From: Bacillota bacterium
GTDB lineage: Bacteria > Bacillota > Sulfobacillia > Sulfobacillales > Sulfobacillaceae
Direction of reading: 5' to 3'
Assembly (NCBI GenBank): GCA_021820965.1
Contig: JAKACZ010000013.1
Span: forward strand, 1-64,000
DNA length: 64,000 bases
Below are positions 1-64,000 of this stretch, piece by piece. The notes under the pieces are model-generated. The model ran no database searches. It was not told the DNA's origin and saw only the letters and a program-made list of their open reading frames with translations. Both the position numbers and the translations under genes were made by a program. Each line of letters begins with the position of its first letter. The first letter of the stretch is position 1.

Positions 1-24
1 AGGGACGAAAGAAAAACCCCGCAA

Positions 25-127
25 GGCGGCCAAGAGGCCGCCACCCGTGACCGAAGGAAATCCCCGTGGGACTTGACCCCCTCTTGGCTATTGCCTAAGA
101 GGGGGAATGCGCGGGCATTATGTTCAA
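25..127 (+). repeat. IS200/IS605-like right end, omegaRNA-like repeat copy 1
   Basis: A perfect 7-bp hairpin (25-31 with 36-42) is followed by a conserved stretch and a second hairpin whose arms are CCCCCTCTT (77-85) and AAGAGGGGG (97-105), with an inner GGC/GCC extension. It ends in TTCAA at 123-127. A hairpin a short distance before a TCAA cleavage motif is the known layout of IS200/IS605 right ends. Copies lie near 47333-47433 (same strand) and 20804-20865 (opposite strand). The first hairpin stem differs in sequence in copy 2 but still pairs, as expected of a structured RNA. A tnpB gene could lie left of the window edge. The family assignment is inference. Confidence 0.5.
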
Positions 128-292
128 CGCGCACTCAAAATCCACACCAAAATGTTTGCGATAGCCACGGAGGATGTTGGTGCCCGGATATTGGGCCATC
201 CACTGTTTGGCGGCTTGAAGCCGGGATTGTCGTGATAAGCGTTTGTGGCGGGGGACTGAGTGCTGGCGTGCCAAGTTTTTCCTCGCTTTCAT
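123..292 (-). pseudogene. Small conserved protein gene truncated by the repeat element
   Basis: The minus-strand frame from ATG 292 encodes a basic N-terminus and then a patterned segment (AKQWMAQYPGTNILRGYRKHF followed by GVDFECALN, starting around residue 28) that resembles a small conserved Firmicute family of unknown function. The resemblance is from memory. The recognisable protein stops exactly where the right-end repeat begins (TTCAA at 123-127 on the plus strand). The frame then runs only a few codons through the repeat to a stop at 95. It is therefore best read as a gene interrupted by insertion. Confidence 0.4.
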
Positions 293-689
293 GCGGCATG
301 GGGTTCCAGTTTAGAATTAGTTTGCCACACGGCAGCGGTGGGGGTAAAGGGTGCATGTCAGCGGGAATGGGACACCTATGCATAGGTCTACAACGGCCTG
401 GACGACGTCATCGGCCTCATCGAGTACACCAAACGGGTCGAGTACCTATGGCCAGATGTGGTCCAGTACCAATGTGACGTCTATGGCAAGACCCAAGCCG
501 ACCATCCCCTTGGGCGTCACGACACTGGGAAAAGGTCTCGCCGCCTTCAACCCCTTCCAGTATCGTCCTCGACGACTCGGTCTGGATTGATGGTCCATTA
601 ACCGGCCGGCCTGTAGCGTGGGGAGGGCCCGGTGGCCGGGAATCCGTCGGAGAGTGTCCTCCAGGAAGAGGCTCGCGGCCGCGAGTCAG

Positions 690-880
690 CGCATGACTGG
701 TGGTGGCCAAGGCCCGGCGTAATGTACTACACAGGTCCAATCGATGCCCCGTCAACGTCTCCTCCAGCCCTTCGCACACGCTAGTCGCTGCTTGGGGGCA
801 TCGCCGTTCGAGTGCGGCCGCCAGTTTCTGCAAGGCCTTGAATCCTTCGCTGCGTCGGCTTCTTGGTAGACCCTGCACGG
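690..880 (-). pseudogene. IS256 (Mutator) family transposase remnant
   Basis: About 55 residues of a longer minus-strand frame read like the C-terminal part of an IS256/Mutator transposase. A stretch with ALERRCPQAATSVCEGLEE leads into a Leu-rich LxTLRRALATTS segment, matching the family pattern in which a helix ending in a Pro-Gly-Ala-Ala-like motif precedes EGLE-TL and the ATTN segment. The flanking sequence in this frame no longer looks like transposase, and the expected DDE catalytic residues are absent. It is a decayed fragment with no visible terminal repeats. Confidence 0.5.
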
Positions 881-1890
881 GCGTGAACGGACGGTCGCCT
901 GCATCGACTTCCCAAACTTTTGTAAGAGACCCACATCGGTCATAAAACATGAGCGGCCGCGATATAGGTGGTCGAGCTCTTTACATCACGCTAGAACGTC
1001 CGCTGGGGCACATTGCCAACGGTCTAATAGCGGCTGTCTTAAGGTCTGGCGTTCATTTCCAGGATTTCGGCCTTTCTCAGGCACATCAGCAATATTGCGT
1101 ATGTTCTGCGAATGTGATATGTTTGGCCATATCATCAGTTATATTGACGATGTATTACACAATTAATTATCGACTAAATATATGTTACGGAATTTGCCTC
1201 CATTAGCGGCACAACGTCAACCCCGAAGGAAGGGTTTCCTTGTCGGTGGAAACAGGATGGAAGAAAAATTGCTTGGAGCACGCGACGATGGTTCTGTCGA
1301 TATGATTGTGGAGGGATTCGTGGACAGGCAAGTCCCCACGGTCTCGGAAAAATGCTTTCTTTCCAACTCCGTCGATGACGGAGCCTATTTTCGCGGATAT
1401 CTGGAGGGAACCCCGGCTAGATACCGACGGATAGTCGGGCAGCTTGAAAACCCAGTGCGGGAAGTCAACGTTCCCGTTCTCTCCGGAAAAGCGTGGACGG
1501 GATTGGCGCAGTGTGGGATTAATCTTACGCACGATTCTGTCGTTGCGAAGGGCGCCAAATCACGAGATACCCGGGATGGAAAGAGTGGTACAAGAAGCCA
1601 TACAGCCATCTCGGTCTTAACGCTAGGCGACTTCAATCCCAAGCTTCAGCGGTGTCAGCAGACGTATTGCCGGCTTTGAGGCGGTATAACCGTGACAGTG
1701 GAACGGATGTAGCACAATAATCGCTAATGCATCTTAATATCTAAACGCGCTGCCGTCGTGAAGCGGGGCCTCGAAGAATCTAAGGGGCGGTACGGGCGGC
1801 AGCAGGGCCGAATGGTCAGATGTTTTTGTACTGAAGCAAAGCGCAGGTGTGTGTTGACGAGTCGTGGACGTGGGGGCAGGTGAAGTCATC
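880..1890. other. Decayed intergenic DNA with no supportable gene
   Basis: Short overlapping open frames on both strands have no recognisable domain and no clear ribosome binding site. The longest, a 165-codon plus-strand frame at 1182-1679, has no family resemblance. An AT-rich patch at about 1090-1190 separates the IS remnant from the kinase gene, but no convincing -35/-10 pair could be chosen. Confidence 0.5.
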
Positions 1891-2823
1891 GTGAGTAAAG
1901 ACGCTGAAGATGATGTGACGGTCTTGCTGCAGTCCGCGATTCCCCAATGGACGGGCAGGATCGCCCGGATCGAGCCGGTTTCGGGCGGGATGACCAATCG
2001 CAATTTTTGCGCCTGGGTTGACGAGCAGCTATTTTTCGTGCGGATTGGTGGTTTAACCACCGAGCGCCTGGGCATCAATCGCGACGTCGAATTTGCGGCG
2101 GCAGAGTTAGCCGGCAGGTTAGGGATTGCGCCCCCGGTTCTCTTCTATAGCGCGGATCGTGGCATTCTGGTGACAAGATATATTTGCGGTCGTGCTTTAA
2201 CCTCTGAAGAGCTCGGATCGCCTGCTGTTCTTCGTGAGGCTATCGAGCTCTTGCGCCGGGCTCACGCCCAAACACCCTCCGTGTGGCCGTTTTCCGTTTT
2301 CGCAACCATTGAGCAGTATTGGCGAACCGTACAGCGCTTGGCTCCGGAATTACTACGCACGTACCAATCGATCAAGTCGTTTGTGCGAGAAGTACAAGTG
2401 TTGGTACCGAATGAGCCTCTGGGGCTCTGCCATAACGACCTGCTGGCCGCCAATTTTGTACAAGAGTCGGACACGCATCGGCTCTGGTTGGTTGACTGGG
2501 AATATGCCGGCCTCGGCACCCTTTATTTCGACCTAGGCAACTTCGCATCAAATCAAAAGCTCACGCCTGAACGTGAAGTCTTGTTGGCTCAACTGTATTT
2601 TGATACGGCCGATCTTAGCGAACACGTGAGTCTGATTCGCCTGTTGCGGATCATGTCAGATGTCCGTGAAGCACTCTGGGGAGCGATGCAACAACTCCTG
2701 TCGCCGCTTGCCTTCGACTTTGCGCAATACGCCACGGTGCACTGGGAGCGGGTAGAACGTGCCCTGTCGGAGCCAGAGATGTGGTTGGATTTTGAACGAT
2801 TGAAGCGCGCACGCAAAACATGA
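1891..2823 (+). CDS. Choline/ethanolamine kinase-like phosphotransferase
   Basis: This 310-residue protein has the aminoglycoside-phosphotransferase/choline-kinase fold. The catalytic loop reads LCHNDLLAANF around residues 180-189, and the metal-binding segment WLVDWEYAGLG follows near 200-210. An SGGMTN-type glycine-rich loop near the N-terminus fits the nucleotide-binding strand. The family phosphorylates choline, ethanolamine or related small alcohols with ATP in the cytoplasm. The frame opens at 1864, but GTG 1891 is chosen because AGGTGA lies 7 nt upstream. The next gene, a dimethylglycine/sarcosine dehydrogenase-like enzyme, starts 13 nt downstream and probably shares the transcript, which points to choline-derived or methylated amine substrates. 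The exact substrate is inferred. Confidence 0.8.
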   Translation: MSKDAEDDVTVLLQSAIPQWTGRIARIEPVSGGMTNRNFCAWVDEQLFFVRIGGLTTERLGINRDVEFAAAELAGRLGIAPPVLFYSADRGILVTRYICGRALTSEELGSPAVLREAIELLRRAHAQTPSVWPFSVFATIEQYWRTVQRLAPELLRTYQSIKSFVREVQVLVPNEPLGLCHNDLLAANFVQESDTHRLWLVDWEYAGLGTLYFDLGNFASNQKLTPEREVLLAQLYFDTADLSEHVSLIRLLRIMSDVREALWGAMQQLLSPLAFDFAQYATVHWERVERALSEPEMWLDFERLKRARKT

Positions 2824-2836
2824 AAGGTGGACGGTT

Positions 2837-5260
2837 ATGAAGTCAGAGGCCAAAGTTGTCATTATTGGCGGGGGTGTCGGCGGTACCAGTATTGCCTATC
2901 ATCTAGCCCATATGGGTTGCCAAGATGTGGTGCTGGTCGATCGCAGCGAGTTGACCAGTGGGTCGACGTTCCATTCTGCGGGGCTGGTGGGCCAGTTGCG
3001 CGCATCCGTGTCATTGACGCGGATGTTGATGCACAGCGTGGATGTGTACCGAAGGCTGGAACAAGAGACTGGTGTCGATCCTGGGTGGCGTGAAGTCGGA
3101 AGTCTTCGCCTCGCCTCGACGCCTGAACGCATGGAAGAACTGAATAGGCAAGCAGGATGGGCAAAGACATTCGGCTTGCCATTAGAATTGATATCCCCCC
3201 AAGAAGCATACCAACTGTTTCCGTTGATGAATACCGCCAACGTGTTAGGTGCCGCCTATCTGCCTAGTGACGGATACGTGGATCCGAGCAATCTGGCGTA
3301 TGCGCTGGCTAAAGGGGCGAGAAACCTTGGAGTGGATATCTACACCCACACACGTGTGGTCGGTATCGACGTGTCCAACGGGCATGTTCGCGGGGTTAGA
3401 ACCGATCGGGGTGACATTAAGGCTGACGTGGTCGTCAACGCGGGCGGGATCTATGCTCGGGAGATCGGAGCGTTGGCGGGAGTGGTTGTGCCTATTATCC
3501 CAATGGAACACCAATACATGATCACCACTCCCCTGCAGGAGGTAGATGCTGCGGTGATGGCACGAATTCCAACCATGCGCGATCCCGACAATCTCGTCTA
3601 CTTTCGCAGTTGGGGCCATGGGCTGGTGATGGGCGGGTACGAACGAACACCTGCTCCCTGGGGACTTTATGGCATTGCGCCAGATTTCAACAGTCAACTT
3701 TTGTCACCGGATGGTGACCGGTTTACCGCGATAATGGAGGGCGCGGTTCTGCGGGTCCCCCTGATGGAACGCGCCGGTATTCAAAGTTTTATTAACGGTC
3801 CCGAAGCCTTCACGCCGGACGGTGAATTCATTCTTGGGGAATCTTTAGTGCGAGGATTTTTCGTCGCAGCGGGATTTTGCGCGCATGGAATAGCCGGCGC
3901 AGGCGGTGTGGGCCAGATGATGGCCGAGTGGATTGTCGAAGGAGAACCTTCGCTGGATCTGTGGAAAATGGATATTCGCCGGTTTGGCCCGCAATACCGA
4001 AGCCTTGACCTCGCACTGGCTCGCACCCGTGAAGTCTATTCCCGCTATTATGATATTCGCTATCCGCACGAGGAAAATGAGAGCGCGCGTCCGCTGAGGG
4101 TGTCTCCCGTGTATCATCAACTGGAAAAACTGGGAGCTACGTTCGGAGAGAAGGCCAACTGGGAGCGGGTCAACTGGTTCGACAACAACGACACCGGCGA
4201 CGAACGGGAGCGGCCTGGGGGCTGGGCAGGACAGGTGTGGTCTTCAGCCATTGGCGTTGAGCACCGGGCGACGCGCACGGCGGTTGCCCTATTTGATGAA
4301 ACCTCTTTCAGCAAGTTTGAGGTGGCGGGACCGGGTTCCGCGGCATTACTACAGCGTCTTTGCGACAATGATGTAGACCGGCCCGTGGGCACCGTTGTCT
4401 ATACTCAGATGCTTAATCGCCGCGGGGGTATTGAGTGCGACTTGACCATCACACGGCTGGCTCAAGATCGCTTCCGGCTCATTACCGGTACCGCGTTCGG
4501 CAGCCATGACCTGGGTTGGGTGCAAAAGCACATGCCTGGCGATGGATCGGTGACCATTCGCGACGTGACGGGAGACTTGGCCTGCCTGGCTCTTTGGGGT
4601 CCGCGAGCTCGCGAGGTGCTTTCAGGGTTGACCCGCGATGACATCGCTAACACAAGCTTTCCATATATGACCGCACGGGAAATATCCGTGGCGGATGTAA
4701 CTTGTCTGGCGGCACGCGTGACTTTCGTGGGAGAGCTTGGCTGGGAGTTTTATTGTTCCTCCGAGTACGCGAATCGGCTGTGGGACGTACTATACGCGGC
4801 CGGGCAGCCTCTAGGACTGGTCGCGGGCGGATACCGTGCCATCGACAGCCTCCGGCTGGAAAAGGGGTACCGGGTCTGGGGGTCGGACATTACGCCGGAA
4901 ACCTCTCCACTAGAAGCGGGCCTGGGCTTTTGTGTCAAACTGAGTAAACCGGACTTTATCGGACGTGACGCATTGGTCCGGGCTAAGGCTGAGGGCGTCA
5001 CGCGGCGTTTACGGTGCCTCGCTCTGGAACGACCGGAGTTCATTGCCGAGGGAGGTGAACCCGTATTTGACCATGGTCGGGTGACGGGTCGTGTTACGAG
5101 CGGAGGGTATGGCTACACCGCCCAAAAGAGCATTGCGTACGCCTACCTGCCGAGTGAAATGGTACCGGGAGACCGCGTACAGGTAGAGGTCGATGGCGAA
5201 CGAGTGCACGCCGTCATCGTACGTGACCCGTTAGTGCCAAAGCCCCCTGAGTTGATGTGA
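2837..5260 (+). CDS. FAD-dependent dehydrogenase fused to GcvT domain (dimethylglycine/sarcosine dehydrogenase-like)
   Basis: This 807-residue protein has two halves. The first roughly 400 residues are a DAO-type FAD domain, with the dinucleotide motif IIGGGVGG at residues 9-16 and a TSGSTFHSAGL motif whose His46 matches the position of the covalent FAD histidine in dimethylglycine dehydrogenase. The second half (about 430-807) is a GcvT/aminomethyltransferase domain with its C-terminal barrel, which in this family passes the released methylene group to tetrahydrofolate. The length suits the dimethylglycine/sarcosine dehydrogenase family. A GAAAGGTGG ribosome binding site precedes ATG 2837. 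The probable role is oxidative N-demethylation of a methylated glycine or similar amine. Dimethylglycine and sarcosine cannot be distinguished by eye. Confidence 0.88.
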   Translation: MKSEAKVVIIGGGVGGTSIAYHLAHMGCQDVVLVDRSELTSGSTFHSAGLVGQLRASVSLTRMLMHSVDVYRRLEQETGVDPGWREVGSLRLASTPERMEELNRQAGWAKTFGLPLELISPQEAYQLFPLMNTANVLGAAYLPSDGYVDPSNLAYALAKGARNLGVDIYTHTRVVGIDVSNGHVRGVRTDRGDIKADVVVNAGGIYAREIGALAGVVVPIIPMEHQYMITTPLQEVDAAVMARIPTMRDPDNLVYFRSWGHGLVMGGYERTPAPWGLYGIAPDFNSQLLSPDGDRFTAIMEGAVLRVPLMERAGIQSFINGPEAFTPDGEFILGESLVRGFFVAAGFCAHGIAGAGGVGQMMAEWIVEGEPSLDLWKMDIRRFGPQYRSLDLALARTREVYSRYYDIRYPHEENESARPLRVSPVYHQLEKLGATFGEKANWERVNWFDNNDTGDERERPGGWAGQVWSSAIGVEHRATRTAVALFDETSFSKFEVAGPGSAALLQRLCDNDVDRPVGTVVYTQMLNRRGGIECDLTITRLAQDRFRLITGTAFGSHDLGWVQKHMPGDGSVTIRDVTGDLACLALWGPRAREVLSGLTRDDIANTSFPYMTAREISVADVTCLAARVTFVGELGWEFYCSSEYANRLWDVLYAAGQPLGLVAGGYRAIDSLRLEKGYRVWGSDITPETSPLEAGLGFCVKLSKPDFIGRDALVRAKAEGVTRRLRCLALERPEFIAEGGEPVFDHGRVTGRVTSGGYGYTAQKSIAYAYLPSEMVPGDRVQVEVDGERVHAVIVRDPLVPKPPELM

Positions 5261-5271
5261 CGCTCTGGCGC

Positions 5272-6276
5272 CTAGCCCCACGGTCTTGCCGCCAGCAGCA
5301 AGCCGAGCAACCGTTGCGTTGCCCCCGCGAGGATATCGGCTCCTAACGAGATGAACACGTCACGACTGTCATCTCCCATGGCACCGCCGGTAATTCCTGC
5401 GAACAGAATCTCCGAGCGGGGACGGGAATCCCGGTAGTTTTGGACGGTACGCGCATCGTCCCGCGTGTCCCCGATGAACAAGGCGGTTGTGTGGGGAAGA
5501 CTGTCCAAGAGTGCGAAAAGACCTTTGGGGTCAGGCTTTTTGACGCCTGAACTGGCCGTGATCCGGAGATTCCGGGGGAAAAAATCGGCAAAGTGAAACA
5601 TGCTCAGCACAAAGTCGGTTTCTTGGTCGTTTCGCCCCGTATAGAGCCCCAGATGACCCTTGAACTGCTCCAGCGTGGCGGCCAGCACAAGAGGACGTTC
5701 CAGCTTATGTCGGCCCGGATCCGTGACAAACTGGGCGGGATAGCCAAATAACGCCCGACACGCATCCGGGCCCGCATAATATTCCTGAGCAAGCCTCACG
5801 ACATAATCTCGATCGCAATGCCTGGCCACCCAGGACTCAGCCCCGTGTTGAGCCAAGACATGGAGGGCGGCGGCAAGTCCACCCCCAGCGCGGCTAAGGG
5901 CATCGGTGTACTGACGAAGAGACGGTGCTGTCGCGTCAAAGGCGTGCCAGGTGATCCAAAGAGCCGCGGCGTAAGCCAGGTCCCATTCGTCGTTGAATCC
6001 GCCAGCTGTCTTAAATCGTGCCACGTCATTCACTCCGAGGGATTGTGCGAGGGCCGCCTTTTCGGGAAAGGTTTGGATGGTGTATGTCTTCAGTGCATCA
6101 ATGATGGCCGCAGGATATGATGCGGAGACGTCAACCAGCACTCCGTCAACGTCAAAGACCAGGCAGTCGATGGACGGAATGCGCTCGGCAACTCCCTGGC
6201 GAAGTTCGATAGCGGTGTCATGACGATGGTTCAAAGTATCACGTCTCGCGTTCAAAAAATGTTGCCTATTTAACAA
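5272..6276 (-). CDS. HAD-superfamily hydrolase (subfamily IA-like phosphatase)
   Basis: The frame encodes 334 residues with the HAD nucleophile motif CLVFDVDGVLVD about 40 residues in. A large alpha-helical cap follows, then a GLYTGRND threonine-type motif II, KKPDPKGL with the motif III lysine, and LFIGDTRDDARTV as motif IV. The likely activity is phosphate-monoester hydrolysis in the cytoplasm. The resemblance is to HAD proteins annotated as IA hypothetical 1, with substrate unknown. The longest frame starts with TTG 6276, which lacks a good ribosome binding site, so the first 30-35 residues may be spurious. The gene converges on the dehydrogenase with an 11-nt gap and is divergent from the permease. 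Confidence 0.78.
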   Translation of the reverse strand: MLNRQHFLNARRDTLNHRHDTAIELRQGVAERIPSIDCLVFDVDGVLVDVSASYPAAIIDALKTYTIQTFPEKAALAQSLGVNDVARFKTAGGFNDEWDLAYAAALWITWHAFDATAPSLRQYTDALSRAGGGLAAALHVLAQHGAESWVARHCDRDYVVRLAQEYYAGPDACRALFGYPAQFVTDPGRHKLERPLVLAATLEQFKGHLGLYTGRNDQETDFVLSMFHFADFFPRNLRITASSGVKKPDPKGLFALLDSLPHTTALFIGDTRDDARTVQNYRDSRPRSEILFAGITGGAMGDDSRDVFISLGADILAGATQRLLGLLLAARPWG

Positions 6277-6283
6277 ATTGTCT

Positions 6284-6305
6284 GTTAGAATGTTGACACA
6301 CTAAC
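6284..6305. promoter_or_regulatory. Symmetric operator overlapping a TTGACA box
   Basis: This is a fully symmetric hyphenated palindrome. Half-sites GTTAG (6284-6288) and CTAAC (6301-6305) flank TGT and ACA, each part separated by 2 nt. The central TTGACA (6293-6298) matches a consensus -35 box for the rightward permease gene. The geometry suits a dimeric repressor, GntR/FadR-like or TetR-like, acting on the divergent HAD and permease genes. No regulator gene is adjacent. Regulator identity is inference. Confidence 0.5.
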
Positions 6306-6412
6306 ACAACTATCCGACGTCTGTAAATAGCACACAAGGCCAATCGGTTTTCGAGGGCCAACACATCTTCGTGGGGAAGGCAGAATCGTCACTCGGGGAG
6401 GAAGGGTATGTG

Positions 6413-7936
6413 ATGAAAGAGTCGCGCGAAGAGATTGCTCGCCATGACGAGCAACAGTTGAGGCGGTTCGGCTACGTGCAGGAATTGTACCGTACGATGG
6501 GCGGGTTCTCCAATTTCGCCATCTCGTTTACGATTATTTCTATTCTCAGCGGGCCGCTCACTCTATTCGCCTTCGGACTCGCTGCAGCGGGACCTGCGGC
6601 GGCCGCTTATGGATGGCCTGTAGTCACCATATTTGTGATGTTTGTGGCGCTGAACATGGCCGAAACCGCATCCGCTTTCCCCACAACGGGGGGGCTCTAT
6701 TTCTGGTCCAGCATGCTAGGCGGGGCCGGGTGGGGCTGGTTTACCGGGTGGTTTAACTTGATTGGCCAGGTAGCCATCACTGCAGGGATTGACTATGGCC
6801 TAGCCATTTTTGTCGACGCCTTTATCAACCAATACGCACCTGCGTTTCCGGTGGCAGGGCACGCCGGTGCGGTAGCCACGTTGGGCATTTACGCGGTGAT
6901 TTTGTTGGCGCACGCCTTGCTCAATGTCAAGGGCGTCCGGCTGGTGTCTTTGCTTAACGACGTGAGTGTTTGGTGGCACGTCGGGGGGGCCTTGATTATT
7001 GTGGCAGCGCTGGTGTTTCTGGCACCCCATCACGCCCATCCCTGGTCGTTCGCATTCGCGACGCTTAAAACCCGTACCGGATTTTCTCCTTGGTATGGGT
7101 TTCTCATTGGCTTGTTGCTTGCTTCATACACAATCACGGGATTCGATGCCTCGGCGCACATGTCTGAGGAGACGCTTGGGGCGTCCAATGCGCCGTCCTG
7201 GGGCATCGTGATGTCGGTGGCGATTTCAGGGATCGTGGGTTATATCTTGCTTTTGGGCATGGTCACCTCCTTGCCTTCGCTGTCGGGTGCACTGGGGTCT
7301 TCCAATCCGGTCCTATATATCTTAACCACTCGATTGGGTTCGGCCGGGGGTAATCTCTTGTTTGTGATTGCGTTGGTGGCCATGTTCTTTTGTGGAATGT
7401 CGTCGGTTACGGCAAACTCCCGCATGATTTACGCTTTTGCCCGAGACCAAGGTCTACCGGCGTCGAATACTTTAAAGCGTTTAAACAGCATTCGATCCCC
7501 GTATAACGCCATCTGGATCGCCGTCGTTTTGGCGTTCATCTTGGCCATTCCAGCCTTGTGGAGTAGTGTTGTTTACTCGGCTGTGACGTCCATTGGCGTG
7601 ATTGGGCTCTTCATTTCCTACGTGGCACCGGCATTTTTGAAGTTGGTTTATCCCTCTCGCTTTACGCCCGGTCCCTGGTCATTGGGCCGCTTTAGCCGAC
7701 CGGTCGGTGTTATAGCTGTCGCATGGGTCATATTCATCTGCATCCTGTTTTCACTGCCTGTGGTGCGGCCGGTGACGTTGGCCAACTTTAACTATACCCC
7801 TGTGGTGCTCGGGGTGGTCGTTGCAATACTAGTGGTGGCCTATGTTACGCGGGTCCGCCATCATTTTAGGGGGCCGGCTATTTTGCAAACGGGGTTGCAG
7901 AATGATCTCGATGACGCCTCGTACGCCCGGGAATAA
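6413..7936 (+). CDS. APC-superfamily amino acid/choline permease (ACT family-like)
   Basis: This 507-residue integral membrane protein has about 12 hydrophobic segments. Its N-terminal signature is of the amino acid/choline transporter family: RFGYVQELYRTMGGFSNFA followed by a first membrane segment rich in Ser and Ile, and later SAFPTTGGLYFW. Homologues import amino acids, GABA or choline by cation-coupled symport. ATG 6413 is preferred over upstream in-frame starts because GGGAGGAAG precedes it. It sits beside the choline-kinase-like and demethylating dehydrogenase genes, which makes a quaternary or methylated amine a reasonable cargo. Cargo assignment is inference. Confidence 0.85.
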   Translation: MKESREEIARHDEQQLRRFGYVQELYRTMGGFSNFAISFTIISILSGPLTLFAFGLAAAGPAAAAYGWPVVTIFVMFVALNMAETASAFPTTGGLYFWSSMLGGAGWGWFTGWFNLIGQVAITAGIDYGLAIFVDAFINQYAPAFPVAGHAGAVATLGIYAVILLAHALLNVKGVRLVSLLNDVSVWWHVGGALIIVAALVFLAPHHAHPWSFAFATLKTRTGFSPWYGFLIGLLLASYTITGFDASAHMSEETLGASNAPSWGIVMSVAISGIVGYILLLGMVTSLPSLSGALGSSNPVLYILTTRLGSAGGNLLFVIALVAMFFCGMSSVTANSRMIYAFARDQGLPASNTLKRLNSIRSPYNAIWIAVVLAFILAIPALWSSVVYSAVTSIGVIGLFISYVAPAFLKLVYPSRFTPGPWSLGRFSRPVGVIAVAWVIFICILFSLPVVRPVTLANFNYTPVVLGVVVAILVVAYVTRVRHHFRGPAILQTGLQNDLDDASYARE

Positions 7937-8065
7937 CTGCGCGGGGATTTCCAGACGCTGCGTGGGTGTTGTGTGGCCTACCTATGGATTCATCCAACAT
8001 CGCGCGGCGGCAACCTCGCGTTTCAGGGCGGGAAGGAGCCGTGCCATCCCCCCACTTTCTCCGAA

Positions 8066-8372
8066 TTAAGGCGCTAAGTCAAAATGCTGGAACAGCATCT
8101 CTTGGTCGGCGGAACGTTCGGTCACCCGCACGACGGGACGTTCCCGGCGCCCGGGCGCCGGCAGGTCGACGACCAACTTGATGTCGGACAGGGTTTCCAG
8201 AACGGTGTCGAAACCTTTCGGTGATCCCGGCCGCCCGGGCTTCCCGGTGCAAGAGGGACACCAACAGTAAGGCCCAGACGCAGTAGGCCGCGTGCACCTG
8301 GATTTTCTGGTCGGTCCAATGGAACGCCGGCCGAAGCGTCACAAAGTGGGGATAGTGGAGCGGAGTTTGCAT
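8066..8372 (-). pseudogene. C-terminal fragment of an IS4/IS1634-like transposase, frameshifted
   Basis: Two minus-strand frames join into a plausible transposase C-terminus. One gives FHWTDQKIQVHAAYCVWAL and LLVSLLHREARAAGI. After a single-base frame change near 8220, the next frame gives GFDTVLETLSDIKLVVDLPA and ends in MLFQHFDLAP with a TAA stop at 8066-8068. The DQKI-VHAxY pattern is typical of DDE transposases of the IS4/IS1634 type. The catalytic N-terminal part is missing, so this is a dead remnant. Confidence 0.6.
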
Positions 8373-8538
8373 GCATCCGCTTTTCGGTGCGTGGTTGATT
8401 CCTCATCTTATTAACCAGCGCCCTCGTGGTCAGTCTCGGAGTCTTCTCCCATCACTGCGACACTCACAGGGAATCGATGGCTCCACACGAGACCGCTCGA
8501 TGTGGGTTACTGAGCTGCGCGGGCTTTGGCTCATCGTG

Positions 8539-9330
8539 TCATAGAGAATGAAACATGCGTCCGGCAGCCATCCCTACGCTGACGGCAATGCTGGCTGCCA
8601 CGACGAATTGCAGACCGCTGCGCCAGGGACTGTCATTGGTGACTTGTGCCTTTACCGCTCCCAGCGTGTACGCCGTGAACAGAGCTAAACCGATGGACCA
8701 GGGTAGGGCACTGGAGACACGCGCGGAGAGTACAAACGGCAACATAGGAGCCAATGAGCCAGCCAATACCGCAACGGCCATCAGCAACGCTGAGATCCAC
8801 GGGCTTTCAAGATGGTCCAGGCTCACGCCGAGTTTTTCCTTGACCAAAAATGTCACCCAGCGCCGCCGGTCGGACACAATGTGGCGCGTCATACGCGAGA
8901 TCAGGTCATCGGCCATGCCTTGTGCTTGATAGTAGGACGACACCTGTTGCTGCTTGATCTGAGGGTGCGTTTGAATGGCCTGATATTCCCGGTCGCGCTC
9001 CGCCAAAAGATATTGATTTTGTGCTGCAGTCGAGAGATATGCGCCCATTCCCATCGCGACCACGGCAGCCGTTGTGGCCGCCAACCCTGCGAGCAGCACT
9101 TGGTGCGCGCCCATTTGGGATGAAGCCACGCCCACAACCAAGCCGGTTATGGAAATGAGACCGTCGTTGACGCCAAACACAATTTCGCGAATCGCCTCGC
9201 GCCGAACGCCTTTGGAAATCGCTGCTGGTTGTCGGCCTGGCTGAGAGAAAATAATGTGTAACGACCTCCCTTTCGGTATCAGTATAGGGGCGTCGATGAA
9301 TGGAGTCATCTTAACAAGACTAAAACTCAT
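8539..9330 (-). CDS. VIT1/CCC1 family transporter (paralogue 1)
   Basis: This frame of up to 263 residues carries the family signature REAIREIVFGVNDGLISITG, followed by paired membrane helices (GMGAYLSTAAQNQYLLAERD) and three further hydrophobic helices to the C-terminus. The family moves Fe2+ or Mn2+ out of the cytosol or into compartments. The cytosolic metal-binding loop (about 115-150) is poor in Glu and rich in Gln (QIKQQQ), unlike the paralogue at 46284. The first 35 or so residues of the longest frame are not family-like. A TATACT box lies inside that stretch at about 9283-9288, with GGGAGGTCG near 9262-9270, so the true start may be internal and non-AUG. Confidence 0.8.
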   Translation of the reverse strand: MSFSLVKMTPFIDAPILIPKGRSLHIIFSQPGRQPAAISKGVRREAIREIVFGVNDGLISITGLVVGVASSQMGAHQVLLAGLAATTAAVVAMGMGAYLSTAAQNQYLLAERDREYQAIQTHPQIKQQQVSSYYQAQGMADDLISRMTRHIVSDRRRWVTFLVKEKLGVSLDHLESPWISALLMAVAVLAGSLAPMLPFVLSARVSSALPWSIGLALFTAYTLGAVKAQVTNDSPWRSGLQFVVAASIAVSVGMAAGRMFHSL

Positions 9331-10294
9331 TCTCAGGCTGGTTCAGTGAAGTCGATCACAATGCGGATTGTTTCGGGGCTACGACGTTATGGTTGCACGT
9401 GAGCGCGGACGGATGCGTCAGTTGTCAACTTTCAGATGCCTTTATGGGGCGATGAAAGCGGATGGAGACTGACACTTAGTCTTTCCCGACACGACCGACC
9501 GGAACTACGATACACCTTGGGGCGGCAACTTGGAGAAATGGCGGTGTGCCGGCAAAACAATCGTGGTGCACGAACCCGTTAAAGTAGTTAGCGTTGGAAT
9601 TCTATTATCGAGAGCGCCTGGGAAGCCGCTGAACCCGGCACCATCTACTTGTGCCCAGCCTCTGAGCCTGGGACATTGCCAAAAACCGGACGATTTACGC
9701 GATGGTTAAGGATGATCCGTCTCGGATGTCCCGTTCCGTGACCCGAATCTGATTTCTGATACATGCACCCAAGTTTTGCGGTTGTCGTTCACGATGAGCC
9801 GATGAACAGTCTCGATTACCGTCACGAACGTCAAGGGCAGGGGGAGATAACCGGAAGTGCGTAGTGATCGGCCAGACCCACCTCGGGAATGCACTGGATG
9901 TAAAGGGTCACAGCAACAAACAGTGCCGCGATTCGCGTCAACGAGAGGATGAGCCTTCCCCAGGATTCCCCGTTCTTAGGTTGGTTGTGTCCGGTGGGTA
10001 GGATCACGCCAATCGGGAGGTGCTCGGACAGCCCATGCGGTTCATCAATAACGTGGGCCAGACGGACAAGACGAATCAGGCCATCACGACCGACAAGCAG
10101 GTGGCGGCCGTGATCATAGGCTGTGTCGTCCACTAGCTAGGCACTGTGCTTAATTGATTATCGATCGTTTGGGCATGTTGGTGAATGACAAAGTGGAAAG
10201 CGCGTGAAAAAATAGAACTGATCGAGAATACGCTGTTATCGCGTACCGATCGGTAATTCCCGAATCTATCCTTGCCTTTAGGAGAGATTGGCTG
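9331..10294. other. 964-nt gap without a supportable gene
   Basis: A 100-codon minus-strand frame at 9831-10133 contains one hydrophobic stretch (LTRIAALFVAVTLYI) but no ribosome binding site or recognised family. Other frames are short and overlapping. The segment separates the metal transporter from decayed aminotransferase and aldehyde dehydrogenase genes and looks like degraded accessory DNA. Confidence 0.4.
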
Positions 10295-10660
10295 TTGGTA
10301 ACCCGATGGGGACCTTACACCAATATGAAGAGCCTGATGAAAGACAGAGCGTTTTTGGTTGATCGGGCGGATGGCGTTTATGTGTTTGATCAGAACGGTC
10401 GGCGGTATCTGAACGCCACTGCTGGACTATGGCTGGCAGACGTGGGGTACAACCCCCGGGAAATCATTGATATTGATGCCATGCATCGTCAGGCGGAGCG
10501 TCTAGGCTGGTTTTCTTCATTTGGCGGAATGGCTAAACGCATGGCCGATCGGTTGGTGGAGGTCTTTGGCGCAGATAGTATGGGGACGGTATTCTTCAGC
10601 AATGACGGGTCGGAAGCGGTGGAAACCGCCTTGAACAGCGCACCGAGGTGCGACTCGGTG
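10295..10660 (+). pseudogene. Class III aminotransferase, N-terminal fragment
   Basis: About 115 residues match the N-terminus of omega-amino acid/class III PLP aminotransferases: a DGVYVFDQNGRRYLNATAGL strand pair, then GYNPREI, and VFFSNDGSEAVETALN, which is the conserved S-N-S/D-G-S-E-A-N/V-E segment before the PLP site. The sequence then breaks off into unrelated codons; the PLP lysine domain and C-terminus are missing. The frame starts at TTG or ATG near 10295-10325 behind a GGAGAG-type site. Family members use polyamines, beta-alanine or GABA as amino donor. It is non-functional as it stands. Confidence 0.7.
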
Positions 10661-10679
10661 ACCCCATGAACCCGCAGTC

Positions 10680-11165
10680 GACTTGGGTCCTGTCGCGTCG
10701 GCTGCAATGCCGCAAGGTGGATGGTTACGTGACCGCGGCACACGTCCCGCCGACCAGCCTCGGAGACATTTTTGCGCCCCGACGGTCACCAGCGCCGTTC
10801 CGATTGTGCACGAGAACGAAGTGTTCGGGTCGGTGCGGGTGGTTTTTCCGTTTGGAATGATCGAGGAAGCACTCACCTTGGCCAATGACGTGGATGCGGA
10901 TTGGCCTCCTCGGAATGGGCGCGGAGAGTCTGCGTCGAGGCCGCCACTTCAGCCGAGAACTCAAGTTCGGAGAGGTGTGGCTCAACGATTGCTTGCCGCT
11001 GACCTCGGAAATGCCCATGGCGGCGAGAAGCAAAACGGATTCGGCCACGACTTGAGTCGGTACTCGTTAGAAGAATACGCCACGCTGAAACATGTCATGG
11101 CGGATTGGGAGAACGAGACAGTCAAGGGATGGCACTTCACCATTCTTGGGGACGCACAGGAATAG
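10680..11165 (+). pseudogene. Aldehyde dehydrogenase, C-terminal fragment with frameshifts
   Basis: Pieces in two or three frames reconstruct the end of an NAD-dependent aldehyde dehydrogenase of the betaine/aminobutyraldehyde type. One frame gives CAPTVTSAVPIVHENEVFGS and a VVFPFG..EEALTLAND segment. A second frame gives FSRELKFGEVWLNDCLPLTS. A return to the first frame gives HGGEKQNGFGHDLSRYSLEE and YATLKHVMAD. The catalytic Cys and Glu region is absent. With the adjacent aminotransferase fragment it looks like the collapsed remains of an amine-to-acid catabolic pair. Confidence 0.75.
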
Positions 11166-11488
11166 CCGTCGGGTACAAGCGACGATCTTCGAAAGGGGGG
11201 AAATGCCGGATTGTGTGGTGAGGCAAAAAATGTGCGTCACTTCCATATAAAATAGAGAATCTTAGGCTTGTGGTTCAAGGAATTTTCCCGCTTAATCACG
11301 AATTTTCCCGTACATGTGGTGTTGGGGCCACATTTCCGATGGGCGCATAACGGGTGCGTGGGTGGTAAGTTATCAGCGTAATTATCTATTGAGTCGGCCG
11401 TCTTCGTTACACACCGCGATAACAACTGTCGCGTTGAACCGCACCGCCCATCAATTCTTGTGTGACGGAGTTTACGAAAGGAGTATTT
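11166..11488 (+). promoter_or_regulatory. Leader of the saccharopine dehydrogenase-like gene with a direct repeat
   Basis: This intergenic stretch has an exact 11-bp direct repeat GAATTTTCCCG at 11280-11290 and 11300-11310. The 20-bp spacing is about two helical turns, so both copies lie on the same DNA face. An AT-rich patch (TATAAAATAG) lies at about 11246-11255. The repeat could be a binding site for a transcription factor controlling the gene at 11489. No other gene is visible. Confidence 0.35.
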
Positions 11489-12727
11489 ATGAGTACCGAT
11501 CAAAAACGTGGCGTGATGGTATTAGGGGCTGGAGGCGTTGGCGAAGTCGTCGCCAAGGGCCTGCGACGCCTGCCCCAGGTATCTTCGATTATGGTGGGAG
11601 ACATCGCCGAAGAAAGGGCTCAAGCCGTTGTTGCCGCATTAAATGATCGACGGGCTCGCGCGGTTAAGGTGGATGCCCGTGATACCGAGGCCGTATATCG
11701 AGCCATTCCAGCGGACTGCGCAATTGTCATCCATGCGGGAATTCCCCGATTTAATTTGACTGTGATGGAGGCCTGTCTCAAGGCGAACGTGCACTATATG
11801 GATATGGCCGCTGACGGTCCCGTCGAGTTACCCGGACTGGTTACAGTCCAGCAGCAAATCGGAGCATATCACGACCGTTTCAAAGAACAGGGCTTACTGG
11901 CACTCTTAGGTATCGGCGTTGATCCCGGTGTGACCAATATCTTGGCGCGTTGGGCCGTCGACCATCTGGCCTCGGTTGAAGAAATTGTCGTCTATGACGG
12001 TGACAATTCGATGTTGAAGGCGAGTTATGCCTTTGCACTGCCGTTTTCTCCGGATACTAGCATTGAAGAATGTCTGCAACCCCCCTTATCCTATGTTCAT
12101 GGCAACTTTGTGGTTGGCACCCCATTAGAGACAGGGATTGAAACGTTTCGTTTTCCGGATCCCGTCGGCCCATTGACGGTACGTTCCGTCTCCCACGAGG
12201 AAGCAGGAACCCTTCCCATCTACCTTCCCAACAAAGGGCTCACCCGGTGCGAATTTAAATATGCGTTACCAGACGACTATGTGAATATTTTACGTGTCTT
12301 GAAAACCCTAGGCTTAGATTCGGAAGAGCCCATTGAGATTAAAGGCGTCAAAGTTGTGCCCAGAAATGTGGTTACCGCCCTGTTGCCCACTCCCGCTGAT
12401 TTGGCCCATGCCTTTGAAGGGACTTCTTGTGTGGGAACCTGGGTGCGTGGTCAGAACTATGAAGGGGATTCTGTTGAATGGTACCTGTATACGCTGGGTT
12501 CACACGCGACAAGCTGGGAGGATATGGAGGCCAATTGTACGGTGTGGCAAGCCGGGATTCCCTCAGTGATTGCTGTGGAGTTGATGTTGGACGGCGTGAT
12601 CACCGAAACTGGAGCATTAGTTCCGGAACAGTTGAACCCCGAACCGTGGATAAAGAAGCTGCCACAGTGGAAGATGCCTCTATATAAGCGGGAACTACAC
12701 TCTTCGGCATTAAAAGGTGTCTCTTAG
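11489..12727 (+). CDS. Saccharopine dehydrogenase family oxidoreductase
   Basis: This 412-residue protein begins with an NAD(P) Rossmann fold (VMVLGAGGVGEVVAKGL, residues 9-25) and carries the Lys9/saccharopine-dehydrogenase-type segments MEACLKANVHYMDMA, GIGVDPGVTNILARWAVDHL and a central catalytic domain with a DSVEWYLYT strand. Family members include saccharopine reductase, carboxynorspermidine dehydrogenase and lysine or homospermidine-related enzymes. ATG 11489 is set by a CGAAAGGAG ribosome binding site 6 nt upstream; the frame stays open 9 codons further back. It converges on a polyamine-type ABC operon across a shared terminator. A polyamine or diamine substrate is attractive but inferred. 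Confidence 0.8.
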   Translation: MSTDQKRGVMVLGAGGVGEVVAKGLRRLPQVSSIMVGDIAEERAQAVVAALNDRRARAVKVDARDTEAVYRAIPADCAIVIHAGIPRFNLTVMEACLKANVHYMDMAADGPVELPGLVTVQQQIGAYHDRFKEQGLLALLGIGVDPGVTNILARWAVDHLASVEEIVVYDGDNSMLKASYAFALPFSPDTSIEECLQPPLSYVHGNFVVGTPLETGIETFRFPDPVGPLTVRSVSHEEAGTLPIYLPNKGLTRCEFKYALPDDYVNILRVLKTLGLDSEEPIEIKGVKVVPRNVVTALLPTPADLAHAFEGTSCVGTWVRGQNYEGDSVEWYLYTLGSHATSWEDMEANCTVWQAGIPSVIAVELMLDGVITETGALVPEQLNPEPWIKKLPQWKMPLYKRELHSSALKGVS

Positions 12728-12767
12728 GCTCACCCCCTTGACACTGTCTCAAAATCCACGGTGAAAT

Positions 12768-12796
12768 AAGCCACCTCTCAAGGAGAGGTGGCTTTC
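12768..12796. terminator. Bidirectional intrinsic terminator
   Basis: A perfect 12-bp stem (AAGCCACCTCTC at 12768-12779, GAGAGGTGGCTT at 12783-12794) closes a 3-nt loop. It lies between the convergent saccharopine dehydrogenase-like gene and potD. The A-rich and T-rich stem ends allow termination from both sides. Confidence 0.8.
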
Positions 12797-12807
12797 CGTG
12801 AGTCACT

Positions 12808-13878
12808 TTACTTCGATTGCTTAAAGTTGTCCCAGATAGTATTGAACTGTTCGTTGGCCGACGCAGGAATGGCAGTCATGACTTCCCCTTGAGTGATCAC
12901 CCACTTTGGAGGGTTAAGCCAGGGGTTCTGCAGAAGGCTCTTGTTGATGTACGGATTAGCTGCCGTATTGGGATCTGAATACTCTTCCGCGTTTTCCAAT
13001 TCCGCGCTAATTTTGGGTGACAACAAGAAGTTGATAAAGAGCTCGGCCGTGTACTTGTGCTGAGATGTGGTCGGTATAATGAAGTTGTCGAACCACTTGT
13101 TCACACCTGACTTGGGAAACACAGGAAGAATCCAGGGATCTTGACTATACGCCAGAGCCCCTTCGCCACTCCAGACAATACCCGCCGTGGCTTCTCCGTT
13201 CAACAGTTGGACGTGGGGATCATTGCTGTTGAACACCTTCACCTGAGGCCGAAATTGATCAAGTGTTTTTTGTGCCTGATTCAATGCTGCAGAATTGGTG
13301 TCGTTGAGGTTGTGCCCATTAATCATCAACCCGATGCCCACCAATGTGCGAGGTGAATCGACCACCACCAGGTTGTTTTTAAACACGGGATTCAAGAGAC
13401 TGCGATACCCCGTGACTGGCACATGAACTGCATGGGTATTGACCGCAATTGGTACTGTACCCCAGAGATATGGAATCGAATATGCGCTGTGCGGGTCAAA
13501 TGCCAAGTTGCGAAACGGCGGTGCGATATTCTTGAAGTTCGGGATGTCGGAGAAGTTGAGCTTGTCCAACAACCGCAACTTTATCATGGTTTGAACCATG
13601 TAATCACTGGCCACCGCGACATCAAACTGCTGTCCCGCTTGCATCTTTGCCAATAATTCGGCATTGCTGGGATAAGTCGAGTAGTTGATCTGAACATGGT
13701 ATTTGTTCTCGAACTGGTGCAAGATCTTGTGTGGCAAGTACGCTGCGAAGTTGCCGACATTAAGTACCGATGAGATGGTGTGGGAATTGGCGGAAGATGA
13801 ACTACTTCCGCTTCCGCATCCCGCCAGGATAGAGGCCAAAAGCATGGCACTCATGCTCGACCAGAGCGATTTACGCAT
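12808..13878 (-). CDS. potD: Polyamine-type ABC transporter, substrate-binding lipoprotein
   Basis: This 356-residue lipoprotein has a signal peptide with lipobox LAGC (Cys near residue 21) and a Ser-rich linker. The mature domain has PotD/PotF features: a VGNFAAYLPHKILHQFENKY N-terminal lobe, the QFDVAVASDYMVQTMI stretch and a SIPYLWGTVPIAVNT hinge. It would capture spermidine, putrescine or a related cation outside the membrane. It is the last gene of a leftward potA-potB-potC-potD operon, 107 nt after potC, and shares a terminator with the convergent dehydrogenase gene. Substrate specificity is not fixed by sequence. Confidence 0.88.
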   Translation of the reverse strand: MRKSLWSSMSAMLLASILAGCGSGSSSSSANSHTISSVLNVGNFAAYLPHKILHQFENKYHVQINYSTYPSNAELLAKMQAGQQFDVAVASDYMVQTMIKLRLLDKLNFSDIPNFKNIAPPFRNLAFDPHSAYSIPYLWGTVPIAVNTHAVHVPVTGYRSLLNPVFKNNLVVVDSPRTLVGIGLMINGHNLNDTNSAALNQAQKTLDQFRPQVKVFNSNDPHVQLLNGEATAGIVWSGEGALAYSQDPWILPVFPKSGVNKWFDNFIIPTTSQHKYTAELFINFLLSPKISAELENAEEYSDPNTAANPYINKSLLQNPWLNPPKWVITQGEVMTAIPASANEQFNTIWDNFKQSK

Positions 13879-13985
13879 TGACTCAAGTCCTCCTTTTCTT
13901 TACATCGCAAATCCGTGAACGTGACCCGTATGGTGGTGTCTGGGCGCCCTTCACCTCCCTTGCCGTATGGCGCGTGCTGATCTGA

Positions 13986-14804
13986 TCACCGAGCCTGCGC
14001 TCGCATGCGTTGGGTGCGATGGCCAATAAACACGATGGCCAGTGTCGCTAACACAATCACAGTAGACAAGGCATTGACCGAAGGATTGACTCCGTGGCGA
14101 AGCATGCCATAAATTTGCACCGGCAGCGGAGTGTTCCCGGAGCCGTCGAGAAAAAAGCTTGTGGTAAAGTCATCAAAGGATTGGGAAAATGACAACAACG
14201 CGCCGACGATGATGCCCGGCAGGATGACAGGTATGGTGACACGCCACAGCGTCTGCAGTTCGCTCGCGCCTAAATCGCGCGCCGCTTCCTCCAATGTGGT
14301 GTCGAAGCCAGCCATTGAGGCGCGGACAACCAAGACCACATACGGAATCGTAAACGTGGTATGACCGACAACCATAGCCGGCACGCCAAGTGGGACACCC
14401 ATATGCGGAAGATAAATTAACAATGCCACAGCCATGACGATTTCTGGAATGACTATAGGGACATAAAGAAAGTAAGTAAGTGCCTTCTTGCCCCAGAAAT
14501 TGTAGCGGTGCAATGCAATGCCGCCCATAGTTCCCAAAATCGTGGAAACAATGGTCTGGAGGATACCCACTTCCAGGCTAATGATCAGTGAATGCAGCAA
14601 GGTGGGTTCTTGCAAAAGTACTCGATACCAATTTAGTGTGAAGCCTGTCCACAAAGCACTCAAATAGGAGGTGTTGAACGAAAACACGATCAGCACCACG
14701 ATCGGCACGTACAAAAACGAAAGTACCAAGATAAGGATGATTTGTTGAATCCACTGGCTTGAGGGTGCCTTCGGCAGCCGAGCGCTGGTTGTCATCGTGG
14801 CCAT
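13986..14804 (-). CDS. potC: Polyamine-type ABC transporter, permease
   Basis: This 272-residue permease has about six membrane helices and the BPD inner-membrane signature EEAARDLGASELQTLWRVTIP at about residues 170-190, which is the EAA loop that docks on the ATPase. N-terminal residues run into the first helix at LILVLSFLYVPIVVLIVFSF. The start codon overlaps the potB stop by one base (TGATG), a translational-coupling arrangement. It forms the channel with PotB. Confidence 0.9.
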   Translation of the reverse strand: MATMTTSARLPKAPSSQWIQQIILILVLSFLYVPIVVLIVFSFNTSYLSALWTGFTLNWYRVLLQEPTLLHSLIISLEVGILQTIVSTILGTMGGIALHRYNFWGKKALTYFLYVPIVIPEIVMAVALLIYLPHMGVPLGVPAMVVGHTTFTIPYVVLVVRASMAGFDTTLEEAARDLGASELQTLWRVTIPVILPGIIVGALLSFSQSFDDFTTSFFLDGSGNTPLPVQIYGMLRHGVNPSVNALSTVIVLATLAIVFIGHRTQRMRAQAR

Positions 14805-15727
14805 CAGGAACTGCCCTCCTCGAGAAACGCGTTGTTCATGTATCGGGAACTAAAACCAATGAGAATCAACGTAATCACGATGACTATAGCCGAAGCGGCT
14901 GCTCCGAAAGGCCAATTGTCAGCCGCGAGAAATTGAGATTCAATGAAATTGCCCACCAGCACAACCCCGCCACCCCCCATGAGCAGGGGAATGAAGAACG
15001 TGCCTAAGGTCGGGATAAACACTAAAAGGCTCCCCGTTGCAATGCCGGGAATCGTCAGCGGCGCCACGACCCGCCAGAATGTCTTGCCGGCACCAGCACC
15101 AAGGTCGTGCGCGGCCTCCATGTATTCGGGATGCTCCATGACACCTTGAAGTGACGCGAATAACGGGAGAATCATATAAGGCAACATGCTATAAAACTGG
15201 CCAACATACGTAGCCCCCAACGTATACAACATGTTGAGCGGTTGATGGATAAGGTGCAAACTTAATAGAATCGAGTTAATGAATCCTTCAGTACTCATAA
15301 GGAACATCAAAGCAAACGTACGGATGAGTGAGCTGGTCCAAAAAGGCACAATGACCAAGAACAGCAATACCAGCTTGCGCCTCGGAGATGAGGTGGCAAT
15401 AACATAGGCAAACGGATAGCCCACCACCAAACAAAAGATGGTCACTAAGACAGAGAAGATAAGCGAATCGACGATAACCTTGAATTCTATCCAATGAAAA
15501 AGAAGGCGGTAGTTGGACAGGGTAAAGTGATAGACGATCCCGCCATACCCCCCGACTTGCATAAAACTCACGAAGAGCATGTATACATTGGGAATGCCAA
15601 AGAAAACAACCATCCATAAGACAATGGGCAGGATTATCGCCCATCGCTTCCGTTTGAGCCAAGCAAATCGCTGACGACGGGGGTGTTCGTCGATTGGGAG
15701 AATGTGAGTGAGCGGTTGGGTTCCCAT
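14804..15727 (-). CDS. potB: Polyamine-type ABC transporter, permease
   Basis: This 307-residue permease has about six membrane helices, beginning IILPIVLWMVVFFGIPNVYM, and an EAA loop (MEAAHDLGAGAGKTFWRVVA). It pairs with PotC. A strong GGAGAGGAGG site stands 9-10 nt before ATG 15727, which supports this start even though it places the first 94 nt inside the end of potA. Later in-frame Met codons are far downstream, within the first membrane region. Confidence 0.9.
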   Translation of the reverse strand: MGTQPLTHILPIDEHPRRQRFAWLKRKRWAIILPIVLWMVVFFGIPNVYMLFVSFMQVGGYGGIVYHFTLSNYRLLFHWIEFKVIVDSLIFSVLVTIFCLVVGYPFAYVIATSSPRRKLVLLFLVIVPFWTSSLIRTFALMFLMSTEGFINSILLSLHLIHQPLNMLYTLGATYVGQFYSMLPYMILPLFASLQGVMEHPEYMEAAHDLGAGAGKTFWRVVAPLTIPGIATGSLLVFIPTLGTFFIPLLMGGGGVVLVGNFIESQFLAADNWPFGAAASAIVIVITLILIGFSSRYMNNAFLEEGSS

Positions 15728-16761
15728 GCCAAGTCAACCTCCTCTCCGATAGAAAACTCATCATTTCGGGTGCCATGCACCAAGCACTGCATCGTGAGTT
15801 CGTCGTTGATGCGAACCCAAATACGGATTTGAGATCCGGCAAATACGCGCTCGGTAATAGTTCCGCGGCAGATTGGATTTCCTTCGAAGTGCCCCAGTCG
15901 TATGGCTTCCGGTCGAATGCTGAGCACGACCGAGGAACCCACCACGTGTGTCTTATCCGTCGGTACCTTGGTTAAAAAATGGGGCGTTTGAACAATCGCA
16001 TGTCCGTTAACAATATCGACCAACACCCCTTCTAAAAGATTGGTTTCTCCAATGAAACTAGCCACTGCCGGCGTCGCGGGATTCGCATACAATTCTTCGG
16101 GGCTGGCGTATTGAAGCAACTGACCATTAGCCAGTACGCCAATTCGGTCGGACATGCTCATGGCTTCTTCCTGGTCATGCGTAACATAAACAAACGTAAT
16201 GCCCAACTCGCGATGCAGTCGCTTCAGTTCCAACTGCATTTCCTTTCGCAGTTTGAGGTCGAGGGCGCTTAGGGGTTCGTCCAACAACAAGACCTTGGGT
16301 CGATTGATAATGGCCCGAGCAATCGCCACGCGCTGTTGTTGGCCGCCGCTGAGTTGGCGAATCCGACGGGCTGAGAAATTCTCTAGACCGACCATGCTAA
16401 GCGCGTCGTGCACGCGTTGGCGAATGAGATGATCCGGAACTTTTTTAATGCGCAAGCCAAAGGCGACATTGTCAAGTACGTTGAGATGAGGAAACAGAGC
16501 ATAGTTTTGAAATACCGAATTGACAGGACGGAGGTTGGCCGGAACAGTGGTCATGTCCACGCCGTCAATGGTGACGCGCCCTTCGGTAACGTCCTCAAAC
16601 CCTGCAATCATCCGCAAGATAGTGGTTTTGCCGGATCCGCTGGCGCCCAATAAGGTAACAAATTCGCCTTGAAAGATATCTAGGGAAAAATCACGAATGA
16701 CCTGAGTGTCGGCGAAGTTTTTGGTCACATTATGCAGCCCGATCATCACAGCACCTGGCAC
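15634..16761 (-). CDS. potA: Polyamine-type ABC transporter, ATP-binding protein
   Basis: This 375-residue ATPase has Walker A GASGSGKTT near residue 36, Q-loop FQNYALFPHL, signature LSGGQQQRVAIARA, Walker B LLLDEPLSALD and a C-terminal TOBE-type domain (IRPEAIRLG and later strands). It drives import through PotBC. The start is GTG 16761 behind an AGGGAGAGGGG site. About 25 residues at the end (after DLAWEPNRSLTF) extend past the usual TOBE end and overlap the potB start. It is the first gene of the operon. Confidence 0.92.
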   Translation of the reverse strand: MPGAVMIGLHNVTKNFADTQVIRDFSLDIFQGEFVTLLGASGSGKTTILRMIAGFEDVTEGRVTIDGVDMTTVPANLRPVNSVFQNYALFPHLNVLDNVAFGLRIKKVPDHLIRQRVHDALSMVGLENFSARRIRQLSGGQQQRVAIARAIINRPKVLLLDEPLSALDLKLRKEMQLELKRLHRELGITFVYVTHDQEEAMSMSDRIGVLANGQLLQYASPEELYANPATPAVASFIGETNLLEGVLVDIVNGHAIVQTPHFLTKVPTDKTHVVGSSVVLSIRPEAIRLGHFEGNPICRGTITERVFAGSQIRIWVRINDELTMQCLVHGTRNDEFSIGEEVDLAWEPNRSLTFSQSTNTPVVSDLLGSNGSDGR

Positions 16762-17480
16762 GTAGAAAGCCCCTCTCCCTATAGTTCTGACTTTAAAGCT
16801 CTAAATGGGCGCAATAGACAGGTTATTACAAATAAAGTTCGATAAAGGTAATCGTGAACCCTTCATCGCATTGAACAATGTGAGAGAGGGATTTGCATCC
16901 TTCTGCACAATTTGATGGTCGAGTAGCGTCACCCCAACCATCTTTTCCCAACGTTTTGAAATTTTTGCCGTGGTTTTTGGCGTCCATGACAGAAACGTCG
17001 GGACCACCATAAAGTTGCAAAAAGCATCCGGCCTCCCATTGACCTGGTGCCATTGGGTTCGGAACAATAGGCCAACGGCGGCGACAGTCTCAGGTTCCCG
17101 AGGCACCCACCACAAACTCCTGTACGCATTCTGAATAGCCGAGAGAATTCCGTGGGGGAACAGGGTGCTAATCAGAGCATACGCCCCAAGGCAGAGTCAC
17201 GAAAGAGGCCCTATTTTCATGCGCGCAGGTTGCCGGGCGCGGCGCGGCATGGGGAACTGGTGAGAAATCGAGCTCTTTTAAGTGGCTCCCTATGAATTTT
17301 GCATCTATCACGCAATTGGTGATGAGAATCTTCGAAATCCCTACGCACTTCACGATGGCCGGCGGGTTTTCTGAGAAAATTGGCCTGAAACCTTGGACCG
17401 AGCGAGTTGCTGACTGAACTTGACCGCGCGTAGGCTAGGTTTAAGGGTGAAGACGCCCTAGTTGTGGCATAAAGGAGACG
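16762..17480. other. 719-nt gap without a supportable gene
   Basis: The right 350 nt and the left flank have only short overlapping minus-strand frames, the longest being 104 codons at 16801-17115. No domain or ribosome binding site was recognised. The segment must hold the promoter of the leftward pot operon and that of the rightward MFS gene, but no convincing -35/-10 pair was identified. Confidence 0.4.
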
Positions 17481-18704
17481 ATGATCCGGTCTACGAAGAG
17501 GGATTATTCGCTGACCCTCAGCCAGTGGATGGTATCCTTGGCCGAAGGCCTTTTGATTCCGTTTGTCAATATTTACATGGTTCACACTCTAGGATTTCAT
17601 CCTGCCCTGGCAGGAACTATCCTAGGGGTTTCAGGCCTCGGGCTTTTGGTCAGTCAACTGCCCGGAGGGGCATTAGCGGACCGGTTTGGCGTGAAGATTG
17701 TCATCGCCGCGGGCTTGTTTCTCGCGGGCATAGCCAACGCGGTCACCAGTCTTACTCGCAATCCCGTGTTGTTGGCCATCTCATATGGCACCTCGCTGTT
17801 GGCATCGGGGGGCACGAGCCCGGCCTTCTATCAGGCCGCCACGCGCGCAGCCGAAAAGAGAAATCTTCAGTCGGTGGGCGCCCTGATCGCGGCTCAAAAC
17901 GGCGGAGTTGCCGGGGGCGCGTTGCTGGCCTTGCCTCTGCTACTCTCTACACACCTCCACGCCATATTCGTGTTCGCTGGGGCTGTGGATGTTATCGGCG
18001 GATTTGTCGCGGTAAGCTTTCTTGATAGGGAACCCGAAGACAAACCACGGGTGCCCTTTCGCCTGTCGGATTGGGTTTATTTGCCGCCGCGGAACCAGCG
18101 TGCGTTTTGGCCAATAGCTTTCGCCGGGTTCCTGACTGGTGTCTTGTACAGCCAAATGTGGTCGACGGTTCCAACCGTCTGGGTCCATGCGGGTGTGCCG
18201 CCCATGGTCTTCGCGCTGCTTTGGTTTTTCAACGGTGCAGCCATTTTCGCCCTAGAGCGCCGAATATCTCGAGGCCTTGAGCATCGCAACGCGTATTGGT
18301 GGATGGCCGGGGCCAGTGCCATCTACGCGGCGGCCATGGGAATTTGTGCGATCGGTGTTGGTCTCATCACCTTGATCCTGAGTTTTCTCATCCTGACTGC
18401 GGGCGAGCTACTCTACGAGCCTTTTCCGCCAGCATTTTATGCAGCGGTGGCACCCCGAGGGCTCAAGGCCCGATACCAAGGGGCCGGTAATTTTGCGAGT
18501 GCTACAGGAGTGGTCGCGGGGCCCGTTATCGGGGACATGTTGTTACAGTGGAATGGGACGCAGGTACTGTGGACAGTCATGGTGCTGCTCGGCAGCATGG
18601 CCGCCATCACCGTGCTACATGCGCGCACGACAACCCGTTTGCAACACACCATTGGTACAGAGACGATTCCAACTTCTATCGAACTGAGGGAATTGCATGA
18701 ATAA
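17481..18704 (+). CDS. Major facilitator superfamily transporter
   Basis: This 407-residue protein has about 12 membrane helices. The loop 2-3 motif GGALADRFGVK (about residues 72-82) is the MFS G-x-x-x-D-R-x-G signature, and a central cytoplasmic loop (DREPEDKPRVPFRLSDW) separates the two six-helix halves. The overall look is of drug/H+ antiporter-like MFS proteins such as MdtH. An AAAGGAGACG site precedes ATG 17481. The cargo is unknown; export of a small organic compound is the commonest role. Confidence 0.82.
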   Translation: MIRSTKRDYSLTLSQWMVSLAEGLLIPFVNIYMVHTLGFHPALAGTILGVSGLGLLVSQLPGGALADRFGVKIVIAAGLFLAGIANAVTSLTRNPVLLAISYGTSLLASGGTSPAFYQAATRAAEKRNLQSVGALIAAQNGGVAGGALLALPLLLSTHLHAIFVFAGAVDVIGGFVAVSFLDREPEDKPRVPFRLSDWVYLPPRNQRAFWPIAFAGFLTGVLYSQMWSTVPTVWVHAGVPPMVFALLWFFNGAAIFALERRISRGLEHRNAYWWMAGASAIYAAAMGICAIGVGLITLILSFLILTAGELLYEPFPPAFYAAVAPRGLKARYQGAGNFASATGVVAGPVIGDMLLQWNGTQVLWTVMVLLGSMAAITVLHARTTTRLQHTIGTETIPTSIELRELHE

Positions 18705-18892
18705 CCGAGTGGCCCAACGGATTACCTTGTCTACTTTTGTGATCTGGTCGGAGGGTTGAGAATCGTGGTCTGCTTGATTGTCGGTGCTATCTATGCCGCC
18801 TTAAGTAAGCGTGACTACTTTTCGCAGCCATGCATGCAATATGATCAGGCGGGCGTTCGGCAGGATTTCGCTAAAGAGTCTATAGCGGCAGG

Positions 18893-19279
18893 ATGGCAGG
18901 TCATGCGAATGACGGGACAGGACGTGAGAACTTCGTGCGTGCTGCCCTTCCCACTGCGGAATTGACGGGAATATTGGGCTTCGTAGCTATCGTCGATGGC
19001 GGCGGCCACCTCAAGGCTCGCCGATATTGCCGGACCGGTGTCGGCGGTTGCCAAGGCTTCACGGTAGCCGTGCACCATCCCGACCGAAACTCGAATGCAG
19101 TGCCGGGGGCCCTTTGGGCGGTCTTTTCGCCAACGGTCACTGAGGCAATTGCCTTGGTAACGGTGTGGCATGACGAATGCGTCATTGCCGGTATCGGCGC
19201 GTCGGAAGAGTTCGCGCGCGCCCATGCCGCGTACGAGGTACTACAATTGTATTGGGATGCATTAGACGAGGAGGAATAG
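18893..19279 (+). CDS. Hypothetical protein upstream of aldehyde dehydrogenase
   Basis: This frame of up to 128 residues ends 2 nt before the ATG of the downstream aldehyde dehydrogenase, and its last codons form that gene's GAGGAGG ribosome binding site. This coupling and the protein-like middle (ELTGILGFVAIVDGGG, GALWAVFSPTVTEAIALVTV, EFARAHAAYEVLQLYWDAL) support a real gene. I do not recognise the family. No membrane segment or signal is evident. The start is uncertain: ATG 18893 lacks a clear binding site. Confidence 0.5.
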   Translation: MAGHANDGTGRENFVRAALPTAELTGILGFVAIVDGGGHLKARRYCRTGVGGCQGFTVAVHHPDRNSNAVPGALWAVFSPTVTEAIALVTVWHDECVIAGIGASEEFARAHAAYEVLQLYWDALDEEE

Positions 19280-19281
19280 TC

Positions 19282-20742
19282 ATGGGCGACGATCTATTGT
19301 CGTTGCGCAATTACATCGCCGGTGTAGAGGTTGAACCCAAACGAGGAACATGGTTTGAGGTATTTAACCCCGCCGACGGAAGCATTGTAGCCCTGGCCGC
19401 CCGTAGTGGGGCCGAGGACGCTAGTGAGGCGGTTGCGGCCGCTTGTGATAGTTTTCAAAGGGGAGTGTGGGCTCATCTGCCTGAACGCGCGCGAGCCACA
19501 GTGTTGTTAGAAATTTCCCGTAGAATCAGGGAACGTCGTGAATACTTAGCTCGCACCGAGAGTACCGATTCCGGCAAACCGCTGGCCGATGCGGAAGCGG
19601 ATATTGATGAGGCTGCCTACTTATTCGAGTACTACGCCGGGTGGGTGACCAAACTGGGCGGAGAAATACCTCCCGTGGGCCCCCATGCGATGAGTCTGGT
19701 ACTTCGGGAACCGGTTGGCGTCGTGGTTTGCATTACCCCTTGGAACTACCCGATGCTCATGGCGGCACAAAAGATAGCGCCCGCGTTGGCGGCTGGATGC
19801 TCCGTGATTGTCAAGCCTGCCGAACAGACGCCCATGGCGACGCTGGAGCTGGCACGCATCGCCACGGCCGCAGGACTGCCGGACGGGGTTCTGAATGTCG
19901 TGCACGGATATGGGATGGAGGTGGGAGAAGCTTTAGTCGATAGCCCCCTCGTGGACATGGTGAGCTTTACCGGATCATTGGAAGTGGGTCGTCGCATACA
20001 GCAACGTGCGGCGCACACGGTTAAAAAGGTCACGCTGGAGCTCGGCGGCAAGTCACCTAATATCGTGTTTGCGGACGCCGACCTTGAGGCCGCCATTCGG
20101 GGCAGCTGTTTTGGCGTATTCTGGAACCAGGGTGAGGTTTGCTCGGCGGGCAGCCGAGTATTTGTACACCGCGCAGTGTGGCAGGATTTCCTTGATGGGG
20201 TAGGTGGCTATGTTAATCAGCTTCGTATAGGACATCCCTTGGAAGCGGGTACGACAATGGGACCATTGGTGTCCAAAGAACACTGGGACAGGGTCCACCG
20301 TTATGTCGAGGTTGGACTCAATGAGGGAGCTCGCCCAATTTTTGAGGGTCGTCTGCCTGATGATCCGAGGTTACAACATGGATATTATTTGGCTCCGATT
20401 GTCTTCTCTGATGTGACTGCGGAAATGACAATCATGCGTGAAGAAATTTTCGGGCCGGTGATGAGCATCATACCGTTCGACAGTGATGCTGACGCCGTAC
20501 AGTGGGCCAACGACACGCCGTACGGTCTGGCAGCGGCCATTTGGACTCGCGATATAGGAAGAGCATTGAATACGGCCAAAGCCGTGCGGGCGGGAACCGT
20601 GTGGATTAATGACTCTCAGCCTGCTCCGTCGGAAAGTCCGTGGGGCGGATATCGGCAATCCGGCAACGGTCGTGAACTGGGGCGTCAGGGATTGGAAGAA
20701 TTCTTGGAAACCAAGCATATTTATGTGAACTTGAAGGCATAA
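19282..20742 (+). CDS. NAD(P)-dependent aldehyde dehydrogenase (betaine/aminobutyraldehyde type)
   Basis: This 486-residue full-length ALDH has catalytic Cys287 in NQGEVCSAGSR, general-base Glu253 in LELGGKSPN, the oxyanion Asn in TPWNYP and the NAD-binding SFTGSLEVG. The C-terminal segment GGYRQSGNGRELGRQGLEEF is typical of the betaine aldehyde/4-aminobutyraldehyde group. It oxidises aldehydes to acids in the cytoplasm. The start is ATG 19282, placed by a GAGGAGG site. It may take over the role of the broken aldehyde dehydrogenase at 10680-11165; its substrate cannot be fixed here. Confidence 0.93.
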   Translation: MGDDLLSLRNYIAGVEVEPKRGTWFEVFNPADGSIVALAARSGAEDASEAVAAACDSFQRGVWAHLPERARATVLLEISRRIRERREYLARTESTDSGKPLADAEADIDEAAYLFEYYAGWVTKLGGEIPPVGPHAMSLVLREPVGVVVCITPWNYPMLMAAQKIAPALAAGCSVIVKPAEQTPMATLELARIATAAGLPDGVLNVVHGYGMEVGEALVDSPLVDMVSFTGSLEVGRRIQQRAAHTVKKVTLELGGKSPNIVFADADLEAAIRGSCFGVFWNQGEVCSAGSRVFVHRAVWQDFLDGVGGYVNQLRIGHPLEAGTTMGPLVSKEHWDRVHRYVEVGLNEGARPIFEGRLPDDPRLQHGYYLAPIVFSDVTAEMTIMREEIFGPVMSIIPFDSDADAVQWANDTPYGLAAAIWTRDIGRALNTAKAVRAGTVWINDSQPAPSESPWGGYRQSGNGRELGRQGLEEFLETKHIYVNLKA

Positions 20743-20803
20743 ACGCTCCATCGGCATCACCTCTGGCATCGTGGCGATGCGGAGTGGCGGAGCCTTGCTT
20801 CAA

Positions 20804-20865
20804 TTGAACACATGCCCGCGCATTCCCCCTCTAGGGGGATAGCCGAGAGGGGGTTAAGCGGGCCG
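20804..20865 (-). repeat. IS200/IS605-like right end, copy 3 (inverted)
   Basis: Read on the minus strand, the stem CCCCCTCT (from 20853) pairs with AGAGGGGG (to 20825). It is followed by GAATGCGCGGGCAT, shared with copy 1, and ends in GTTCAA at 20804. The loop keeps GGCTA. The upstream half is more diverged than in copies 1 and 2. No transposase or tnpB gene accompanies it in the window. Confidence 0.5.
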
Positions 20866-20927
20866 CAGGCGAACACATGCATATTGGGAATCAGCCAACA
20901 TATAGCATGGCCGGAAAACTTTCATCT

Positions 20928-20966
20928 GGCGGCGAGCGGCGGCGAGCGGCGGCGAGCGGCGGCGAG
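20928..20966. repeat. Four tandem 10-bp GGCGGCGAGC repeats
   Basis: The unit GGCGGCGAGC occurs four times head to tail, the last copy lacking its final base. It lies between the inverted right-end copy and the partial forward copy. It has no open frame and is not CRISPR-like, because there are no spacers. It is probably a slippage product. Confidence 0.85.
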
Positions 20967-20973
20967 TGCCTCC

Positions 20974-21014
20974 TGACCGAAGGGAATTTCCTTGGTCTAA
21001 CACAAGAGGGATAG
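20974..21014 (+). repeat. Partial copy of the dispersed repeat (copy 4)
   Basis: TGACCGAAGGGAAT at 20974-20987 matches the conserved block of copies 1 and 2. It is followed by a degenerate stretch and CAAGAGGG-ATAG. The strong terminal hairpin is lost. Its orientation is opposite to copy 3. Confidence 0.4.
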
Positions 21015-21042
21015 TCCCCAGGTCTTAAGGTGGGCCTGGACT

Positions 21043-23013
21043 TTACTGGTTTTCTCCAAGGCGGAGCGCGGCTGCAGCGGTATCGCCCACCGGAACCGGG
21101 GCGGTGAGAGGGGTTGGATGTTCAAGGCTGCGCCACGCCTCGCAGGCGATCATGAGACTGGCCCGGGTGGTCGGGTCTTTAAGATCTAAGGGCGTTAAAA
21201 GCTCGCCAATTTGTTCCAGCCGGTAGCGGATAGTGTTAGGATGAACAAATAAATTTCGGGCCGCTTCCGCTAAATGCGGTGCCGCTAAGGTCACCGCCAA
21301 GGTGGAGACTAACTCTGTGCCGTTTTCCGCATCGTAACGAATCAGGGGCCTAATCCAGGCGTCGATATAAAGCTTCAAGGAGGTATCAAGGCCCGGCAAA
21401 CGAAAGAGTTGGGTCACTTCGGGCCGCCCCAACAAGGTTGTTGCTTCTGTGGCTTCTTTAAGTGCCGCTTGGATTCGGGCCATGGCCGCCAACACCACCG
21501 CAACGTCGGCGTCGGATCCGGTCCCAATGAGCGAAACGGGTTGGGACAATTGCGCCGAAAGGTAGTGCCGAAAGGTCTCAACATCGTCCACTGCGTAAAC
21601 ATACGGCGTTAAAATCCAGATGGTGCGTCCGTCCACAATGGGTTGCGTTTCAAACTTACGCCGAATGGCACGGAGTATTGCCCGGCCGCTCCAGGTTAAG
21701 GCCTGGCTTTGGGCTAACTGCAGGCCCCAAATTTGGTTTACCACCTGGGGAATGCCCCAGGTGCGGCGTTGCTCCCAGAGTTCGGAACGCTCGTCGGCGA
21801 CATGGATAAGGCGCGTTAGCCACTCCCGGAGTTTCTCAGTTTTGGCGTCATGCACGGTGGCTTCGTGATGTACTAACAGGGCGAGCGTTTGAATGAAGTG
21901 GGGGTAAATTGTGTCAATTAAGTCCATATCACCCCAGACGGTGAGGAGCGCGGTTTCCAATCCATCCAAGGCGGCTGTTCGGGTCGGCTCCGCGTTGGGT
22001 AAATCGGGCGATTTTCGTAAGATCTGCCCCCAGGTGTCCGTCAATTGGATCCATACGCCGTGGTCGGCCAAGGCCGCCAAAAGGGTGTCCCAGCTGCCCT
22101 GGCGTCTTGCCAAGCGCAGCACCCGCAATAGCGATTGGATAGCAGGATCCGCCGCGTAACGGGCGAGGCTCGCGGAAGACGAATAACTGCTGGCGCTTTG
22201 AGCCGACAACACCACCGCCCGGATCGACCGGACATATCGTTGAAAGGCGTATAAGGCGAGTGGCGAGGGCGCACCCGACTGATGGAACCAGGCATACAGC
22301 ACCCCATCGACGCCGTCCATCGCCTGCCATGGCACGGCCATGCCGCCGTGCAGATCTTCGGCGTGAATTAAAGCGAGTTCCCGGGGGTCGCGCCACAGGG
22401 AGCTTTCGTAATCGTGAACCACCACGCCTTCTTGGTTTTCCGCGACAAATCCCCCGAGTCCGCGGCTCAGGGGGAGCGGTTTTGAGACCGACGGGTTACG
22501 TAAGCCCCGGGATTGAACAATTTCGAGCACGTGATAGCTGGTGCGTCTCACCGCCAGGCAAATGACTGACGCCTGCACAATTGTCTCGGCACCTTGCACC
22601 AACAGTTCATAAAGGTCTTCGGGCTCGTGCCGGCCCGCATGGACAGCCAGCCATAGACTGTTCCACACTTGATCCAGGGCTTGGGTCGATTCCCACCAAA
22701 CTTTGCGCCACCGTTCCGCTAATGCGTCTAGTACGAAAGAGGACAGACTCGTGGAGGTAAGCGGCTTCCCCGCGATGGTTAATTCGGGGGCGACATCAGG
22801 AAAGACGGCACTCTGAATCCGGTAGCGGTAGAGTTGGCTCGTCACCGGGTCAAAGTCGGGCGAAGCGAGAAGTACGGGTTGACCATAGGGTGCCGGCCAA
22901 TAAAGGCGCAACGGCCGATCGATAAGCTGGCGCATGACGGGCAAGACTTCATTAAGGTCCCAGTGTCCCCGGGACCCCGTCAGGGTTGCCCATACTTTAT
23001 ACGTGTCAGCCAT
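21043..23013 (-). CDS. PucR/CdaR-type transcriptional regulator with GAF-like domain
   Basis: This 656-residue protein (from ATG 23013; the frame is open to 23097) ends in the PucR C-terminal helix-turn-helix, with HPNTIRYRLEQIGELLTPLD preceded by the typical AARNLF helix. A GAF-like sensory domain spans about residues 145-290, with LPLSRGLGGFVAENQEGVVV and a later GGMAVPW strand. The N-terminal 120 residues are unassigned. Such regulators activate nearby catabolic genes in response to a small molecule. It is divergent from the acyl-CoA operon beginning at 23175 and is its likely regulator. GGGAGG and GGTGAAGAG precede ATG 23013. Confidence 0.82.
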   Translation of the reverse strand: MADTYKVWATLTGSRGHWDLNEVLPVMRQLIDRPLRLYWPAPYGQPVLLASPDFDPVTSQLYRYRIQSAVFPDVAPELTIAGKPLTSTSLSSFVLDALAERWRKVWWESTQALDQVWNSLWLAVHAGRHEPEDLYELLVQGAETIVQASVICLAVRRTSYHVLEIVQSRGLRNPSVSKPLPLSRGLGGFVAENQEGVVVHDYESSLWRDPRELALIHAEDLHGGMAVPWQAMDGVDGVLYAWFHQSGAPSPLALYAFQRYVRSIRAVVLSAQSASSYSSSASLARYAADPAIQSLLRVLRLARRQGSWDTLLAALADHGVWIQLTDTWGQILRKSPDLPNAEPTRTAALDGLETALLTVWGDMDLIDTIYPHFIQTLALLVHHEATVHDAKTEKLREWLTRLIHVADERSELWEQRRTWGIPQVVNQIWGLQLAQSQALTWSGRAILRAIRRKFETQPIVDGRTIWILTPYVYAVDDVETFRHYLSAQLSQPVSLIGTGSDADVAVVLAAMARIQAALKEATEATTLLGRPEVTQLFRLPGLDTSLKLYIDAWIRPLIRYDAENGTELVSTLAVTLAAPHLAEAARNLFVHPNTIRYRLEQIGELLTPLDLKDPTTRASLMIACEAWRSLEHPTPLTAPVPVGDTAAAALRLGENQ

Positions 23014-23174
23014 TCTCTTCACCGCGAACCTCCCTACGCCGTCAGCATTTCGATTGGCGACTGCGACACTGGAGAAAACCTCCAAGGTTCCCCTCATCGT
23101 TGTGGTTCAGATTGTCGGTTTTTGATAGACACATAAATCATATTACACCCAATAATCAGATTAGAGGAGGGGGG

Positions 23175-23960
23175 ATGACAGTGTCACTCATCCGCACCGA
23201 GACCCAGGGGTCGGTGGCCACGGTATGGCTTAACCAGCCCGAGCGACGTAACGCGTTATCTCGCCAGCTGGTGGAAAACCTTATCGACACGCTCAAAAGC
23301 CTCGACGCCGATGAATCCGTGCACGCCATCGTGTTAACCGGTAGCGGCACCGCCTTTTGTGCCGGCGCGGACTTAGACGAGTTTTCCCGCCTGGGCACCC
23401 AAATACCGGCCGAACTCTATCAAGATGCCTATCGCGCCGCCGATCTGTTTCGCCTCGGCAGCGAACTGAAAACGCCTTTGATCGGTGCCGTCAACGGTCC
23501 GGCTCTGGGCGGGGGCCTGGGACTAGTGGCGATGTGCCATCTCGTCGTGGCCTCGGAAAACGCCCGCTTGGGAACCACCGAGCTTCGGGTGGGCCTCATA
23601 CCTTTTGTAATCTTGCCCTTAATCCGGCGTGCCGTGGGTGAAAAGCAGGCTTTGAAACTCATGCTGTTGGCCGAGCCGATTACGGCCCAGGAAGCCTGTC
23701 GCATTGGCTTGGTCCAAAGCATCGTCCCCCCCGAAAAGGTCTTAGAGGAAGCGTCGGGATGGGCCAGCACCGTCGCGTCTTTTAGTCCCTTGGCGGTGAA
23801 AATGGGACTGGATGCCTTTTTTACCACGCAGGATTGGGAGGCGGAAGCTAGCTTTCGGTATTTGGCTCGGCTCCGAGTTCTCTCATTTTTGAGTGAGGAT
23901 CTCAAGGAAGGCGCCGAGGCGTTTTTGGAAAAGCGCAAGCCGGTGTGGAGGGGGCGATGA
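23175..23960 (+). CDS. Enoyl-CoA hydratase/isomerase family protein
   Basis: This 261-residue crotonase-fold protein has the oxyanion-hole segments AFCAGADLDEF (about 60-70) and NGPALGGGLGLVAMCH, and the ERRNALS acyl-CoA-binding start. The second catalytic region reads TELRVGLIPFVI, with Glu in place for hydratase chemistry. ATG 23175 follows GAGGAGGGGGG directly; the frame open upstream to 22986 is not used. It is the first gene of the 23175-34785 operon. It probably hydrates an enoyl-CoA in branched or unsaturated acyl-CoA breakdown; the substrate is unknown. Confidence 0.9.
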   Translation: MTVSLIRTETQGSVATVWLNQPERRNALSRQLVENLIDTLKSLDADESVHAIVLTGSGTAFCAGADLDEFSRLGTQIPAELYQDAYRAADLFRLGSELKTPLIGAVNGPALGGGLGLVAMCHLVVASENARLGTTELRVGLIPFVILPLIRRAVGEKQALKLMLLAEPITAQEACRIGLVQSIVPPEKVLEEASGWASTVASFSPLAVKMGLDAFFTTQDWEAEASFRYLARLRVLSFLSEDLKEGAEAFLEKRKPVWRGR

Positions 23961-23961
23961 C

Positions 23962-25332
23962 GTGGGGAAGCTGGTGCGCGTGGGCGCTGCCCAAGGGTTT
24001 TACGGCGACAGTCTCGAGGCTGGATTGGAAATGGCGCGCCAGGGGGTGATAGACTACCTGGCTTTTGATGCTTTGTCGGAACTGACCTTGGCGATCTTAG
24101 CCAAAGATCAAGCAAAAAACCCTCAATGGGGTTATGCCAAGGATCTAGTTCCGGCGATGCGAGTTCTCTTACCATGGATGCGGCGGCATGGGTTCAAAAT
24201 ATTGACCAATGCCGGCGGGATCAATTCCGAGGCAGCCCAGGCAGCAGTCTTGGATGTGGCCAGTCAGTTGGGGATGACCGGACTGCGGGTGGCCGTGGTG
24301 ACCGGCGACGATCTTCGCGGCCGTCTTTCGGAACTTATGAATCAGGGCCTCTTGGGGACCGATTTAGAAAACGGGCGGTCGTTTGCCGAGATTTACGATG
24401 CTCTCTTATTTGCCAACGTCTATCTCGGGGCGGGGCCGTTGGTCCAAGCGCTGAAAATGGGGGCGGACGTGGTGATTTCCGGCCGTACCACCGATAGCGC
24501 CCAGTTTATGGCGCCCCTTCTTTACGAATTTGGGTGGCAGGCTCAGGATTGGGACGCTCTGGCTGCTGGCGTGTTGATGGGGCATTTGTTGGAGTGTTCG
24601 GCCCAATCGACTGGAGGAAATTTTAGCGGTTCATGGTGGGACGTGCCGGGCATGGATCAGATCGGCTATCCCATTGCGCATGTTTCTGAGGACGGCACGT
24701 TTGTGGTGACGAAGGCCCCCGGCACTGGGGGGCTGGTGACCCGGGATACGGTCAAAGAACAAATGTTGTATGAAATTCACGATCCCCGAGCATATATAAC
24801 CCCGGACGTGGTGGCCGATTTTACTTACGCCCGCTTAGAAGATATTGGGCCGGATCAAGTCCGGGTCACCGGGGCCAGGGGAAACTCGGCTCCACCTCAA
24901 CTGAAAATGACGGCCGGCTATGCGGCCGGTTACATGGGCCAAGCCATGGTGGGATATTGTTGGCCCGATGCCTTGCGCAAGGCGGAGGCGGCGGCCGCTA
25001 TCATTCAAAAGCAGTTAGTCCAACGGCAATGGTCATACGACGAAATCCATACGGCCTACCTGGGTTGGAATTCGCTGGCGGGTCCGGCAGTCCCTCGTCC
25101 GTCCGAGGATCTGAATGAAGTGTATCTTCGCGTGACGGTACGCGCTAAAACGTACGAGGACGCGGCTAAATTAGGCCGTTTATTTCCCCCCTTGGCTTTG
25201 GACGGTCCGCCGGGGCTGGGCGGAGGCGCCGGTATGCAGCCCCCCCGTCAATTGTTGGGCATGTGGTCCGGCTTGATTGGGCGAGAGTGGGTGGAACCGT
25301 ATGTGTCGGTGCGCGTCGAGGAGGTGGATTAA
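23962..25332 (+). CDS. AtuA-like protein (acyclic terpene utilisation family, DUF1446)
   Basis: This 456-residue protein begins VRVGAAQGFYGDSLEAGLEM and has ILTNAGGINSEAAQ, GADVVISGRTTDSAQFMAPL and LLECSAQSTGGNFSG, the hallmark segments of the AtuA/DUF1446 family. In Pseudomonas, atuA lies in the citronellol/geraniol degradation cluster; its reaction is not established. The GTG start at 23962 lies 1 nt after the hydratase stop and 7 nt after GGAGGGGG. A small AtuA-associated domain that is fused in some homologues is here encoded separately by the next gene. Confidence 0.85.
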   Translation: MGKLVRVGAAQGFYGDSLEAGLEMARQGVIDYLAFDALSELTLAILAKDQAKNPQWGYAKDLVPAMRVLLPWMRRHGFKILTNAGGINSEAAQAAVLDVASQLGMTGLRVAVVTGDDLRGRLSELMNQGLLGTDLENGRSFAEIYDALLFANVYLGAGPLVQALKMGADVVISGRTTDSAQFMAPLLYEFGWQAQDWDALAAGVLMGHLLECSAQSTGGNFSGSWWDVPGMDQIGYPIAHVSEDGTFVVTKAPGTGGLVTRDTVKEQMLYEIHDPRAYITPDVVADFTYARLEDIGPDQVRVTGARGNSAPPQLKMTAGYAAGYMGQAMVGYCWPDALRKAEAAAAIIQKQLVQRQWSYDEIHTAYLGWNSLAGPAVPRPSEDLNEVYLRVTVRAKTYEDAAKLGRLFPPLALDGPPGLGGGAGMQPPRQLLGMWSGLIGREWVEPYVSVRVEEVD

Positions 25333-25689
25333 ATGCCCGGTGTGCCGCTCCGGGATTTTTGCCAAGCTCGCTCGGGAGATAAGGGGAACACCATTAATGT
25401 GGCGGTGTTTGCCCCCATTCAGCCTCTTTATGAAGTGATCAAAGCCCAACTCACGCCGGAGCGGGTGAAAGCCCACTTTGGGGACTGGGTCGAGGGTGCG
25501 GTGGTGCGGTATGAGGTTGAGAACTTATGGGCGCTGAACTTTGTGTTACATGGTGCATTGAACGGCGGCGGATCTTTATCCATTCGGATGGATAACCTTG
25601 GAAAGTGCTTTGGTCCGACCATATTGCGGATGACGGTGGCGGTGCCGGAACCACTGTTGTCGTCGTTCAGAGGAGGGCGTGGCAAGTGA
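25333..25689 (+). CDS. AtuA-associated small ferredoxin-fold-like domain protein
   Basis: This 118-residue protein has LRDFCQARSGDKGNTINVAV near the N-terminus, the RSGDKGN-N motif typical of the small domain that is fused or adjacent to AtuA proteins, and a conserved ENLWALNFVLHGALNGGG segment. It starts directly after the AtuA-like stop codon (TAAATG), with GAGGTGG as the binding site. It probably works as a partner subunit of the AtuA-like protein. Its function is unknown. Confidence 0.8.
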   Translation: MPGVPLRDFCQARSGDKGNTINVAVFAPIQPLYEVIKAQLTPERVKAHFGDWVEGAVVRYEVENLWALNFVLHGALNGGGSLSIRMDNLGKCFGPTILRMTVAVPEPLLSSFRGGRGK

Positions 25690-27224
25690 ACTTGGCAGCA
25701 ATGATTCGGCAGGCTGTCATCCAACAGCCGGAGGGGGTAGCGCTTGACGATGGGCAGGTGAAGTTAACCTACCAGGAATTTCACCTCCGTGCCGGCGCGT
25801 TGGCCCGCTTTTTTCTAGACCAGGGAATAAAGCCGGGGGACCGCATTGCGGTCTCGCTTCCCAACGTGACCGAGGTCTTGGTTTTAGCCTATGCAACTTG
25901 GTGGGTCGGCGGCATTTTTGTCCCCTTGAACACCCGGTGGAGTGTTTCGGAACTTGAGGTGGTGGTCAACGACGCCGCGCCGCGTTTTCTTGTGATTCCG
26001 GGGGACTTACGACAAACCTGGACTCGGGAAAAAAGATCATTAGGCTCCACGCTTCTCGGGGTGAGGGATTTCGAGGCGCAAGATGGCATGTCGGTCGATC
26101 AGATTGTGGCCGGCCGGGAACAAGAGTCGCTACCGCCCTTAGCACCTCGGAAGGACGGCGATCCGGCCCTTTTGATGTATACCAGCGGGACCACGGGGCG
26201 ACCCAAAGGGGTGATTCAGACTCACCGCAATAATTCGGCGGCGGTGGCGATGTTGCAAGAAAGCTGGGAGATTACCCGGTCAGACCGGTTTTTGGTGGCG
26301 GTTCCCTTATTTCACGTGGGTGGCATGCAATGCGCGGCTTTACCGGCGTTGGCGACGGGTGCGGTTGTCCATCTCCTTCCCCGGTGGTCGCCCGACGCTT
26401 GGCTATCGGTTGCCTCCCGCTATCGACCCACGGTGACGGGGCTGGTGACTACCATGCTGGTGGATTTGATTCGCGCGGGCATGGCCCATCCTGAGAACAT
26501 TCCCGACTTGTCAAGCTTGCGCATCGCGATGATGGGCGGGTCACCGACCCCATTTAAGGTGGTCGACGATTTTCATCGGCTTTACGGGGTCGGCCTTAAA
26601 GAGCTCTACGGGCAAACCGAACTCACCGGACTTGCGGTGACGTACCGCGCCGATGAAGCCTGGCGGCCCGGGTCTATGGGACGGCCTATGTCCCACGTTC
26701 TTGAGACCGCGGTGTCGGTGGACGACCGGGTAGTGCATCCCGTCACCGCACCGGTTACCGGCGATCTATGCTTTCGTGGTGAGACGGTGAGTCCGGGATA
26801 TTGGCACCTTCCTGACCAGACTCAAGCACGCTGGCGGGACGGGTGGTATCGCACCGGCGACATTGTGAGCGTGGATGGGGATGGATACCTCATCTATCGT
26901 GACCGGTCGGACGACATGATTGTGACCGGCGGTGAAAATGTTTATCCGGCGGAGGTCGAAGCTCTTTTATCCGAGATTCCCCAGATCCGGCAGGTGGCTG
27001 TGATCGGCACTCCGCACCCCCGCTGGGGGGAACAGGTAACGGCTGTCATCGTGCCCCGGGAACCTGACCTGACGGTCGATGATATGGTTCAGGCCATTAG
27101 CCGGCACACCGGCTTGGCGGATTATAAACGTCCGCGCCGGATTGAGTTGTTGGCGGAGTTACCCCGAACCGGGAGCGGCAAAGTGAACAGGACCTGGTTA
27201 AAACAAACCTATGGTGGAAAGTGA
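25686..27224 (+). CDS. AMP-dependent acyl-CoA synthetase (ligase 1)
   Basis: This 512-residue adenylate-forming ligase has the P-loop YTSGTTGRPKG (about 167-177), motif ELYGQTE, the hinge YRDRSDDMI and a C-terminal catalytic Lys in GSGKVNRTWLKQ. It would activate a carboxylic acid to its CoA thioester with ATP. GTG 25686 overlaps the preceding stop (GTGA), and GAGGAGGG lies upstream. It is one of three ligases in the operon. Substrate unknown; a branched or terpenoid acid is inferred from context. Confidence 0.9.
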   Translation: MNLAAMIRQAVIQQPEGVALDDGQVKLTYQEFHLRAGALARFFLDQGIKPGDRIAVSLPNVTEVLVLAYATWWVGGIFVPLNTRWSVSELEVVVNDAAPRFLVIPGDLRQTWTREKRSLGSTLLGVRDFEAQDGMSVDQIVAGREQESLPPLAPRKDGDPALLMYTSGTTGRPKGVIQTHRNNSAAVAMLQESWEITRSDRFLVAVPLFHVGGMQCAALPALATGAVVHLLPRWSPDAWLSVASRYRPTVTGLVTTMLVDLIRAGMAHPENIPDLSSLRIAMMGGSPTPFKVVDDFHRLYGVGLKELYGQTELTGLAVTYRADEAWRPGSMGRPMSHVLETAVSVDDRVVHPVTAPVTGDLCFRGETVSPGYWHLPDQTQARWRDGWYRTGDIVSVDGDGYLIYRDRSDDMIVTGGENVYPAEVEALLSEIPQIRQVAVIGTPHPRWGEQVTAVIVPREPDLTVDDMVQAISRHTGLADYKRPRRIELLAELPRTGSGKVNRTWLKQTYGGK

Positions 27225-27233
27225 GAAAAACCG

Positions 27234-28391
27234 ATGCCGTATCCTCCCTATTTCACAGAGACGCATGACCAGTTTCGGGCCATGGTCCGCCGTTTTGTGG
27301 CGATGGAAATTACCCCCTATGTCCGCCAATGGGAAGAGGCCGGCGAGTTTCCGTTAGCGATTTTACGCCGGATGGGCGAGTTGGGACTCTTGGGAGTGCA
27401 TTATCCCGTCGAAGTCGGAGGACAAGGCGGTGATTACTTCATGGCGGTGGTGTTGGCCGAAGAGCTTTCGCGCTGCGGGGCCGGCGGCTTCCCCATGGCG
27501 GTCGCGGTACAGACCGATATGGCAACCCCCCCGATCGGAAAGTTTGGCACTCCCGCACAAATTGAGCACTATTTGAAACCGGCCCTCAGCGGCGCCAAAT
27601 TGGCGTGCCTCGGCATCACCGAACCCAATCACGGGTCCGACGTTGCGTCCATCGAAACTCACGCCATTCGGGACGGTGACGAGTGGGTGATTCACGGAAG
27701 CAAGGTCTTTATTACCAATGGCCCTCGGGCGGACTTTATGACCTTAGTGGCGCGAACCGGGGATGCCCCCGGTTACCAGGGGCTAAGTCTCTTTTTATTG
27801 GACTTGGATTTGCCCGGCGTGCGCGTGATGAAACGTCTCAACAAAGTCGGCATGCGGTCATCGGATACGGCGCTCTTTTACTTCGACGATGTACGGATAC
27901 CGGCCGACCGCTTGTTAGGGAACGAGGGTCAAGGGTTTTATCACATCATTTGGGAATTGCAGGGAGAGCGCCTCATTGCCGCGGCCGGGGCGGTGGGATC
28001 GGCGCAATACGCTTGGGAGATCGCGCGGGATTATGCCAAGCAGCGGAGCGCGTTTGGGCGGCGGCTGAGCGATTTTCAAACCATCGCCCACCTTTTGGCG
28101 GAAATGGCGACCGAGATTGAGGCGGTGCGGCAGTTGACCTATGCCGTGGCCTGGCGGTTTGCCCAGGGCGAGGTGCCCGCCCAAGAGATTGCCATGGCGA
28201 AATTGGCGACCGCCCAGACCGCCAACTGGGTGATTGACCGCGCGATTCAGATACTCGGGGGGCACGGCTATGTGAGCGATTGGCCGCTGGAACGGATGTG
28301 GCGGGACATCCGGTTAAATCGCATCGGAGGCGGAACCGACGAAATCATGAAAGAAATCATTGCGGCGACGATGGGACTGAGGACCGAGTGA
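27234..28391 (+). CDS. Acyl-CoA dehydrogenase (1)
   Basis: This 385-residue flavoprotein has the FAD/substrate segments GITEPNHGSDVAS and VFITNG, the helix G Glu in QGERLIAAAG, and AFGRRLSDFQ. The C-terminal RIGGGTDEIMKEI has Gly where MCAD has its catalytic Glu376, so the base is probably the helix G glutamate, as in isovaleryl-CoA dehydrogenase. It introduces a double bond into an acyl-CoA and passes electrons to ETF. ATG 27234 is 9 nt after the ligase stop. Confidence 0.93.
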   Translation: MPYPPYFTETHDQFRAMVRRFVAMEITPYVRQWEEAGEFPLAILRRMGELGLLGVHYPVEVGGQGGDYFMAVVLAEELSRCGAGGFPMAVAVQTDMATPPIGKFGTPAQIEHYLKPALSGAKLACLGITEPNHGSDVASIETHAIRDGDEWVIHGSKVFITNGPRADFMTLVARTGDAPGYQGLSLFLLDLDLPGVRVMKRLNKVGMRSSDTALFYFDDVRIPADRLLGNEGQGFYHIIWELQGERLIAAAGAVGSAQYAWEIARDYAKQRSAFGRRLSDFQTIAHLLAEMATEIEAVRQLTYAVAWRFAQGEVPAQEIAMAKLATAQTANWVIDRAIQILGGHGYVSDWPLERMWRDIRLNRIGGGTDEIMKEIIAATMGLRTE

Positions 28392-28412
28392 AGTCGAGAG
28401 GAGGGGGATTCC

Positions 28413-29570
28413 ATGACCAGCTGGCTCTTCCAACCCGAGCATGACCTATTTCGCAAGACCGTGAGAACCTTCCTGGACCGTGAGATTGCACCGGATATTG
28501 AGGAGTGGGAAGCCTTAGGCCAGGTTCCCCGCCATATCTTTCGCACCGTCGGGGCGCAAGGTTATCTAGGGGTTGGTTTTCCCGAAGCAGACGGGGGCTT
28601 AGGCGGGGATGTGATGGCGGAAGCCGTATGGATTGAAGAGTTGGCCCGCCTTGGCTCGGGTGGGGTGGGGGCCGCCCTCTCCGGACACACCACGATTGGC
28701 TTAATGCCCATAGGGCGGTGGGCCAATGCGGCACAAAAGGCCCGTTACCTTCGTCCCGGGATTCGTGGAGACTGCATTTGTGCCTTGGCAGTGACCGAAC
28801 CGGATGCGGGATCCGACGTGGCATCAATACGGACGGTGGCGACCGAGGCAGAGGGCGGGTTTCGCCTGAACGGTACCAAACTCTTTATTACCAACGGGAC
28901 GCAAGCGGATGTGGTGGTGGTTGCGGCCAAAACCCGCCCCGATCTCGGCCATCGCGGGATTAGCCTATTCTTGGTGGAACGGTCCCAGCCGGGGTTTAGG
29001 GTAGGCCGGCGGTTAGACAAATTAGGGTGGCGGGCGTCGGACACGGCTGAGCTCTTTTTCGACGACGTGTTGGTTCCGGTCGATCATCTGTTGGGGGAGC
29101 CCGAAAAGGGATTCTATTACCTCAGGGAGAGTTTTCAATGGGAACGCATCACCTTGGCTTTGTCCGCGGTCGCACTCGCCGAGCGGGCATTGTGGGATGC
29201 GTTGGCGTATAGCCAAGCGCGGCAACAATTTGGACGCGCTTTACGGGGGTTTCAGGTGATCCGCCATCATTTGGTGGATTTGGCTGTCGATGTGGAGAAA
29301 GCGCGGCAACTCACTTATCGGGCCCTTTATCTCTACGCGACTGAAGGAAACGCCCATCACGAAGCGGCGATGGCTAAGGCTTATGCCGGAGAAATGGCCC
29401 GGCGGGTAACCGACGGTGCCCTACAAGTGTTTGGCGGCAATGGCTATATGATGGACTATCCCACGCAACGGTATTGGCGGGATGCGCGGGTATTGTCGAT
29501 CGGTGGGGGAGCCACCGAGGTTATGTACGAGGTGATCGCGAACGCACTGCTGAATGGGAGGGACGGCTAA
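28413..29570 (+). CDS. Acyl-CoA dehydrogenase (2)
   Basis: This 385-residue paralogue of the preceding gene has the same length and layout: AVTEPDAGSDVASI, LFITNG, a WERITLALS segment with the helix G Glu, and SIGGGATEVMYEVI at the C-terminus, again with Gly in the MCAD Glu376 position. GAGAGGAGGGGG precedes ATG 28413. The two dehydrogenases may act on successive intermediates or form a hetero-complex. They are clearly diverged from each other rather than a recent duplication. Confidence 0.92.
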   Translation: MTSWLFQPEHDLFRKTVRTFLDREIAPDIEEWEALGQVPRHIFRTVGAQGYLGVGFPEADGGLGGDVMAEAVWIEELARLGSGGVGAALSGHTTIGLMPIGRWANAAQKARYLRPGIRGDCICALAVTEPDAGSDVASIRTVATEAEGGFRLNGTKLFITNGTQADVVVVAAKTRPDLGHRGISLFLVERSQPGFRVGRRLDKLGWRASDTAELFFDDVLVPVDHLLGEPEKGFYYLRESFQWERITLALSAVALAERALWDALAYSQARQQFGRALRGFQVIRHHLVDLAVDVEKARQLTYRALYLYATEGNAHHEAAMAKAYAGEMARRVTDGALQVFGGNGYMMDYPTQRYWRDARVLSIGGGATEVMYEVIANALLNGRDG

Positions 29571-29571
29571 C

Positions 29572-31140
29572 ATGGGCCAGAACGCGGCATGGGGGAAGTT
29601 TCCCGGCGGTATTGGATATTGGGTCACACGGCGGGCGCAACTCGCGCCGGAGCGGTGGGCCGTGGCGGATGTAGACCGTACCTTAAATTGGCGCGATTTT
29701 AATAGCCGTGTCAACCGCTTGGCCCAGGCGTTAGCCGCGCGGGGCGTCGGGTATCAAGATCGGGTCGCCGTATTGCTGTGGAACAGTATCCCATTTATGG
29801 AGGCGGTATTTGCCGCGGCCAAATTGGGTGCGGTATTAGTTCCTGTCAATTATCGGCTCGCGCCCCCCGAAGCCGAGTATATCCTTCAAGACAGCGGGGC
29901 TCTCCTTTTGCTGGTCCATGAAGGACTTCGCGATTTAGCCACAGCGGCCATGCCACCGGACCGGATTATTTGGGTCGCGGATCCTGGCACTTCTTCGGAT
30001 GACAGCCCTTATGAAGCTCTGTTAGCCGGATCTCAGGCTGAGGAGCCCGAGGTCCTAGTGTCCCCCGATGATATTCACATCATGATGTATACCTCGGGCA
30101 CGACGGGACGTCCTAAAGGAGCTGAACTAAGTCACGGCAATGCGACTTGGAACGCCATTCAGCTCATGCTGCATGAGGCCCAGTTGCACCACGACGATGT
30201 GGTGTTGACGGTGGCGCCGCTGTTTCATATTGGCGGATTGGGCGTGCATACACTGCCGGCCTTCTATCTCGGGGCTTTTGTCGTACTCTTGCCACGCTTT
30301 GACCCGGTAACGGTTAAAGACGCCATTCAACGTTACAAAGTGACGGCGCTCTTCATGGTGCCGGCGATGTGGCAGGCATTCGCACAAAAGCCTGAGTTTG
30401 ACCGTTATGACCTCTCGTCGCTGAGGGTCCTGGTTTCGGGCGGAGCACCCTGCCCCATCCCCGTCATTGAATTCTATCAGTCTCGGGGATTGACCTTCTT
30501 GGAGGGGTTTGGGATGACTGAGACGGCGCCCAATACCATGATTCTGGGTGCGAATGACGCGATTCGTAAGCACGGTTCTATTGGCCGTCCTCTCTTTTAC
30601 CAAGAGGCGCGCGTCGTGGACGAGGCCGGCGGTGATGTGCCGGTCGCACAGGTGGGCGAACTCGTGCTGCGTGGTCCCAACATCTTTCGCGGCTATTGGC
30701 ACCAGCCCGAGGCCACAGAAGAAGCCTTCCGGAGAGGCTGGTTTCACACTGGGGACTTGGCACGCGTCGATGACGAGGGATTTTTCTACTTGGTTGACCG
30801 GAAAAATGATTTAGTCATTTCCGGCGGAGAGAATGTGTACCCGATTGAAGTTGAACAGACGTTGGTGCGCCATCCCCACATTGCCGAAGCGGCCGTCATT
30901 GGGGTTCCCGATCCTCGGTGGGGAGAGGTGCCGCTGGCGGTCGTCGTCCCCAAGGATCCCCAGCACCCTGTGTCGGTGGGCGAGGTACAACAGTTTTGCC
31001 GTGGCCGGCTGGCGGGATTTAAAATCCCCAAAGTTGTTGTCACTGTTGAGGAATTGCCGAGAAATGCGACCGGTAAAGTGCTGAAAACGGTGTTGCGGGA
31101 ACAGTACCACGCGCTGTTGGAAGACGGGAGGGATCAATGA
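29572..31140 (+). CDS. Long/medium-chain acyl-CoA synthetase (ligase 2)
   Basis: This 522-residue AMP-forming ligase has YTSGTTGRPKGAELSH, GFGMTETAP, the YLVDRKNDLVISGGENVYP hinge and RNATGKVLKTVLR with the catalytic Lys. ATG 29572 is chosen over ATG 29554 because GGGAGGG lies 8 nt upstream and the earlier codon lies inside the preceding gene. It fits the fadD3/IcfB-like group of fatty or branched acid ligases. Confidence 0.9.
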   Translation: MGQNAAWGKFPGGIGYWVTRRAQLAPERWAVADVDRTLNWRDFNSRVNRLAQALAARGVGYQDRVAVLLWNSIPFMEAVFAAAKLGAVLVPVNYRLAPPEAEYILQDSGALLLLVHEGLRDLATAAMPPDRIIWVADPGTSSDDSPYEALLAGSQAEEPEVLVSPDDIHIMMYTSGTTGRPKGAELSHGNATWNAIQLMLHEAQLHHDDVVLTVAPLFHIGGLGVHTLPAFYLGAFVVLLPRFDPVTVKDAIQRYKVTALFMVPAMWQAFAQKPEFDRYDLSSLRVLVSGGAPCPIPVIEFYQSRGLTFLEGFGMTETAPNTMILGANDAIRKHGSIGRPLFYQEARVVDEAGGDVPVAQVGELVLRGPNIFRGYWHQPEATEEAFRRGWFHTGDLARVDDEGFFYLVDRKNDLVISGGENVYPIEVEQTLVRHPHIAEAAVIGVPDPRWGEVPLAVVVPKDPQHPVSVGEVQQFCRGRLAGFKIPKVVVTVEELPRNATGKVLKTVLREQYHALLEDGRDQ

Positions 31141-32723
31141 TGGACGCTCGGTTGGATCCTGCGTTAGAAAAGAATTTGTCCGTGCGGGTCGTGGTCGGGG
31201 ACATTGCCACGCGGGCGGCGCAACACTTCGGTGACGGCTTAGCCCTTCACGACGGCCCGGTGCGCCTAAGCTTTCGCGAGGTCAACCAGCTGGCGTGCCG
31301 ATATGGCCAGGCGTTAATCACCAATGGCTTTACCCAGCGGCCGGTGGCAGTCATGAGCCGGAATCGCTGGCCCTTTTTGGTGGCGTACTTTGGGGCGGCA
31401 AAAGCCGGCGTTGCCACGATGCCGTTAAACTTAGGGCTTGATGCCGAAACTCTGGCCTACTGTCTTAACGATGCCGAGGTCACCCTGCTCTTGGCGGAGC
31501 GGGATTTGTTCCCCCTGGCCGAGGCCGTGCTGGCGAAAGCATCGACCATCCGGCGGGTGGTCTGGTTTGGCGATGACGATGTTGCCGGGCGGGATTGGGA
31601 GGCGTTTTTAGCCGAAGGGACTGAGACGGAACCGGAAGTCATGATTGACGAGGGCGATCCGGTACAACTGCTTTATACTTCGGGCACCACGGCCCGGCCC
31701 AAAGGGGTGGTGACCAGTCATCTGGCCGTGACGATTACCGCCCTAGGGGCGGCCATCCAAAATCATTTGAGTGCGGCCGATCGATTGCTCCACGTGCTTC
31801 CGCTCTATCACTGTGCCGACCTTAACGCCTCGGCCATTCCCGCCTTTATGGTTGGCGCTTCCAACCACCTCATGACGCAGTTCGACCCGGAGCGGGTGGC
31901 GCAACTGGCCGAGGAGGAACAGCTCACCTATCTCTTCTTGTTGCCCATGATGTGGCAAGCGCTCTTAGCGGTGCCCCACATCGAAGAGCGGAACTTTTCC
32001 GCCGTGCGTCGGGCCGTCTTTGCCATGGCGCCTATGCCGGATGAGTGGATCGCCGAGATTGCCCGGACTTTTCCCAATGCGGCCGTGTTGTTGGGGTCAG
32101 GTCAGACCGAGTTTACGCCCCCCACCACCTTTCAGCATCCGTCGCATCAAGGGATCAAGTCGGCCTCCTGGGGGCCGCCGGTGCTGACGGTCGATGCCCG
32201 CATTATGAATGATGACGGCGAATTACTGGAACCCGGCCAAGTGGGCGAAATTGTCTATCGCGGCGGCCACGCGATGACGGAGTATTTGCATCATCCCGAA
32301 GCGACGGCAGAAGCCTTTCGCTATGGGTGGTTTCACAGTGGCGACATGGGCTGGATAGATGAAGAAGGGGTGATTTGGTTTGCCGACCGTAAGAAAGACT
32401 TGGTCAAAACCGGTGGGGAGAACGTGTCGTCGATCGAGGTGGAGCGATGCCTCTTGACCCACCCGGCCGTTCAAGATGCCAGTGTGATTGGCCTGGCCCA
32501 TCCCTATTGGGGGGAGGCAGTCACCGCCGTGGTGATGTTGAAGCCTGAAGCGCGGGCTACCGAGGAGGACATCCTAACGTTTTGCAAAAGCCACTTGGCG
32601 GGATTTAAAGTGCCGAAACAGGTCATTTTTGTCGATCAGTTTCCTCGGACCGGCACCGGAAAAATTCAAAAACACGTTCTACGCGATCGCTACCGAACGT
32701 CATATACCGCTACTGACACTTAA
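31137..32723 (+). CDS. AMP-dependent acyl-CoA synthetase (ligase 3)
   Basis: This 528-residue ligase overlaps the previous stop by 4 nt (ATGA). The P-loop is YTSGTTARPKG, with Ala replacing the usual Gly after the second Thr. Other motifs are LGSGQTEFTPP, WFADRKKDLVKTGGENV and GTGKIQKHVLR. It probably activates a carboxylate in the same pathway as its neighbours. The altered P-loop residue occurs in some family members and need not abolish activity. Confidence 0.88.
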   Translation: MMDARLDPALEKNLSVRVVVGDIATRAAQHFGDGLALHDGPVRLSFREVNQLACRYGQALITNGFTQRPVAVMSRNRWPFLVAYFGAAKAGVATMPLNLGLDAETLAYCLNDAEVTLLLAERDLFPLAEAVLAKASTIRRVVWFGDDDVAGRDWEAFLAEGTETEPEVMIDEGDPVQLLYTSGTTARPKGVVTSHLAVTITALGAAIQNHLSAADRLLHVLPLYHCADLNASAIPAFMVGASNHLMTQFDPERVAQLAEEEQLTYLFLLPMMWQALLAVPHIEERNFSAVRRAVFAMAPMPDEWIAEIARTFPNAAVLLGSGQTEFTPPTTFQHPSHQGIKSASWGPPVLTVDARIMNDDGELLEPGQVGEIVYRGGHAMTEYLHHPEATAEAFRYGWFHSGDMGWIDEEGVIWFADRKKDLVKTGGENVSSIEVERCLLTHPAVQDASVIGLAHPYWGEAVTAVVMLKPEARATEEDILTFCKSHLAGFKVPKQVIFVDQFPRTGTGKIQKHVLRDRYRTSYTATDT

Positions 32724-32737
32724 GAGGGGGGAGTATC

Positions 32738-33163
32738 ATGTTTGATCGACCCTATGCCGCCTATCAACCGGGCGAGCGCTGGGAATCACGAGGTCGCACC
32801 ATTACCGAGGCCGACCTGGTTCTATTTGCGGCGTTTAGCGGCGACTGGTATCCCTTGCATACCGATCGCGAGTGGGCGGCGAGAGGCCCTTTCGGCCAAC
32901 GCATTGCACACGGCATGTTGGTGCTTTCCATCGCCACCGGACTGATGGTCTTTCAGCCCGGGGTGGTCTTGGCCTTCTACGGAATGGACCAGGTGCGATT
33001 TGTGGCACCGACCTTCATTGGAGACACCCTCAGAGTTTCTCTGACCGTGGCGGGTGTGCAAGAGAAATCCAACGGCGGGGTTGTGACCTCTGCCATGACG
33101 GTCAAAAAACAGTCGGACCAGCCCGTGGCAGTGGCCGATATAAAAGTGCTTGTCGCGAAGTAG
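32738..33163 (+). CDS. MaoC-like (R)-specific enoyl-CoA hydratase
   Basis: This 141-residue single hot-dog domain has the hydratase motif FSGDWYPLHTDREWA (around residues 29-43), in which the Asp and His form the catalytic pair, followed by IAHGMLVLSIATGL. It hydrates 2-enoyl-CoA to the (R)-3-hydroxy product, a stereochemistry opposite to the crotonase-type hydratase at the operon start. AGAGGGGGG precedes ATG 32738. A dehydratase role on a branched acyl-CoA is equally possible. Confidence 0.88.
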   Translation: MFDRPYAAYQPGERWESRGRTITEADLVLFAAFSGDWYPLHTDREWAARGPFGQRIAHGMLVLSIATGLMVFQPGVVLAFYGMDQVRFVAPTFIGDTLRVSLTVAGVQEKSNGGVVTSAMTVKKQSDQPVAVADIKVLVAK

Positions 33164-33213
33164 GGTAATTTTGCCTCACCTTCACACCATGATGCAGCAA
33201 AGGACGGGATACG

Positions 33214-34785
33214 GTGAATCAGCTACCTTTTAGGACATTAGCGGACATGGCCGAAGCTTTACAGGCCCAAAAAGAGGCCATTCGCACTACCATGGGCGGA
33301 TCTGAACAGATTGAAAGGCAGCATCAACTGGGGAAATGGACGGTTCGCGAACGCATTGCCCATTTATTTGATGCCGGCACCTTTGAAGAAATGGGGATTT
33401 TGGCCCACCATCAATCCGACGTGCCCGAAATGGAAGGACGTGAAACCCCGGCAGACGGCGTCGTGACCGGAGTGGGCAGGATTCAAGGCCGTCCCGCAGC
33501 CGTGGCCGCCTATGATTTTACTGTCATGGCAGGGTCAATGGGCACTGTGGGTGAACGCAAGGTGGCCCGCGTGCGGGAATGGGCGCTACGCCATCGCATG
33601 CCTATGATTTGGCTTATCGATTCGGCGGGGGCGCGAATTCAGGAGGCGGCCGGTTCCTGGTTTGCTGGGACAGGCGACATCTTTTTCCATGAAGTCAAAA
33701 TGTCGGGGGTTGTTCCGTTAGTATGTGCAGTCATGGGGCCGGGCGCGGCCGGCACCGCCTATGTGCCGGCGCTGGCTGACTTCGTGCCCATGGTCAAAGG
33801 GACAAGTTCCATGGCGCTGGGCGGGCCGCCGTTGGTAAGGGCGGCCATTGGCGAGGAAATCACCGAGCAGGAATTAGGGGGCAGTAAAATTCATACCGAG
33901 GTGTCCGGTGTCGCCGATTTGGAAGTGGCCGACGATCGCGAGTGTCTCGATGCCATCCGCGACTATCTCGGCTATTTTCCATTGCATAGCGCTGAAAAAC
34001 CTCCCATCCAGAGTTCGGATGATGCGCCGGAGCGGGAGGTTCCCAGAGTCGAAGAACTCGTGCCTATCGCTCTCAACCAAGTGTACGACATGCGAAAAGT
34101 CATCCGAGAACTGGTTGATGACCATACGCTATTGGAAATCAAGCCGCGCTGGGCCCGAAACATGATTACCGGTTTGGCCCGGATTGGCGGGTACTCCGTG
34201 GGCATCGTGGCCAATCAACCGATGGTTTTAGGCGGCACCATCGATGTGAACGCTTCGGATAAGGCGGCCCGGTTTATCATGCTCTGTGACGCCTTTAACA
34301 TCCCGCTGGTTTACCTGGTGGATACGCCGGCCTTTATGATTGGATCGGCGGTGGAAAAACAAGGTATTATTCGCCACGGCGCCAAATTTCTCTACGCCAC
34401 CGCAATGGCCACGGTACCGAAGTTGACGGTGATTGTCCGCAAGGCGTTCGGCGCCGGCTATTATGTGATGAACGGCCGCGCTTTCGAGCCGGATCTCATT
34501 GTGGCCTGGCCTAACGCACAGGTGAGCCTAATGGGGGCTGAAGGGGCGGTGAACATTCTTTACGGGAAAATGATTCAACGAAGTGCGGATCCCCAAGCGA
34601 CACGCCAGGAACTCATCGATCGCTATCGCGAGCGGATTGGACCCGAGATTGCGGCGAGCGCCGCATTAATCGACGATATTATCCGACCGCGGGACACCCG
34701 GCGGGTGCTCTTTCGCTCTTTGGACCGCACGCGCGAGAAAACGGTGGAACGACCTGACAAAAAGCATGGGGTGATGCCGGTTTAA
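33214..34785 (+). CDS. Acyl-CoA carboxylase, carboxyltransferase (beta) subunit
   Basis: This 523-residue carboxyltransferase of the propionyl/methylcrotonyl/geranyl-CoA carboxylase type has the two crotonase-like halves. The N-terminal half includes LIDSAGARIQEAAGSW and the oxyanion-type GPGAAGTAYVPALADF; the C-terminal half includes VYLVDTPAFMIGSAVEKQGI and RKAFGAGYYVMNGRAFEPD. It transfers CO2 from biotin to an acyl-CoA. Start GTG 33214 follows AAAGGACGGG. No biotin carboxylase or biotin carrier gene lies in the window, so a partner must be encoded elsewhere. It is the last gene of the operon. Confidence 0.9.
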   Translation: MNQLPFRTLADMAEALQAQKEAIRTTMGGSEQIERQHQLGKWTVRERIAHLFDAGTFEEMGILAHHQSDVPEMEGRETPADGVVTGVGRIQGRPAAVAAYDFTVMAGSMGTVGERKVARVREWALRHRMPMIWLIDSAGARIQEAAGSWFAGTGDIFFHEVKMSGVVPLVCAVMGPGAAGTAYVPALADFVPMVKGTSSMALGGPPLVRAAIGEEITEQELGGSKIHTEVSGVADLEVADDRECLDAIRDYLGYFPLHSAEKPPIQSSDDAPEREVPRVEELVPIALNQVYDMRKVIRELVDDHTLLEIKPRWARNMITGLARIGGYSVGIVANQPMVLGGTIDVNASDKAARFIMLCDAFNIPLVYLVDTPAFMIGSAVEKQGIIRHGAKFLYATAMATVPKLTVIVRKAFGAGYYVMNGRAFEPDLIVAWPNAQVSLMGAEGAVNILYGKMIQRSADPQATRQELIDRYRERIGPEIAASAALIDDIIRPRDTRRVLFRSLDRTREKTVERPDKKHGVMPV

Positions 34786-35519
34786 ATCGACTACGACCAC
34801 GCAGCGCTACTCGTTGTGCGCAAGCCTCGGAAATCCTAAACGGGCCCAGGCGCACACGAAAGCCCGTTCCGCACCGATTTGGCATTGAGATAGGCGGCCG
34901 CTTACGCAACCACGCGCTGCTGAGCGGCTGGCCCTCGGCACCATCCCGGTTCAGGACCAGACCGCCTTCTTATTCCGTGCGCCACCCTCATACCTATATA
35001 TACATATTCAGACTTGGCCGGTCTCCCGCGGCCCTTGCAGCCCAACCGCCATGCCTCCATGTAGACGGCCGGGACATCCGCCGACATCGCCTCGGGTTGA
35101 TCGTCTTTTGCGTGGTATTTTCCACATCGGTTTGAGGGCGGCAACCATCTGAACGTGGTCCGTGAACTTGATGTGGAAAGATACGCGGGAATTGTAGCCG
35201 CACCCCGTAGGCAGCGACCACGCTTATGGCGAGAACCGCATCCCGCGTCCACGTGCGTGTAGACCACGGAAAGGTGGGGCAGCCGGAATTTCGATGCGCG
35301 CCAAAATGTTGATAGCCCGCCGGGCCGGACCCAGTGAGCGTGGTTACCGTTCTATATAAGACAAAAATTATGGGTACTCAAAATTGGCAGCAAGGCCACG
35401 AAACATCGTCTCATTGATTCTCAATTTTGCCCAAATTAATTGTACTCAGCCTGCACTTCATTAACTCAAACTCTCTTCGGCGGTCCAAACGTAACGTTAA
35501 CTACTTCCACCGGCTGCTA
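34786..35519. other. 734-nt decayed gap, possible transposase relic
   Basis: Minus-strand frames between 34900 and 35270 switch repeatedly and give protein-like pieces, such as RDAVLAISVVAAYGVRLQFP, that faintly resemble IS transposases. No catalytic residues or inverted repeats were found, so no family is called. The remainder up to the toxin gene has no gene. Confidence 0.3.
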
Positions 35520-35837
35520 CTATCGCACAAACCAACTATAGTCTTGCCTGCAATCGACGATATAGTCAACGTATACACTCCGATCCTTAATCTGATACAA
35601 AATCAGATACCACTTTTCGACGAACAGTTTATGGTACTTGTTGTGCGGGATAAATTCCGCCTCAAGAAACGGGAAACGTTCCGGAAATTGATGAAGAGAA
35701 CGAATGGCGTTCATGAAATCGCTTTTTAGTTTTCTAGCGGCAGAAGGACTCCTTTGGGCTAAAAAAAGGATATGGTTTCCCAACATCTGACGTGACCGTT
35801 CAGAAACCATGACCTTGTAACTAGGTGTCCTTTCCAT
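35520..35837 (-). CDS. RelE/ParE family toxin
   Basis: This 105-residue basic protein has the ParE/RelE look: KVMVSERSRQMLGNHILFLA, the AARKLKSDFMNAIRSLHQFP helix, PFLEAEFIPHNKYHKLFVEK and a closing YVDYIVDCRQDY strand. The family inhibits translation by mRNA cleavage or blocks gyrase; which applies is not decided by sequence. It overlaps the antitoxin gene by 17 nt, and the antitoxin comes first, the usual type II order. Confidence 0.88.
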   Translation of the reverse strand: MERTPSYKVMVSERSRQMLGNHILFLAQRSPSAARKLKSDFMNAIRSLHQFPERFPFLEAEFIPHNKYHKLFVEKWYLILYQIKDRSVYVDYIVDCRQDYSWFVR

Positions 35838-36105
35838 GATCTACCCCATCAATAATACTGTCTAAATAACCTTCCAATTCATCTGGTGTATATCCCAGAC
35901 GTCCGGCCAGGCGATCCTCCTCGACAGCCAGTAATTCTTCCCGCAGTTTCAACATTTTCTCGCGCCGACTAAAAGTCTCGATATCCATGACCACGAGATC
36001 GCCTTCGCCATTTTTTGTAAGGTACACAGGTTCCCCGGTGGACTTACACAAATCCGCAATTTCGTTGTAATTCTGGCGGATGCTAGCAGACGGTTTTATT
36101 TGCAT
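35821..36105 (-). CDS. Phd/YefM family antitoxin
   Basis: This 94-residue protein has the Phd/YefM N-terminal fold (IKPSASIRQNYNEIADLCKS, EPVYLTKNGEGDLVVMDIET) that binds DNA as a dimer. An acidic C-terminal tail (EELLAVEEDRLAGRL and beyond) would wrap the toxin. AAGGAG lies 13-15 nt before ATG 36105. It neutralises the overlapping ParE/RelE protein and probably represses the operon. Confidence 0.88.
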   Translation of the reverse strand: MQIKPSASIRQNYNEIADLCKSTGEPVYLTKNGEGDLVVMDIETFSRREKMLKLREELLAVEEDRLAGRLGYTPDELEGYLDSIIDGVDHGKDT

Positions 36106-36144
36106 GGCCTGACCTTAAGCTCCTTATAGTAATATCATGACCAA

Positions 36145-36173
36145 ATTATACTCTTTTGCGGCTATTACATCAA
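36145..36173 (-). promoter_or_regulatory. Sigma-A promoter of the toxin-antitoxin operon
   Basis: On the minus strand TTGATG (36173-36168) and TATAAT (36150-36145) are separated by exactly 17 nt, a near-consensus housekeeping promoter. Just downstream, TCATGA flanked by TATA-containing arms (about 36125-36150) forms an imperfect palindrome overlapping the -10 box, a fitting operator for Phd-type autorepression. Confidence 0.8.
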
Positions 36174-36928
36174 CGGCAAAAGAAACCTTCGGGGCTAGAA
36201 AGCGACCTCTGCTTGTGAGCGCAGGTCGCATCGTGTCTGTTGCCCACCGAATATCCGAAGCCAGCGTGGGACATCGCTTGCAGCGCCGCGTCCGCTGCAC
36301 CGTGTCGTTGCCACATTGCGGGGAAATGTGCCCGTGTATTCGGGACGCCTCGGTTCCGTACTGGCGTCTTCCATGACTAACGCAACCTCTGGAGCCCAGA
36401 TTATGCCCAAGGCCCAGGCAATTGGCATCCGGGGTCGACCGCCGTCAAGGTGCAACTGGCCCCCCTGGCGGCCCAGGGAATCCCTGGGCACTCGTGTGAC
36501 GAGATGACCGGAATCCCGGCTCGGGAACAGAAGCGTCCGCCCCTACCCATGTTCCGGAGAAGGTCGAACGACGCGCTACCATAATGAGCAGTTGGCCAAG
36601 TCCTTCCGGTGGATGTTCGATGACAAATTACAGAAAGTGTGATCGCGTAGGTGATGAGGGGGTACCGCCATGGTGCACTAGCCAGCGGGGTGGCCGATCT
36701 TGACCAGTATTTTCTACAGTCACCTGATTCAAGCCGCGGGTTTGTCTTGGCACTTTCGCCCAGTTTCGCCCAGAAATTGACTTGAGGTCAGCGTGAGGGC
36801 ATAATACCATGCAAGCGCTTGCTCCGTTGGGAGTGTGTGCCAAATTGATTCGTGCCCCCGTCCTGCCAGCATCGAGCAATTGTCGTTATTCAATAACCGG
36901 GACGCGGGCCCAGCGAGGAGGATATACT
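36174..36928. other. 755-nt gap, protein-like fragments only
   Basis: A plus-strand piece ending at about 36640 (RYHNEQLAKSFRWMFDDKLQ before a stop) looks like the tail of a lost gene, but no start or family could be assigned. The rest has only shadow frames. The promoter of the ligase gene at 36929 must lie here; none was confidently chosen. Confidence 0.35.
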
Positions 36929-38458
36929 ATGAAAATATCCGGGATTCCCCTCCCTGCCGACGTGCCGCAGGTGGCATGGCCTGAAATTGTGGGGGTTGCC
37001 GAGCGTACACCCGGGAAGGAGGCGCTTGTCACGCCGACGGAGCGTCTCAACTTTGGAGAACTCGTTGCGCGGGTTTACCAGTCCCAGCGCCTGCTGGCTA
37101 GCCTCGGCGTCACGGCAGGGGATCGCCTGGTTGTCCTGCTTGGCAATGAGTGGCCATATCCCATCCTTTACTGGGCAGCGTTGGCCAGCGGTATTATCTT
37201 TGTACCCTTAAACGTTCGGCTTGTCTCTGCGGAAATCGCGCCCATCCTAGCCCAAGTTGACCCCCGTCTCATTGTGGCGGAGGATCGCTTTGCCGGCCAA
37301 GTCCCGCAGGGGTGGACCAAGCGGCTGATTCGCTTTGAAGACTTTCGACCGCGGTTGGCCGCCCAGCCTTATAATCCGATGCCGCCCATGACGGTATCGC
37401 CCGGCGATCCCGCGGTGATACTTTATACCTCGGGAACTACGGGTACGCCCAAGGGCGTGGTCTTGAGCCACCTGAACATCGCGGTGCAATTCTATCAGGC
37501 TAGCCGTGCTCTGGTGGCGATGAAGCCCGAGGATCGCATCATCTCGCTGTACCCCATCTTTCACACGGCCCAGCACGTATTTTTGCAGGCACCGATGACG
37601 ATCGGCGCGACAGCAGTGGTGGATGAATTCCATCCGGCCCGTGTCCTTCCCTTAATCGAGCGGGAAAACATCAGCATCTTTTTTGGAGTCCCCGCCATGT
37701 ACCATATCTTGTTGCAACATCGCGAATTTAGCGCGGAAAACTTTCCCCATATTCGGATTCTCACGTACGGAGCGAGCGTTATGCCCAAAGAGACCATTCA
37801 ATCCATCCGCACCCGTTTTCCCAACGCCGAAATTCGCAACCTGTACGGCCAGACCGAAAATAGTCCCGCAGTCAGCGGACTTGATAACGATTTTGCGCTG
37901 ACCAAACCGGGCTCGGTAGGATTGCCGCTTCCGGGGATGACGATTTCGATTCAGGATGACCAGGGTCACGAGGTCGGTGCAGGCGTGGTGGGTGAGGTCG
38001 TGACCCAGGGGATTAACCTGATGCAGGGGTATTACAAAAAGCCCGATGCGTTTCGGGAAGCGGTTCGCGACGGATGGTACCACACGGGGGATTTGGGTTA
38101 CTTAGACGAAGAAGGCTTTCTTTACATTATCGATCGCAAGAAGGACATGATTATCCGGGGTGGGCAGAACATCTATCCAGCGGAAATCGAAAATGTGCTC
38201 TATACCCACGCGGACATTGTCGAGTGCGCGGTCATCGGGCTTCCTCACCCTATTTACGGGGAAGAGGTGGCTGCCATCGTCGTGCGGCGTGCGGGCTCTT
38301 CCCTGACCGAAGAAGCGGTGCGCGCGCACGTCAAAGGGCAAGTGGCGCACTACAAAGAGCCTGTCCAGGTGCGATTTGTCGACGAGCTGCCGCATAACGC
38401 CAGCGGTAAAATACTGAAACGTGTGCTTCGTGAGCTCGGGGGCCAGGGGGCGCTCTAA
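36929..38458 (+). CDS. Long-chain fatty acid/acyl-CoA ligase (ligase 4)
   Basis: This 509-residue adenylate-forming enzyme has YTSGTTGTPKGVVLSH, the LYGQTENSP A5 motif, YIIDRKKDMIIRGGQNIYPA and NASGKILKRVLR. ATG 36929 is fixed by a GAGGAGG site; the frame is open to 36809 without one. It is separated from the main acyl-CoA operon by the toxin-antitoxin module, so it is probably an independent transcript ending in the following hairpin. Substrate chain length is unknown. Confidence 0.9.
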   Translation: MKISGIPLPADVPQVAWPEIVGVAERTPGKEALVTPTERLNFGELVARVYQSQRLLASLGVTAGDRLVVLLGNEWPYPILYWAALASGIIFVPLNVRLVSAEIAPILAQVDPRLIVAEDRFAGQVPQGWTKRLIRFEDFRPRLAAQPYNPMPPMTVSPGDPAVILYTSGTTGTPKGVVLSHLNIAVQFYQASRALVAMKPEDRIISLYPIFHTAQHVFLQAPMTIGATAVVDEFHPARVLPLIERENISIFFGVPAMYHILLQHREFSAENFPHIRILTYGASVMPKETIQSIRTRFPNAEIRNLYGQTENSPAVSGLDNDFALTKPGSVGLPLPGMTISIQDDQGHEVGAGVVGEVVTQGINLMQGYYKKPDAFREAVRDGWYHTGDLGYLDEEGFLYIIDRKKDMIIRGGQNIYPAEIENVLYTHADIVECAVIGLPHPIYGEEVAAIVVRRAGSSLTEEAVRAHVKGQVAHYKEPVQVRFVDELPHNASGKILKRVLRELGGQGAL

Positions 38459-38469
38459 CCCGTCAGTGA

Positions 38470-38501
38470 CCCCCACCTGAGCCTGTGGCCCAAGGTGGGG
38501 G
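38470..38501 (+). terminator. Hairpin terminator after ligase 4
   Basis: A perfect 9-bp GC-rich stem (CCCCCACCT at 38470-38478, AGGTGGGGG at 38493-38501) lies 12 nt after the ligase stop. It has a 14-nt loop and no strong T-tract, so termination may be incomplete. Confidence 0.6.
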
Positions 38502-38666
38502 CTTGTGAGGAGACTCTCACAACGTAAGCATTGTATTACACCGTTTTGCGCGGTGTCGCTGGCTTTGACGGTCTTGGCCTGGCATCTGGGGTCTGTTCGG
38601 GACCGCGGTCTTACCAGATACGTCCCGTGGAGGCATACTGAGCGCAACTGCGCGTAAGGAGGGTCT

Positions 38667-39122
38667 ATGGCGTCGCATGACGAGACGGGGTTGTTTGTGC
38701 AACTCAGCGAAAACCGCCTTCAACAAAGTCTTAATCGATTAACCGCCATGGACTCACGGGCTTTAGGCTTGCTAGGACTCGTAGCGGTGTTAATGACGGG
38801 CTTATGGGCCGTGTTTTTCAGCCGTCGTCCTTCGTCCCTCATGTCGCCCCGGGAGATTGTTGTGTGGGTCGCACTGGGCTTCCTTTGTGTCGCCCTGGTC
38901 ACGGCGGGCTGGTCGCTCATCATGGCCGCTAAGTTTGACAACCCTAATTTGGCCGCCTTGTACAGCCGTTATTATGCCAAAGGCGCAGCGGTCTATCCCG
39001 CCTATTTTGCGGCCGTCATTGCGGCAATTCAGCTCAATGATCGGATTAGCCAGCGCAAGGCCAACTTGTTGCTCATCACTACGCTGTCGATATTTTGCAG
39101 CGTATTGATTATAATTATCTAA
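38667..39122 (+). CDS. Small membrane protein, PycTM-like topology
   Basis: This 151-residue protein has an amphipathic N-terminal helix (FVQLSENRLQQSLNRLTAMD) and three membrane helices (about 33-51, 65-86 and 131-151), the last ending at the C-terminus in SVLIIII. The D-S-R-A stretch just before the first helix is reminiscent of the D-x-K-A motif of the Pycsar-effector membrane domain (PycTM), but this is only a visual similarity and no nucleotide cyclase is nearby. AAGGAGG precedes ATG 38667. It forms a pair with the 54-residue gene that follows. Function unknown. Confidence 0.6.
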   Translation: MASHDETGLFVQLSENRLQQSLNRLTAMDSRALGLLGLVAVLMTGLWAVFFSRRPSSLMSPREIVVWVALGFLCVALVTAGWSLIMAAKFDNPNLAALYSRYYAKGAAVYPAYFAAVIAAIQLNDRISQRKANLLLITTLSIFCSVLIIII

Positions 39123-39137
39123 AGCGAGGTGAGCGTC

Positions 39138-39302
39138 GTGGCGGCAGAGCCGACACAGTCCGAGGAGCAAAAAACCACACCGTTGCCGCCTGTTGACCCG
39201 GAGTTGATCCATGTGGTGCATACGGGTCCTAATTGGGATCGGTTCTTACGGTTACGCCCCGAAGATCTGCTTAAGCCGCGGAAAACGACACGTAAGCGAT
39301 AA
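39138..39302 (+). CDS. 54-residue hypothetical protein
   Basis: This small gene starts at GTG 39138, with GAGGTG 5-6 nt upstream; an in-frame GTG 39129 is an alternative. The product is acidic and proline-rich at the start (EEQKTTPLPPVDPELIHVVH) and ends with a basic tail (LLKPRKTTRKR). It begins 15 nt after the membrane-protein gene and is followed by a terminator, so the two form a compact operon. No family was recognised. The clean spacing and ribosome binding site support translation. Confidence 0.5.
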   Translation: MAAEPTQSEEQKTTPLPPVDPELIHVVHTGPNWDRFLRLRPEDLLKPRKTTRKR

Positions 39303-39319
39303 GCCGGTTCAAGATGTCG

Positions 39320-39343
39320 CGCCCCGGCTCGGGGGGCTTTTCT
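39320..39343 (+). terminator. Intrinsic terminator
   Basis: GCCCC (39321-39325) pairs with GGGGC (39333-39337) and is followed by TTTTCTG, 18 nt after the stop of the 54-residue gene. The stem is short but the T-run is in place. Confidence 0.6.
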
Positions 39344-39856
39344 GTTGCGACCCACATTCGAAATTTTTTCATCCCTTGAGCCACAAGGGGCGCGGTTGCG
39401 GCGGATTCGTGACGGCCAGCAGGCTTGCATCGCCTGCATGACGGATTGCACCGCCGGGTCAGAGACGACGCGGCGGAGCATATTGACCGCTCGCGTGCGG
39501 AGCATGCGACGTCCTCATCAAGCGCAATCTGCGTCAGGGGTCGTCGATATCGCCGGTATACACCTCGGCATGCCTCCCAACAGATTCGTTGGGAAAACAT
39601 TCCACACTGATAAGCCCATTTCCTTTACAAAGAGGGAACTTATTTTGCCGCGCCGCCTTATTGGGCCTCGCTCGAAGATCCGGCGGAGGTCGTGCTCCCG
39701 TGGTATCCCAACGCGGTGATCAACAAGTTTCCAATTTCAGACTACAGTTCGCACTCAGCGACGGGTTGAACGGTTGGAGCACTCATTCGCTCTCGGACCG
39801 GTGCGGCTCTGTTCTCTATTATCCAACTTCGGCCGGCCACACGTTGGGTTCACCCG
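39344..39856. other. 513-nt gap without a supportable gene
   Basis: A plus-strand piece at about 39615-39769 reads protein-like (EGTYFAAPPYWASLEDPAEV, then VLPWYPNAVINKFPISDYSS) and stops at TGA, but it is preceded by tandem stops and has no start, so it is at most a fragment. The last 80 nt lie beyond the end of the leftward germination operon. Confidence 0.35.
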
Positions 39857-40972
39857 TCAGTTTTGGACCGGAGCCGTTTTTTTGGCGCGCCGGCGGTGCA
39901 CCTGCGCGATGGCGCCAATGACGAGCCAGGTGGCCAATAGGCCGTGTTCGAGGATTAAGTAAACGAGCGCGATGGGGTCGACTGTGTGGAGAATCCATCG
40001 TGTCGCCGTTGAAGGGGTTCGGAAGGCGATCAGCCCGAGCCCGTAGAGGCTAGCCAGGCCACCGACCAGCCAGATGGGGGGCGCCATCTTTTTTGGCGTG
40101 AGCCATTGCGTGGTGAGGCGCAGGTGGACGGCGAAGGCCAGGGCCACCACGGCCGTCCAGAGAAAGATGACCGCCAGCCCCACGCGGCTGATAAAAAAGG
40201 TGCTGTCGAGGGTGATGGTCTCCAAGCTATAGACTAAGGGCCAGCGCAGGCGAGAAATGGCTTGGGGGCCTAACATCATGGTCACCAGTGCATAAATGGC
40301 GAGGAGGGTGATGGCGGTGGTGCCCGCCGCCGCGAGCGCCGCCCGGCGCTGAGACCGGGCGGGGGCGTTCACACGGGGCGCCAACAGAATGACTGTCGGA
40401 CCGACCGGCAGCACGAGATAGGCCATGATGCCGGCGCCTCGGACCATCGGCGCCACATACCAGTTCTCCGGCCAGAGCGGGCGGAGGTGGGTCGCGTGGA
40501 TAAGCCCAATGGCGGCGGTGGCCGCCAATACGACACCACCGACGGGGACCCAGAGTTGGGTGAGCCGACCCAGGGCGTCCAGCGCCATCCCGCCGCCCCA
40601 GATGAGGATGCCCAAAAACGGGAGGAGCAGGGCCCATTGCGGGGTATCCGCATAAAAAAGCGTGTGCAGCATCTGACAAAGCAGCGCCAGCAGGGCCCCA
40701 TCTACCAACCCTACGAGTAATAAGCTGATGCCGGCGGTTCCCGTTAGGAGCCAGCCGGGGGGGCGGTGTGCCAGCCCCCGGCGGATGGCATAGTGGTGCA
40801 AAAGTCCGCTCCCGACGAGTCCTGCAATGACGGCCAGGACGCTGCCCAGGGCGTTCTCGCCTGCGGCGGACACCACATGGCCGGGCCAGACGAATAACAC
40901 ATTCCCAATCACGGCGGTGATCCAATATGTCGCATATTCGAGCGGGCTGAGGGATTGCGGTGGGGTCTCCAT
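39857..40972 (-). CDS. Spore germination receptor permease subunit, GerB type (operon 1)
   Basis: This 371-residue integral membrane protein has about ten hydrophobic helices and the GerAB/endospore-germination permease look: an SPLEYATYWITAVIGNVLFV start and an LLCQMLHTLFYADTPQW loop. GerB subunits belong to the APC superfamily and are thought to recognise the germinant in the spore inner membrane. The start at ATG 40972 overlaps the GerC-type stop by one base (TAATG). The longest frame adds 22 spurious residues. It is the last gene of an A-C-B operon. Confidence 0.85.
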   Translation of the reverse strand: METPPQSLSPLEYATYWITAVIGNVLFVWPGHVVSAAGENALGSVLAVIAGLVGSGLLHHYAIRRGLAHRPPGWLLTGTAGISLLLVGLVDGALLALLCQMLHTLFYADTPQWALLLPFLGILIWGGGMALDALGRLTQLWVPVGGVVLAATAAIGLIHATHLRPLWPENWYVAPMVRGAGIMAYLVLPVGPTVILLAPRVNAPARSQRRAALAAAGTTAITLLAIYALVTMMLGPQAISRLRWPLVYSLETITLDSTFFISRVGLAVIFLWTAVVALAFAVHLRLTTQWLTPKKMAPPIWLVGGLASLYGLGLIAFRTPSTATRWILHTVDPIALVYLILEHGLLATWLVIGAIAQVHRRRAKKTAPVQN

Positions 40973-42075
40973 TAGTGCGACACCCCTTCTCCCGTAATCC
41001 GAAAGTGCACAATCAAGTGTACGGACCAACCTGCCCACGATATGGGCGTGGGCCAGGGCGAGCCTGGCCGGTTACGGGTCCACTCGAGGTCGCGGTGCCA
41101 CCCAAACGGGTCGACCTTTTGCTGTTGTGCGGAGCGAATGGCCTGTTCGCCGAGTTGGTCAATTGCGCGGCTCGCTTGCGCCGCAATGGCGGTCTTGGTG
41201 GCCAATGTCAACGGCAGGCTGAGCGGCGCATCCTCAAGTTCTCCCCGATAGGTCAGGCGATCGGTCACGTCAATCCGGGAACCGGCTCGGGTGAAGGTGA
41301 CATGGCTCGCGCCACGCACGCGGTTGAGGCCGACCCGGTGTCCTGCCGCCTGCACCGTAAGCCCTCCCTTGACCACGTGCTGGGTGAGATAGGCCCAGCC
41401 GGCTGATGCCGCCGCCGACCATTGGATCACCTGGCGGGAACCCAGCACCGCCATCCGGGGATTTTGAATGCCGCGTTGCGGAACTGCGCGAATGACCGGG
41501 ACCAGCGGGGTGACACCGGGCGTCATGAGGCGGCTCCACACCTGCCAGGCACGTTGGCCCCAGGTGTAGGGCTGGCAGTGGCACGACAGGAGTTTAAACA
41601 GGCCGTACAACGGGGCGCCTTCCGTCCGGGTTGGAGTACGAACCACTAAACCCGCCGGGTCCGCGTCGACAATCCAGAACGTTTTCAAGAGGCGGCCGGA
41701 TCGGTTGACAGTGGCGATGATGCGGGCCCATGCGGATGCCGGAAGGCGCGGGGACAGCGCCAGGACGCGAAATTGGCCAAAATACAAATCCCGGGTGGTT
41801 TCTTGCTGCGCGGCGAGTAGCGCTGCGGTCCAGGTGGGGGCGGAGACCGTCACGGCATACACTTCCTCGGACGGCGGCAGTGTGCCTAGCGTCGAGACCG
41901 ACTCGGTGGGGTTAGGCAAGACAAATGTCCATTGCCATACCCCGCGGCGCCCGGTCGGTGCTACCCCCACAGCTTCGACTAGCGCCCGGCCTTCGACGGG
42001 TCGCTGATCCCAACACCCGGCAATGAGCGGGAGCAGAGTTGTGAGAACGGCTCCCCACCGCAACCAGCGGTTCAC
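40972..42075 (-). CDS. Spore germination receptor lipoprotein subunit, GerC type (operon 1)
   Basis: This 367-residue lipoprotein has a signal peptide and the family's lipobox GCWDQRPVEGRALVEAVGV (Cys near residue 21). The N-terminal GerC domain and an ILxxWxxD-like strand (TFWIVDADPAGLVV) are followed by the C-terminal domain ending near LIVHFRITGEG. GerC subunits anchor to the outer face of the spore inner membrane and are needed for receptor function. GTG 42075 overlaps the gerA-type stop (GTGA). Confidence 0.88.
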   Translation of the reverse strand: MNRWLRWGAVLTTLLPLIAGCWDQRPVEGRALVEAVGVAPTGRRGVWQWTFVLPNPTESVSTLGTLPPSEEVYAVTVSAPTWTAALLAAQQETTRDLYFGQFRVLALSPRLPASAWARIIATVNRSGRLLKTFWIVDADPAGLVVRTPTRTEGAPLYGLFKLLSCHCQPYTWGQRAWQVWSRLMTPGVTPLVPVIRAVPQRGIQNPRMAVLGSRQVIQWSAAASAGWAYLTQHVVKGGLTVQAAGHRVGLNRVRGASHVTFTRAGSRIDVTDRLTYRGELEDAPLSLPLTLATKTAIAAQASRAIDQLGEQAIRSAQQQKVDPFGWHRDLEWTRNRPGSPWPTPISWAGWSVHLIVHFRITGEGVSH

Positions 42076-43649
42076 GGCCGGGGATCGATCTGGCCGCGTC
42101 GGAGTGCCACCGGGTTTGGAGGGCTAGTCGGAGCAAGGCCCCACCGCGTGTCGCGGGCGCGAGCATCGGTGCGCCGCCGAACAAATTTGATCCACGGCGC
42201 CCGCCATAGGGTGTCAGCCCAATCCACCGCGCGGAACGGTGCCAGCGGCGTGAGAAAGGGGACGCCCAAGGAAGTTTCGCTGACCAGTTTGATAGTGAGA
42301 CCGATGGTCGCGAGGACGAGGCCATAGATGCCATAGACGAAGGCCGCCGCCAGCATCACCCAGCTCAAGAGGCGCCACGTACCTGTCACCTCGTAACTTG
42401 GGGCGGTAAAGAAGCTCAGCCCGGTCAGGGTCATAACGACAATAATTTGAGGGCTGACAAACCCGGCCTTGACTACTGCCGTGCCCACTACGATGGCGCC
42501 GACGGTGCCGATGGTGGTGCTCAATGCTTTAGGCAATCGCAACGCCGCCTCGCGGAGGATCTCAATAATCAATATCATGACCAACACTTCGACGATAGGC
42601 GTAAACGGCAAACCGGTGTGACTTCCGGCGGTGAGGATCACGAGCGGGGGCGGGACCAAGTCCGGATTCACTTCCGTCAGCGCAATATACACGGCGGGCA
42701 AATAGAGGCCAAAGGCCCAGGCCAGCCAGCGAATCCCCCGGATGAAGGTGGTGTTGTACCAGGGCGCGGTGTAATCATCGGTGGTGCGATAGAAGTCGCA
42801 CAACGTGGTCGGCACCCACAACGCAAAGGGGTCACCATCGACCAAAATCGCTACCTTGCCCTGCAGAAGCTGCCAGACCACCAGGTCGACGCGCTCCGAG
42901 TTACGCACCGTCGGCATAAAAGAGCCCGGGCGATCCCGCAAGTAGCTAGCCACCATGGTCGCATTCACCACGGTCTCCGCCTGAATCCGGGTCAGCCGGT
43001 CGTAGACCGCTTGGCGCACCGCAGGATTAACCACATCCCGCAGATAAGCCATCGCGACGGCGACGGGATAGTGGGAGCCAAGAGTGAGTTGTTCGAAGAT
43101 GAGGTGCGGGGTGGCGAGGCGATGACGCAACTGACTTAGTTGGATCGCCAACACGTCGGCAAAGGCTTCCTGCGGTCCGCGCACCGCGATTTCGGTTTCG
43201 GGCCGGCCAATGCTCCGCTGCGGGATCTTAGCCGTGTCGATCATCCAGACCTCGGGTATATCCTCCAGAAAGACCGCGGTTTTTCCTTGCAGGATGGCGG
43301 CCACGATCTGGTCCCAGTCGGTCATTCGGGTGACCGGGCCCACCGGAAGGCTCCGAATGGTTGCACCGCCGTCATGAAAAAGCGGATACAAAATGTCCCG
43401 GTCGACCTGGTTTAAATCGACGAGGTTATCCAGGTAACAGATGAGACCTTGTCTCCCCGACGGTTGATGGAACCGGCGCATGATGACGTCGGGGCTTGGG
43501 CCTAACACCGCGATCAAGCGGTCGGTGGCCGCATCGAGGTTCGGAATATACGCTTTAAGATTGCGCGTGGCGTCGGCCGCGGGCAATAGGCCGGTCAGAT
43601 GCCGCTGCAGGTGCTCCAATTCGGCCAATAGGGATCGGAGCTGCTCCAT
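42072..43649 (-). CDS. Spore germination receptor subunit, GerA type (operon 1)
   Basis: This 525-residue protein has a large cytoplasmic N-terminal region and a membrane domain of about five helices from residue 300 on. Hallmarks are QGKTAVFLEDIPEVWMIDTA, IPQRSIGRPETEIAVRGPQE, GKVAILVDGDPFALWVPT and EILREAALRLPKALSTTIGT. GerA subunits assemble into the germinant-gated channel. ATG 43649 is chosen for its GGGAGG site; the frame is open 45 codons further, across the promoter candidate. It is first in the operon, with the C and B subunits following by overlapping starts. Confidence 0.92.
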   Translation of the reverse strand: MEQLRSLLAELEHLQRHLTGLLPAADATRNLKAYIPNLDAATDRLIAVLGPSPDVIMRRFHQPSGRQGLICYLDNLVDLNQVDRDILYPLFHDGGATIRSLPVGPVTRMTDWDQIVAAILQGKTAVFLEDIPEVWMIDTAKIPQRSIGRPETEIAVRGPQEAFADVLAIQLSQLRHRLATPHLIFEQLTLGSHYPVAVAMAYLRDVVNPAVRQAVYDRLTRIQAETVVNATMVASYLRDRPGSFMPTVRNSERVDLVVWQLLQGKVAILVDGDPFALWVPTTLCDFYRTTDDYTAPWYNTTFIRGIRWLAWAFGLYLPAVYIALTEVNPDLVPPPLVILTAGSHTGLPFTPIVEVLVMILIIEILREAALRLPKALSTTIGTVGAIVVGTAVVKAGFVSPQIIVVMTLTGLSFFTAPSYEVTGTWRLLSWVMLAAAFVYGIYGLVLATIGLTIKLVSETSLGVPFLTPLAPFRAVDWADTLWRAPWIKFVRRRTDARARDTRWGLAPTSPPNPVALRRGQIDPRP

Positions 43650-43683
43650 ATTCGGCCTCCCGTCCACATCAGAATCTGATGGG

Positions 43684-43713
43684 TAGTGTGCGAAATGGCC
43701 GGGTGCCCTATAC
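43684..43713 (-). promoter_or_regulatory. Candidate sigma-G/F promoter of germination operon 1
   Basis: On the minus strand GTATA (43713-43709) and CACACTA (43690-43684) are spaced by 18 nt, close to the forespore sigma consensus (GHATR and CATNNTA) with one mismatch in the -10. It sits 34 nt before the gerA-type start, as expected for a forespore-expressed receptor operon. Confidence 0.35.
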
Positions 43714-43941
43714 TCATGGGAATACGGGTGTACCAGTTCGTGACTTAAAGTCATGTGACTCACTCTGTTATGACGCCGGCACACAGCATGAATCGATTAC
43801 CTGCTCTCGTATCCACCCTCATCAGTGAACCTCTTCATCCTCGCGCAAACGAACTATCACTTGCGGCGTGAGCCTGCCGTATTCTTCAGCAATGGGTCTC
43901 ACCGTCTGTTTGATTTTGACAAGCGCACGTGCTAATACACC

Positions 43942-43950
43942 TGGTATAAT
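43942..43950 (+). promoter_or_regulatory. Extended -10 promoter of the two-component operon
   Basis: TGGTATAAT is a TGN-extended consensus -10 box about 95-130 nt before the response regulator start. A TTGACA lies at 43916-43921, but 23 nt away, too far for a standard pair, so this promoter probably relies on the extended -10. Confidence 0.55.
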
Positions 43951-44044
43951 CGGTATGCGTCCCAGAGAGTCTCTTGTCTCAACTCGGCTCTTGTCATCCC
44001 TATCTCCGTCATTGCATAGAAGGGGGAGGGAATGGGAATTGGGC

Positions 44045-44764
44045 ATGCCCCATACCCGTGCCGAATTCCGACGAGCCATGGCTTCTGCCATTTTAATCGA
44101 AGATGACGCACGTATTGCCCGTTTGCTCCTGTTGGAACTGGAGCGGGAGGGTTGGGAGGCTCAGTGGCATCGCACCGGCCGAGAAGGGCTCGAGGCGATT
44201 GGCACAGTCCCCCCTGACATCGTTCTGCTTGACTTAATGCTTCCCGACCTCGATGGCATCGTTGTGTGCCAATCAATCCGCCAGTATACCGATGTGCCGT
44301 TGTTAATGCTGACGGCGCGCGATGCGGTCGTGGACAGAGTGCAGGGACTCGACGCCGGTGCCGACGATTATTTGGTCAAGCCTTTCGCAATGCCTGAGCT
44401 GTTGGCTCGGATGCGTGCCTTGACCCGGCGGATCCGGGATACCCCCGAAACCGACGACGATTGGCTTGTAGTGGGACGGCTGCGGTTGTCCGACCGCAGG
44501 CACGAAGTGCGGCTGTGCGAGCGAACGGTGGATTTGACGAACCGGGAGTTTTCCCTGCTGCGCTACTTCATGCAAAATCTGGGCGTCGTGGTCACTCGCG
44601 ATATGATTCTTGAACGAGTATGGGGTTGGGGCTACCGGGGATCATCCGCCGTGGTAGATGTCTATATGGGATACTTGCGGCATAAGGTCGACTGGAACAA
44701 AGCCGGTGTGAATCTCTCTACGGTCCGCGGGGTCGGGTACGTCTTAAGACCGGGTGTCCTATGA
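44045..44764 (+). CDS. OmpR-family response regulator
   Basis: This 239-residue regulator (from ATG 44045; ATG 44078 is the alternative) has an N-terminal receiver with ILIEDDARIARLLLLELE, phospho-acceptor Asp in IVLLDLMLPDLDG, LTARDAVVD and the Lys in DYLVKPFAMPELLARM. A winged-helix DNA-binding domain ends in VDVYMGYLRHKVD and TVRGVGYVLRPG. It is co-transcribed with the overlapping sensor kinase and divergent from germination operon 1. The start is uncertain because GGGAGGGAATGGGAA is 12 or more nt upstream of ATG 44045. Confidence 0.92.
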   Translation: MPHTRAEFRRAMASAILIEDDARIARLLLLELEREGWEAQWHRTGREGLEAIGTVPPDIVLLDLMLPDLDGIVVCQSIRQYTDVPLLMLTARDAVVDRVQGLDAGADDYLVKPFAMPELLARMRALTRRIRDTPETDDDWLVVGRLRLSDRRHEVRLCERTVDLTNREFSLLRYFMQNLGVVVTRDMILERVWGWGYRGSSAVVDVYMGYLRHKVDWNKAGVNLSTVRGVGYVLRPGVL

Positions 44765-46107
44765 TTGGCCTAGCCCCAAGACATTCCCGGCCCTCGCTTA
44801 GAGCCCGCTTAACCCGCCAAATTATTTTCGCTATAGCCGCGTTGCTGGCATCGTTTTCGGTGTTGACCCTAGCCGCGATTGCCGCTCATTTATACCACGA
44901 TGCGCAGAGGGACACCCAAACCATCCTTGGCGGTTTGGCTGCCCAGCACACAGATGCTGTAAGTGATGTGATCCACGCCTACAACCGTGCCAGCGATCCG
45001 CACATCTGGCTGATGCGTGGAGTGAGAATCATCGCCAAGTCGCCAAATGCGGCTGCAATACCGCGTCAGGCGCAGTACACGGGGCTATTGTGGAATCCTG
45101 CCACCTATCAACTCTCCGCGCGTGTGGCCCACACCACCTTTGTCATTGATTGGCCATTGTCGTCGGATGTCGGATTGTTGCAGGGACTCTCTACGGTCGT
45201 TCTCATCGTGACTTTAGCAGGCGTGTCCGCGGGCGCGGTGATGGCGGGTTGGACCACCCGACGGACGCTAGAGCCGGTGAAATCCATGACGCTGGGCGTG
45301 CAGCGCATGCTGACAAGCGGGCGTATTCTTCGGATTCCCCTGCCAACGGGACGTGATGAGTTTTATGACCTTGCGGAACTCTTGAACCGGCTGTTGTCCG
45401 ACCTTGATGAGCGCCAACGACGGGAGGAGGCGTTATTGGCCGACGCCACCCACCATCTGCGGACTCCCCTGACGGTAATTCGCGGGAACTTGGATTTAGT
45501 GCGGAGGGCAGACCTGCTCGAAACGTCTCAGTGGCGTGAATCAATCGCCGCGATGGATCGAACCACCGAAGAGATGTCGTGCTTGGTAGATGATTTGTTG
45601 GCCATGGAACATGCGACCAATCTCCCTCATACGCTGTTGACTCCCACATCACTTCAAGAAATGGCACTCGAGGTGATGGAGGACGTGCACGCTGTGACGC
45701 ATGACCGTGACAATCTCACCGTGGAGATGCGCGGTCACAGCCTGGCGGACGCTCGGGTCATGGCCTATCCCGAATTTGCCCGCCGAGCTTTTTGGGCGGT
45801 GATGGAAAATGCACTAAAGTATTGCGATCAAGAGGCGGGCCGCGTGTGGGTCACTCTTGTGAGCGATGCCGAGCGCAGTTTTTCCGGCGTGGCCGTCTCC
45901 AACAATGGGCCCGGTATTGATCCTGAAGACCTGCCGAAAGTGTTTGGCCGATTTTATCGCGGAGCGGCTGGACGTTCTATCGAGGGCGGTACGGGGCTGG
46001 GACTCCCGTTGGCGCAGTCACTGATGCGGGCACAAGAAGGGACGGTTGGCCTGGAATCAGACGCGTCGCACACAAGAGTCACCCTCTGGTTCCGAAACGC
46101 CGAGTGA
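44761..46107 (+). CDS. Sensor histidine kinase
   Basis: This 448-residue membrane kinase has a first membrane helix (about 21-45), an extracytoplasmic domain of roughly 95 residues, a second helix (about 142-162) and a HAMP domain. The dimerisation box is ATHHLRTPLTVIRGNL with phosphorylatable His231, and the ATPase domain has NALKYC (N box), NNGPGIDPEDLPKVFGRFYRG (G1/F boxes) and GTGLGLPLAQ (G2). ATG overlaps the regulator stop by 4 nt. The signal is unknown. Confidence 0.93.
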   Translation: MIGLAPRHSRPSLRARLTRQIIFAIAALLASFSVLTLAAIAAHLYHDAQRDTQTILGGLAAQHTDAVSDVIHAYNRASDPHIWLMRGVRIIAKSPNAAAIPRQAQYTGLLWNPATYQLSARVAHTTFVIDWPLSSDVGLLQGLSTVVLIVTLAGVSAGAVMAGWTTRRTLEPVKSMTLGVQRMLTSGRILRIPLPTGRDEFYDLAELLNRLLSDLDERQRREEALLADATHHLRTPLTVIRGNLDLVRRADLLETSQWRESIAAMDRTTEEMSCLVDDLLAMEHATNLPHTLLTPTSLQEMALEVMEDVHAVTHDRDNLTVEMRGHSLADARVMAYPEFARRAFWAVMENALKYCDQEAGRVWVTLVSDAERSFSGVAVSNNGPGIDPEDLPKVFGRFYRGAAGRSIEGGTGLGLPLAQSLMRAQEGTVGLESDASHTRVTLWFRNAE

Positions 46108-46283
46108 TGGGTAGAGTCCGATCTTTGCGAAAACTTGATGCAACGGTAACACAAAGATCATCGTTTTTTATGGAATTTCTTAAACTGACTCGGGATAATC
46201 ATATTGTCGTTGGGATGATTCCGACCGAGTTGAGACGCTCTGGGTGGAGAAGTATACTGAAAGGCATTTTGGGGAGGTTGGGC

Positions 46284-47021
46284 ATGGAGCCAGGAGTCGC
46301 ACTACAAAGCCACCCCCAAGACTATGCTGACGAAACATGGCACGGCAGTGGGGGTGCCACGCTTCGGCAAATGGTCTTTGGAATGAATGATGGGCTCGTG
46401 GCTACTGTAGGATTGGTGGCCGGATTGATTTTTGCCGGCTCATCAAAAGGAATTGTGCTGGGGGCCACCCTGGCGGCCATTATGGCTGCGGTTTCGTCCA
46501 TGGCGCTTGGATCATATCTGTCGACTCAGGCGGAGGTTGGCTACCAAGAAGCGGAGATCCGTCGTGAGCAACGTGAAATTGAGGAACAGCCCAATGAAGA
46601 GCTGAACGAGATGCGACAGATCTATCGCGGATACGGGCTGACCGATCAAGAGGTTGACATATTTCTTTCCCACTTCGCCAGGGACAAACAACTGTGGTTG
46701 CGCTTGATGCTCCGCGATGAATTGGCAATCATTCCGGAATCCTTTGAAAGTCCGTGGAAAAACGCCGGATTGATGGCATTGGCCGTGGCTCTGGGGTCCC
46801 TGCCTCCTCTATTGCCGATTTTGTGGAGCGGCACCCCCAAGCATGCGTTTCAATGGGTATTGGTTTTGTCAGCACTCGCCGCCTTCGGGTTGGGCGCAAT
46901 CACCGCCCGTAGCACCACCCACCGGTGGTGGGCATCCGGCATTTCGTTTCTGGTGGTTGCATCCGTCGCCGCGGGCATCGGCGTGGGAGCGGGAAGTCTC
47001 ATCGCTCCATTATTCGCCTGA
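46284..47021 (+). CDS. VIT1/CCC1 family transporter (paralogue 2)
   Basis: This 245-residue transporter has LRQMVFGMNDGLVATVGLVA at the first helix and SSMALGSYLSTQAEVGYQEA at the second. A Glu-rich cytosolic metal-binding segment (EIRREQREIEEQPNEELNEM) is followed by three more helices. The family exports or stores Fe2+/Mn2+. ATG 46284 has GGGGAGG 6-7 nt upstream; the frame is open 60 codons further, overlapping the kinase end by 4 nt, so translation from the kinase junction is conceivable. Its position behind the two-component genes suggests co-regulation. Confidence 0.88.
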   Translation: MEPGVALQSHPQDYADETWHGSGGATLRQMVFGMNDGLVATVGLVAGLIFAGSSKGIVLGATLAAIMAAVSSMALGSYLSTQAEVGYQEAEIRREQREIEEQPNEELNEMRQIYRGYGLTDQEVDIFLSHFARDKQLWLRLMLRDELAIIPESFESPWKNAGLMALAVALGSLPPLLPILWSGTPKHAFQWVLVLSALAAFGLGAITARSTTHRWWASGISFLVVASVAAGIGVGAGSLIAPLFA

Positions 47022-47553
47022 GTCGATTGCGAAAAGAAGTTCCGCCGCTCTATTTGGCACGGGCTGGAGGGGTCGCTGATCGCCTGGTTCGGCTGATGAA
47101 AGGGCAACGACGAACATGTGCTACAGAGTGTAATAAGCAATGAACTCTCCCACCGCCTAATCCTTACAGATTGAGGCTGGGGTTTCCATGGTCGCCCCTG
47201 AAAGTTCCTGCTTCTACGATCGCTGCGCCGCGCAATCAGGCATCGTGCGTCTTATGCTGGGTCTCCCCAGGCATCGATTCGGACTGTTCCGGCCCTACGC
47301 CCTCATTGTAGAACAAAAGGTTTGGCATGTCTAGCCCTGCGGGCTCACCCGTGACCGAAGGGAATCCCCGTAGGACTTGACCCCTCTTGACTATCGCCTA
47401 AGAGGGGGATGCGTGGGCGGGCGGTATGTTCAATCGAGGTAGCTCTCTCTACGACGCGCAGCATTCACGAGTATGGATTTGCCTCATCGCATTCGGATAT
47501 CTTTACACAACGTACAACAAGTTTGGCCGATTCCCAACATTGCCTAACATATA
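47022..47553. other. 532-nt gap containing repeat copy 2
   Basis: Apart from the right-end repeat at 47333-47433, only short shadow frames are present. An AT-richer stretch follows the repeat and leads into the decayed HicB-like gene. Confidence 0.5.
47333..47433 (+). repeat. IS200/IS605-like right end, omegaRNA-like repeat copy 2
   Basis: Hairpin AGCCC/GGGCT (47333-47337 with 47341-47345) is followed by CCCGTGACCGAAGGGAATCC, nearly identical to copy 1, then the CCCCTCTT/AAGAGGGG hairpin and a terminal GTTCAA ending at 47433. The first stem has changed sequence relative to copy 1 while keeping pairing. No tnpB or tnpA gene lies beside it. Confidence 0.5.
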
Positions 47554-47898
47554 ATGTCAAGTTGTTTTGCATGGAGATTCACAGCGTTTATGTGCCTGAC
47601 CAGCTCCTTGGCAGCTTTGTTGGATCACGGTGATACTGTACCAGAAGTAGAGGAGATTGCGGGTTCTCAAGAAGATGATATTGTTTGGGTAACGCCGGAT
47701 GTTCGTGTTCGAGTGCCTTCATGGCTGCGGCAAGCGCGGGAAGCAGCCGGTTTGACCCAAGGCGAACTCGCGACGCGCCTCGGAGTGACCTATCAGGCTA
47801 TTCAAAAATGGGAGCGTCCAGGAGCTAATCCGACTCTCAGCACTTTGCAGCGTGTTGCCCGGGCCCTAGACCGTCCGTTGACTTTACGACTACCGTGA
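47554..47898 (+). pseudogene. HicB-like antitoxin with XRE helix-turn-helix, frameshifted
   Basis: The C-terminal part is an intact XRE-type helix-turn-helix: AREAAGLTQGELATRLGVTY then QAIQKWERPGANPTLSTLQR. Before it, GDTVPEVEE matches the HicB G-D-T-x-x-E segment, while the preceding strand (HSVYVPDQ, at about 47581) lies in another frame ending in a premature stop at 47631-47633. This is most simply a HicB antitoxin broken by a frameshift. The 114-codon frame might still give a DNA-binding protein. No HicA toxin is beside it. Confidence 0.55.
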
Positions 47899-48323
47899 TC
47901 AGAACAATATTGCCCTGTGTAGGTCCGCGTTGTCCCCCCGCCTAAAACGTACAACCAGCCGGATGCAGAGTAAATATGCTTTTCCTTCACGTGTCCCACT
48001 CCCAATCCTAAAAAATACGGTAAAGGTAGCTGCCTTAAATCCACAGGGAGGAGTAACGCTATGCAAATGTGGCACCGACTCCCCACATCCATCGGGGGGA
48101 GGCTCACCAATCCCACGTCGTCAAGTTCCCAGCCAAATTCTCGCAAAACCGCCTAGATGAAGGGATTCCGAGGAATCGAGACCTGCGAAAGTGAGAGTGT
48201 TAAGAAAGATTTACGCAACCATAACCTGGGCTTCATCGCATTCTTAAGCCATTCTTATGTGCCGTCTGTACTCTGACTCCGAAACGCGGTACAGATATCT
48301 TGCCGGTGAGAGGAGTCGAACAA
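47899..48323 (+). other. Leader region of the ABC sugar operon, with a possible 31-codon ORF
   Basis: A short frame, ATG 48061 to TAG 48156 (31 residues, MQMWHRLPTSIGGRLTNPTS at its start), has a strong AGGGAGGAG ribosome binding site but no recognised family; it could be a leader peptide or a gene relic. The rest of the gap holds the direct repeats listed next. No further gene is visible. Confidence 0.3.
48239..48257 (+). promoter_or_regulatory. Direct repeat upstream of ABC operon, OmpR/PhoB-type spacing
   Basis: CATTCTTA occurs at 48239-48246 and 48250-48257, an 11-bp period typical of tandem half-sites for OmpR/PhoB winged-helix regulators. It lies about 65 nt before the ABC ATPase start. 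The orphan winged-helix gene at the end of this cluster, or the regulator at 44045, could be the ligand. Confidence 0.35.
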
Positions 48324-49451
48324 ATGGCATCTATACGTCTGAAGGCAGTCAACAAAACATTTGGCCAGCATAAAGTCTTAGATAATATCAACCTGGAAGT
48401 CGAAGACGGAGAATTTGTGGTGGTAGTCGGACCGTCTGGCTGTGGCAAATCCACGCTCCTGCGCATCGTCGCCGGCCTGGAATCTCCCTCCTCGGGTGAT
48501 CTCGCCTTTGGGGATCGTGTGGTGACGAAAGTCCCGTCGTATGATCGAAACATCGGCATGGTGTTTCAAAATTACGCCCTCTATCCTCACATGACCGTTT
48601 TCGAAAACTTAGCGTTTGGCATGAAGGCGCACAAGACACCTCGGGCCATCATCCGGCAACGCATTGAAGAGGTTGCCCACCTATTAGATATCCGATCTGT
48701 GCTTCAGTCCAAGCCTGGTACGCTGTCCGGGGGTCAACGCCAGCGTGTGGCTGTCGGGCGGGCATTGGTTCGCAGCCCCTACGCCTTTCTCATGGATGAA
48801 CCGTTGTCAAATCTCGACGCGCTCTTGCGCGAACGAATGCGGGTGGAACTGCGCCGGCTCCATGAACAATTGCACATTCCCACATTGTACGTCACGCATG
48901 ATCAAACTGAAGCGATGACCATGGCTGACCGGATTGTTGTGATGCGCGACGGGCGGATTCTCCAAACGGGGACGCCGGAAGAGGTCTACCACCGCCCCGA
49001 AACCGTGTTTGTGGCGCAATTCATCGGCTCACCGCCCATGAATTTGATCCGGCTTAAAACGCTGACCGATGGCACCATCGCAATGGACAGCCCTAGCGCT
49101 CCGGTCGTACCGGTACCGTCATGGGTTCGTGCAGGCCGCCATGCCGGAGATTTGTTGTGGCTGGGGTTTCGACCTGAGCGTGTGGTGCCCAAGGGCGCGG
49201 TGGCCGGACTCGACCTCGCGGCCACGGTCATCAGGGTGGAGACACTGGGAGCTCGGTACCACGCGCACGGATCCTGGGGAGGTTCCCCTATCACCTGGGT
49301 AACCACCAACTCCGTCGGTCTTGCCCCCGCGTCGACTACGACGCTTACTGTGCCTTGGAATCAGATTCATTGGTTCGACAACCAGACAGCAGCCCGAATT
49401 GTCGAGACTGAGTCAGAGTTGCTTCAAGTTGAGGCGGGTGCCGCCCAATGA
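48324..49451 (+). CDS. Sugar-type ABC transporter, ATP-binding protein (MsmK/UgpC-like)
   Basis: This 375-residue ATPase has Walker A GPSGCGKST, Q-loop FQNYALYPHM, signature LSGGQRQRVAVGRAL, Walker B LMDEPLSNLD and the C-terminal MalK-type regulatory domain (LGFRPERVV). ATG 48324 is preceded by GAGAGGAG; eight extra residues in the open frame are ignored. It is first in an ATPase-permease-permease-binding protein operon for carbohydrate or glycerol-phosphate uptake. It belongs to the CUT1 group; the cargo is unknown. Confidence 0.93.
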   Translation: MASIRLKAVNKTFGQHKVLDNINLEVEDGEFVVVVGPSGCGKSTLLRIVAGLESPSSGDLAFGDRVVTKVPSYDRNIGMVFQNYALYPHMTVFENLAFGMKAHKTPRAIIRQRIEEVAHLLDIRSVLQSKPGTLSGGQRQRVAVGRALVRSPYAFLMDEPLSNLDALLRERMRVELRRLHEQLHIPTLYVTHDQTEAMTMADRIVVMRDGRILQTGTPEEVYHRPETVFVAQFIGSPPMNLIRLKTLTDGTIAMDSPSAPVVPVPSWVRAGRHAGDLLWLGFRPERVVPKGAVAGLDLAATVIRVETLGARYHAHGSWGGSPITWVTTNSVGLAPASTTTLTVPWNQIHWFDNQTAARIVETESELLQVEAGAAQ

Positions 49452-50428
49452 CGAATCAGAGTGTTTCTGCGGAAACCCCAAAGAGCGCTTCTCACCTTGG
49501 GCGGCCCGCCTGGTTTCATGGATTTGACCGCGTGTCCCTGAAAGAAGCGCTGCTGGGATATGGGCTGCTTCTGCCCAGTCTCCTCGTGTTTTTAGTATTT
49601 TACTATGGTCCGGCTATGTTTTTGCTTTACATCGCGTTCTTTCATTGGAACATTTTTGCCAGTCACAGCACTTTTGTCGGGCTGCACAACTTTGTCGAGC
49701 TCGCGCAGCAGCCGATATTTTGGCAATCTCTGGTCAACACCGCCTATTACGTGGTGTTGGTGGTGCCGGTGACCACCCTCTTGGCGTTGGGGCTCGCTCT
49801 GCTCTTGCGCGAGCTGCCCAACTTACGGGCCGGGGGCTTGTCCCAAGCGTTGGTTTTTTTGCCGCACGTCACACCAGTGGTTGCTACCTCAATCATTTGG
49901 ACGTGGATCTTTGATCCCAATTTCGGACTGGCCAATGCGGTTTTGCGGATTCTTCACCTTCCCCAGCTGGGGTGGTTGTCGAGTGTCCATTGGGCTCTGC
50001 CATCGGTCATGATTTATACCGTCTGGCACTCGGTTGGACTCTATGCCGTGTTGTTCCTGGCAGGTCTTTCGACACTGCCCAAGCAAGTGCTGGAGGCCGC
50101 CCAAACGGACGGGGCCCGCGGGTGGTTGTCTTTTCGCCGGATCGTGCTTCCGCTGATTAGTCCCATGACCTTTTTTGTCATCGTGCTGGCGACCATTAAT
50201 ACCATGCAAACTTTTTCGCAGATCTATACCCTGACAGGGGGACCGCACGGCGGCGCTGGCGGACCCGCCTTTTCCACCACAACGGATTCTCTCTTGATCT
50301 ATCAGACCGCTTTTCTCTACCTGCACTTTTCATTGGCGTCGGCCATGAGTTTGGTTCTCTTTGTCCTCATATTGGGGATGACGCTTTTGCAAAAGCTGAT
50401 CGCCGATCGCATGGTCTTTTACCGCTAG
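49448..50428 (+). CDS. Sugar-type ABC transporter, permease (MalF/UgpA-like)
   Basis: This 326-residue permease has six or more helices (first LLPSLLVFLVFYYGPAMFLL) and an EAA loop (LEAAQTDGARGWLSFRRIVL) near residue 218. ATGA overlaps the ATPase stop. It forms the channel with the next gene's product. Confidence 0.92.
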   Translation: MTNQSVSAETPKSASHLGRPAWFHGFDRVSLKEALLGYGLLLPSLLVFLVFYYGPAMFLLYIAFFHWNIFASHSTFVGLHNFVELAQQPIFWQSLVNTAYYVVLVVPVTTLLALGLALLLRELPNLRAGGLSQALVFLPHVTPVVATSIIWTWIFDPNFGLANAVLRILHLPQLGWLSSVHWALPSVMIYTVWHSVGLYAVLFLAGLSTLPKQVLEAAQTDGARGWLSFRRIVLPLISPMTFFVIVLATINTMQTFSQIYTLTGGPHGGAGGPAFSTTTDSLLIYQTAFLYLHFSLASAMSLVLFVLILGMTLLQKLIADRMVFYR

Positions 50429-50490
50429 CATCAGGGCCTTTTATATCATGCCGGGAACGCCTGGCAGTTATTGCGAAGGAGAGATGTCCG

Positions 50491-51303
50491 ATGATGAAAA
50501 TAGTCCGGCTTGGGCTGCGGGGATTAATTGCCGTATTAATGGCGGCGCCGATTTATTGGGTTTTCGTCATTGCGACCGGCTACCACGGAGCCGCGTATGC
50601 CATCCCCCCGGTCTGGCGGCCGCTGTTTCATTGGGCGCCATTTCTCTACGTCTGGACCCATACTCAGTGGGCACGATACGTCCTCAACAGCGTGTTCATT
50701 TCGGCATTAACCATCATGTTGGTGGTGATTACGAGCGCGTTGGCCGGCTATGCGCTGGCCGAATTGAAGTTTCCGGGGAACTCATTTTACTTCTACGCCG
50801 TGCTGGGTGTGATGATGTTGCCGCAGCAGGCGCTTTTGGTGCCCCAATATGTCTTGATGTATCACCTTCATCTGTTGAACAGCTATACGGGCCTCATCCT
50901 TCCCTTTGCGGCCAGCACTTCAGGCATCTTCCTGTTCCGCCAGTTTTTTATGAAACTTTCGGTGAGCTATCGGGAAATCGCGCGCCTAGAGGGTGTCAGC
51001 ACGTTGACCTATCTGCGCCGGGTGGCCGTTCCGCTGGCTCGCCCGGCGGTGGCTACCACCGTGCTCTTGACTTTTATTTCGTCGTGGAACCAATTTCAGT
51101 GGCCCTTGATTATGACCAACAGCCCCCAAATCCAGCCCATTGAGCTGGCGCTTAGCCATTATATGCAGGCATATCAGTCCCAATGGCGCAACCTCACCGC
51201 AGCCGCACTGATTGCGCTCATGCCCATTCTGATTGTGTTCGCGTTTACGCAGCGGCACATTGTGAGTGCGGTGGCCGGCGGGGAAGCTCCCCAAAAAGAG
51301 TGA
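50491..51303 (+). CDS. Sugar-type ABC transporter, permease (MalG/UgpE-like)
   Basis: This 270-residue permease has six helices and the EAA-type loop EIARLEGVSTLTYLRRVAVP near residue 165. GGAGAG precedes ATG 50491; ATG 50494 is equally possible. It is separated from the first permease by 62 nt with no terminator, so the genes are read as one operon. Confidence 0.92.
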   Translation: MMKIVRLGLRGLIAVLMAAPIYWVFVIATGYHGAAYAIPPVWRPLFHWAPFLYVWTHTQWARYVLNSVFISALTIMLVVITSALAGYALAELKFPGNSFYFYAVLGVMMLPQQALLVPQYVLMYHLHLLNSYTGLILPFAASTSGIFLFRQFFMKLSVSYREIARLEGVSTLTYLRRVAVPLARPAVATTVLLTFISSWNQFQWPLIMTNSPQIQPIELALSHYMQAYQSQWRNLTAAALIALMPILIVFAFTQRHIVSAVAGGEAPQKE

Positions 51304-51400
51304 AGAACGGGTGCTTAAAACCGGAAAGGATGTGGTGGCGATGTGACGCCGGCGTAACATTAGGGTCGATGAGAACGAAAAGAACCAAAGGGGGAAAACC

Positions 51401-52720
51401 ATGCAAAATAGGAGTTTCTTACAGAGAACGGCAATCCTGGCGGGCCTTGCCATGGGAATCGTAGCCTTGACGGGATGCGGACCGGCATCCTCCGCCGCGG
51501 CCGCCTCAAGCCAGGCTAAAGCGCAAACGGCGAAAACCGTCAGCATCTCATTTTGGGAGTCGCATTCGTCCAGCAATCCTCCCGGGATTGCGATTGCCCA
51601 CCTTTTGAAGGCATTCAATAAGACCCATCCGCATATTCGGGTGAACCTCACCATTACCAAAGCGAGTCACAAGGCGCTGGGAGCCCTGGCGGCGGGAGAT
51701 GCTCCTGTGGTGGCATGGATTAGTCATTACGACGGGAACTTCCTGGCAGCGCATGCGCTCATCTCGTGGAATAAGTATTTCGGTGGGTTCCCGGCCGCAG
51801 AGAGAAATGCCATTTTCCCCTCCGTTTGGCACAACGGGGAGGTCAATGGCCAACACTACCGTATCGAGGCTAACGCGAAGATTTCGGAGTTGGTCTACAA
51901 CAAATCCATCCTCGCCAAGGCCGGAATCACGGCTCCCCCTGCGACCTGGACCCAACTTGCGCAAGACGTAGCGATTATAAAGCAAAAGGTGCCAGGTGTC
52001 ATCCCTCTGGCCTGGAAAGATTCGTCAGCTCATATCCTCCCCCCATTTTTGTCCAATGGAGGGCGGTTGTTTAAACCCGGTACCCATCAAAAGCAAGTTG
52101 ACTTTCTCACGCCCGCGGCTGTTAAAACGTTCTCCTATTTCCGCTCCCTGTACCAGCACAAAGAAATGATCTTTGCCCATGGCAGTGCGATTGCGGCGGA
52201 TTTTGGCGCGGGGAAAATCGCGATAGCCGACGGTACCTCCGCCGGTTACTTTTTAAAACTCAACGCAGCGCACGGGGCGTTTCCGGTGGGCGCCATCCTC
52301 TATCCCAAGGGCACAACCGGCCACACCGCCAATCTGGTTCAGGGGCTGGGGTTCGTCTTGATGATTGATCACACCAAGAGCCAATATCAGGCTGCCACGA
52401 AGTTTCTGGCATGGTGGTTCAGTCCGAAGGTGCAGGCCTACTGGGGAACCCATTCGGGATATCCGCCGGAGACGCGCACCGCGCTCGCGGACATTTCCCG
52501 GAGCTTTTTAACGAAGAATCCGGGGGTTGCGGTTTCGGCGAAAACCTTGGCATCGCCTTATACCATTGCCCGGCCCGTGCCTACGGCCTACAAAGAGGTG
52601 CAAAGCGCTCTTGACACGGCTTTTTACAACGCCGTGACCGGAAGGGCGCCGGTCCAAGCGGCACTGCACACACTCCAAAAGCAGGCCGATGCATACCTCA
52701 GCGGGCAAAGCGCTCTATAA
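51401..52720 (+). CDS. Sugar-type ABC transporter, substrate-binding lipoprotein
   Basis: This 439-residue extracellular binding protein (family 1) has a signal peptide with lipobox LTGC (Cys near residue 26) and an Ala/Ser-rich linker. The mature domain carries SISFWESHSSSNPPG, HLLKAFNKTHPHIRVNL and later FLAWWFSPKVQAYWG, all usual for CUT1-type binding proteins. It captures the sugar or polyol for the preceding permeases. The binding-protein gene is followed by a stem-loop. Confidence 0.9.
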   Translation: MQNRSFLQRTAILAGLAMGIVALTGCGPASSAAAASSQAKAQTAKTVSISFWESHSSSNPPGIAIAHLLKAFNKTHPHIRVNLTITKASHKALGALAAGDAPVVAWISHYDGNFLAAHALISWNKYFGGFPAAERNAIFPSVWHNGEVNGQHYRIEANAKISELVYNKSILAKAGITAPPATWTQLAQDVAIIKQKVPGVIPLAWKDSSAHILPPFLSNGGRLFKPGTHQKQVDFLTPAAVKTFSYFRSLYQHKEMIFAHGSAIAADFGAGKIAIADGTSAGYFLKLNAAHGAFPVGAILYPKGTTGHTANLVQGLGFVLMIDHTKSQYQAATKFLAWWFSPKVQAYWGTHSGYPPETRTALADISRSFLTKNPGVAVSAKTLASPYTIARPVPTAYKEVQSALDTAFYNAVTGRAPVQAALHTLQKQADAYLSGQSAL

Positions 52721-52735
52721 TTCAGCAAGTGGTCC

Positions 52736-52765
52736 GTCTCCCGGCACAGGTGTCTGCCGGGAGAC
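52736..52765 (+). terminator. Stem-loop after the ABC operon
   Basis: A perfect 11-bp stem (GTCTCCCGGCA at 52736-52746, TGCCGGGAGAC at 52755-52765) closes an 8-nt loop. There is no T-tract, so it may stabilise mRNA or attenuate rather than fully terminate transcription before the regulator gene. Confidence 0.6.
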
Positions 52766-52807
52766 CGGGCTCTGCTGTCCACAAACCCATCGAGGAGGTG
52801 GCCGCAA

Positions 52808-53347
52808 GTGGCCATAAAACAACCGATCCCAGGCGCTATATCCGCCAGCCCAAATGTTTTAGCAGCTTGGCGTTCGATTGCCGAGGGCACAGTCGAGCGT
52901 TTGGTTCTTGACCCGACCCGGCTGGATCCGGACGATTGGGCGCCGCTTCTGTGGATGGCACGGGAATATCAGTTGCCGGTTGAGCTGGTGCTTAGCGAGC
53001 CTCCGTGGTGGTCTGGGAGTCATTGCCAAGCGACGGTTGTACAACCCGGCCTTGGCGCCGACAACTGTGTAAGCTGGGGTCCTCACTGGTGGGAGGTACG
53101 ACATCGCGACATGCTGCTGCCCATCAGCCCACGGGTGTCGTGGATTCTTCGCGCGATGAGTGCGGACACACGGTCTGGCCCGTTGTCTTTAAGTGATGTG
53201 AATCGTCAGTTGCGTGCCTGGGGTCAGCCGGATGTGACCGACAGTAATTTCCGGGGTCTCATTCGCGCAGTTCGCGAGCGGATCGGCCCAGCGCATATTG
53301 TTACCGTACCGCGGCGCGGATATCTTTGGCGTACGTGCACCATTTAG
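52808..53347 (+). CDS. Orphan winged-helix (OmpR-type) DNA-binding protein
   Basis: This 179-residue protein has no receiver domain. Its C-terminal 75 residues are a trans-reg-C winged helix: the recognition helix SNFRGLIRAVRERIG is followed by IVTVPRRGYLWR, the signature wing. The N-terminal 100 residues (MAREYQLPVELVLSEPPWW and around) are unassigned. Start GTG 52808 follows GAGGAGGTGG. Placed right after the ABC operon, it is a good candidate to regulate it through the 11-bp-spaced repeats at 48239-48257. Confidence 0.7.
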   Translation: MAIKQPIPGAISASPNVLAAWRSIAEGTVERLVLDPTRLDPDDWAPLLWMAREYQLPVELVLSEPPWWSGSHCQATVVQPGLGADNCVSWGPHWWEVRHRDMLLPISPRVSWILRAMSADTRSGPLSLSDVNRQLRAWGQPDVTDSNFRGLIRAVRERIGPAHIVTVPRRGYLWRTCTI

Positions 53348-53393
53348 CTTCCGTCTTGGCGATTTTAATCCGGTCGAAGGAGTGGTTGTATCC

Positions 53394-54008
53394 ATGTTGG
53401 TTGAAGAAGCGATACGGAGTCGGGCGAGCATTAAAGTCTTCTCCGAGAAACCGCTGGTTCCAGAGATGATTGAGAGCTTTCTGGATGCGGCTGTGTGGGC
53501 TCCAAACCACCATTTAACGGAACCGTGGCACTTTGCCGTGATCTCTAGTGCGATGCGAGAGGCATTGGCGCGAGTTGTCAGGGCTGATATGCTCGAGCAG
53601 GCAGCCGAGTTGGACCTGACGCTGGTCGAGGCTAAAGCACTAAAGGAGCGGAAGAAACTTTTGAGTGCCCCGACCATTGTTGCGGTGTATTCGGATGCCG
53701 GACCTGACGCACGGACCACGCGGGAGAACTTTGCGGCCAGTGCCGCCGCTGCACAGAACGTGCTGTTAATGGCACACAGTTCCGGTGTTTCGGGGATTTG
53801 GCGCACCAGTGTGGTCTATGACCTTCCCGGTGTGCGCGCCGCACTCCATGTCCATGAGGGAGCGGTGTTCGTAGGGGCCTTATTTTTGGGTTATTCGCTG
53901 CAGCGAGCAGTGAAGCGGCGCCGCACGCCTGCACGGGACAAGACCTATTGGCTCGGCCTAGACGATCTGGAACCTAAAACTGGAAAATCCGATGAGGTGA
54001 GGGGATAA
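53394..54008 (+). CDS. Nitroreductase family FMN oxidoreductase
   Basis: This 204-residue protein has the nitroreductase N-terminal pattern EEAIRSRASIKVFSEKPLVP, FLDAAVWAPNHHLTEPWHFA for FMN contact, and AAAAQNVLLMAHSSGVSGIW near residue 120. Such enzymes reduce nitro compounds, quinones or flavins with NAD(P)H. ATG 53394 has GGAG about 11 nt upstream. It follows the winged-helix gene by 46 nt and may share its transcript. The physiological substrate is unknown. Confidence 0.88.
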   Translation: MLVEEAIRSRASIKVFSEKPLVPEMIESFLDAAVWAPNHHLTEPWHFAVISSAMREALARVVRADMLEQAAELDLTLVEAKALKERKKLLSAPTIVAVYSDAGPDARTTRENFAASAAAAQNVLLMAHSSGVSGIWRTSVVYDLPGVRAALHVHEGAVFVGALFLGYSLQRAVKRRRTPARDKTYWLGLDDLEPKTGKSDEVRG

Positions 54009-54194
54009 CTGCTATCATGCCCAAGGCGGTGGGACTTCGCGACCTTAGCTGGTTCCCTCGGTGGCGCGGCGCGCCCTGATCGGGCACCGTCGCGGTGCGC
54101 TAAAGGATGTGCGGCCGCCGCTGGTATAATAACGCATGGGGTCGACAGCATGCACTTCGCTCGTGCCAATTCTTGGCCGACGGGTTGCCCGATC

Positions 54195-55316
54195 TTAAAG
54201 AGACTTCCGGCGCCGCCGGAATTTCAGCCAACTGATGCCAAACGAGGGAAGCAGAACGGCCGCGGAGAATATGATGTCGGCGGGATTGACGAAAGTGACC
54301 ACGACGCCGCTCGCCTCAACCGGAGAGGAAATCCAGGTGGAACCGATGACCACCGCGAGGGCGAGAGCGACAACGATAATGCTCCGAGTTGTACCGCCGG
54401 TGTCCAACATGATCTCCAGATTCCAAGACCAGCAAAAGCTATGAACGGCCAGGTATAAAATTAAGGAAACGGTCCAGGTCAGAAGGATGAAGGTCCCCAC
54501 TCCGCTTAAAAATAGGCTGCGTACGATAATCGAAGAAAAGACATACACGATCGGCCAACGCAGGGCTTGCGTGGCCTCAGGACCGATGGTCCCGACCACA
54601 ATCACATAAAAGAGGACGAGCCAAGAGCCCTGAAATAGGATGGCCCGCCCAGCCAGCTTCCGGATTTGGCGCATCGTGGTGTTCCGCACATGGGCCGCTA
54701 AGTAAATCATGACCTCGCCTTGAACGAAGAGATACCAGGTAACCCCGACACCCCGTAGGATCGGGAAGATTTGCACCATATTGGACGGGGTAAGCGCATC
54801 CCAATGGTGGATATTCGGGAGACCCAGGAAACTCACCAAGAGCACCAAGAGCCCAAGAAAGGGGAACCAGATCTGCACGTTACGCGCGACACCATTCAGG
54901 GGCTTAGTGGCAATCCAGGCTGCGCTGGCCACTACCACCACGTCGACTATCAATCGTGGGGTGGCCGGGTAAAAGACGGTATGCATGAGTTGTCCGTATA
55001 AGGCGAGCAGCGCGATGTCGAGTAGAACGCCAATAATCAGATTGACGACAAAGAGGAGCCACATCCCGGTGAGCCCCCAGGTGTTTTGCAACACTTCGGC
55101 GTAGCTGGTGCCTTGGGTAAGGCCAGCCCAACCCGTGCGTACCCAGGTAAGAGCATAGGCCACCAGGATCGATCCCAAAAGCGACCACAGCGCATTTTGG
55201 CGTGCGGCCATGACCACGTATTGTGGCCAAATATAGACGCCCCCTACGACCACCGAGATAGCGATCAGCCAAAAGTACTGGCCTTGGCTAATTGGTTCGG
55301 CTACGATGCGTTTCAT
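54195..55316 (-). CDS. Spore germination receptor permease subunit, GerB type (operon 2)
   Basis: This 373-residue membrane protein has about ten helices and a basic C-terminus (FRRRRKSL). It resembles the operon 1 GerB in layout (ISVVVGGVYIWPQYVVMAAR, LYGQLMHTVFYPATPRL) but is clearly diverged. ATG 55316 overlaps the GerC-type stop by 4 nt. It is predicted to bind germinant in the spore inner membrane. Confidence 0.87.
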   Translation of the reverse strand: MKRIVAEPISQGQYFWLIAISVVVGGVYIWPQYVVMAARQNALWSLLGSILVAYALTWVRTGWAGLTQGTSYAEVLQNTWGLTGMWLLFVVNLIIGVLLDIALLALYGQLMHTVFYPATPRLIVDVVVVASAAWIATKPLNGVARNVQIWFPFLGLLVLLVSFLGLPNIHHWDALTPSNMVQIFPILRGVGVTWYLFVQGEVMIYLAAHVRNTTMRQIRKLAGRAILFQGSWLVLFYVIVVGTIGPEATQALRWPIVYVFSSIIVRSLFLSGVGTFILLTWTVSLILYLAVHSFCWSWNLEIMLDTGGTTRSIIVVALALAVVIGSTWISSPVEASGVVVTFVNPADIIFSAAVLLPSFGISWLKFRRRRKSL

Positions 55317-56419
55317 ACGCTAACTCCTTGTCCCACGATCTTGAGCCGCACGGTGATGGTGGCATGAATCGGCAAGCTGACCAATTGATCCAAAGGCATC
55401 CGCCGCGTGGCCTGGCTGTTCGTCCACAGCAAGGTGCGGGCATACCCAAAAGGGTCGGTATGGGTGCTGTCCGCAACGCGAAGGGCAGCCAGGCAGCGCG
55501 CCAGCACGGCCTGTTCGCCGAGGCGCTGCACCCGCAGGAGGTATTTGTGGTTGAGCACGACCCCGGATGGGATTTGGGATACGAGACCAGTCAACCGCAG
55601 CGTTTCCTTGACCCGGAGCGTCCCTCGGGCTAACTGAACTTTCATGCTTCTGCTGCCGTGGACGCGACTGATCGTCGCCACTCCGTGTCGGGTGAAAAGG
55701 GTCAAGGTGCCCTTGTCAGCTCGTGCGGTTAAATAGGCCCACCCTTGTGTTTGATCGGCATTGAAAATGTGAGGACGGCCATGACGCCCGTAGACGGCCA
55801 ATTCGTTAATGTGTGTGGGACCGCTGGCATAGGGCGCATTGGGAGAGATTCCCGGGGTGACGGTGTCTGCCCAAAACTGCCATCCGTGCCTTCCCAAGTT
55901 AAACGACTGGCATTTAAGGCAATCGAACATCCGCGACAGATATAATTCCGGGACGACTTCCTGCGGAGATGGAGTCAGTAATTTGGCCAGGGGCGGCGGT
56001 CCGGTCACCACCCAATAGGTCTTAGGGATTAGTCCTTCGTGATTTAAGGTGTTCATCAAGGTGATTACGTGTTCCGTGGTCATCGTGCTGGACCACACTA
56101 CCACCTTCAGTTGGCCCATGTAGAGATCCCGGGATAACTTCTGCTGGAGTAGGGTTTGGGATTGAGCCAACGAGGCTGCAGTGACCGTCTCGGAAAAATA
56201 TTGTTCACGGGGTTTGATGCTCGGCAGGCTACTGACGGTCACCGTGACATTGGGAAACAGGTAGGTCCAGGCGAAAAGGCCGGGTTTGGAGGTGGGAGAG
56301 ACTTCCAACCCCACCGCCACGCCCCGGTTCGTCACCGAACGCTGATCCCAACACCCCGTCAAGGTGAGTAGCAACAAAGCGCCTATCCCCCAGCGTGTGT
56401 ACCGTCGCAAGTATGTCAC
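55313..56419 (-). CDS. Spore germination receptor lipoprotein subunit, GerC type (operon 2)
   Basis: This 368-residue lipoprotein has lipobox LTGC followed by WDQRSVTNRGVAVGLEVSP. It shares with operon 1 the SRDLYMGQLKVVVWS segment, a Cys pair (FDCLKCQSF) corresponding to LLSCHCQ in the paralogue, and a conserved C-terminal HATITVRLKIVGQG. ATG 56419 begins 17 nt after the gerA-type stop. It is membrane-anchored on the outer face of the spore inner membrane. Confidence 0.88.
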   Translation of the reverse strand: MTYLRRYTRWGIGALLLLTLTGCWDQRSVTNRGVAVGLEVSPTSKPGLFAWTYLFPNVTVTVSSLPSIKPREQYFSETVTAASLAQSQTLLQQKLSRDLYMGQLKVVVWSSTMTTEHVITLMNTLNHEGLIPKTYWVVTGPPPLAKLLTPSPQEVVPELYLSRMFDCLKCQSFNLGRHGWQFWADTVTPGISPNAPYASGPTHINELAVYGRHGRPHIFNADQTQGWAYLTARADKGTLTLFTRHGVATISRVHGSRSMKVQLARGTLRVKETLRLTGLVSQIPSGVVLNHKYLLRVQRLGEQAVLARCLAALRVADSTHTDPFGYARTLLWTNSQATRRMPLDQLVSLPIHATITVRLKIVGQGVSV

Positions 56420-56436
56420 CTCGTTGGATTTATGGA

Positions 56437-58194
56437 TTACTCTCGTTGCCGCTGATACAGGTGCGGGGAGCTTGGAGGTTTACTGGGGGAGCGCATGCCC
56501 GGTTTTAACGAGCGACTCACCACCGGACGCGTTTTGAACAGGGTCCAATCCATACGGACCATGTGGTCTTTCCAGTCTTTCCACCGGAAAGGGGTCCAGG
56601 GAGTCAAATAGGGGACGCCAAACGACGACATGGTGGTCAACTCGGCAATCATCGCCACACTCGCCACGATGATTCCTAACATTCCGAGCAGAAAAGCGGC
56701 GGCCAGCATCACAAATCCCATCAGTCGCCAGGTGCCGGTTAGTTCGTAGACGGGCGCGCTGAAGAAACTTAGGGCCGTTAAAGTCATCAGAACAATAATC
56801 TGCGGGCTCACGAGACCGGCCTTGACCACGGCCGTGCCGACCACGATGGCGCCGACCGTGCCGATGGTGGTACCCAGGATTTTGGGCAGGCGGAGGGCCG
56901 CCTCGCGCAAGATTTCCACCACAAAGATCATTAAGCTGACTTCTACAATCGGTGGGAAGGGCAAGCCCGCATGGTCGCCCAGGATAATGATGAGGAGTGC
57001 CGAAGGCACGAGACTTGGGTCGACTTCAGTAACCGCTATATATATCGCAGGTAGATAGATGCCAAGGCCCCAGCCGGCCAACCGAATGAGGCGGACAAAC
57101 GTGGCGTCGTACCAAGGACCGGTATAGTCCATGGCCGTTCGGTAAAATTCGGATAAGGGTGCCGGAGCAATTAGGACGAAGGGATCCCCATCGACGAGCA
57201 TCACGATTTTTCCTTCGTTTAACTGCCAGACGGCGACGTCCACCCTTTCCGTGGCGCGGATCGTGGGAAAAATTGAATGCGGATGGTCCCGGATGAGTCC
57301 CGAGATCAAGGTGGAATTCGCATAGCCGTCAATCGCGATACGGGAGAGACGGTCAATCGCGGTTTTGACGAGCTCGGGGTTAGTGATTCCTTCGATATAG
57401 GTCACCACGACTTTCGTATGTTGCACGCGCCCAATCGTGATCGGATGAAATTGTAGCGCATTATCCAAAAAACGCCGACGCAGCTGGTTCATTTGAGTCA
57501 ATAGGATCTCGTTAAACGCCTCCTCCGGTCCCCGCACCGTGAGCTCGGTCTGAGGGCGTTCAATCGTGCGCTGGGGGATCTTGACCGTATCCACGATCCA
57601 GCAATAGGGCAGATCCGGGGTGATAATCAGGGTGTTGCCCGTAGCGAGATCGGCGGTGATTTGACTCCACTGGGTCCCTTTGGAGACGTGCACGGGGGTC
57701 AACGTGGTTTCATCCCAGGTCTTCGGATCCGCGGTGGTTGTTAACAGCGGAGCAATGATGTCTTGGTCGACCATTTGGCTATCGGACAGGCCGTCTACAC
57801 AGGCAATCAACACCGGTCCTTGAGGGCAGGCGGGGACGCGGATTTTGCGCAGCAAAATATCCGGACTGCGCCCGATACCGTTCTTAAGCCGCCAGTAGGC
57901 CTGTTCCACTCCCGGCACGTAATCCGATAATGGGGTGGTGGGTTCTTTCGCTAGCGACGGGATGAGACCATCCAGCGTTTGGGTGGCCTGTTGGGTCAGC
58001 GTTTGGATTTCCTTGATGCCCGCTAAATTCGTACATGTCGCCGCCTCTCTTGGCTTAGTTGACAATAGTATGCGGATCTGGGACTCGGTGTTATGCGAGC
58101 GAATCCTACCCCCGACGTGGATAGATGGACCTCGACAAGAATTAATCCCATTCGCCCTCGAACGGTGGCGACCGATACCATCCGTCGGCCTCAT
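56437..58194 (-). CDS. Spore germination receptor subunit, GerA type (operon 2), start uncertain
   Basis: The open frame covers 585 codons, but homology to the operon 1 GerA begins only around residue 60 (IKEIQTLTQQATQTLDGL, at about 58017). Hallmarks are LPYCWIVDTVKIPQRTIERP, ELTVRGPEEAFNEI, MLVDGDPFVLIAPAP and EILREAALRLPKILGTTIGT, with about five membrane helices. A forespore-type promoter lies at 58066-58096, inside the frame, so the first 45 or so codons are probably untranslated. The only ATG with a fitting ribosome binding site (ATG 58036, after AAGAGAGGCGG) is one base out of frame, suggesting a small indel, a sequence error or a non-AUG start. Confidence 0.85.
   Translation of the reverse strand: MRPTDGIGRHRSRANGINSCRGPSIHVGGRIRSHNTESQIRILLSTKPREAATCTNLAGIKEIQTLTQQATQTLDGLIPSLAKEPTTPLSDYVPGVEQAYWRLKNGIGRSPDILLRKIRVPACPQGPVLIACVDGLSDSQMVDQDIIAPLLTTTADPKTWDETTLTPVHVSKGTQWSQITADLATGNTLIITPDLPYCWIVDTVKIPQRTIERPQTELTVRGPEEAFNEILLTQMNQLRRRFLDNALQFHPITIGRVQHTKVVVTYIEGITNPELVKTAIDRLSRIAIDGYANSTLISGLIRDHPHSIFPTIRATERVDVAVWQLNEGKIVMLVDGDPFVLIAPAPLSEFYRTAMDYTGPWYDATFVRLIRLAGWGLGIYLPAIYIAVTEVDPSLVPSALLIIILGDHAGLPFPPIVEVSLMIFVVEILREAALRLPKILGTTIGTVGAIVVGTAVVKAGLVSPQIIVLMTLTALSFFSAPVYELTGTWRLMGFVMLAAAFLLGMLGIIVASVAMIAELTTMSSFGVPYLTPWTPFRWKDWKDHMVRMDWTLFKTRPVVSRSLKPGMRSPSKPPSSPHLYQRQRE
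58066..58096 (-). promoter_or_regulatory. Candidate sigma-G promoter of germination operon 2
   Basis: On the minus strand GCATA (58096-58092) fits the forespore -35 pattern GHATR and CATACTA (58072-58066) fits CATNNTA exactly. The spacing is 19 nt, 1 nt longer than usual. An AAGAGAGGCGG ribosome binding site follows at 58051-58041. Confidence 0.5.
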
Positions 58195-58679
58195 CGAGCA
58201 TTGATTCCGGCCGTGAAGGGTGCAATGCGGGGAATGCCCGGGCCATCCGCTGTTTAAGACCCGTAAGGAGCAGGCTAGGTTCGGCCGAAGTCACACCCAC
58301 ACCCAGGCGACCATGGCCAATGACCTGAATAGCCATCCCGCGGTGAAGACCGTGCGACGACACATTCCGGGGGCACGCTTTTCCTCCCTCCACCAATACC
58401 TGTGGGGGTGAGTTAACGTCGTGGCAGTTTGAGACGCGCCAAAACCCGAGGACTCGGGCAGAACTGGAACGAACGGCCGATGACGCTGATGGTTACTACG
58501 CCAGAGGCTACGTTATGTCGGCTAGTCCGCTAGACGCCGACGGTCACGCAATAGAGTGGCGCCGTGGTGGAGATGTAAGAGACCCAGTCACGATGCGGGT
58601 TCACCATGAGTGCCATTCGCCGACAGGATATTTAGGTCCGGGTGGCGAACACTTCTAAAAGCGCGGAAGGAGGGTCCTG
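58195..58679. other. 485-nt gap without a supportable gene
   Basis: An 84-codon minus-strand frame (58142-58396) is protein-like in places but has no recognised family and overlaps the promoter side of germination operon 2. Nothing else is evident apart from the GCGGAAGGAGGG site leading into the thioesterase gene. Confidence 0.4.
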
Positions 58680-59126
58680 GTGAGTGATGGTGTATCCGAA
58701 GTGACCTATACGGGCGTGATCTATCCGCAGTACCTCGACCACATGGGTCATATGAATGTGCAATATTATGTGGCATTGTTTGATCAAGCGACTTGGATTC
58801 TCTTTGACCGAGTCGGCCTCTCATCGTTATATTTCACGGAGCACGCGCGGGGAATGGCTGCTTTGGAACAGCACATCCATTACCGGCGCGAAGTCTTTGC
58901 AGGTACTGTCATTACGATTACCAGTGAAATATTGTCCGTCTTCGATAAAACCGTGCGGTTCCGGCATAGCATGCGCGACCACCAGGACGTGGCGGCAACC
59001 TGCGACATGGTCGGTGCCCACCTGGACCGCGTCGCCCATAAAGCCGTACCCTTTCCCCCCGATATCCGCGCGGACCTTGTGGCACGCTCGTCTGCACCCG
59101 CAGACAGTCCGGCGACTTCCCCGTGA
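58680..59126 (+). CDS. 4-hydroxybenzoyl-CoA thioesterase family acyl-CoA thioesterase
   Basis: This 148-residue hot-dog fold protein has the 4HBT active-site motif YLDHMGHMNVQYYVALFDQA (about residues 20-39), where the Asp and the G-H-M-N segment form the catalytic site, and HIHYRREVFAGTVITITSEI further on. It hydrolyses an acyl-CoA to acid and CoA. Start GTG 58680 follows GGAAGGAGGG. It stands alone on the plus strand, convergent with the urocanase operon. Substrate unknown; similar proteins act on carnitinyl, branched or aromatic acyl-CoAs. Confidence 0.82.
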   Translation: MSDGVSEVTYTGVIYPQYLDHMGHMNVQYYVALFDQATWILFDRVGLSSLYFTEHARGMAALEQHIHYRREVFAGTVITITSEILSVFDKTVRFRHSMRDHQDVAATCDMVGAHLDRVAHKAVPFPPDIRADLVARSSAPADSPATSP

Positions 59127-59260
59127 GCAATGGAACAAGGTCATCGGATGTCGGGACCTTACCTTGCCACGATGAGCCCGCTCAGCACTGACAAGTGTGC
59201 GAGTTCACCGACAATGCTTTGAAGGCCGTCGTCACAGTGTCAGCGGGATAAAAATCGCGA

Positions 59261-59283
59261 GTGGGGCGTTTTCGGCGCCCCAC
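59261..59283 (-). terminator. Intrinsic terminator of the urocanase operon
   Basis: GTGGGGCG (59261-59268) and CGCCCCAC (59276-59283) form an 8-bp GC-rich stem 8 nt past the hutU stop. On the minus strand it is followed by a T-rich stretch (CGATTTTTA). Confidence 0.7.
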
Positions 59284-59291
59284 GTTTCAGT

Positions 59292-60986
59292 CTACTCTTG
59301 TTTCGGCACACGGGTCGGGCCTAAGAGCGGTGTATCAAAGCGGTCTTGGAATGCGCTCAGCGTTTGCTTGGATTTTTCGTAACCGGCGTCGGCGTGGCGG
59401 ACCACCCCGAGGCCGGGATCATTCCATAAGACGCGCGCCAGCCGCTCGGCGCTCTCGGAGGATCCGTCGGCGACCGTATTGGCTCCCGCGTGTAGCGAAT
59501 AACCGATGCCGGTGCCGCCGCCGTGATGAAAGGCCACCCAGTGCGCTCCGGATGCCACGTTTAGCATGGCATTGAGAATGGGCCAATCCGCGATGGCGTC
59601 GGACCCATCCATCATCGCTTCGGTTTCGCGGTAGGGGGAGGCCACCGAACCGGTATCGTGGTGGTCGCGGCCGAAAACTACCGGCGCGCCCAACGTTCCA
59701 TCGGCCACCAGTTGGTTGGTTCTCAAGCCAAATGCGTCGCGTTCGCCTTGCCCCATGTACGCGATCCGCGCGGGCAGTCCTTGAAACTGAATGTACCGAC
59801 GGGCCAAGGAAAACCACCGCCGAAGCAACGGATTATCGCCAAACATCTCCAACGCCAGGTCGTCCAATCGGTAGATGTCGGCGGGGTTTCCGGACAACGC
59901 TGCCCAACGAAACGGTCCCTTGCCTTCGCTGAAGAGATCGCGGATGGATGCGGGGACGTAGCCCTGAATATCGAAGGCGTTAGCTACCCCGGCGTCAAAT
60001 GCCTCGCGACGAATGTTGTTGCCGTAGTCGAAGGTGACGGCCCCGGCCGCGTTCAACGCCAACAGGTTTTCGACATGGCGCGCAATCGAGGATCGCGCCT
60101 GTTTCACGTACTCCTCTGGATCTTTTGCCCTCAAGCGGGCCGCATCGCCCACGCTCAGCTCGTCGGGAATGTACCCAGCCAGCGGGTCATGGGCGGCAGT
60201 CTGGTCCGACAACACGTCGGGGATAATCCGCTCTTGGCGCAAGTAATCCAGCAGTTGGTTGGCATGGCACTGAATGCCAATGGTAAGCGATTCGCCCTGC
60301 GCTTTCGCTTCCAGAGCTCGGTGGACGGCGTCCGGGATGCTCGTCAACGCCGCGTCGAGATAGCCCGAGGTTAGGCGACGCTCAATCCGATGCGGATCGA
60401 CCTCGGCAATCAAGGCGACGCCATCCAGCATTTTGGCGGCTAGGGGCTGGGCGCCGCCCATTCCCCCTAATCCGGCCGAAACATAAAGCCGGCCGGCAAG
60501 GTGGTCTAGTCCGAAGTGCTGATTTGCCAAGGCGACCAAGGTCTGAAAGGTGCCTTGGATGACACCTTGGCTACCAATGTAAATCCAAGAGCCGGCAGTC
60601 ATTTGTCCGTACATAGTGAGGCCAAGGTCTTCCAATCGGTTAAATTCCTCCAGGGAGGCCCACTTGCCAACAAGATTACTGTTGGCGATGAGGACCCGCG
60701 GGGCCTGGCGATGGGTGCGAAAGACCGCGACCGGCTTGCCGGACTGAATTAAGAGCGTCTGGTCGTTTTCCAGCCTGAGCAGCGTCTCGACAATCTTGTC
60801 GTAGGCCTGCCACGAACGTGCGGCGCGGCCGCGGCCGCCATAGACAATGAGGTGCGCCGGGTCTTCCCCCACTTCGGGATCGAGATTGTTCATGAGCATT
60901 CGCAGGGCCGCCTCTTGACCCCAGCCAAGACAGTGAAGCTCTGCGCCCCGAGGTGCCCGAATGTTTTCGTGACGAAACCAATCCAT
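59292..60986 (-). CDS. hutU: Urocanate hydratase
   Basis: This 564-residue protein is a full-length urocanase. It begins with [11 protein letters not shown], continues through [21 protein letters not shown], [22 protein letters not shown] (here GVIQGTFQT) and [12 protein letters not shown], the glycine-rich NAD+ site, and carries the conserved Cys in [14 protein letters not shown]... region with later GNPADI and [10 protein letters not shown]. It converts urocanate to imidazolonepropionate using tightly bound NAD+ in histidine degradation. A perfect GAAGGAGGT site precedes ATG 60986. It is the last gene of a four-gene leftward operon. The histidase and imidazolonepropionase genes are not in the window. 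Confidence 0.95.
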
Positions 60987-60990
60987 GGTA

Positions 60991-61284
60991 TTAACCTCCT
61001 TCGTGATTACGGTGCGTTACACGCGATGGCCAAATGAGCGGCTGACTTGTTGGGGCCGGGTCCAGAAAGTTGATCTGGAATGATTGCCCGGCTGAGTGCT
61101 GGAATGCATGCGTATCGACATTGCCGGTGTTGGACATGAGCAGGCGATTACGCCAGTGGACAATGGCCGCTGCGGGCGTCGAGCTCTTACGAGTTCCCAT
61201 GCCCCCAATCCGGGGGGAGGACCCGTGGAATTGGAGCCGCATCGGGCTTAGGATGAAGTCGCCGGCGTCATATCGCTGCACCAC
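60991..61284 (-). CDS. Unrecognised 97-residue protein in the urocanase operon
   Basis: GTG 61284 lies 17 nt inside the end of the M20 gene behind GAGGTG, and the stop is 4 nt before the hutU start, whose ribosome binding site lies in its last codons. This tight packing makes translation likely. The protein has a central [20 protein letters not shown] segment and a downstream [15 protein letters not shown] strand. It shows no signal, membrane helix or obvious metal ligand cluster. I do not recognise the family. Context suggests an accessory or enzymatic role in imidazole or formimino-compound degradation. Confidence 0.6.
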
Positions 61285-62539
61285 CTGCCAACACCTCTTC
61301 TAGCGATTGATCAAGCACTATTAAAGCGTCGTATATAATCTCCGCTGCCAAAGCCAAATCGGCCGGGCGGCTTTCTTCGTCCGGGCAGTGGCTCTTCCCT
61401 CCCAGACTTCGCACAAACAGCATGCCCGCGGGTACGCGCCGCGCTATGTGGGTGGCGTCGTGCCCGGCCCAACTGCTGAGCACTGGCGGCTTGACATGCC
61501 GCGCCCGGGCGCTGTCGACCAGGACCTTCTGGATCGCGGATGACAGCGGCTGGGGCGCCTGGTTTAACAGATTGCGGATGGTTACCGCAATTCCCCATCT
61601 CTCCAATTCATCAGTCAGGTGTTCCCGGTAGCGCTCGGCGCCGCGTTGCAGCTGGGCCATATTCGTGGACCGGAGTTCGACCGTGAACGTCACTTCTGAA
61701 GGCACAATGTTGACCGCGTTGGGATATACGCGCACTTGCCCGATGGTTCCCACCATCCACTCCGGCCAGACGTCGCGAAGCATGGCGTCCATCCCTACCA
61801 CGGCACGGCCGAACGCGTTGAGCGCATCACGCCGTTTGGCTAATGGCGTGGTGCCGGCGTGGTTCTGTTCACCCGTCAGGGTGACTTGATCGCGGTATAT
61901 CCCCGTGATCTGGTCGACGACGGCGACGGGTAAGCCAAGTTCATCAAGTCGCCCGCTCTGTTCGACGTGAGGTTCAATAAAGGCGGCGATGCGATCCGGA
62001 TTGAGGGTATTGCATTGGCTAAGATCTCCTCCCACCCGTTTTAAAGCATCCTGTAAAGACCGCCCGTCGCCATCGGTATAATCCAATAGATCTTGACCCT
62101 CAAGCCTTCCCGTGAAGAGCCGGCTACCAAGGGTGGACAGGCCAAAAGGATTGGGCTCTTCACCGGTGAACGCCACCACCGCCAATGGATGGCGACTACG
62201 GTAACCTGCTACAGACAGGGATTGAATAGCCTCAAGAGCCATGAGCACCCCCGCGGAACCGTCGTAAGCCCCACCGTGTGGCACCGTATCGAGATGAGAT
62301 CCGACCGCAATCATTTTGGCAAAGGCGTCCGCCCCGGCCAGGACAGCCCATTGGTTGCCGGCAGCGTCGACATGGTAGGCCAGCCCGGCTTTCTCAACTT
62401 CCGCTTGGAAGGCGCGGCGGGCTCTCAGATCAGCATCACTGCCAAAGGGACGTGTAATACCGCCGGCGGGGTCTTGGCCAATAGCGGCTAAGTTAACGAT
62501 GCGTTGGATCAAGCGCTGCGAACTGATGGGCGAACTCAC
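61268..62539 (-). CDS. M20 amidohydrolase, hydantoinase/carbamoylase (AllC/HyuC) type
   Basis: This 423-residue metallo-amidase has metal-ligand motifs GSHLDTVPHGGAYDGSAGVL (about 81-100), FTGEEPNPFG (Glu pair near residue 127) and HVEQSG, the bridging dimer-lid segment GEQNHAGTTP and a late SWAGHDATHIARR containing the last His. The family removes carbamoyl or related groups (N-carbamoyl amino acids, allantoate, ureidoglycolate). Between an RpiR regulator and urocanase, it may hydrolyse a histidine-pathway intermediate such as an N-formyl or N-formimino glutamate, but that is inference. Confidence 0.88.
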   Translation of the reverse strand: MSSPISSQRLIQRIVNLAAIGQDPAGGITRPFGSDADLRARRAFQAEVEKAGLAYHVDAAGNQWAVLAGADAFAKMIAVGSHLDTVPHGGAYDGSAGVLMALEAIQSLSVAGYRSRHPLAVVAFTGEEPNPFGLSTLGSRLFTGRLEGQDLLDYTDGDGRSLQDALKRVGGDLSQCNTLNPDRIAAFIEPHVEQSGRLDELGLPVAVVDQITGIYRDQVTLTGEQNHAGTTPLAKRRDALNAFGRAVVGMDAMLRDVWPEWMVGTIGQVRVYPNAVNIVPSEVTFTVELRSTNMAQLQRGAERYREHLTDELERWGIAVTIRNLLNQAPQPLSSAIQKVLVDSARARHVKPPVLSSWAGHDATHIARRVPAGMLFVRSLGGKSHCPDEESRPADLALAAEIIYDALIVLDQSLEEVLAGGAAI

Positions 62540-62571
62540 AATCCACCGTCTCCTTATTGTAAGCTACATAT

Positions 62572-63420
62572 TTACGGCCGATAGACGCGGCGACGGGTTT
62601 CATAGTCTTCTAGTGCTTGAAGCCTGTCTTCAATGTTCGGCGTGGCCGTCGCAGCCTCGCGAATGAGATAGTTAATGAACACCATGACGGCGGCATAAGA
62701 ATCAAAGAGCGAAGCCCTGGCGACCGGAACGACGGCCACCGGGCGGGCGAGCGACTCTACGGGCGAGTTGCGCCGGTCCGTGATCGCGGCAATAGGGGTG
62801 GCCCAATGCGCAACGTCGCCAAGCCAGTCCAACAGAGCGGAAGAATACCGGGGAAAGACGAATGCCAGTACGGCGGTGTCTGGTTGAACACGAGACGCCA
62901 GCGCGGTCCACACGGGCGTATCCGGAGTCGCGCATTCGACGCCATCGCGGATTTTACTGAAGAAATACGCCGCGTACGGCATCACCGTAGCAGAGGCGCG
63001 CGCCCCTGCTAAGATGAGCCGGGGGGACCGGAGTACGAACTGAACCATCGCCTTGCTCTCTGCGCTCTGAGAGAGAGTAGGCAGTTGGGACAAATTGGCC
63101 ATCTCTTCGGCGATCAGGGGGTCGTCGCCCGGCGACGCCGAACGACGTAAATACCGGGTGCGGTCCGGTGCTTTCCATTCCTCACGAACCAAGTCCTGTA
63201 GTGTGCGAACAAATTCGGCGAATCCCGCAAAGCCGAGTCCCATGCAAAAGCGCGACACCGTCGATTGACTGACGTCGCACGCCTCCGCAAGTTCTACGGC
63301 CGACATTAATGAGACGTCGCGCCAATGATGGGTGACGTAGTGTGCGATTTGGCGAAAAGCGCCTGAGGAAGAGCCCTGTTCAACAACTTGCGCTTGAAGG
63401 TCTTCTAGAGTACTTGCCAT
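62572..63420 (-). CDS. RpiR/MurR family transcriptional regulator
   Basis: This 282-residue regulator has an N-terminal HTH-6 domain (VELAEACDVSQSTVSRFCMG then LGFAGFAEFVRTL, about residues 40-75) and a C-terminal SIS domain (FVLRSPRLILAGARASATVM to DRRNSPVESLA), which usually binds a phosphosugar. It is the first gene of the leftward operon and probably autoregulates. It is divergent from a binding-protein gene, so it may control both. RpiR proteins more often govern sugar genes; control of an amino-acid operon by one is less usual. Confidence 0.9.
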   Translation of the reverse strand: MASTLEDLQAQVVEQGSSSGAFRQIAHYVTHHWRDVSLMSAVELAEACDVSQSTVSRFCMGLGFAGFAEFVRTLQDLVREEWKAPDRTRYLRRSASPGDDPLIAEEMANLSQLPTLSQSAESKAMVQFVLRSPRLILAGARASATVMPYAAYFFSKIRDGVECATPDTPVWTALASRVQPDTAVLAFVFPRYSSALLDWLGDVAHWATPIAAITDRRNSPVESLARPVAVVPVARASLFDSYAAVMVFINYLIREAATATPNIEDRLQALEDYETRRRVYRP

Positions 63421-63758
63421 ATGTCACCTCACGCCATTCGTGAATGCTGTGAATGAAAATATCTATATGAAGTCATTCGTGCCGTCTCCCTGATATTGAA
63501 CTCAATCATCGCCGAGGCCATGGTAACACAACCAGGTGACAGATCAAACGCAGTTATCAAGTATTTCGAAAACTTTGCGTATAGAGTTGAATTCATTTGG
63601 GACGAATGATATTATTCACAAAACACATCATCAAGCAAATGGTAACTCTCGCGTGGTCTGTCGCACGCTAGATGCGGAGCGGTGTACATGAAGGGCGGCG
63701 GGATGGATGATGGGAAAGTAAGTTCCCGTTTCATCGGAACTTCGAACGAGGAGGGAAA
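63421..63758. promoter_or_regulatory. Divergent regulatory region with GAAT/ATTC palindromes
   Basis: The region between the RpiR gene and the binding-protein gene has a near-perfect palindrome CATTCGTGAATG (63435-63446) just before the RpiR start, and a GAAT-N6-ATTC site at 63604-63617 on the other side. Several more GAATG/CATTC half-sites lie between. They fit operators of the adjacent RpiR regulator. No other gene is present. Confidence 0.45.
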
Positions 63759-64000
63759 ATGGTGGCCAAGCGAACTATCGGAATCTTTTCCGCAGTGGTG
63801 TTGAGTGCCGCTCTTGCCGGGTGTGGATCGAAAACGTCGCCGACCACTACAACGTCGTCCAGTTCCCAAGGCGGAACCATGACCGTTACGTGGAGCGGAA
63901 ACCCCCAGACTATCGACCCCCGAAAGATATATGATGGTGAGGATTGGAACATCGGGCGCGCACTTTACGTGGGACTCTACGATATCAATTCCCACGGTCA
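63759..64000 (+). CDS. Peptide-type ABC transporter substrate-binding lipoprotein (partial)
   Basis: The start of an extracellular binding protein of family 5 (OppA/DppA type) runs off the right edge. ATG 63759 follows GAGGAGGG. The signal peptide ends in lipobox LAGC (Cys near residue 22), followed by a Thr/Ser-rich linker. The mature start TVTWSGNPQTIDPRKIYDGE continues to a GRALYVGLYD segment, the usual family N-terminus. It probably begins a peptide or oligosolute uptake operon that continues beyond the window. Confidence 0.85.
   Translation, partial: MVAKRTIGIFSAVVLSAALAGCGSKTSPTTTTSSSSQGGTMTVTWSGNPQTIDPRKIYDGEDWNIGRALYVGLYDINSHG

Follow-up and report, generated by a model that had tools for sequence, protein, structure and literature searches.

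Three repeats as probable left ends of an IS605-type family in a Sulfobacillaceae genome, with miniature derivatives that retain a predicted promoter and omegaRNA scaffold

Solo omegaRNAs are known from Ktedonobacter. In IS605-type elements (IS605 and IS608 of Helicobacter pylori; ISDra2) a Y1 transposase, TnpA, is associated with TnpB, the two genes being divergent in IS605, and the family described here has the same gene content and, like IS605, divergent genes. It also shares with them the subterminal hairpins at both ends and a right end (RE) that, as predicted here, doubles as the omegaRNA or reRNA (PMC8612924). The reRNA of ISDra2 is made of the 3' end of tnpB, the RE and about 16 nt of flanking DNA (PMC8612924), and common to TnpB scaffolds is a hairpin lying 10 nt or less from the 3' terminus (PMC10278001). 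A PATE-like element of Halanaerobium hydrogeniformans, which has no tnpA, is composed of a left-end (LE) hairpin, the last 58 nt of tnpB and the whole 160-nt RE (PMC7290912).

We analysed a stretch of 64,000 nt, hereafter the window, at the start of a contig from a Sulfobacillaceae genome of 4.63 Mb in 101 contigs. A first-pass annotation had described three dispersed hairpin repeats (copies 1 to 3) as right ends of IS200/IS605 elements or TnpB guide-RNA scaffolds. It had the IS200/IS605, TnpB and omegaRNA family right but the end and the strand wrong: the three repeats are very probably left ends of one IS200/IS605 lineage, with copy 2 belonging to a PATE derivative. Copies 1 and 2 were found where they had been placed (25-127 and 47333-47433), and searching the DNA of the same genome with copy 1 gave 45 matches, while the entire mini-element that contains copy 2 gave 52. 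Copy 2 has a 19-mer core, GCCCGCAGGGCTAGACATG, with a single occurrence in the window, the chance expectation being 0.02 when up to 3 mismatches are allowed; searched as an exact pattern, the LE core was absent from the viral contigs searched.

The terminal GTTCAA hairpin was borne out by an alignment of 49 ends, in which conservation ends sharply at GTTCAA. Its outermost A (the T at position -1) is present in 39 of them, with almost no information further out. The LE information begins at -1/0 and the RE information stops at 0, the flanks being nearly information-free. The conserved sequence is thus limited by (T)TGAAC at the LE and GAGTTCA(T) at the RE, terminal motifs that distinguish this family from the IS605-type elements described above. 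The ACCGAAGG block ascribed to all three copies is present in copies 1 and 2 and missing from copy 3, near which the sole ACCGAAGG lies at 20976, outside the repeat and on the opposite strand relative to it. An upstream hairpin whose stems were said to differ between copies 1 and 2 while still pairing is not one co-varying helix: it falls within the tnpA reading frame (KAAKRPP codons) in copy 1, and the hairpin of copy 2 is a separate module (TAGCCC-TGC-GGGCTC) adjoining the promoter.

Table 1. Features of the repeats and their elements. Positions are those of the window unless a contig of the same genome (C number) is given.
Feature	Position	Strand	Basis
LE of full-size IS605-type element (copy 1)	1..127	- (tnpB orientation)	LE profile match 46-127; identity to G006:C232 LE
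Last 24 codons and stop of tnpA (Y1 transposase), GTKEKPRKAAKRPPPVTEGNPRGT-stop	2..76	+	translation
Solo decayed LE (copy 3)	20804..20866	+ (tnpB orientation)	LE profile match, 42 bits
Predicted guide (flanking DNA), TGCTTATTACACTCTGTA	47122..47139	-	directly 3' of RE, analogy with ISDra2 reRNA
Putative omegaRNA scaffold/right end, ending GAGAGTTCAT	47140..47288	-	RE profile match, 126 bits
Complete miniature element without tnpA and tnpB (PATE type), 292 nt	47141..47432	-	tips TGAACTC...TGTTCA on both sides
Predicted sigma-70-type promoter in LE, TAGACA-17-TACAAT, toward omegaRNA	47305..47333	-	10/12 matches
Left end with subterminal hairpin (copy 2)	47346..47433	-	LE profile match 47315-47433
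RE' hairpin (own genome, G000)	C64:34964-35120; C63:39452-39606; C52:54624-54470; C89:38751-38571	minus for C52 and C89

Copy 2 appears to be the LE of an internal-deletion derivative of 292 nt, which would consist of this LE, an inward promoter and a scaffold formed by the tnpB 3' end and the RE. We aligned the mini-element with 14 other complete copies; profile matches place its LE at the high-coordinate end and its RE at the low one. The LE still carries a relic of the TnpA C-terminus, PVTEGNPRRT-stop (47348-47380, + strand). Its promoter motif is the only promoter-like site in 46900-47600, where 0.5 would be expected in shuffles. The scaffold region, of about 150 nt, is a tnpB 3' remnant with RE hairpins and aligns with the tnpB 3' ends of contigs C64 and C2/C91 and of the genomes G006 and G002. 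It thus combines homology to the tnpB 3' end and RE, a conserved structure and a 3' end at the RE boundary, as an omegaRNA would. With up to 2 mismatches allowed, the predicted guide matched the genome at no other place, and therefore points only at its own site. All that the 292-nt element seems to have retained is a promoter and the gene of a guide RNA for TnpB. The idea that copies standing alone are solo guide RNAs survives in part: copy 2 makes up one half of a mini-element that lacks tnpB, the other half being the putative omegaRNA scaffold, whereas the repeat itself is the LE. A stretch just upstream of the LE in the earlier orientation, FGPLQPYVLIIKQKF, was considered as a tnpB C-terminus and dropped, because the other strand holds the promoter and the direction of tnpB is the reverse.

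The same genome contains at least 22 LE-RE pairs of 129-332 nt without tnpA or tnpB. Further cases were found in a Bacillota MAG (L119:1767-2034) and in G006. Like PATEs, they are too short for a transposase and have subterminal palindromes related to an IS605 element, their ends being homologous to those of full elements. Sisters down to about 70% identity show the same order of modules and the same junction between LE and tnpB 3' end, so that the unit is old and not a set of fresh deletions. Most of them have a -10 motif TAnnnT at the same 17-nt spacing (TATAAT, TACAAT, TACACT, TATAGT, TATGAT or TATACT); the -10 is lost in C83:2338 and the whole promoter in C52:19021 and C83:9157. Their ends share a 5-nt inversion, TGAAC/GTTCA, and their flanks are unrelated. 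Matches between relatives and the flanks of the window mini-element fall mainly in the neighbouring VIT1 gene (68-74%). When the flanks were joined for 15 mini-elements, no interrupted gene emerged convincingly, and no empty site was found. Insertion would be precise and without target duplication, probably into a TTGA-like target. The ends also swap hairpin modules: the LE hairpin has or lacks an 18-nt module, CATCCTGCGGATACTTCG, and the RE hairpin H1 likewise a 24-nt one, GCGAGCTTTACAGCGAGTGCTGGC (LE copies C32:2-128, C41:70097-70222, C62:14316-14441, C4:133201, C60, C46 and others).

On the minus strand, the RE of the window mini-element folds into a hairpin H1 with a GCGA loop and a subterminal hairpin H2, which stops about 9 nt before the boundary. 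H2 is closed by GAAC/GTTC, and this closing stem is invariant and thus uninformative on covariation. Out-of-register inserts in the raw RE alignment made the RNAalifold result uninformative; the stems were therefore named by eye from these sequences and then tested against shuffles. The set comprised 35 distinct sequences, of which 26 served for H1, and pairs with both bases altered number 5 in H1, 2 in lower H2 and 3 in upper H2. The observed pairing of H1 and H2 was reached by 0 of 500 shuffles, a result that is somewhat favourable since the stems were picked from the same sequences. Within PATEs alone the covariation is weaker, the H1 pairing being reached by 48 of 500 shuffles. H2 may be retained for TnpA; transposition is not known to require H1, which thus speaks for an RNA role. 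No Rfam family matched the window at gathering scores, or the scaffold, and a relaxed search of related loci gave weak matches only, outside the elements.

The family, orientation, boundaries and common junction of the elements were observed here, as was the conservation of their promoter motif and omegaRNA fold; their working can be proposed as follows. TnpA acting in trans would move the mini-elements by recognising their end hairpins on single-stranded DNA. The LE promoter would transcribe the scaffold together with about 16 nt of flanking DNA, and TnpB, also in trans and using this flank as guide, would cut sites that have lost the mini-element. Such a cut at an emptied site would lead to the mini-element being copied back. 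Since most derivatives keep the predicted promoter and omegaRNA, they could be stand-alone, trans-acting guide-RNA genes. We put this reading at slightly less than even odds; in it, the mini-elements would be mobile, promoter-bearing guide-RNA genes that capture a guide from their own flank at each insertion and borrow TnpB and TnpA from full IS605 copies; guiding in trans is proposed with the same reserve. With a guide from the flank and borrowed proteins, each would be a parasite of 270-330 nt with its own RNA-guided retention system.

Quite possibly, the mini-elements are instead inert relics of internal deletion, moved in trans by TnpA, whose promoter and omegaRNA survive only through having been carried along with the ends and serve no function now. 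This alternative agrees with the guide-RNA reading on what the elements are and differs only on what they do, and the confidence that we attach to the two overlaps. PATEs of Haloquadratum arise by repeat-mediated deletion of the core (PMC3119063), several of the present copies are decayed, two have no promoter left, and the covariation of H1 is weak when PATEs are taken alone. On the other hand, elements only about 70% identical retain both TAnnnT at its fixed spacing and paired omegaRNA stems, and the age of the unit indicated by the common junction is at odds with fresh deletions.

The origin of the derivatives may be reflected in a second omegaRNA-like copy, RE', found in the 5' leader of tnpB in the tnpA-less elements of contigs C64, C63, C52 and C89 (37-38.8k). 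Between C64 and C89, the stretch from the RE' hairpin to the start codon is 96% identical, compared to 86% for the start of tnpB and 78% for the RE. One PATE (C4:133201) shows 89% similarity to RE' over the 5' half and 91% similarity to an ordinary RE over the 3' half. If RE' and RE recombined, tnpB would be removed and the LE and the omegaRNA left in one step, much as in the repeat-mediated core deletions of Haloquadratum (PMC3119063), and PATEs probably arise, or are refreshed, through such exchange between two omegaRNA copies flanking tnpB. RE' could in addition serve as an autoregulatory mimic binding TnpB.

The contig starts inside the element of copy 1, within the 3' end of tnpA, and copy 1 would accordingly be the LE of a full element cut by assembly. 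The assembly is interrupted at this sequence at six contig ends, as a multi-copy element collapsed by the assembler would lead one to expect. No intact autonomous copy is present in the window's own assembly, where full copies lie at contig breaks. Another MAG, G006, provided a complete autonomous reference (G006:C232:374-2432), with the LE at 374-455, tnpA at 425-898 (-), tnpB at 951-2408 (+) and the RE at 2285-2432; both genes are open, and the LE is identical to window 1-127 over the common stretch. The C-terminus encoded in the window is identical to that of the 157-aa TnpA of L156:425-898 (PF01797, E=1.2e-39). As window bases 2-76 encode the end of TnpA, the ACCGAAGG block is tnpA coding sequence, namely its final codons, VTEGNPR(G/R)T-stop; tnpA C-terminal codons inside the LE hairpin region are a further difference from known IS605-type elements. 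Decayed tnpA genes precede the copies C39:19994 and C95:104229 of the same genome.

The TnpA of the reference element is a Y1 HUH transposase (PF01797, 135.7 bits; NF033573, 132.4 bits) that matches the solved IS608 TnpA with E=7e-19. Its TnpB, of 485 aa, scores 218.6 bits with the guided_TnpB model NF040570 (cut-off 100), matches solved TnpB and carries PF07282 (TNB zinc-ribbon domain); GGDRG, FEDLK, CxxC..CxxC and DNADHNAS, belonging to the RuvC and zinc-ribbon regions, can be read in its translation. As in the IS605 group, tnpB is divergent from tnpA. The autonomous form would thus be ordered LE, tnpA reading outward, tnpB reading inward and RE with the omegaRNA. The flanks of this element are identical to contig ends of the window's own assembly (C25:78k and C91:39.2k). 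Element and flanks being identical in two MAGs of one genus points to cross-binning or recent transfer; cross-binning is possible because the flanks are identical although the G006 counterpart of the window's neighbouring gene is only about 71% identical, and a binning error may thus affect this reference copy.

Wherever tnpB is present (C64, C63, C52, G002:C10 and G006:C232), the repeat lies 5' of it on the opposite strand. The elements of the own genome measure 1.7-1.8 kb (C64:34794-36599, C63:39282-41084 and C52:53067-54792), with a tnpB frame that is broken in C64 and C52 as read here; tnpB does adjoin several genomic copies, which answers a condition that the first-pass annotation had set for its own refutation. 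The repeat lies directly 3' of tnpA and takes in its last codons. As it precedes tnpB, reads on the other strand and holds the end of tnpA, the repeat is the left end. The other terminus has a sequence of its own (...GGCGGCGGGAGAGTTCAT), the right end with the omegaRNA. Many short copies have a further conserved tip, TGAACTCTCCCGCC, 127-332 nt upstream, and its reverse complement, GGCGGGAGAGTTCA(T), is found where tnpB ends. In G002:C10, profiles of the two ends recovered the layout LE, tnpB, RE. The LE hairpin has 4 pairs with compensatory changes, its pairing being reached by 2 of 1000 shuffles, and the H2 hairpin of the RE covaries as well, so that both ends have subterminal hairpins as in the IS605 group. 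An outer-stem test over all LE types, in which LE forms were mixed and some arms misread, gave 81 paired against a shuffle mean of 79.9, with no signal.

It is very unlikely that the repeats are right ends or TnpB omegaRNA scaffolds with a guide in the flank past TTCAA. Such a reading would account for the GTTCA ending, which is like that of TnpB right ends, for the subterminal hairpin and for the IS605 family, but in every complete element seen the repeat occupies the tnpA end and the strand opposite to tnpB, it is another conserved sequence, at the 3' end of tnpB, whose position agrees with that published for the reRNA, and part of the repeat is tnpA coding sequence. For a left end, no guide is expected beyond GTTCAA. 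That the repeats are REP/RAYT-like and mobilised by a REP-associated tyrosine transposase is extremely improbable, as the many solo hairpins and a weak REP_Tyr_transpos match of TnpA (32.8 bits, far under the cut-off of 80) are outweighed by 132 bits with the IS200 model (cut-off 55) and by two distinct ends and a tnpB, both missing from REPs.

Copy 3 matches only the terminal hairpin part of the LE. No partner tip was found within 2.5 kb, nor any RE or promoter, and copy 3 would be an isolated LE relic. About four tandem GGCGGCGAGC units (20930-20966) separate it from a next repeat, TGACCGAAGGGAATTTCC...GAGGGATAGTCCCC (20967-21015), which resembles the LE of a second IS605 family of the genome (C89:14.3-16.4k and C93, tnpA and tnpB divergent) and the matches C31:52312, C56:77121, C98:83251 and C62:2075; a genome search with the 20967-21015 sequence returned the self-match only. 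An IscB-like open reading frame with an HNH-like stretch, CAYCGATDVPLQVEH (C39:21111-22499, minus), adjoins the LE fragment C39:20892-21002. A weak match to HEARO, the IscB-associated RNA (36.4 bits against a gathering score of 83), lies just beyond the tnpB element of G002:C10 (about 4768-4986; L157:2769-2987). Finally, C95:38622-40411 holds an IS607-type pair of a serine-recombinase-like TnpA and a different tnpB.

Discussions of retention by TnpB usually concern elements with a tnpB of their own. If derivatives lacking the gene kept promoter and omegaRNA and used TnpB in trans, non-autonomous elements would share RNA-guided retention, and about 20 natural guide RNAs with known flank targets in one genome would form a ready test set for trans action. 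If they do not, the locus represents an ordinary IS605 family with its left and right ends now correctly assigned.

The architecture of the Halanaerobium hydrogeniformans PATE-like element is the same as that of window 47141-47432, with one copy there against at least 22 here, where the LE part is longer and includes the predicted inward promoter. The PATEs of Haloquadratum walsbyi (PMC3119063) are likewise transposase-free and high in copy number, with subterminal palindromes related to IS605 ends and, for some, an internal-deletion origin. Some of them keep only fused ends (52 bp), whereas most of the present elements keep the omegaRNA scaffold; the ends here also share the 5-nt inverted sequence. 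Like TnpB omegaRNA or reRNA, the scaffold comprises the tnpB 3' end and the RE, with a hairpin about 10 nt or less from its 3' end (PMC10278001); in PATEs, in contrast, it is separated from tnpB and has a predicted promoter of its own. The IS605 family described here is ordinary, and its PATE-type deletion derivatives match the published Halanaerobium element; less ordinary is that most of these derivatives keep a predicted promoter and omegaRNA.
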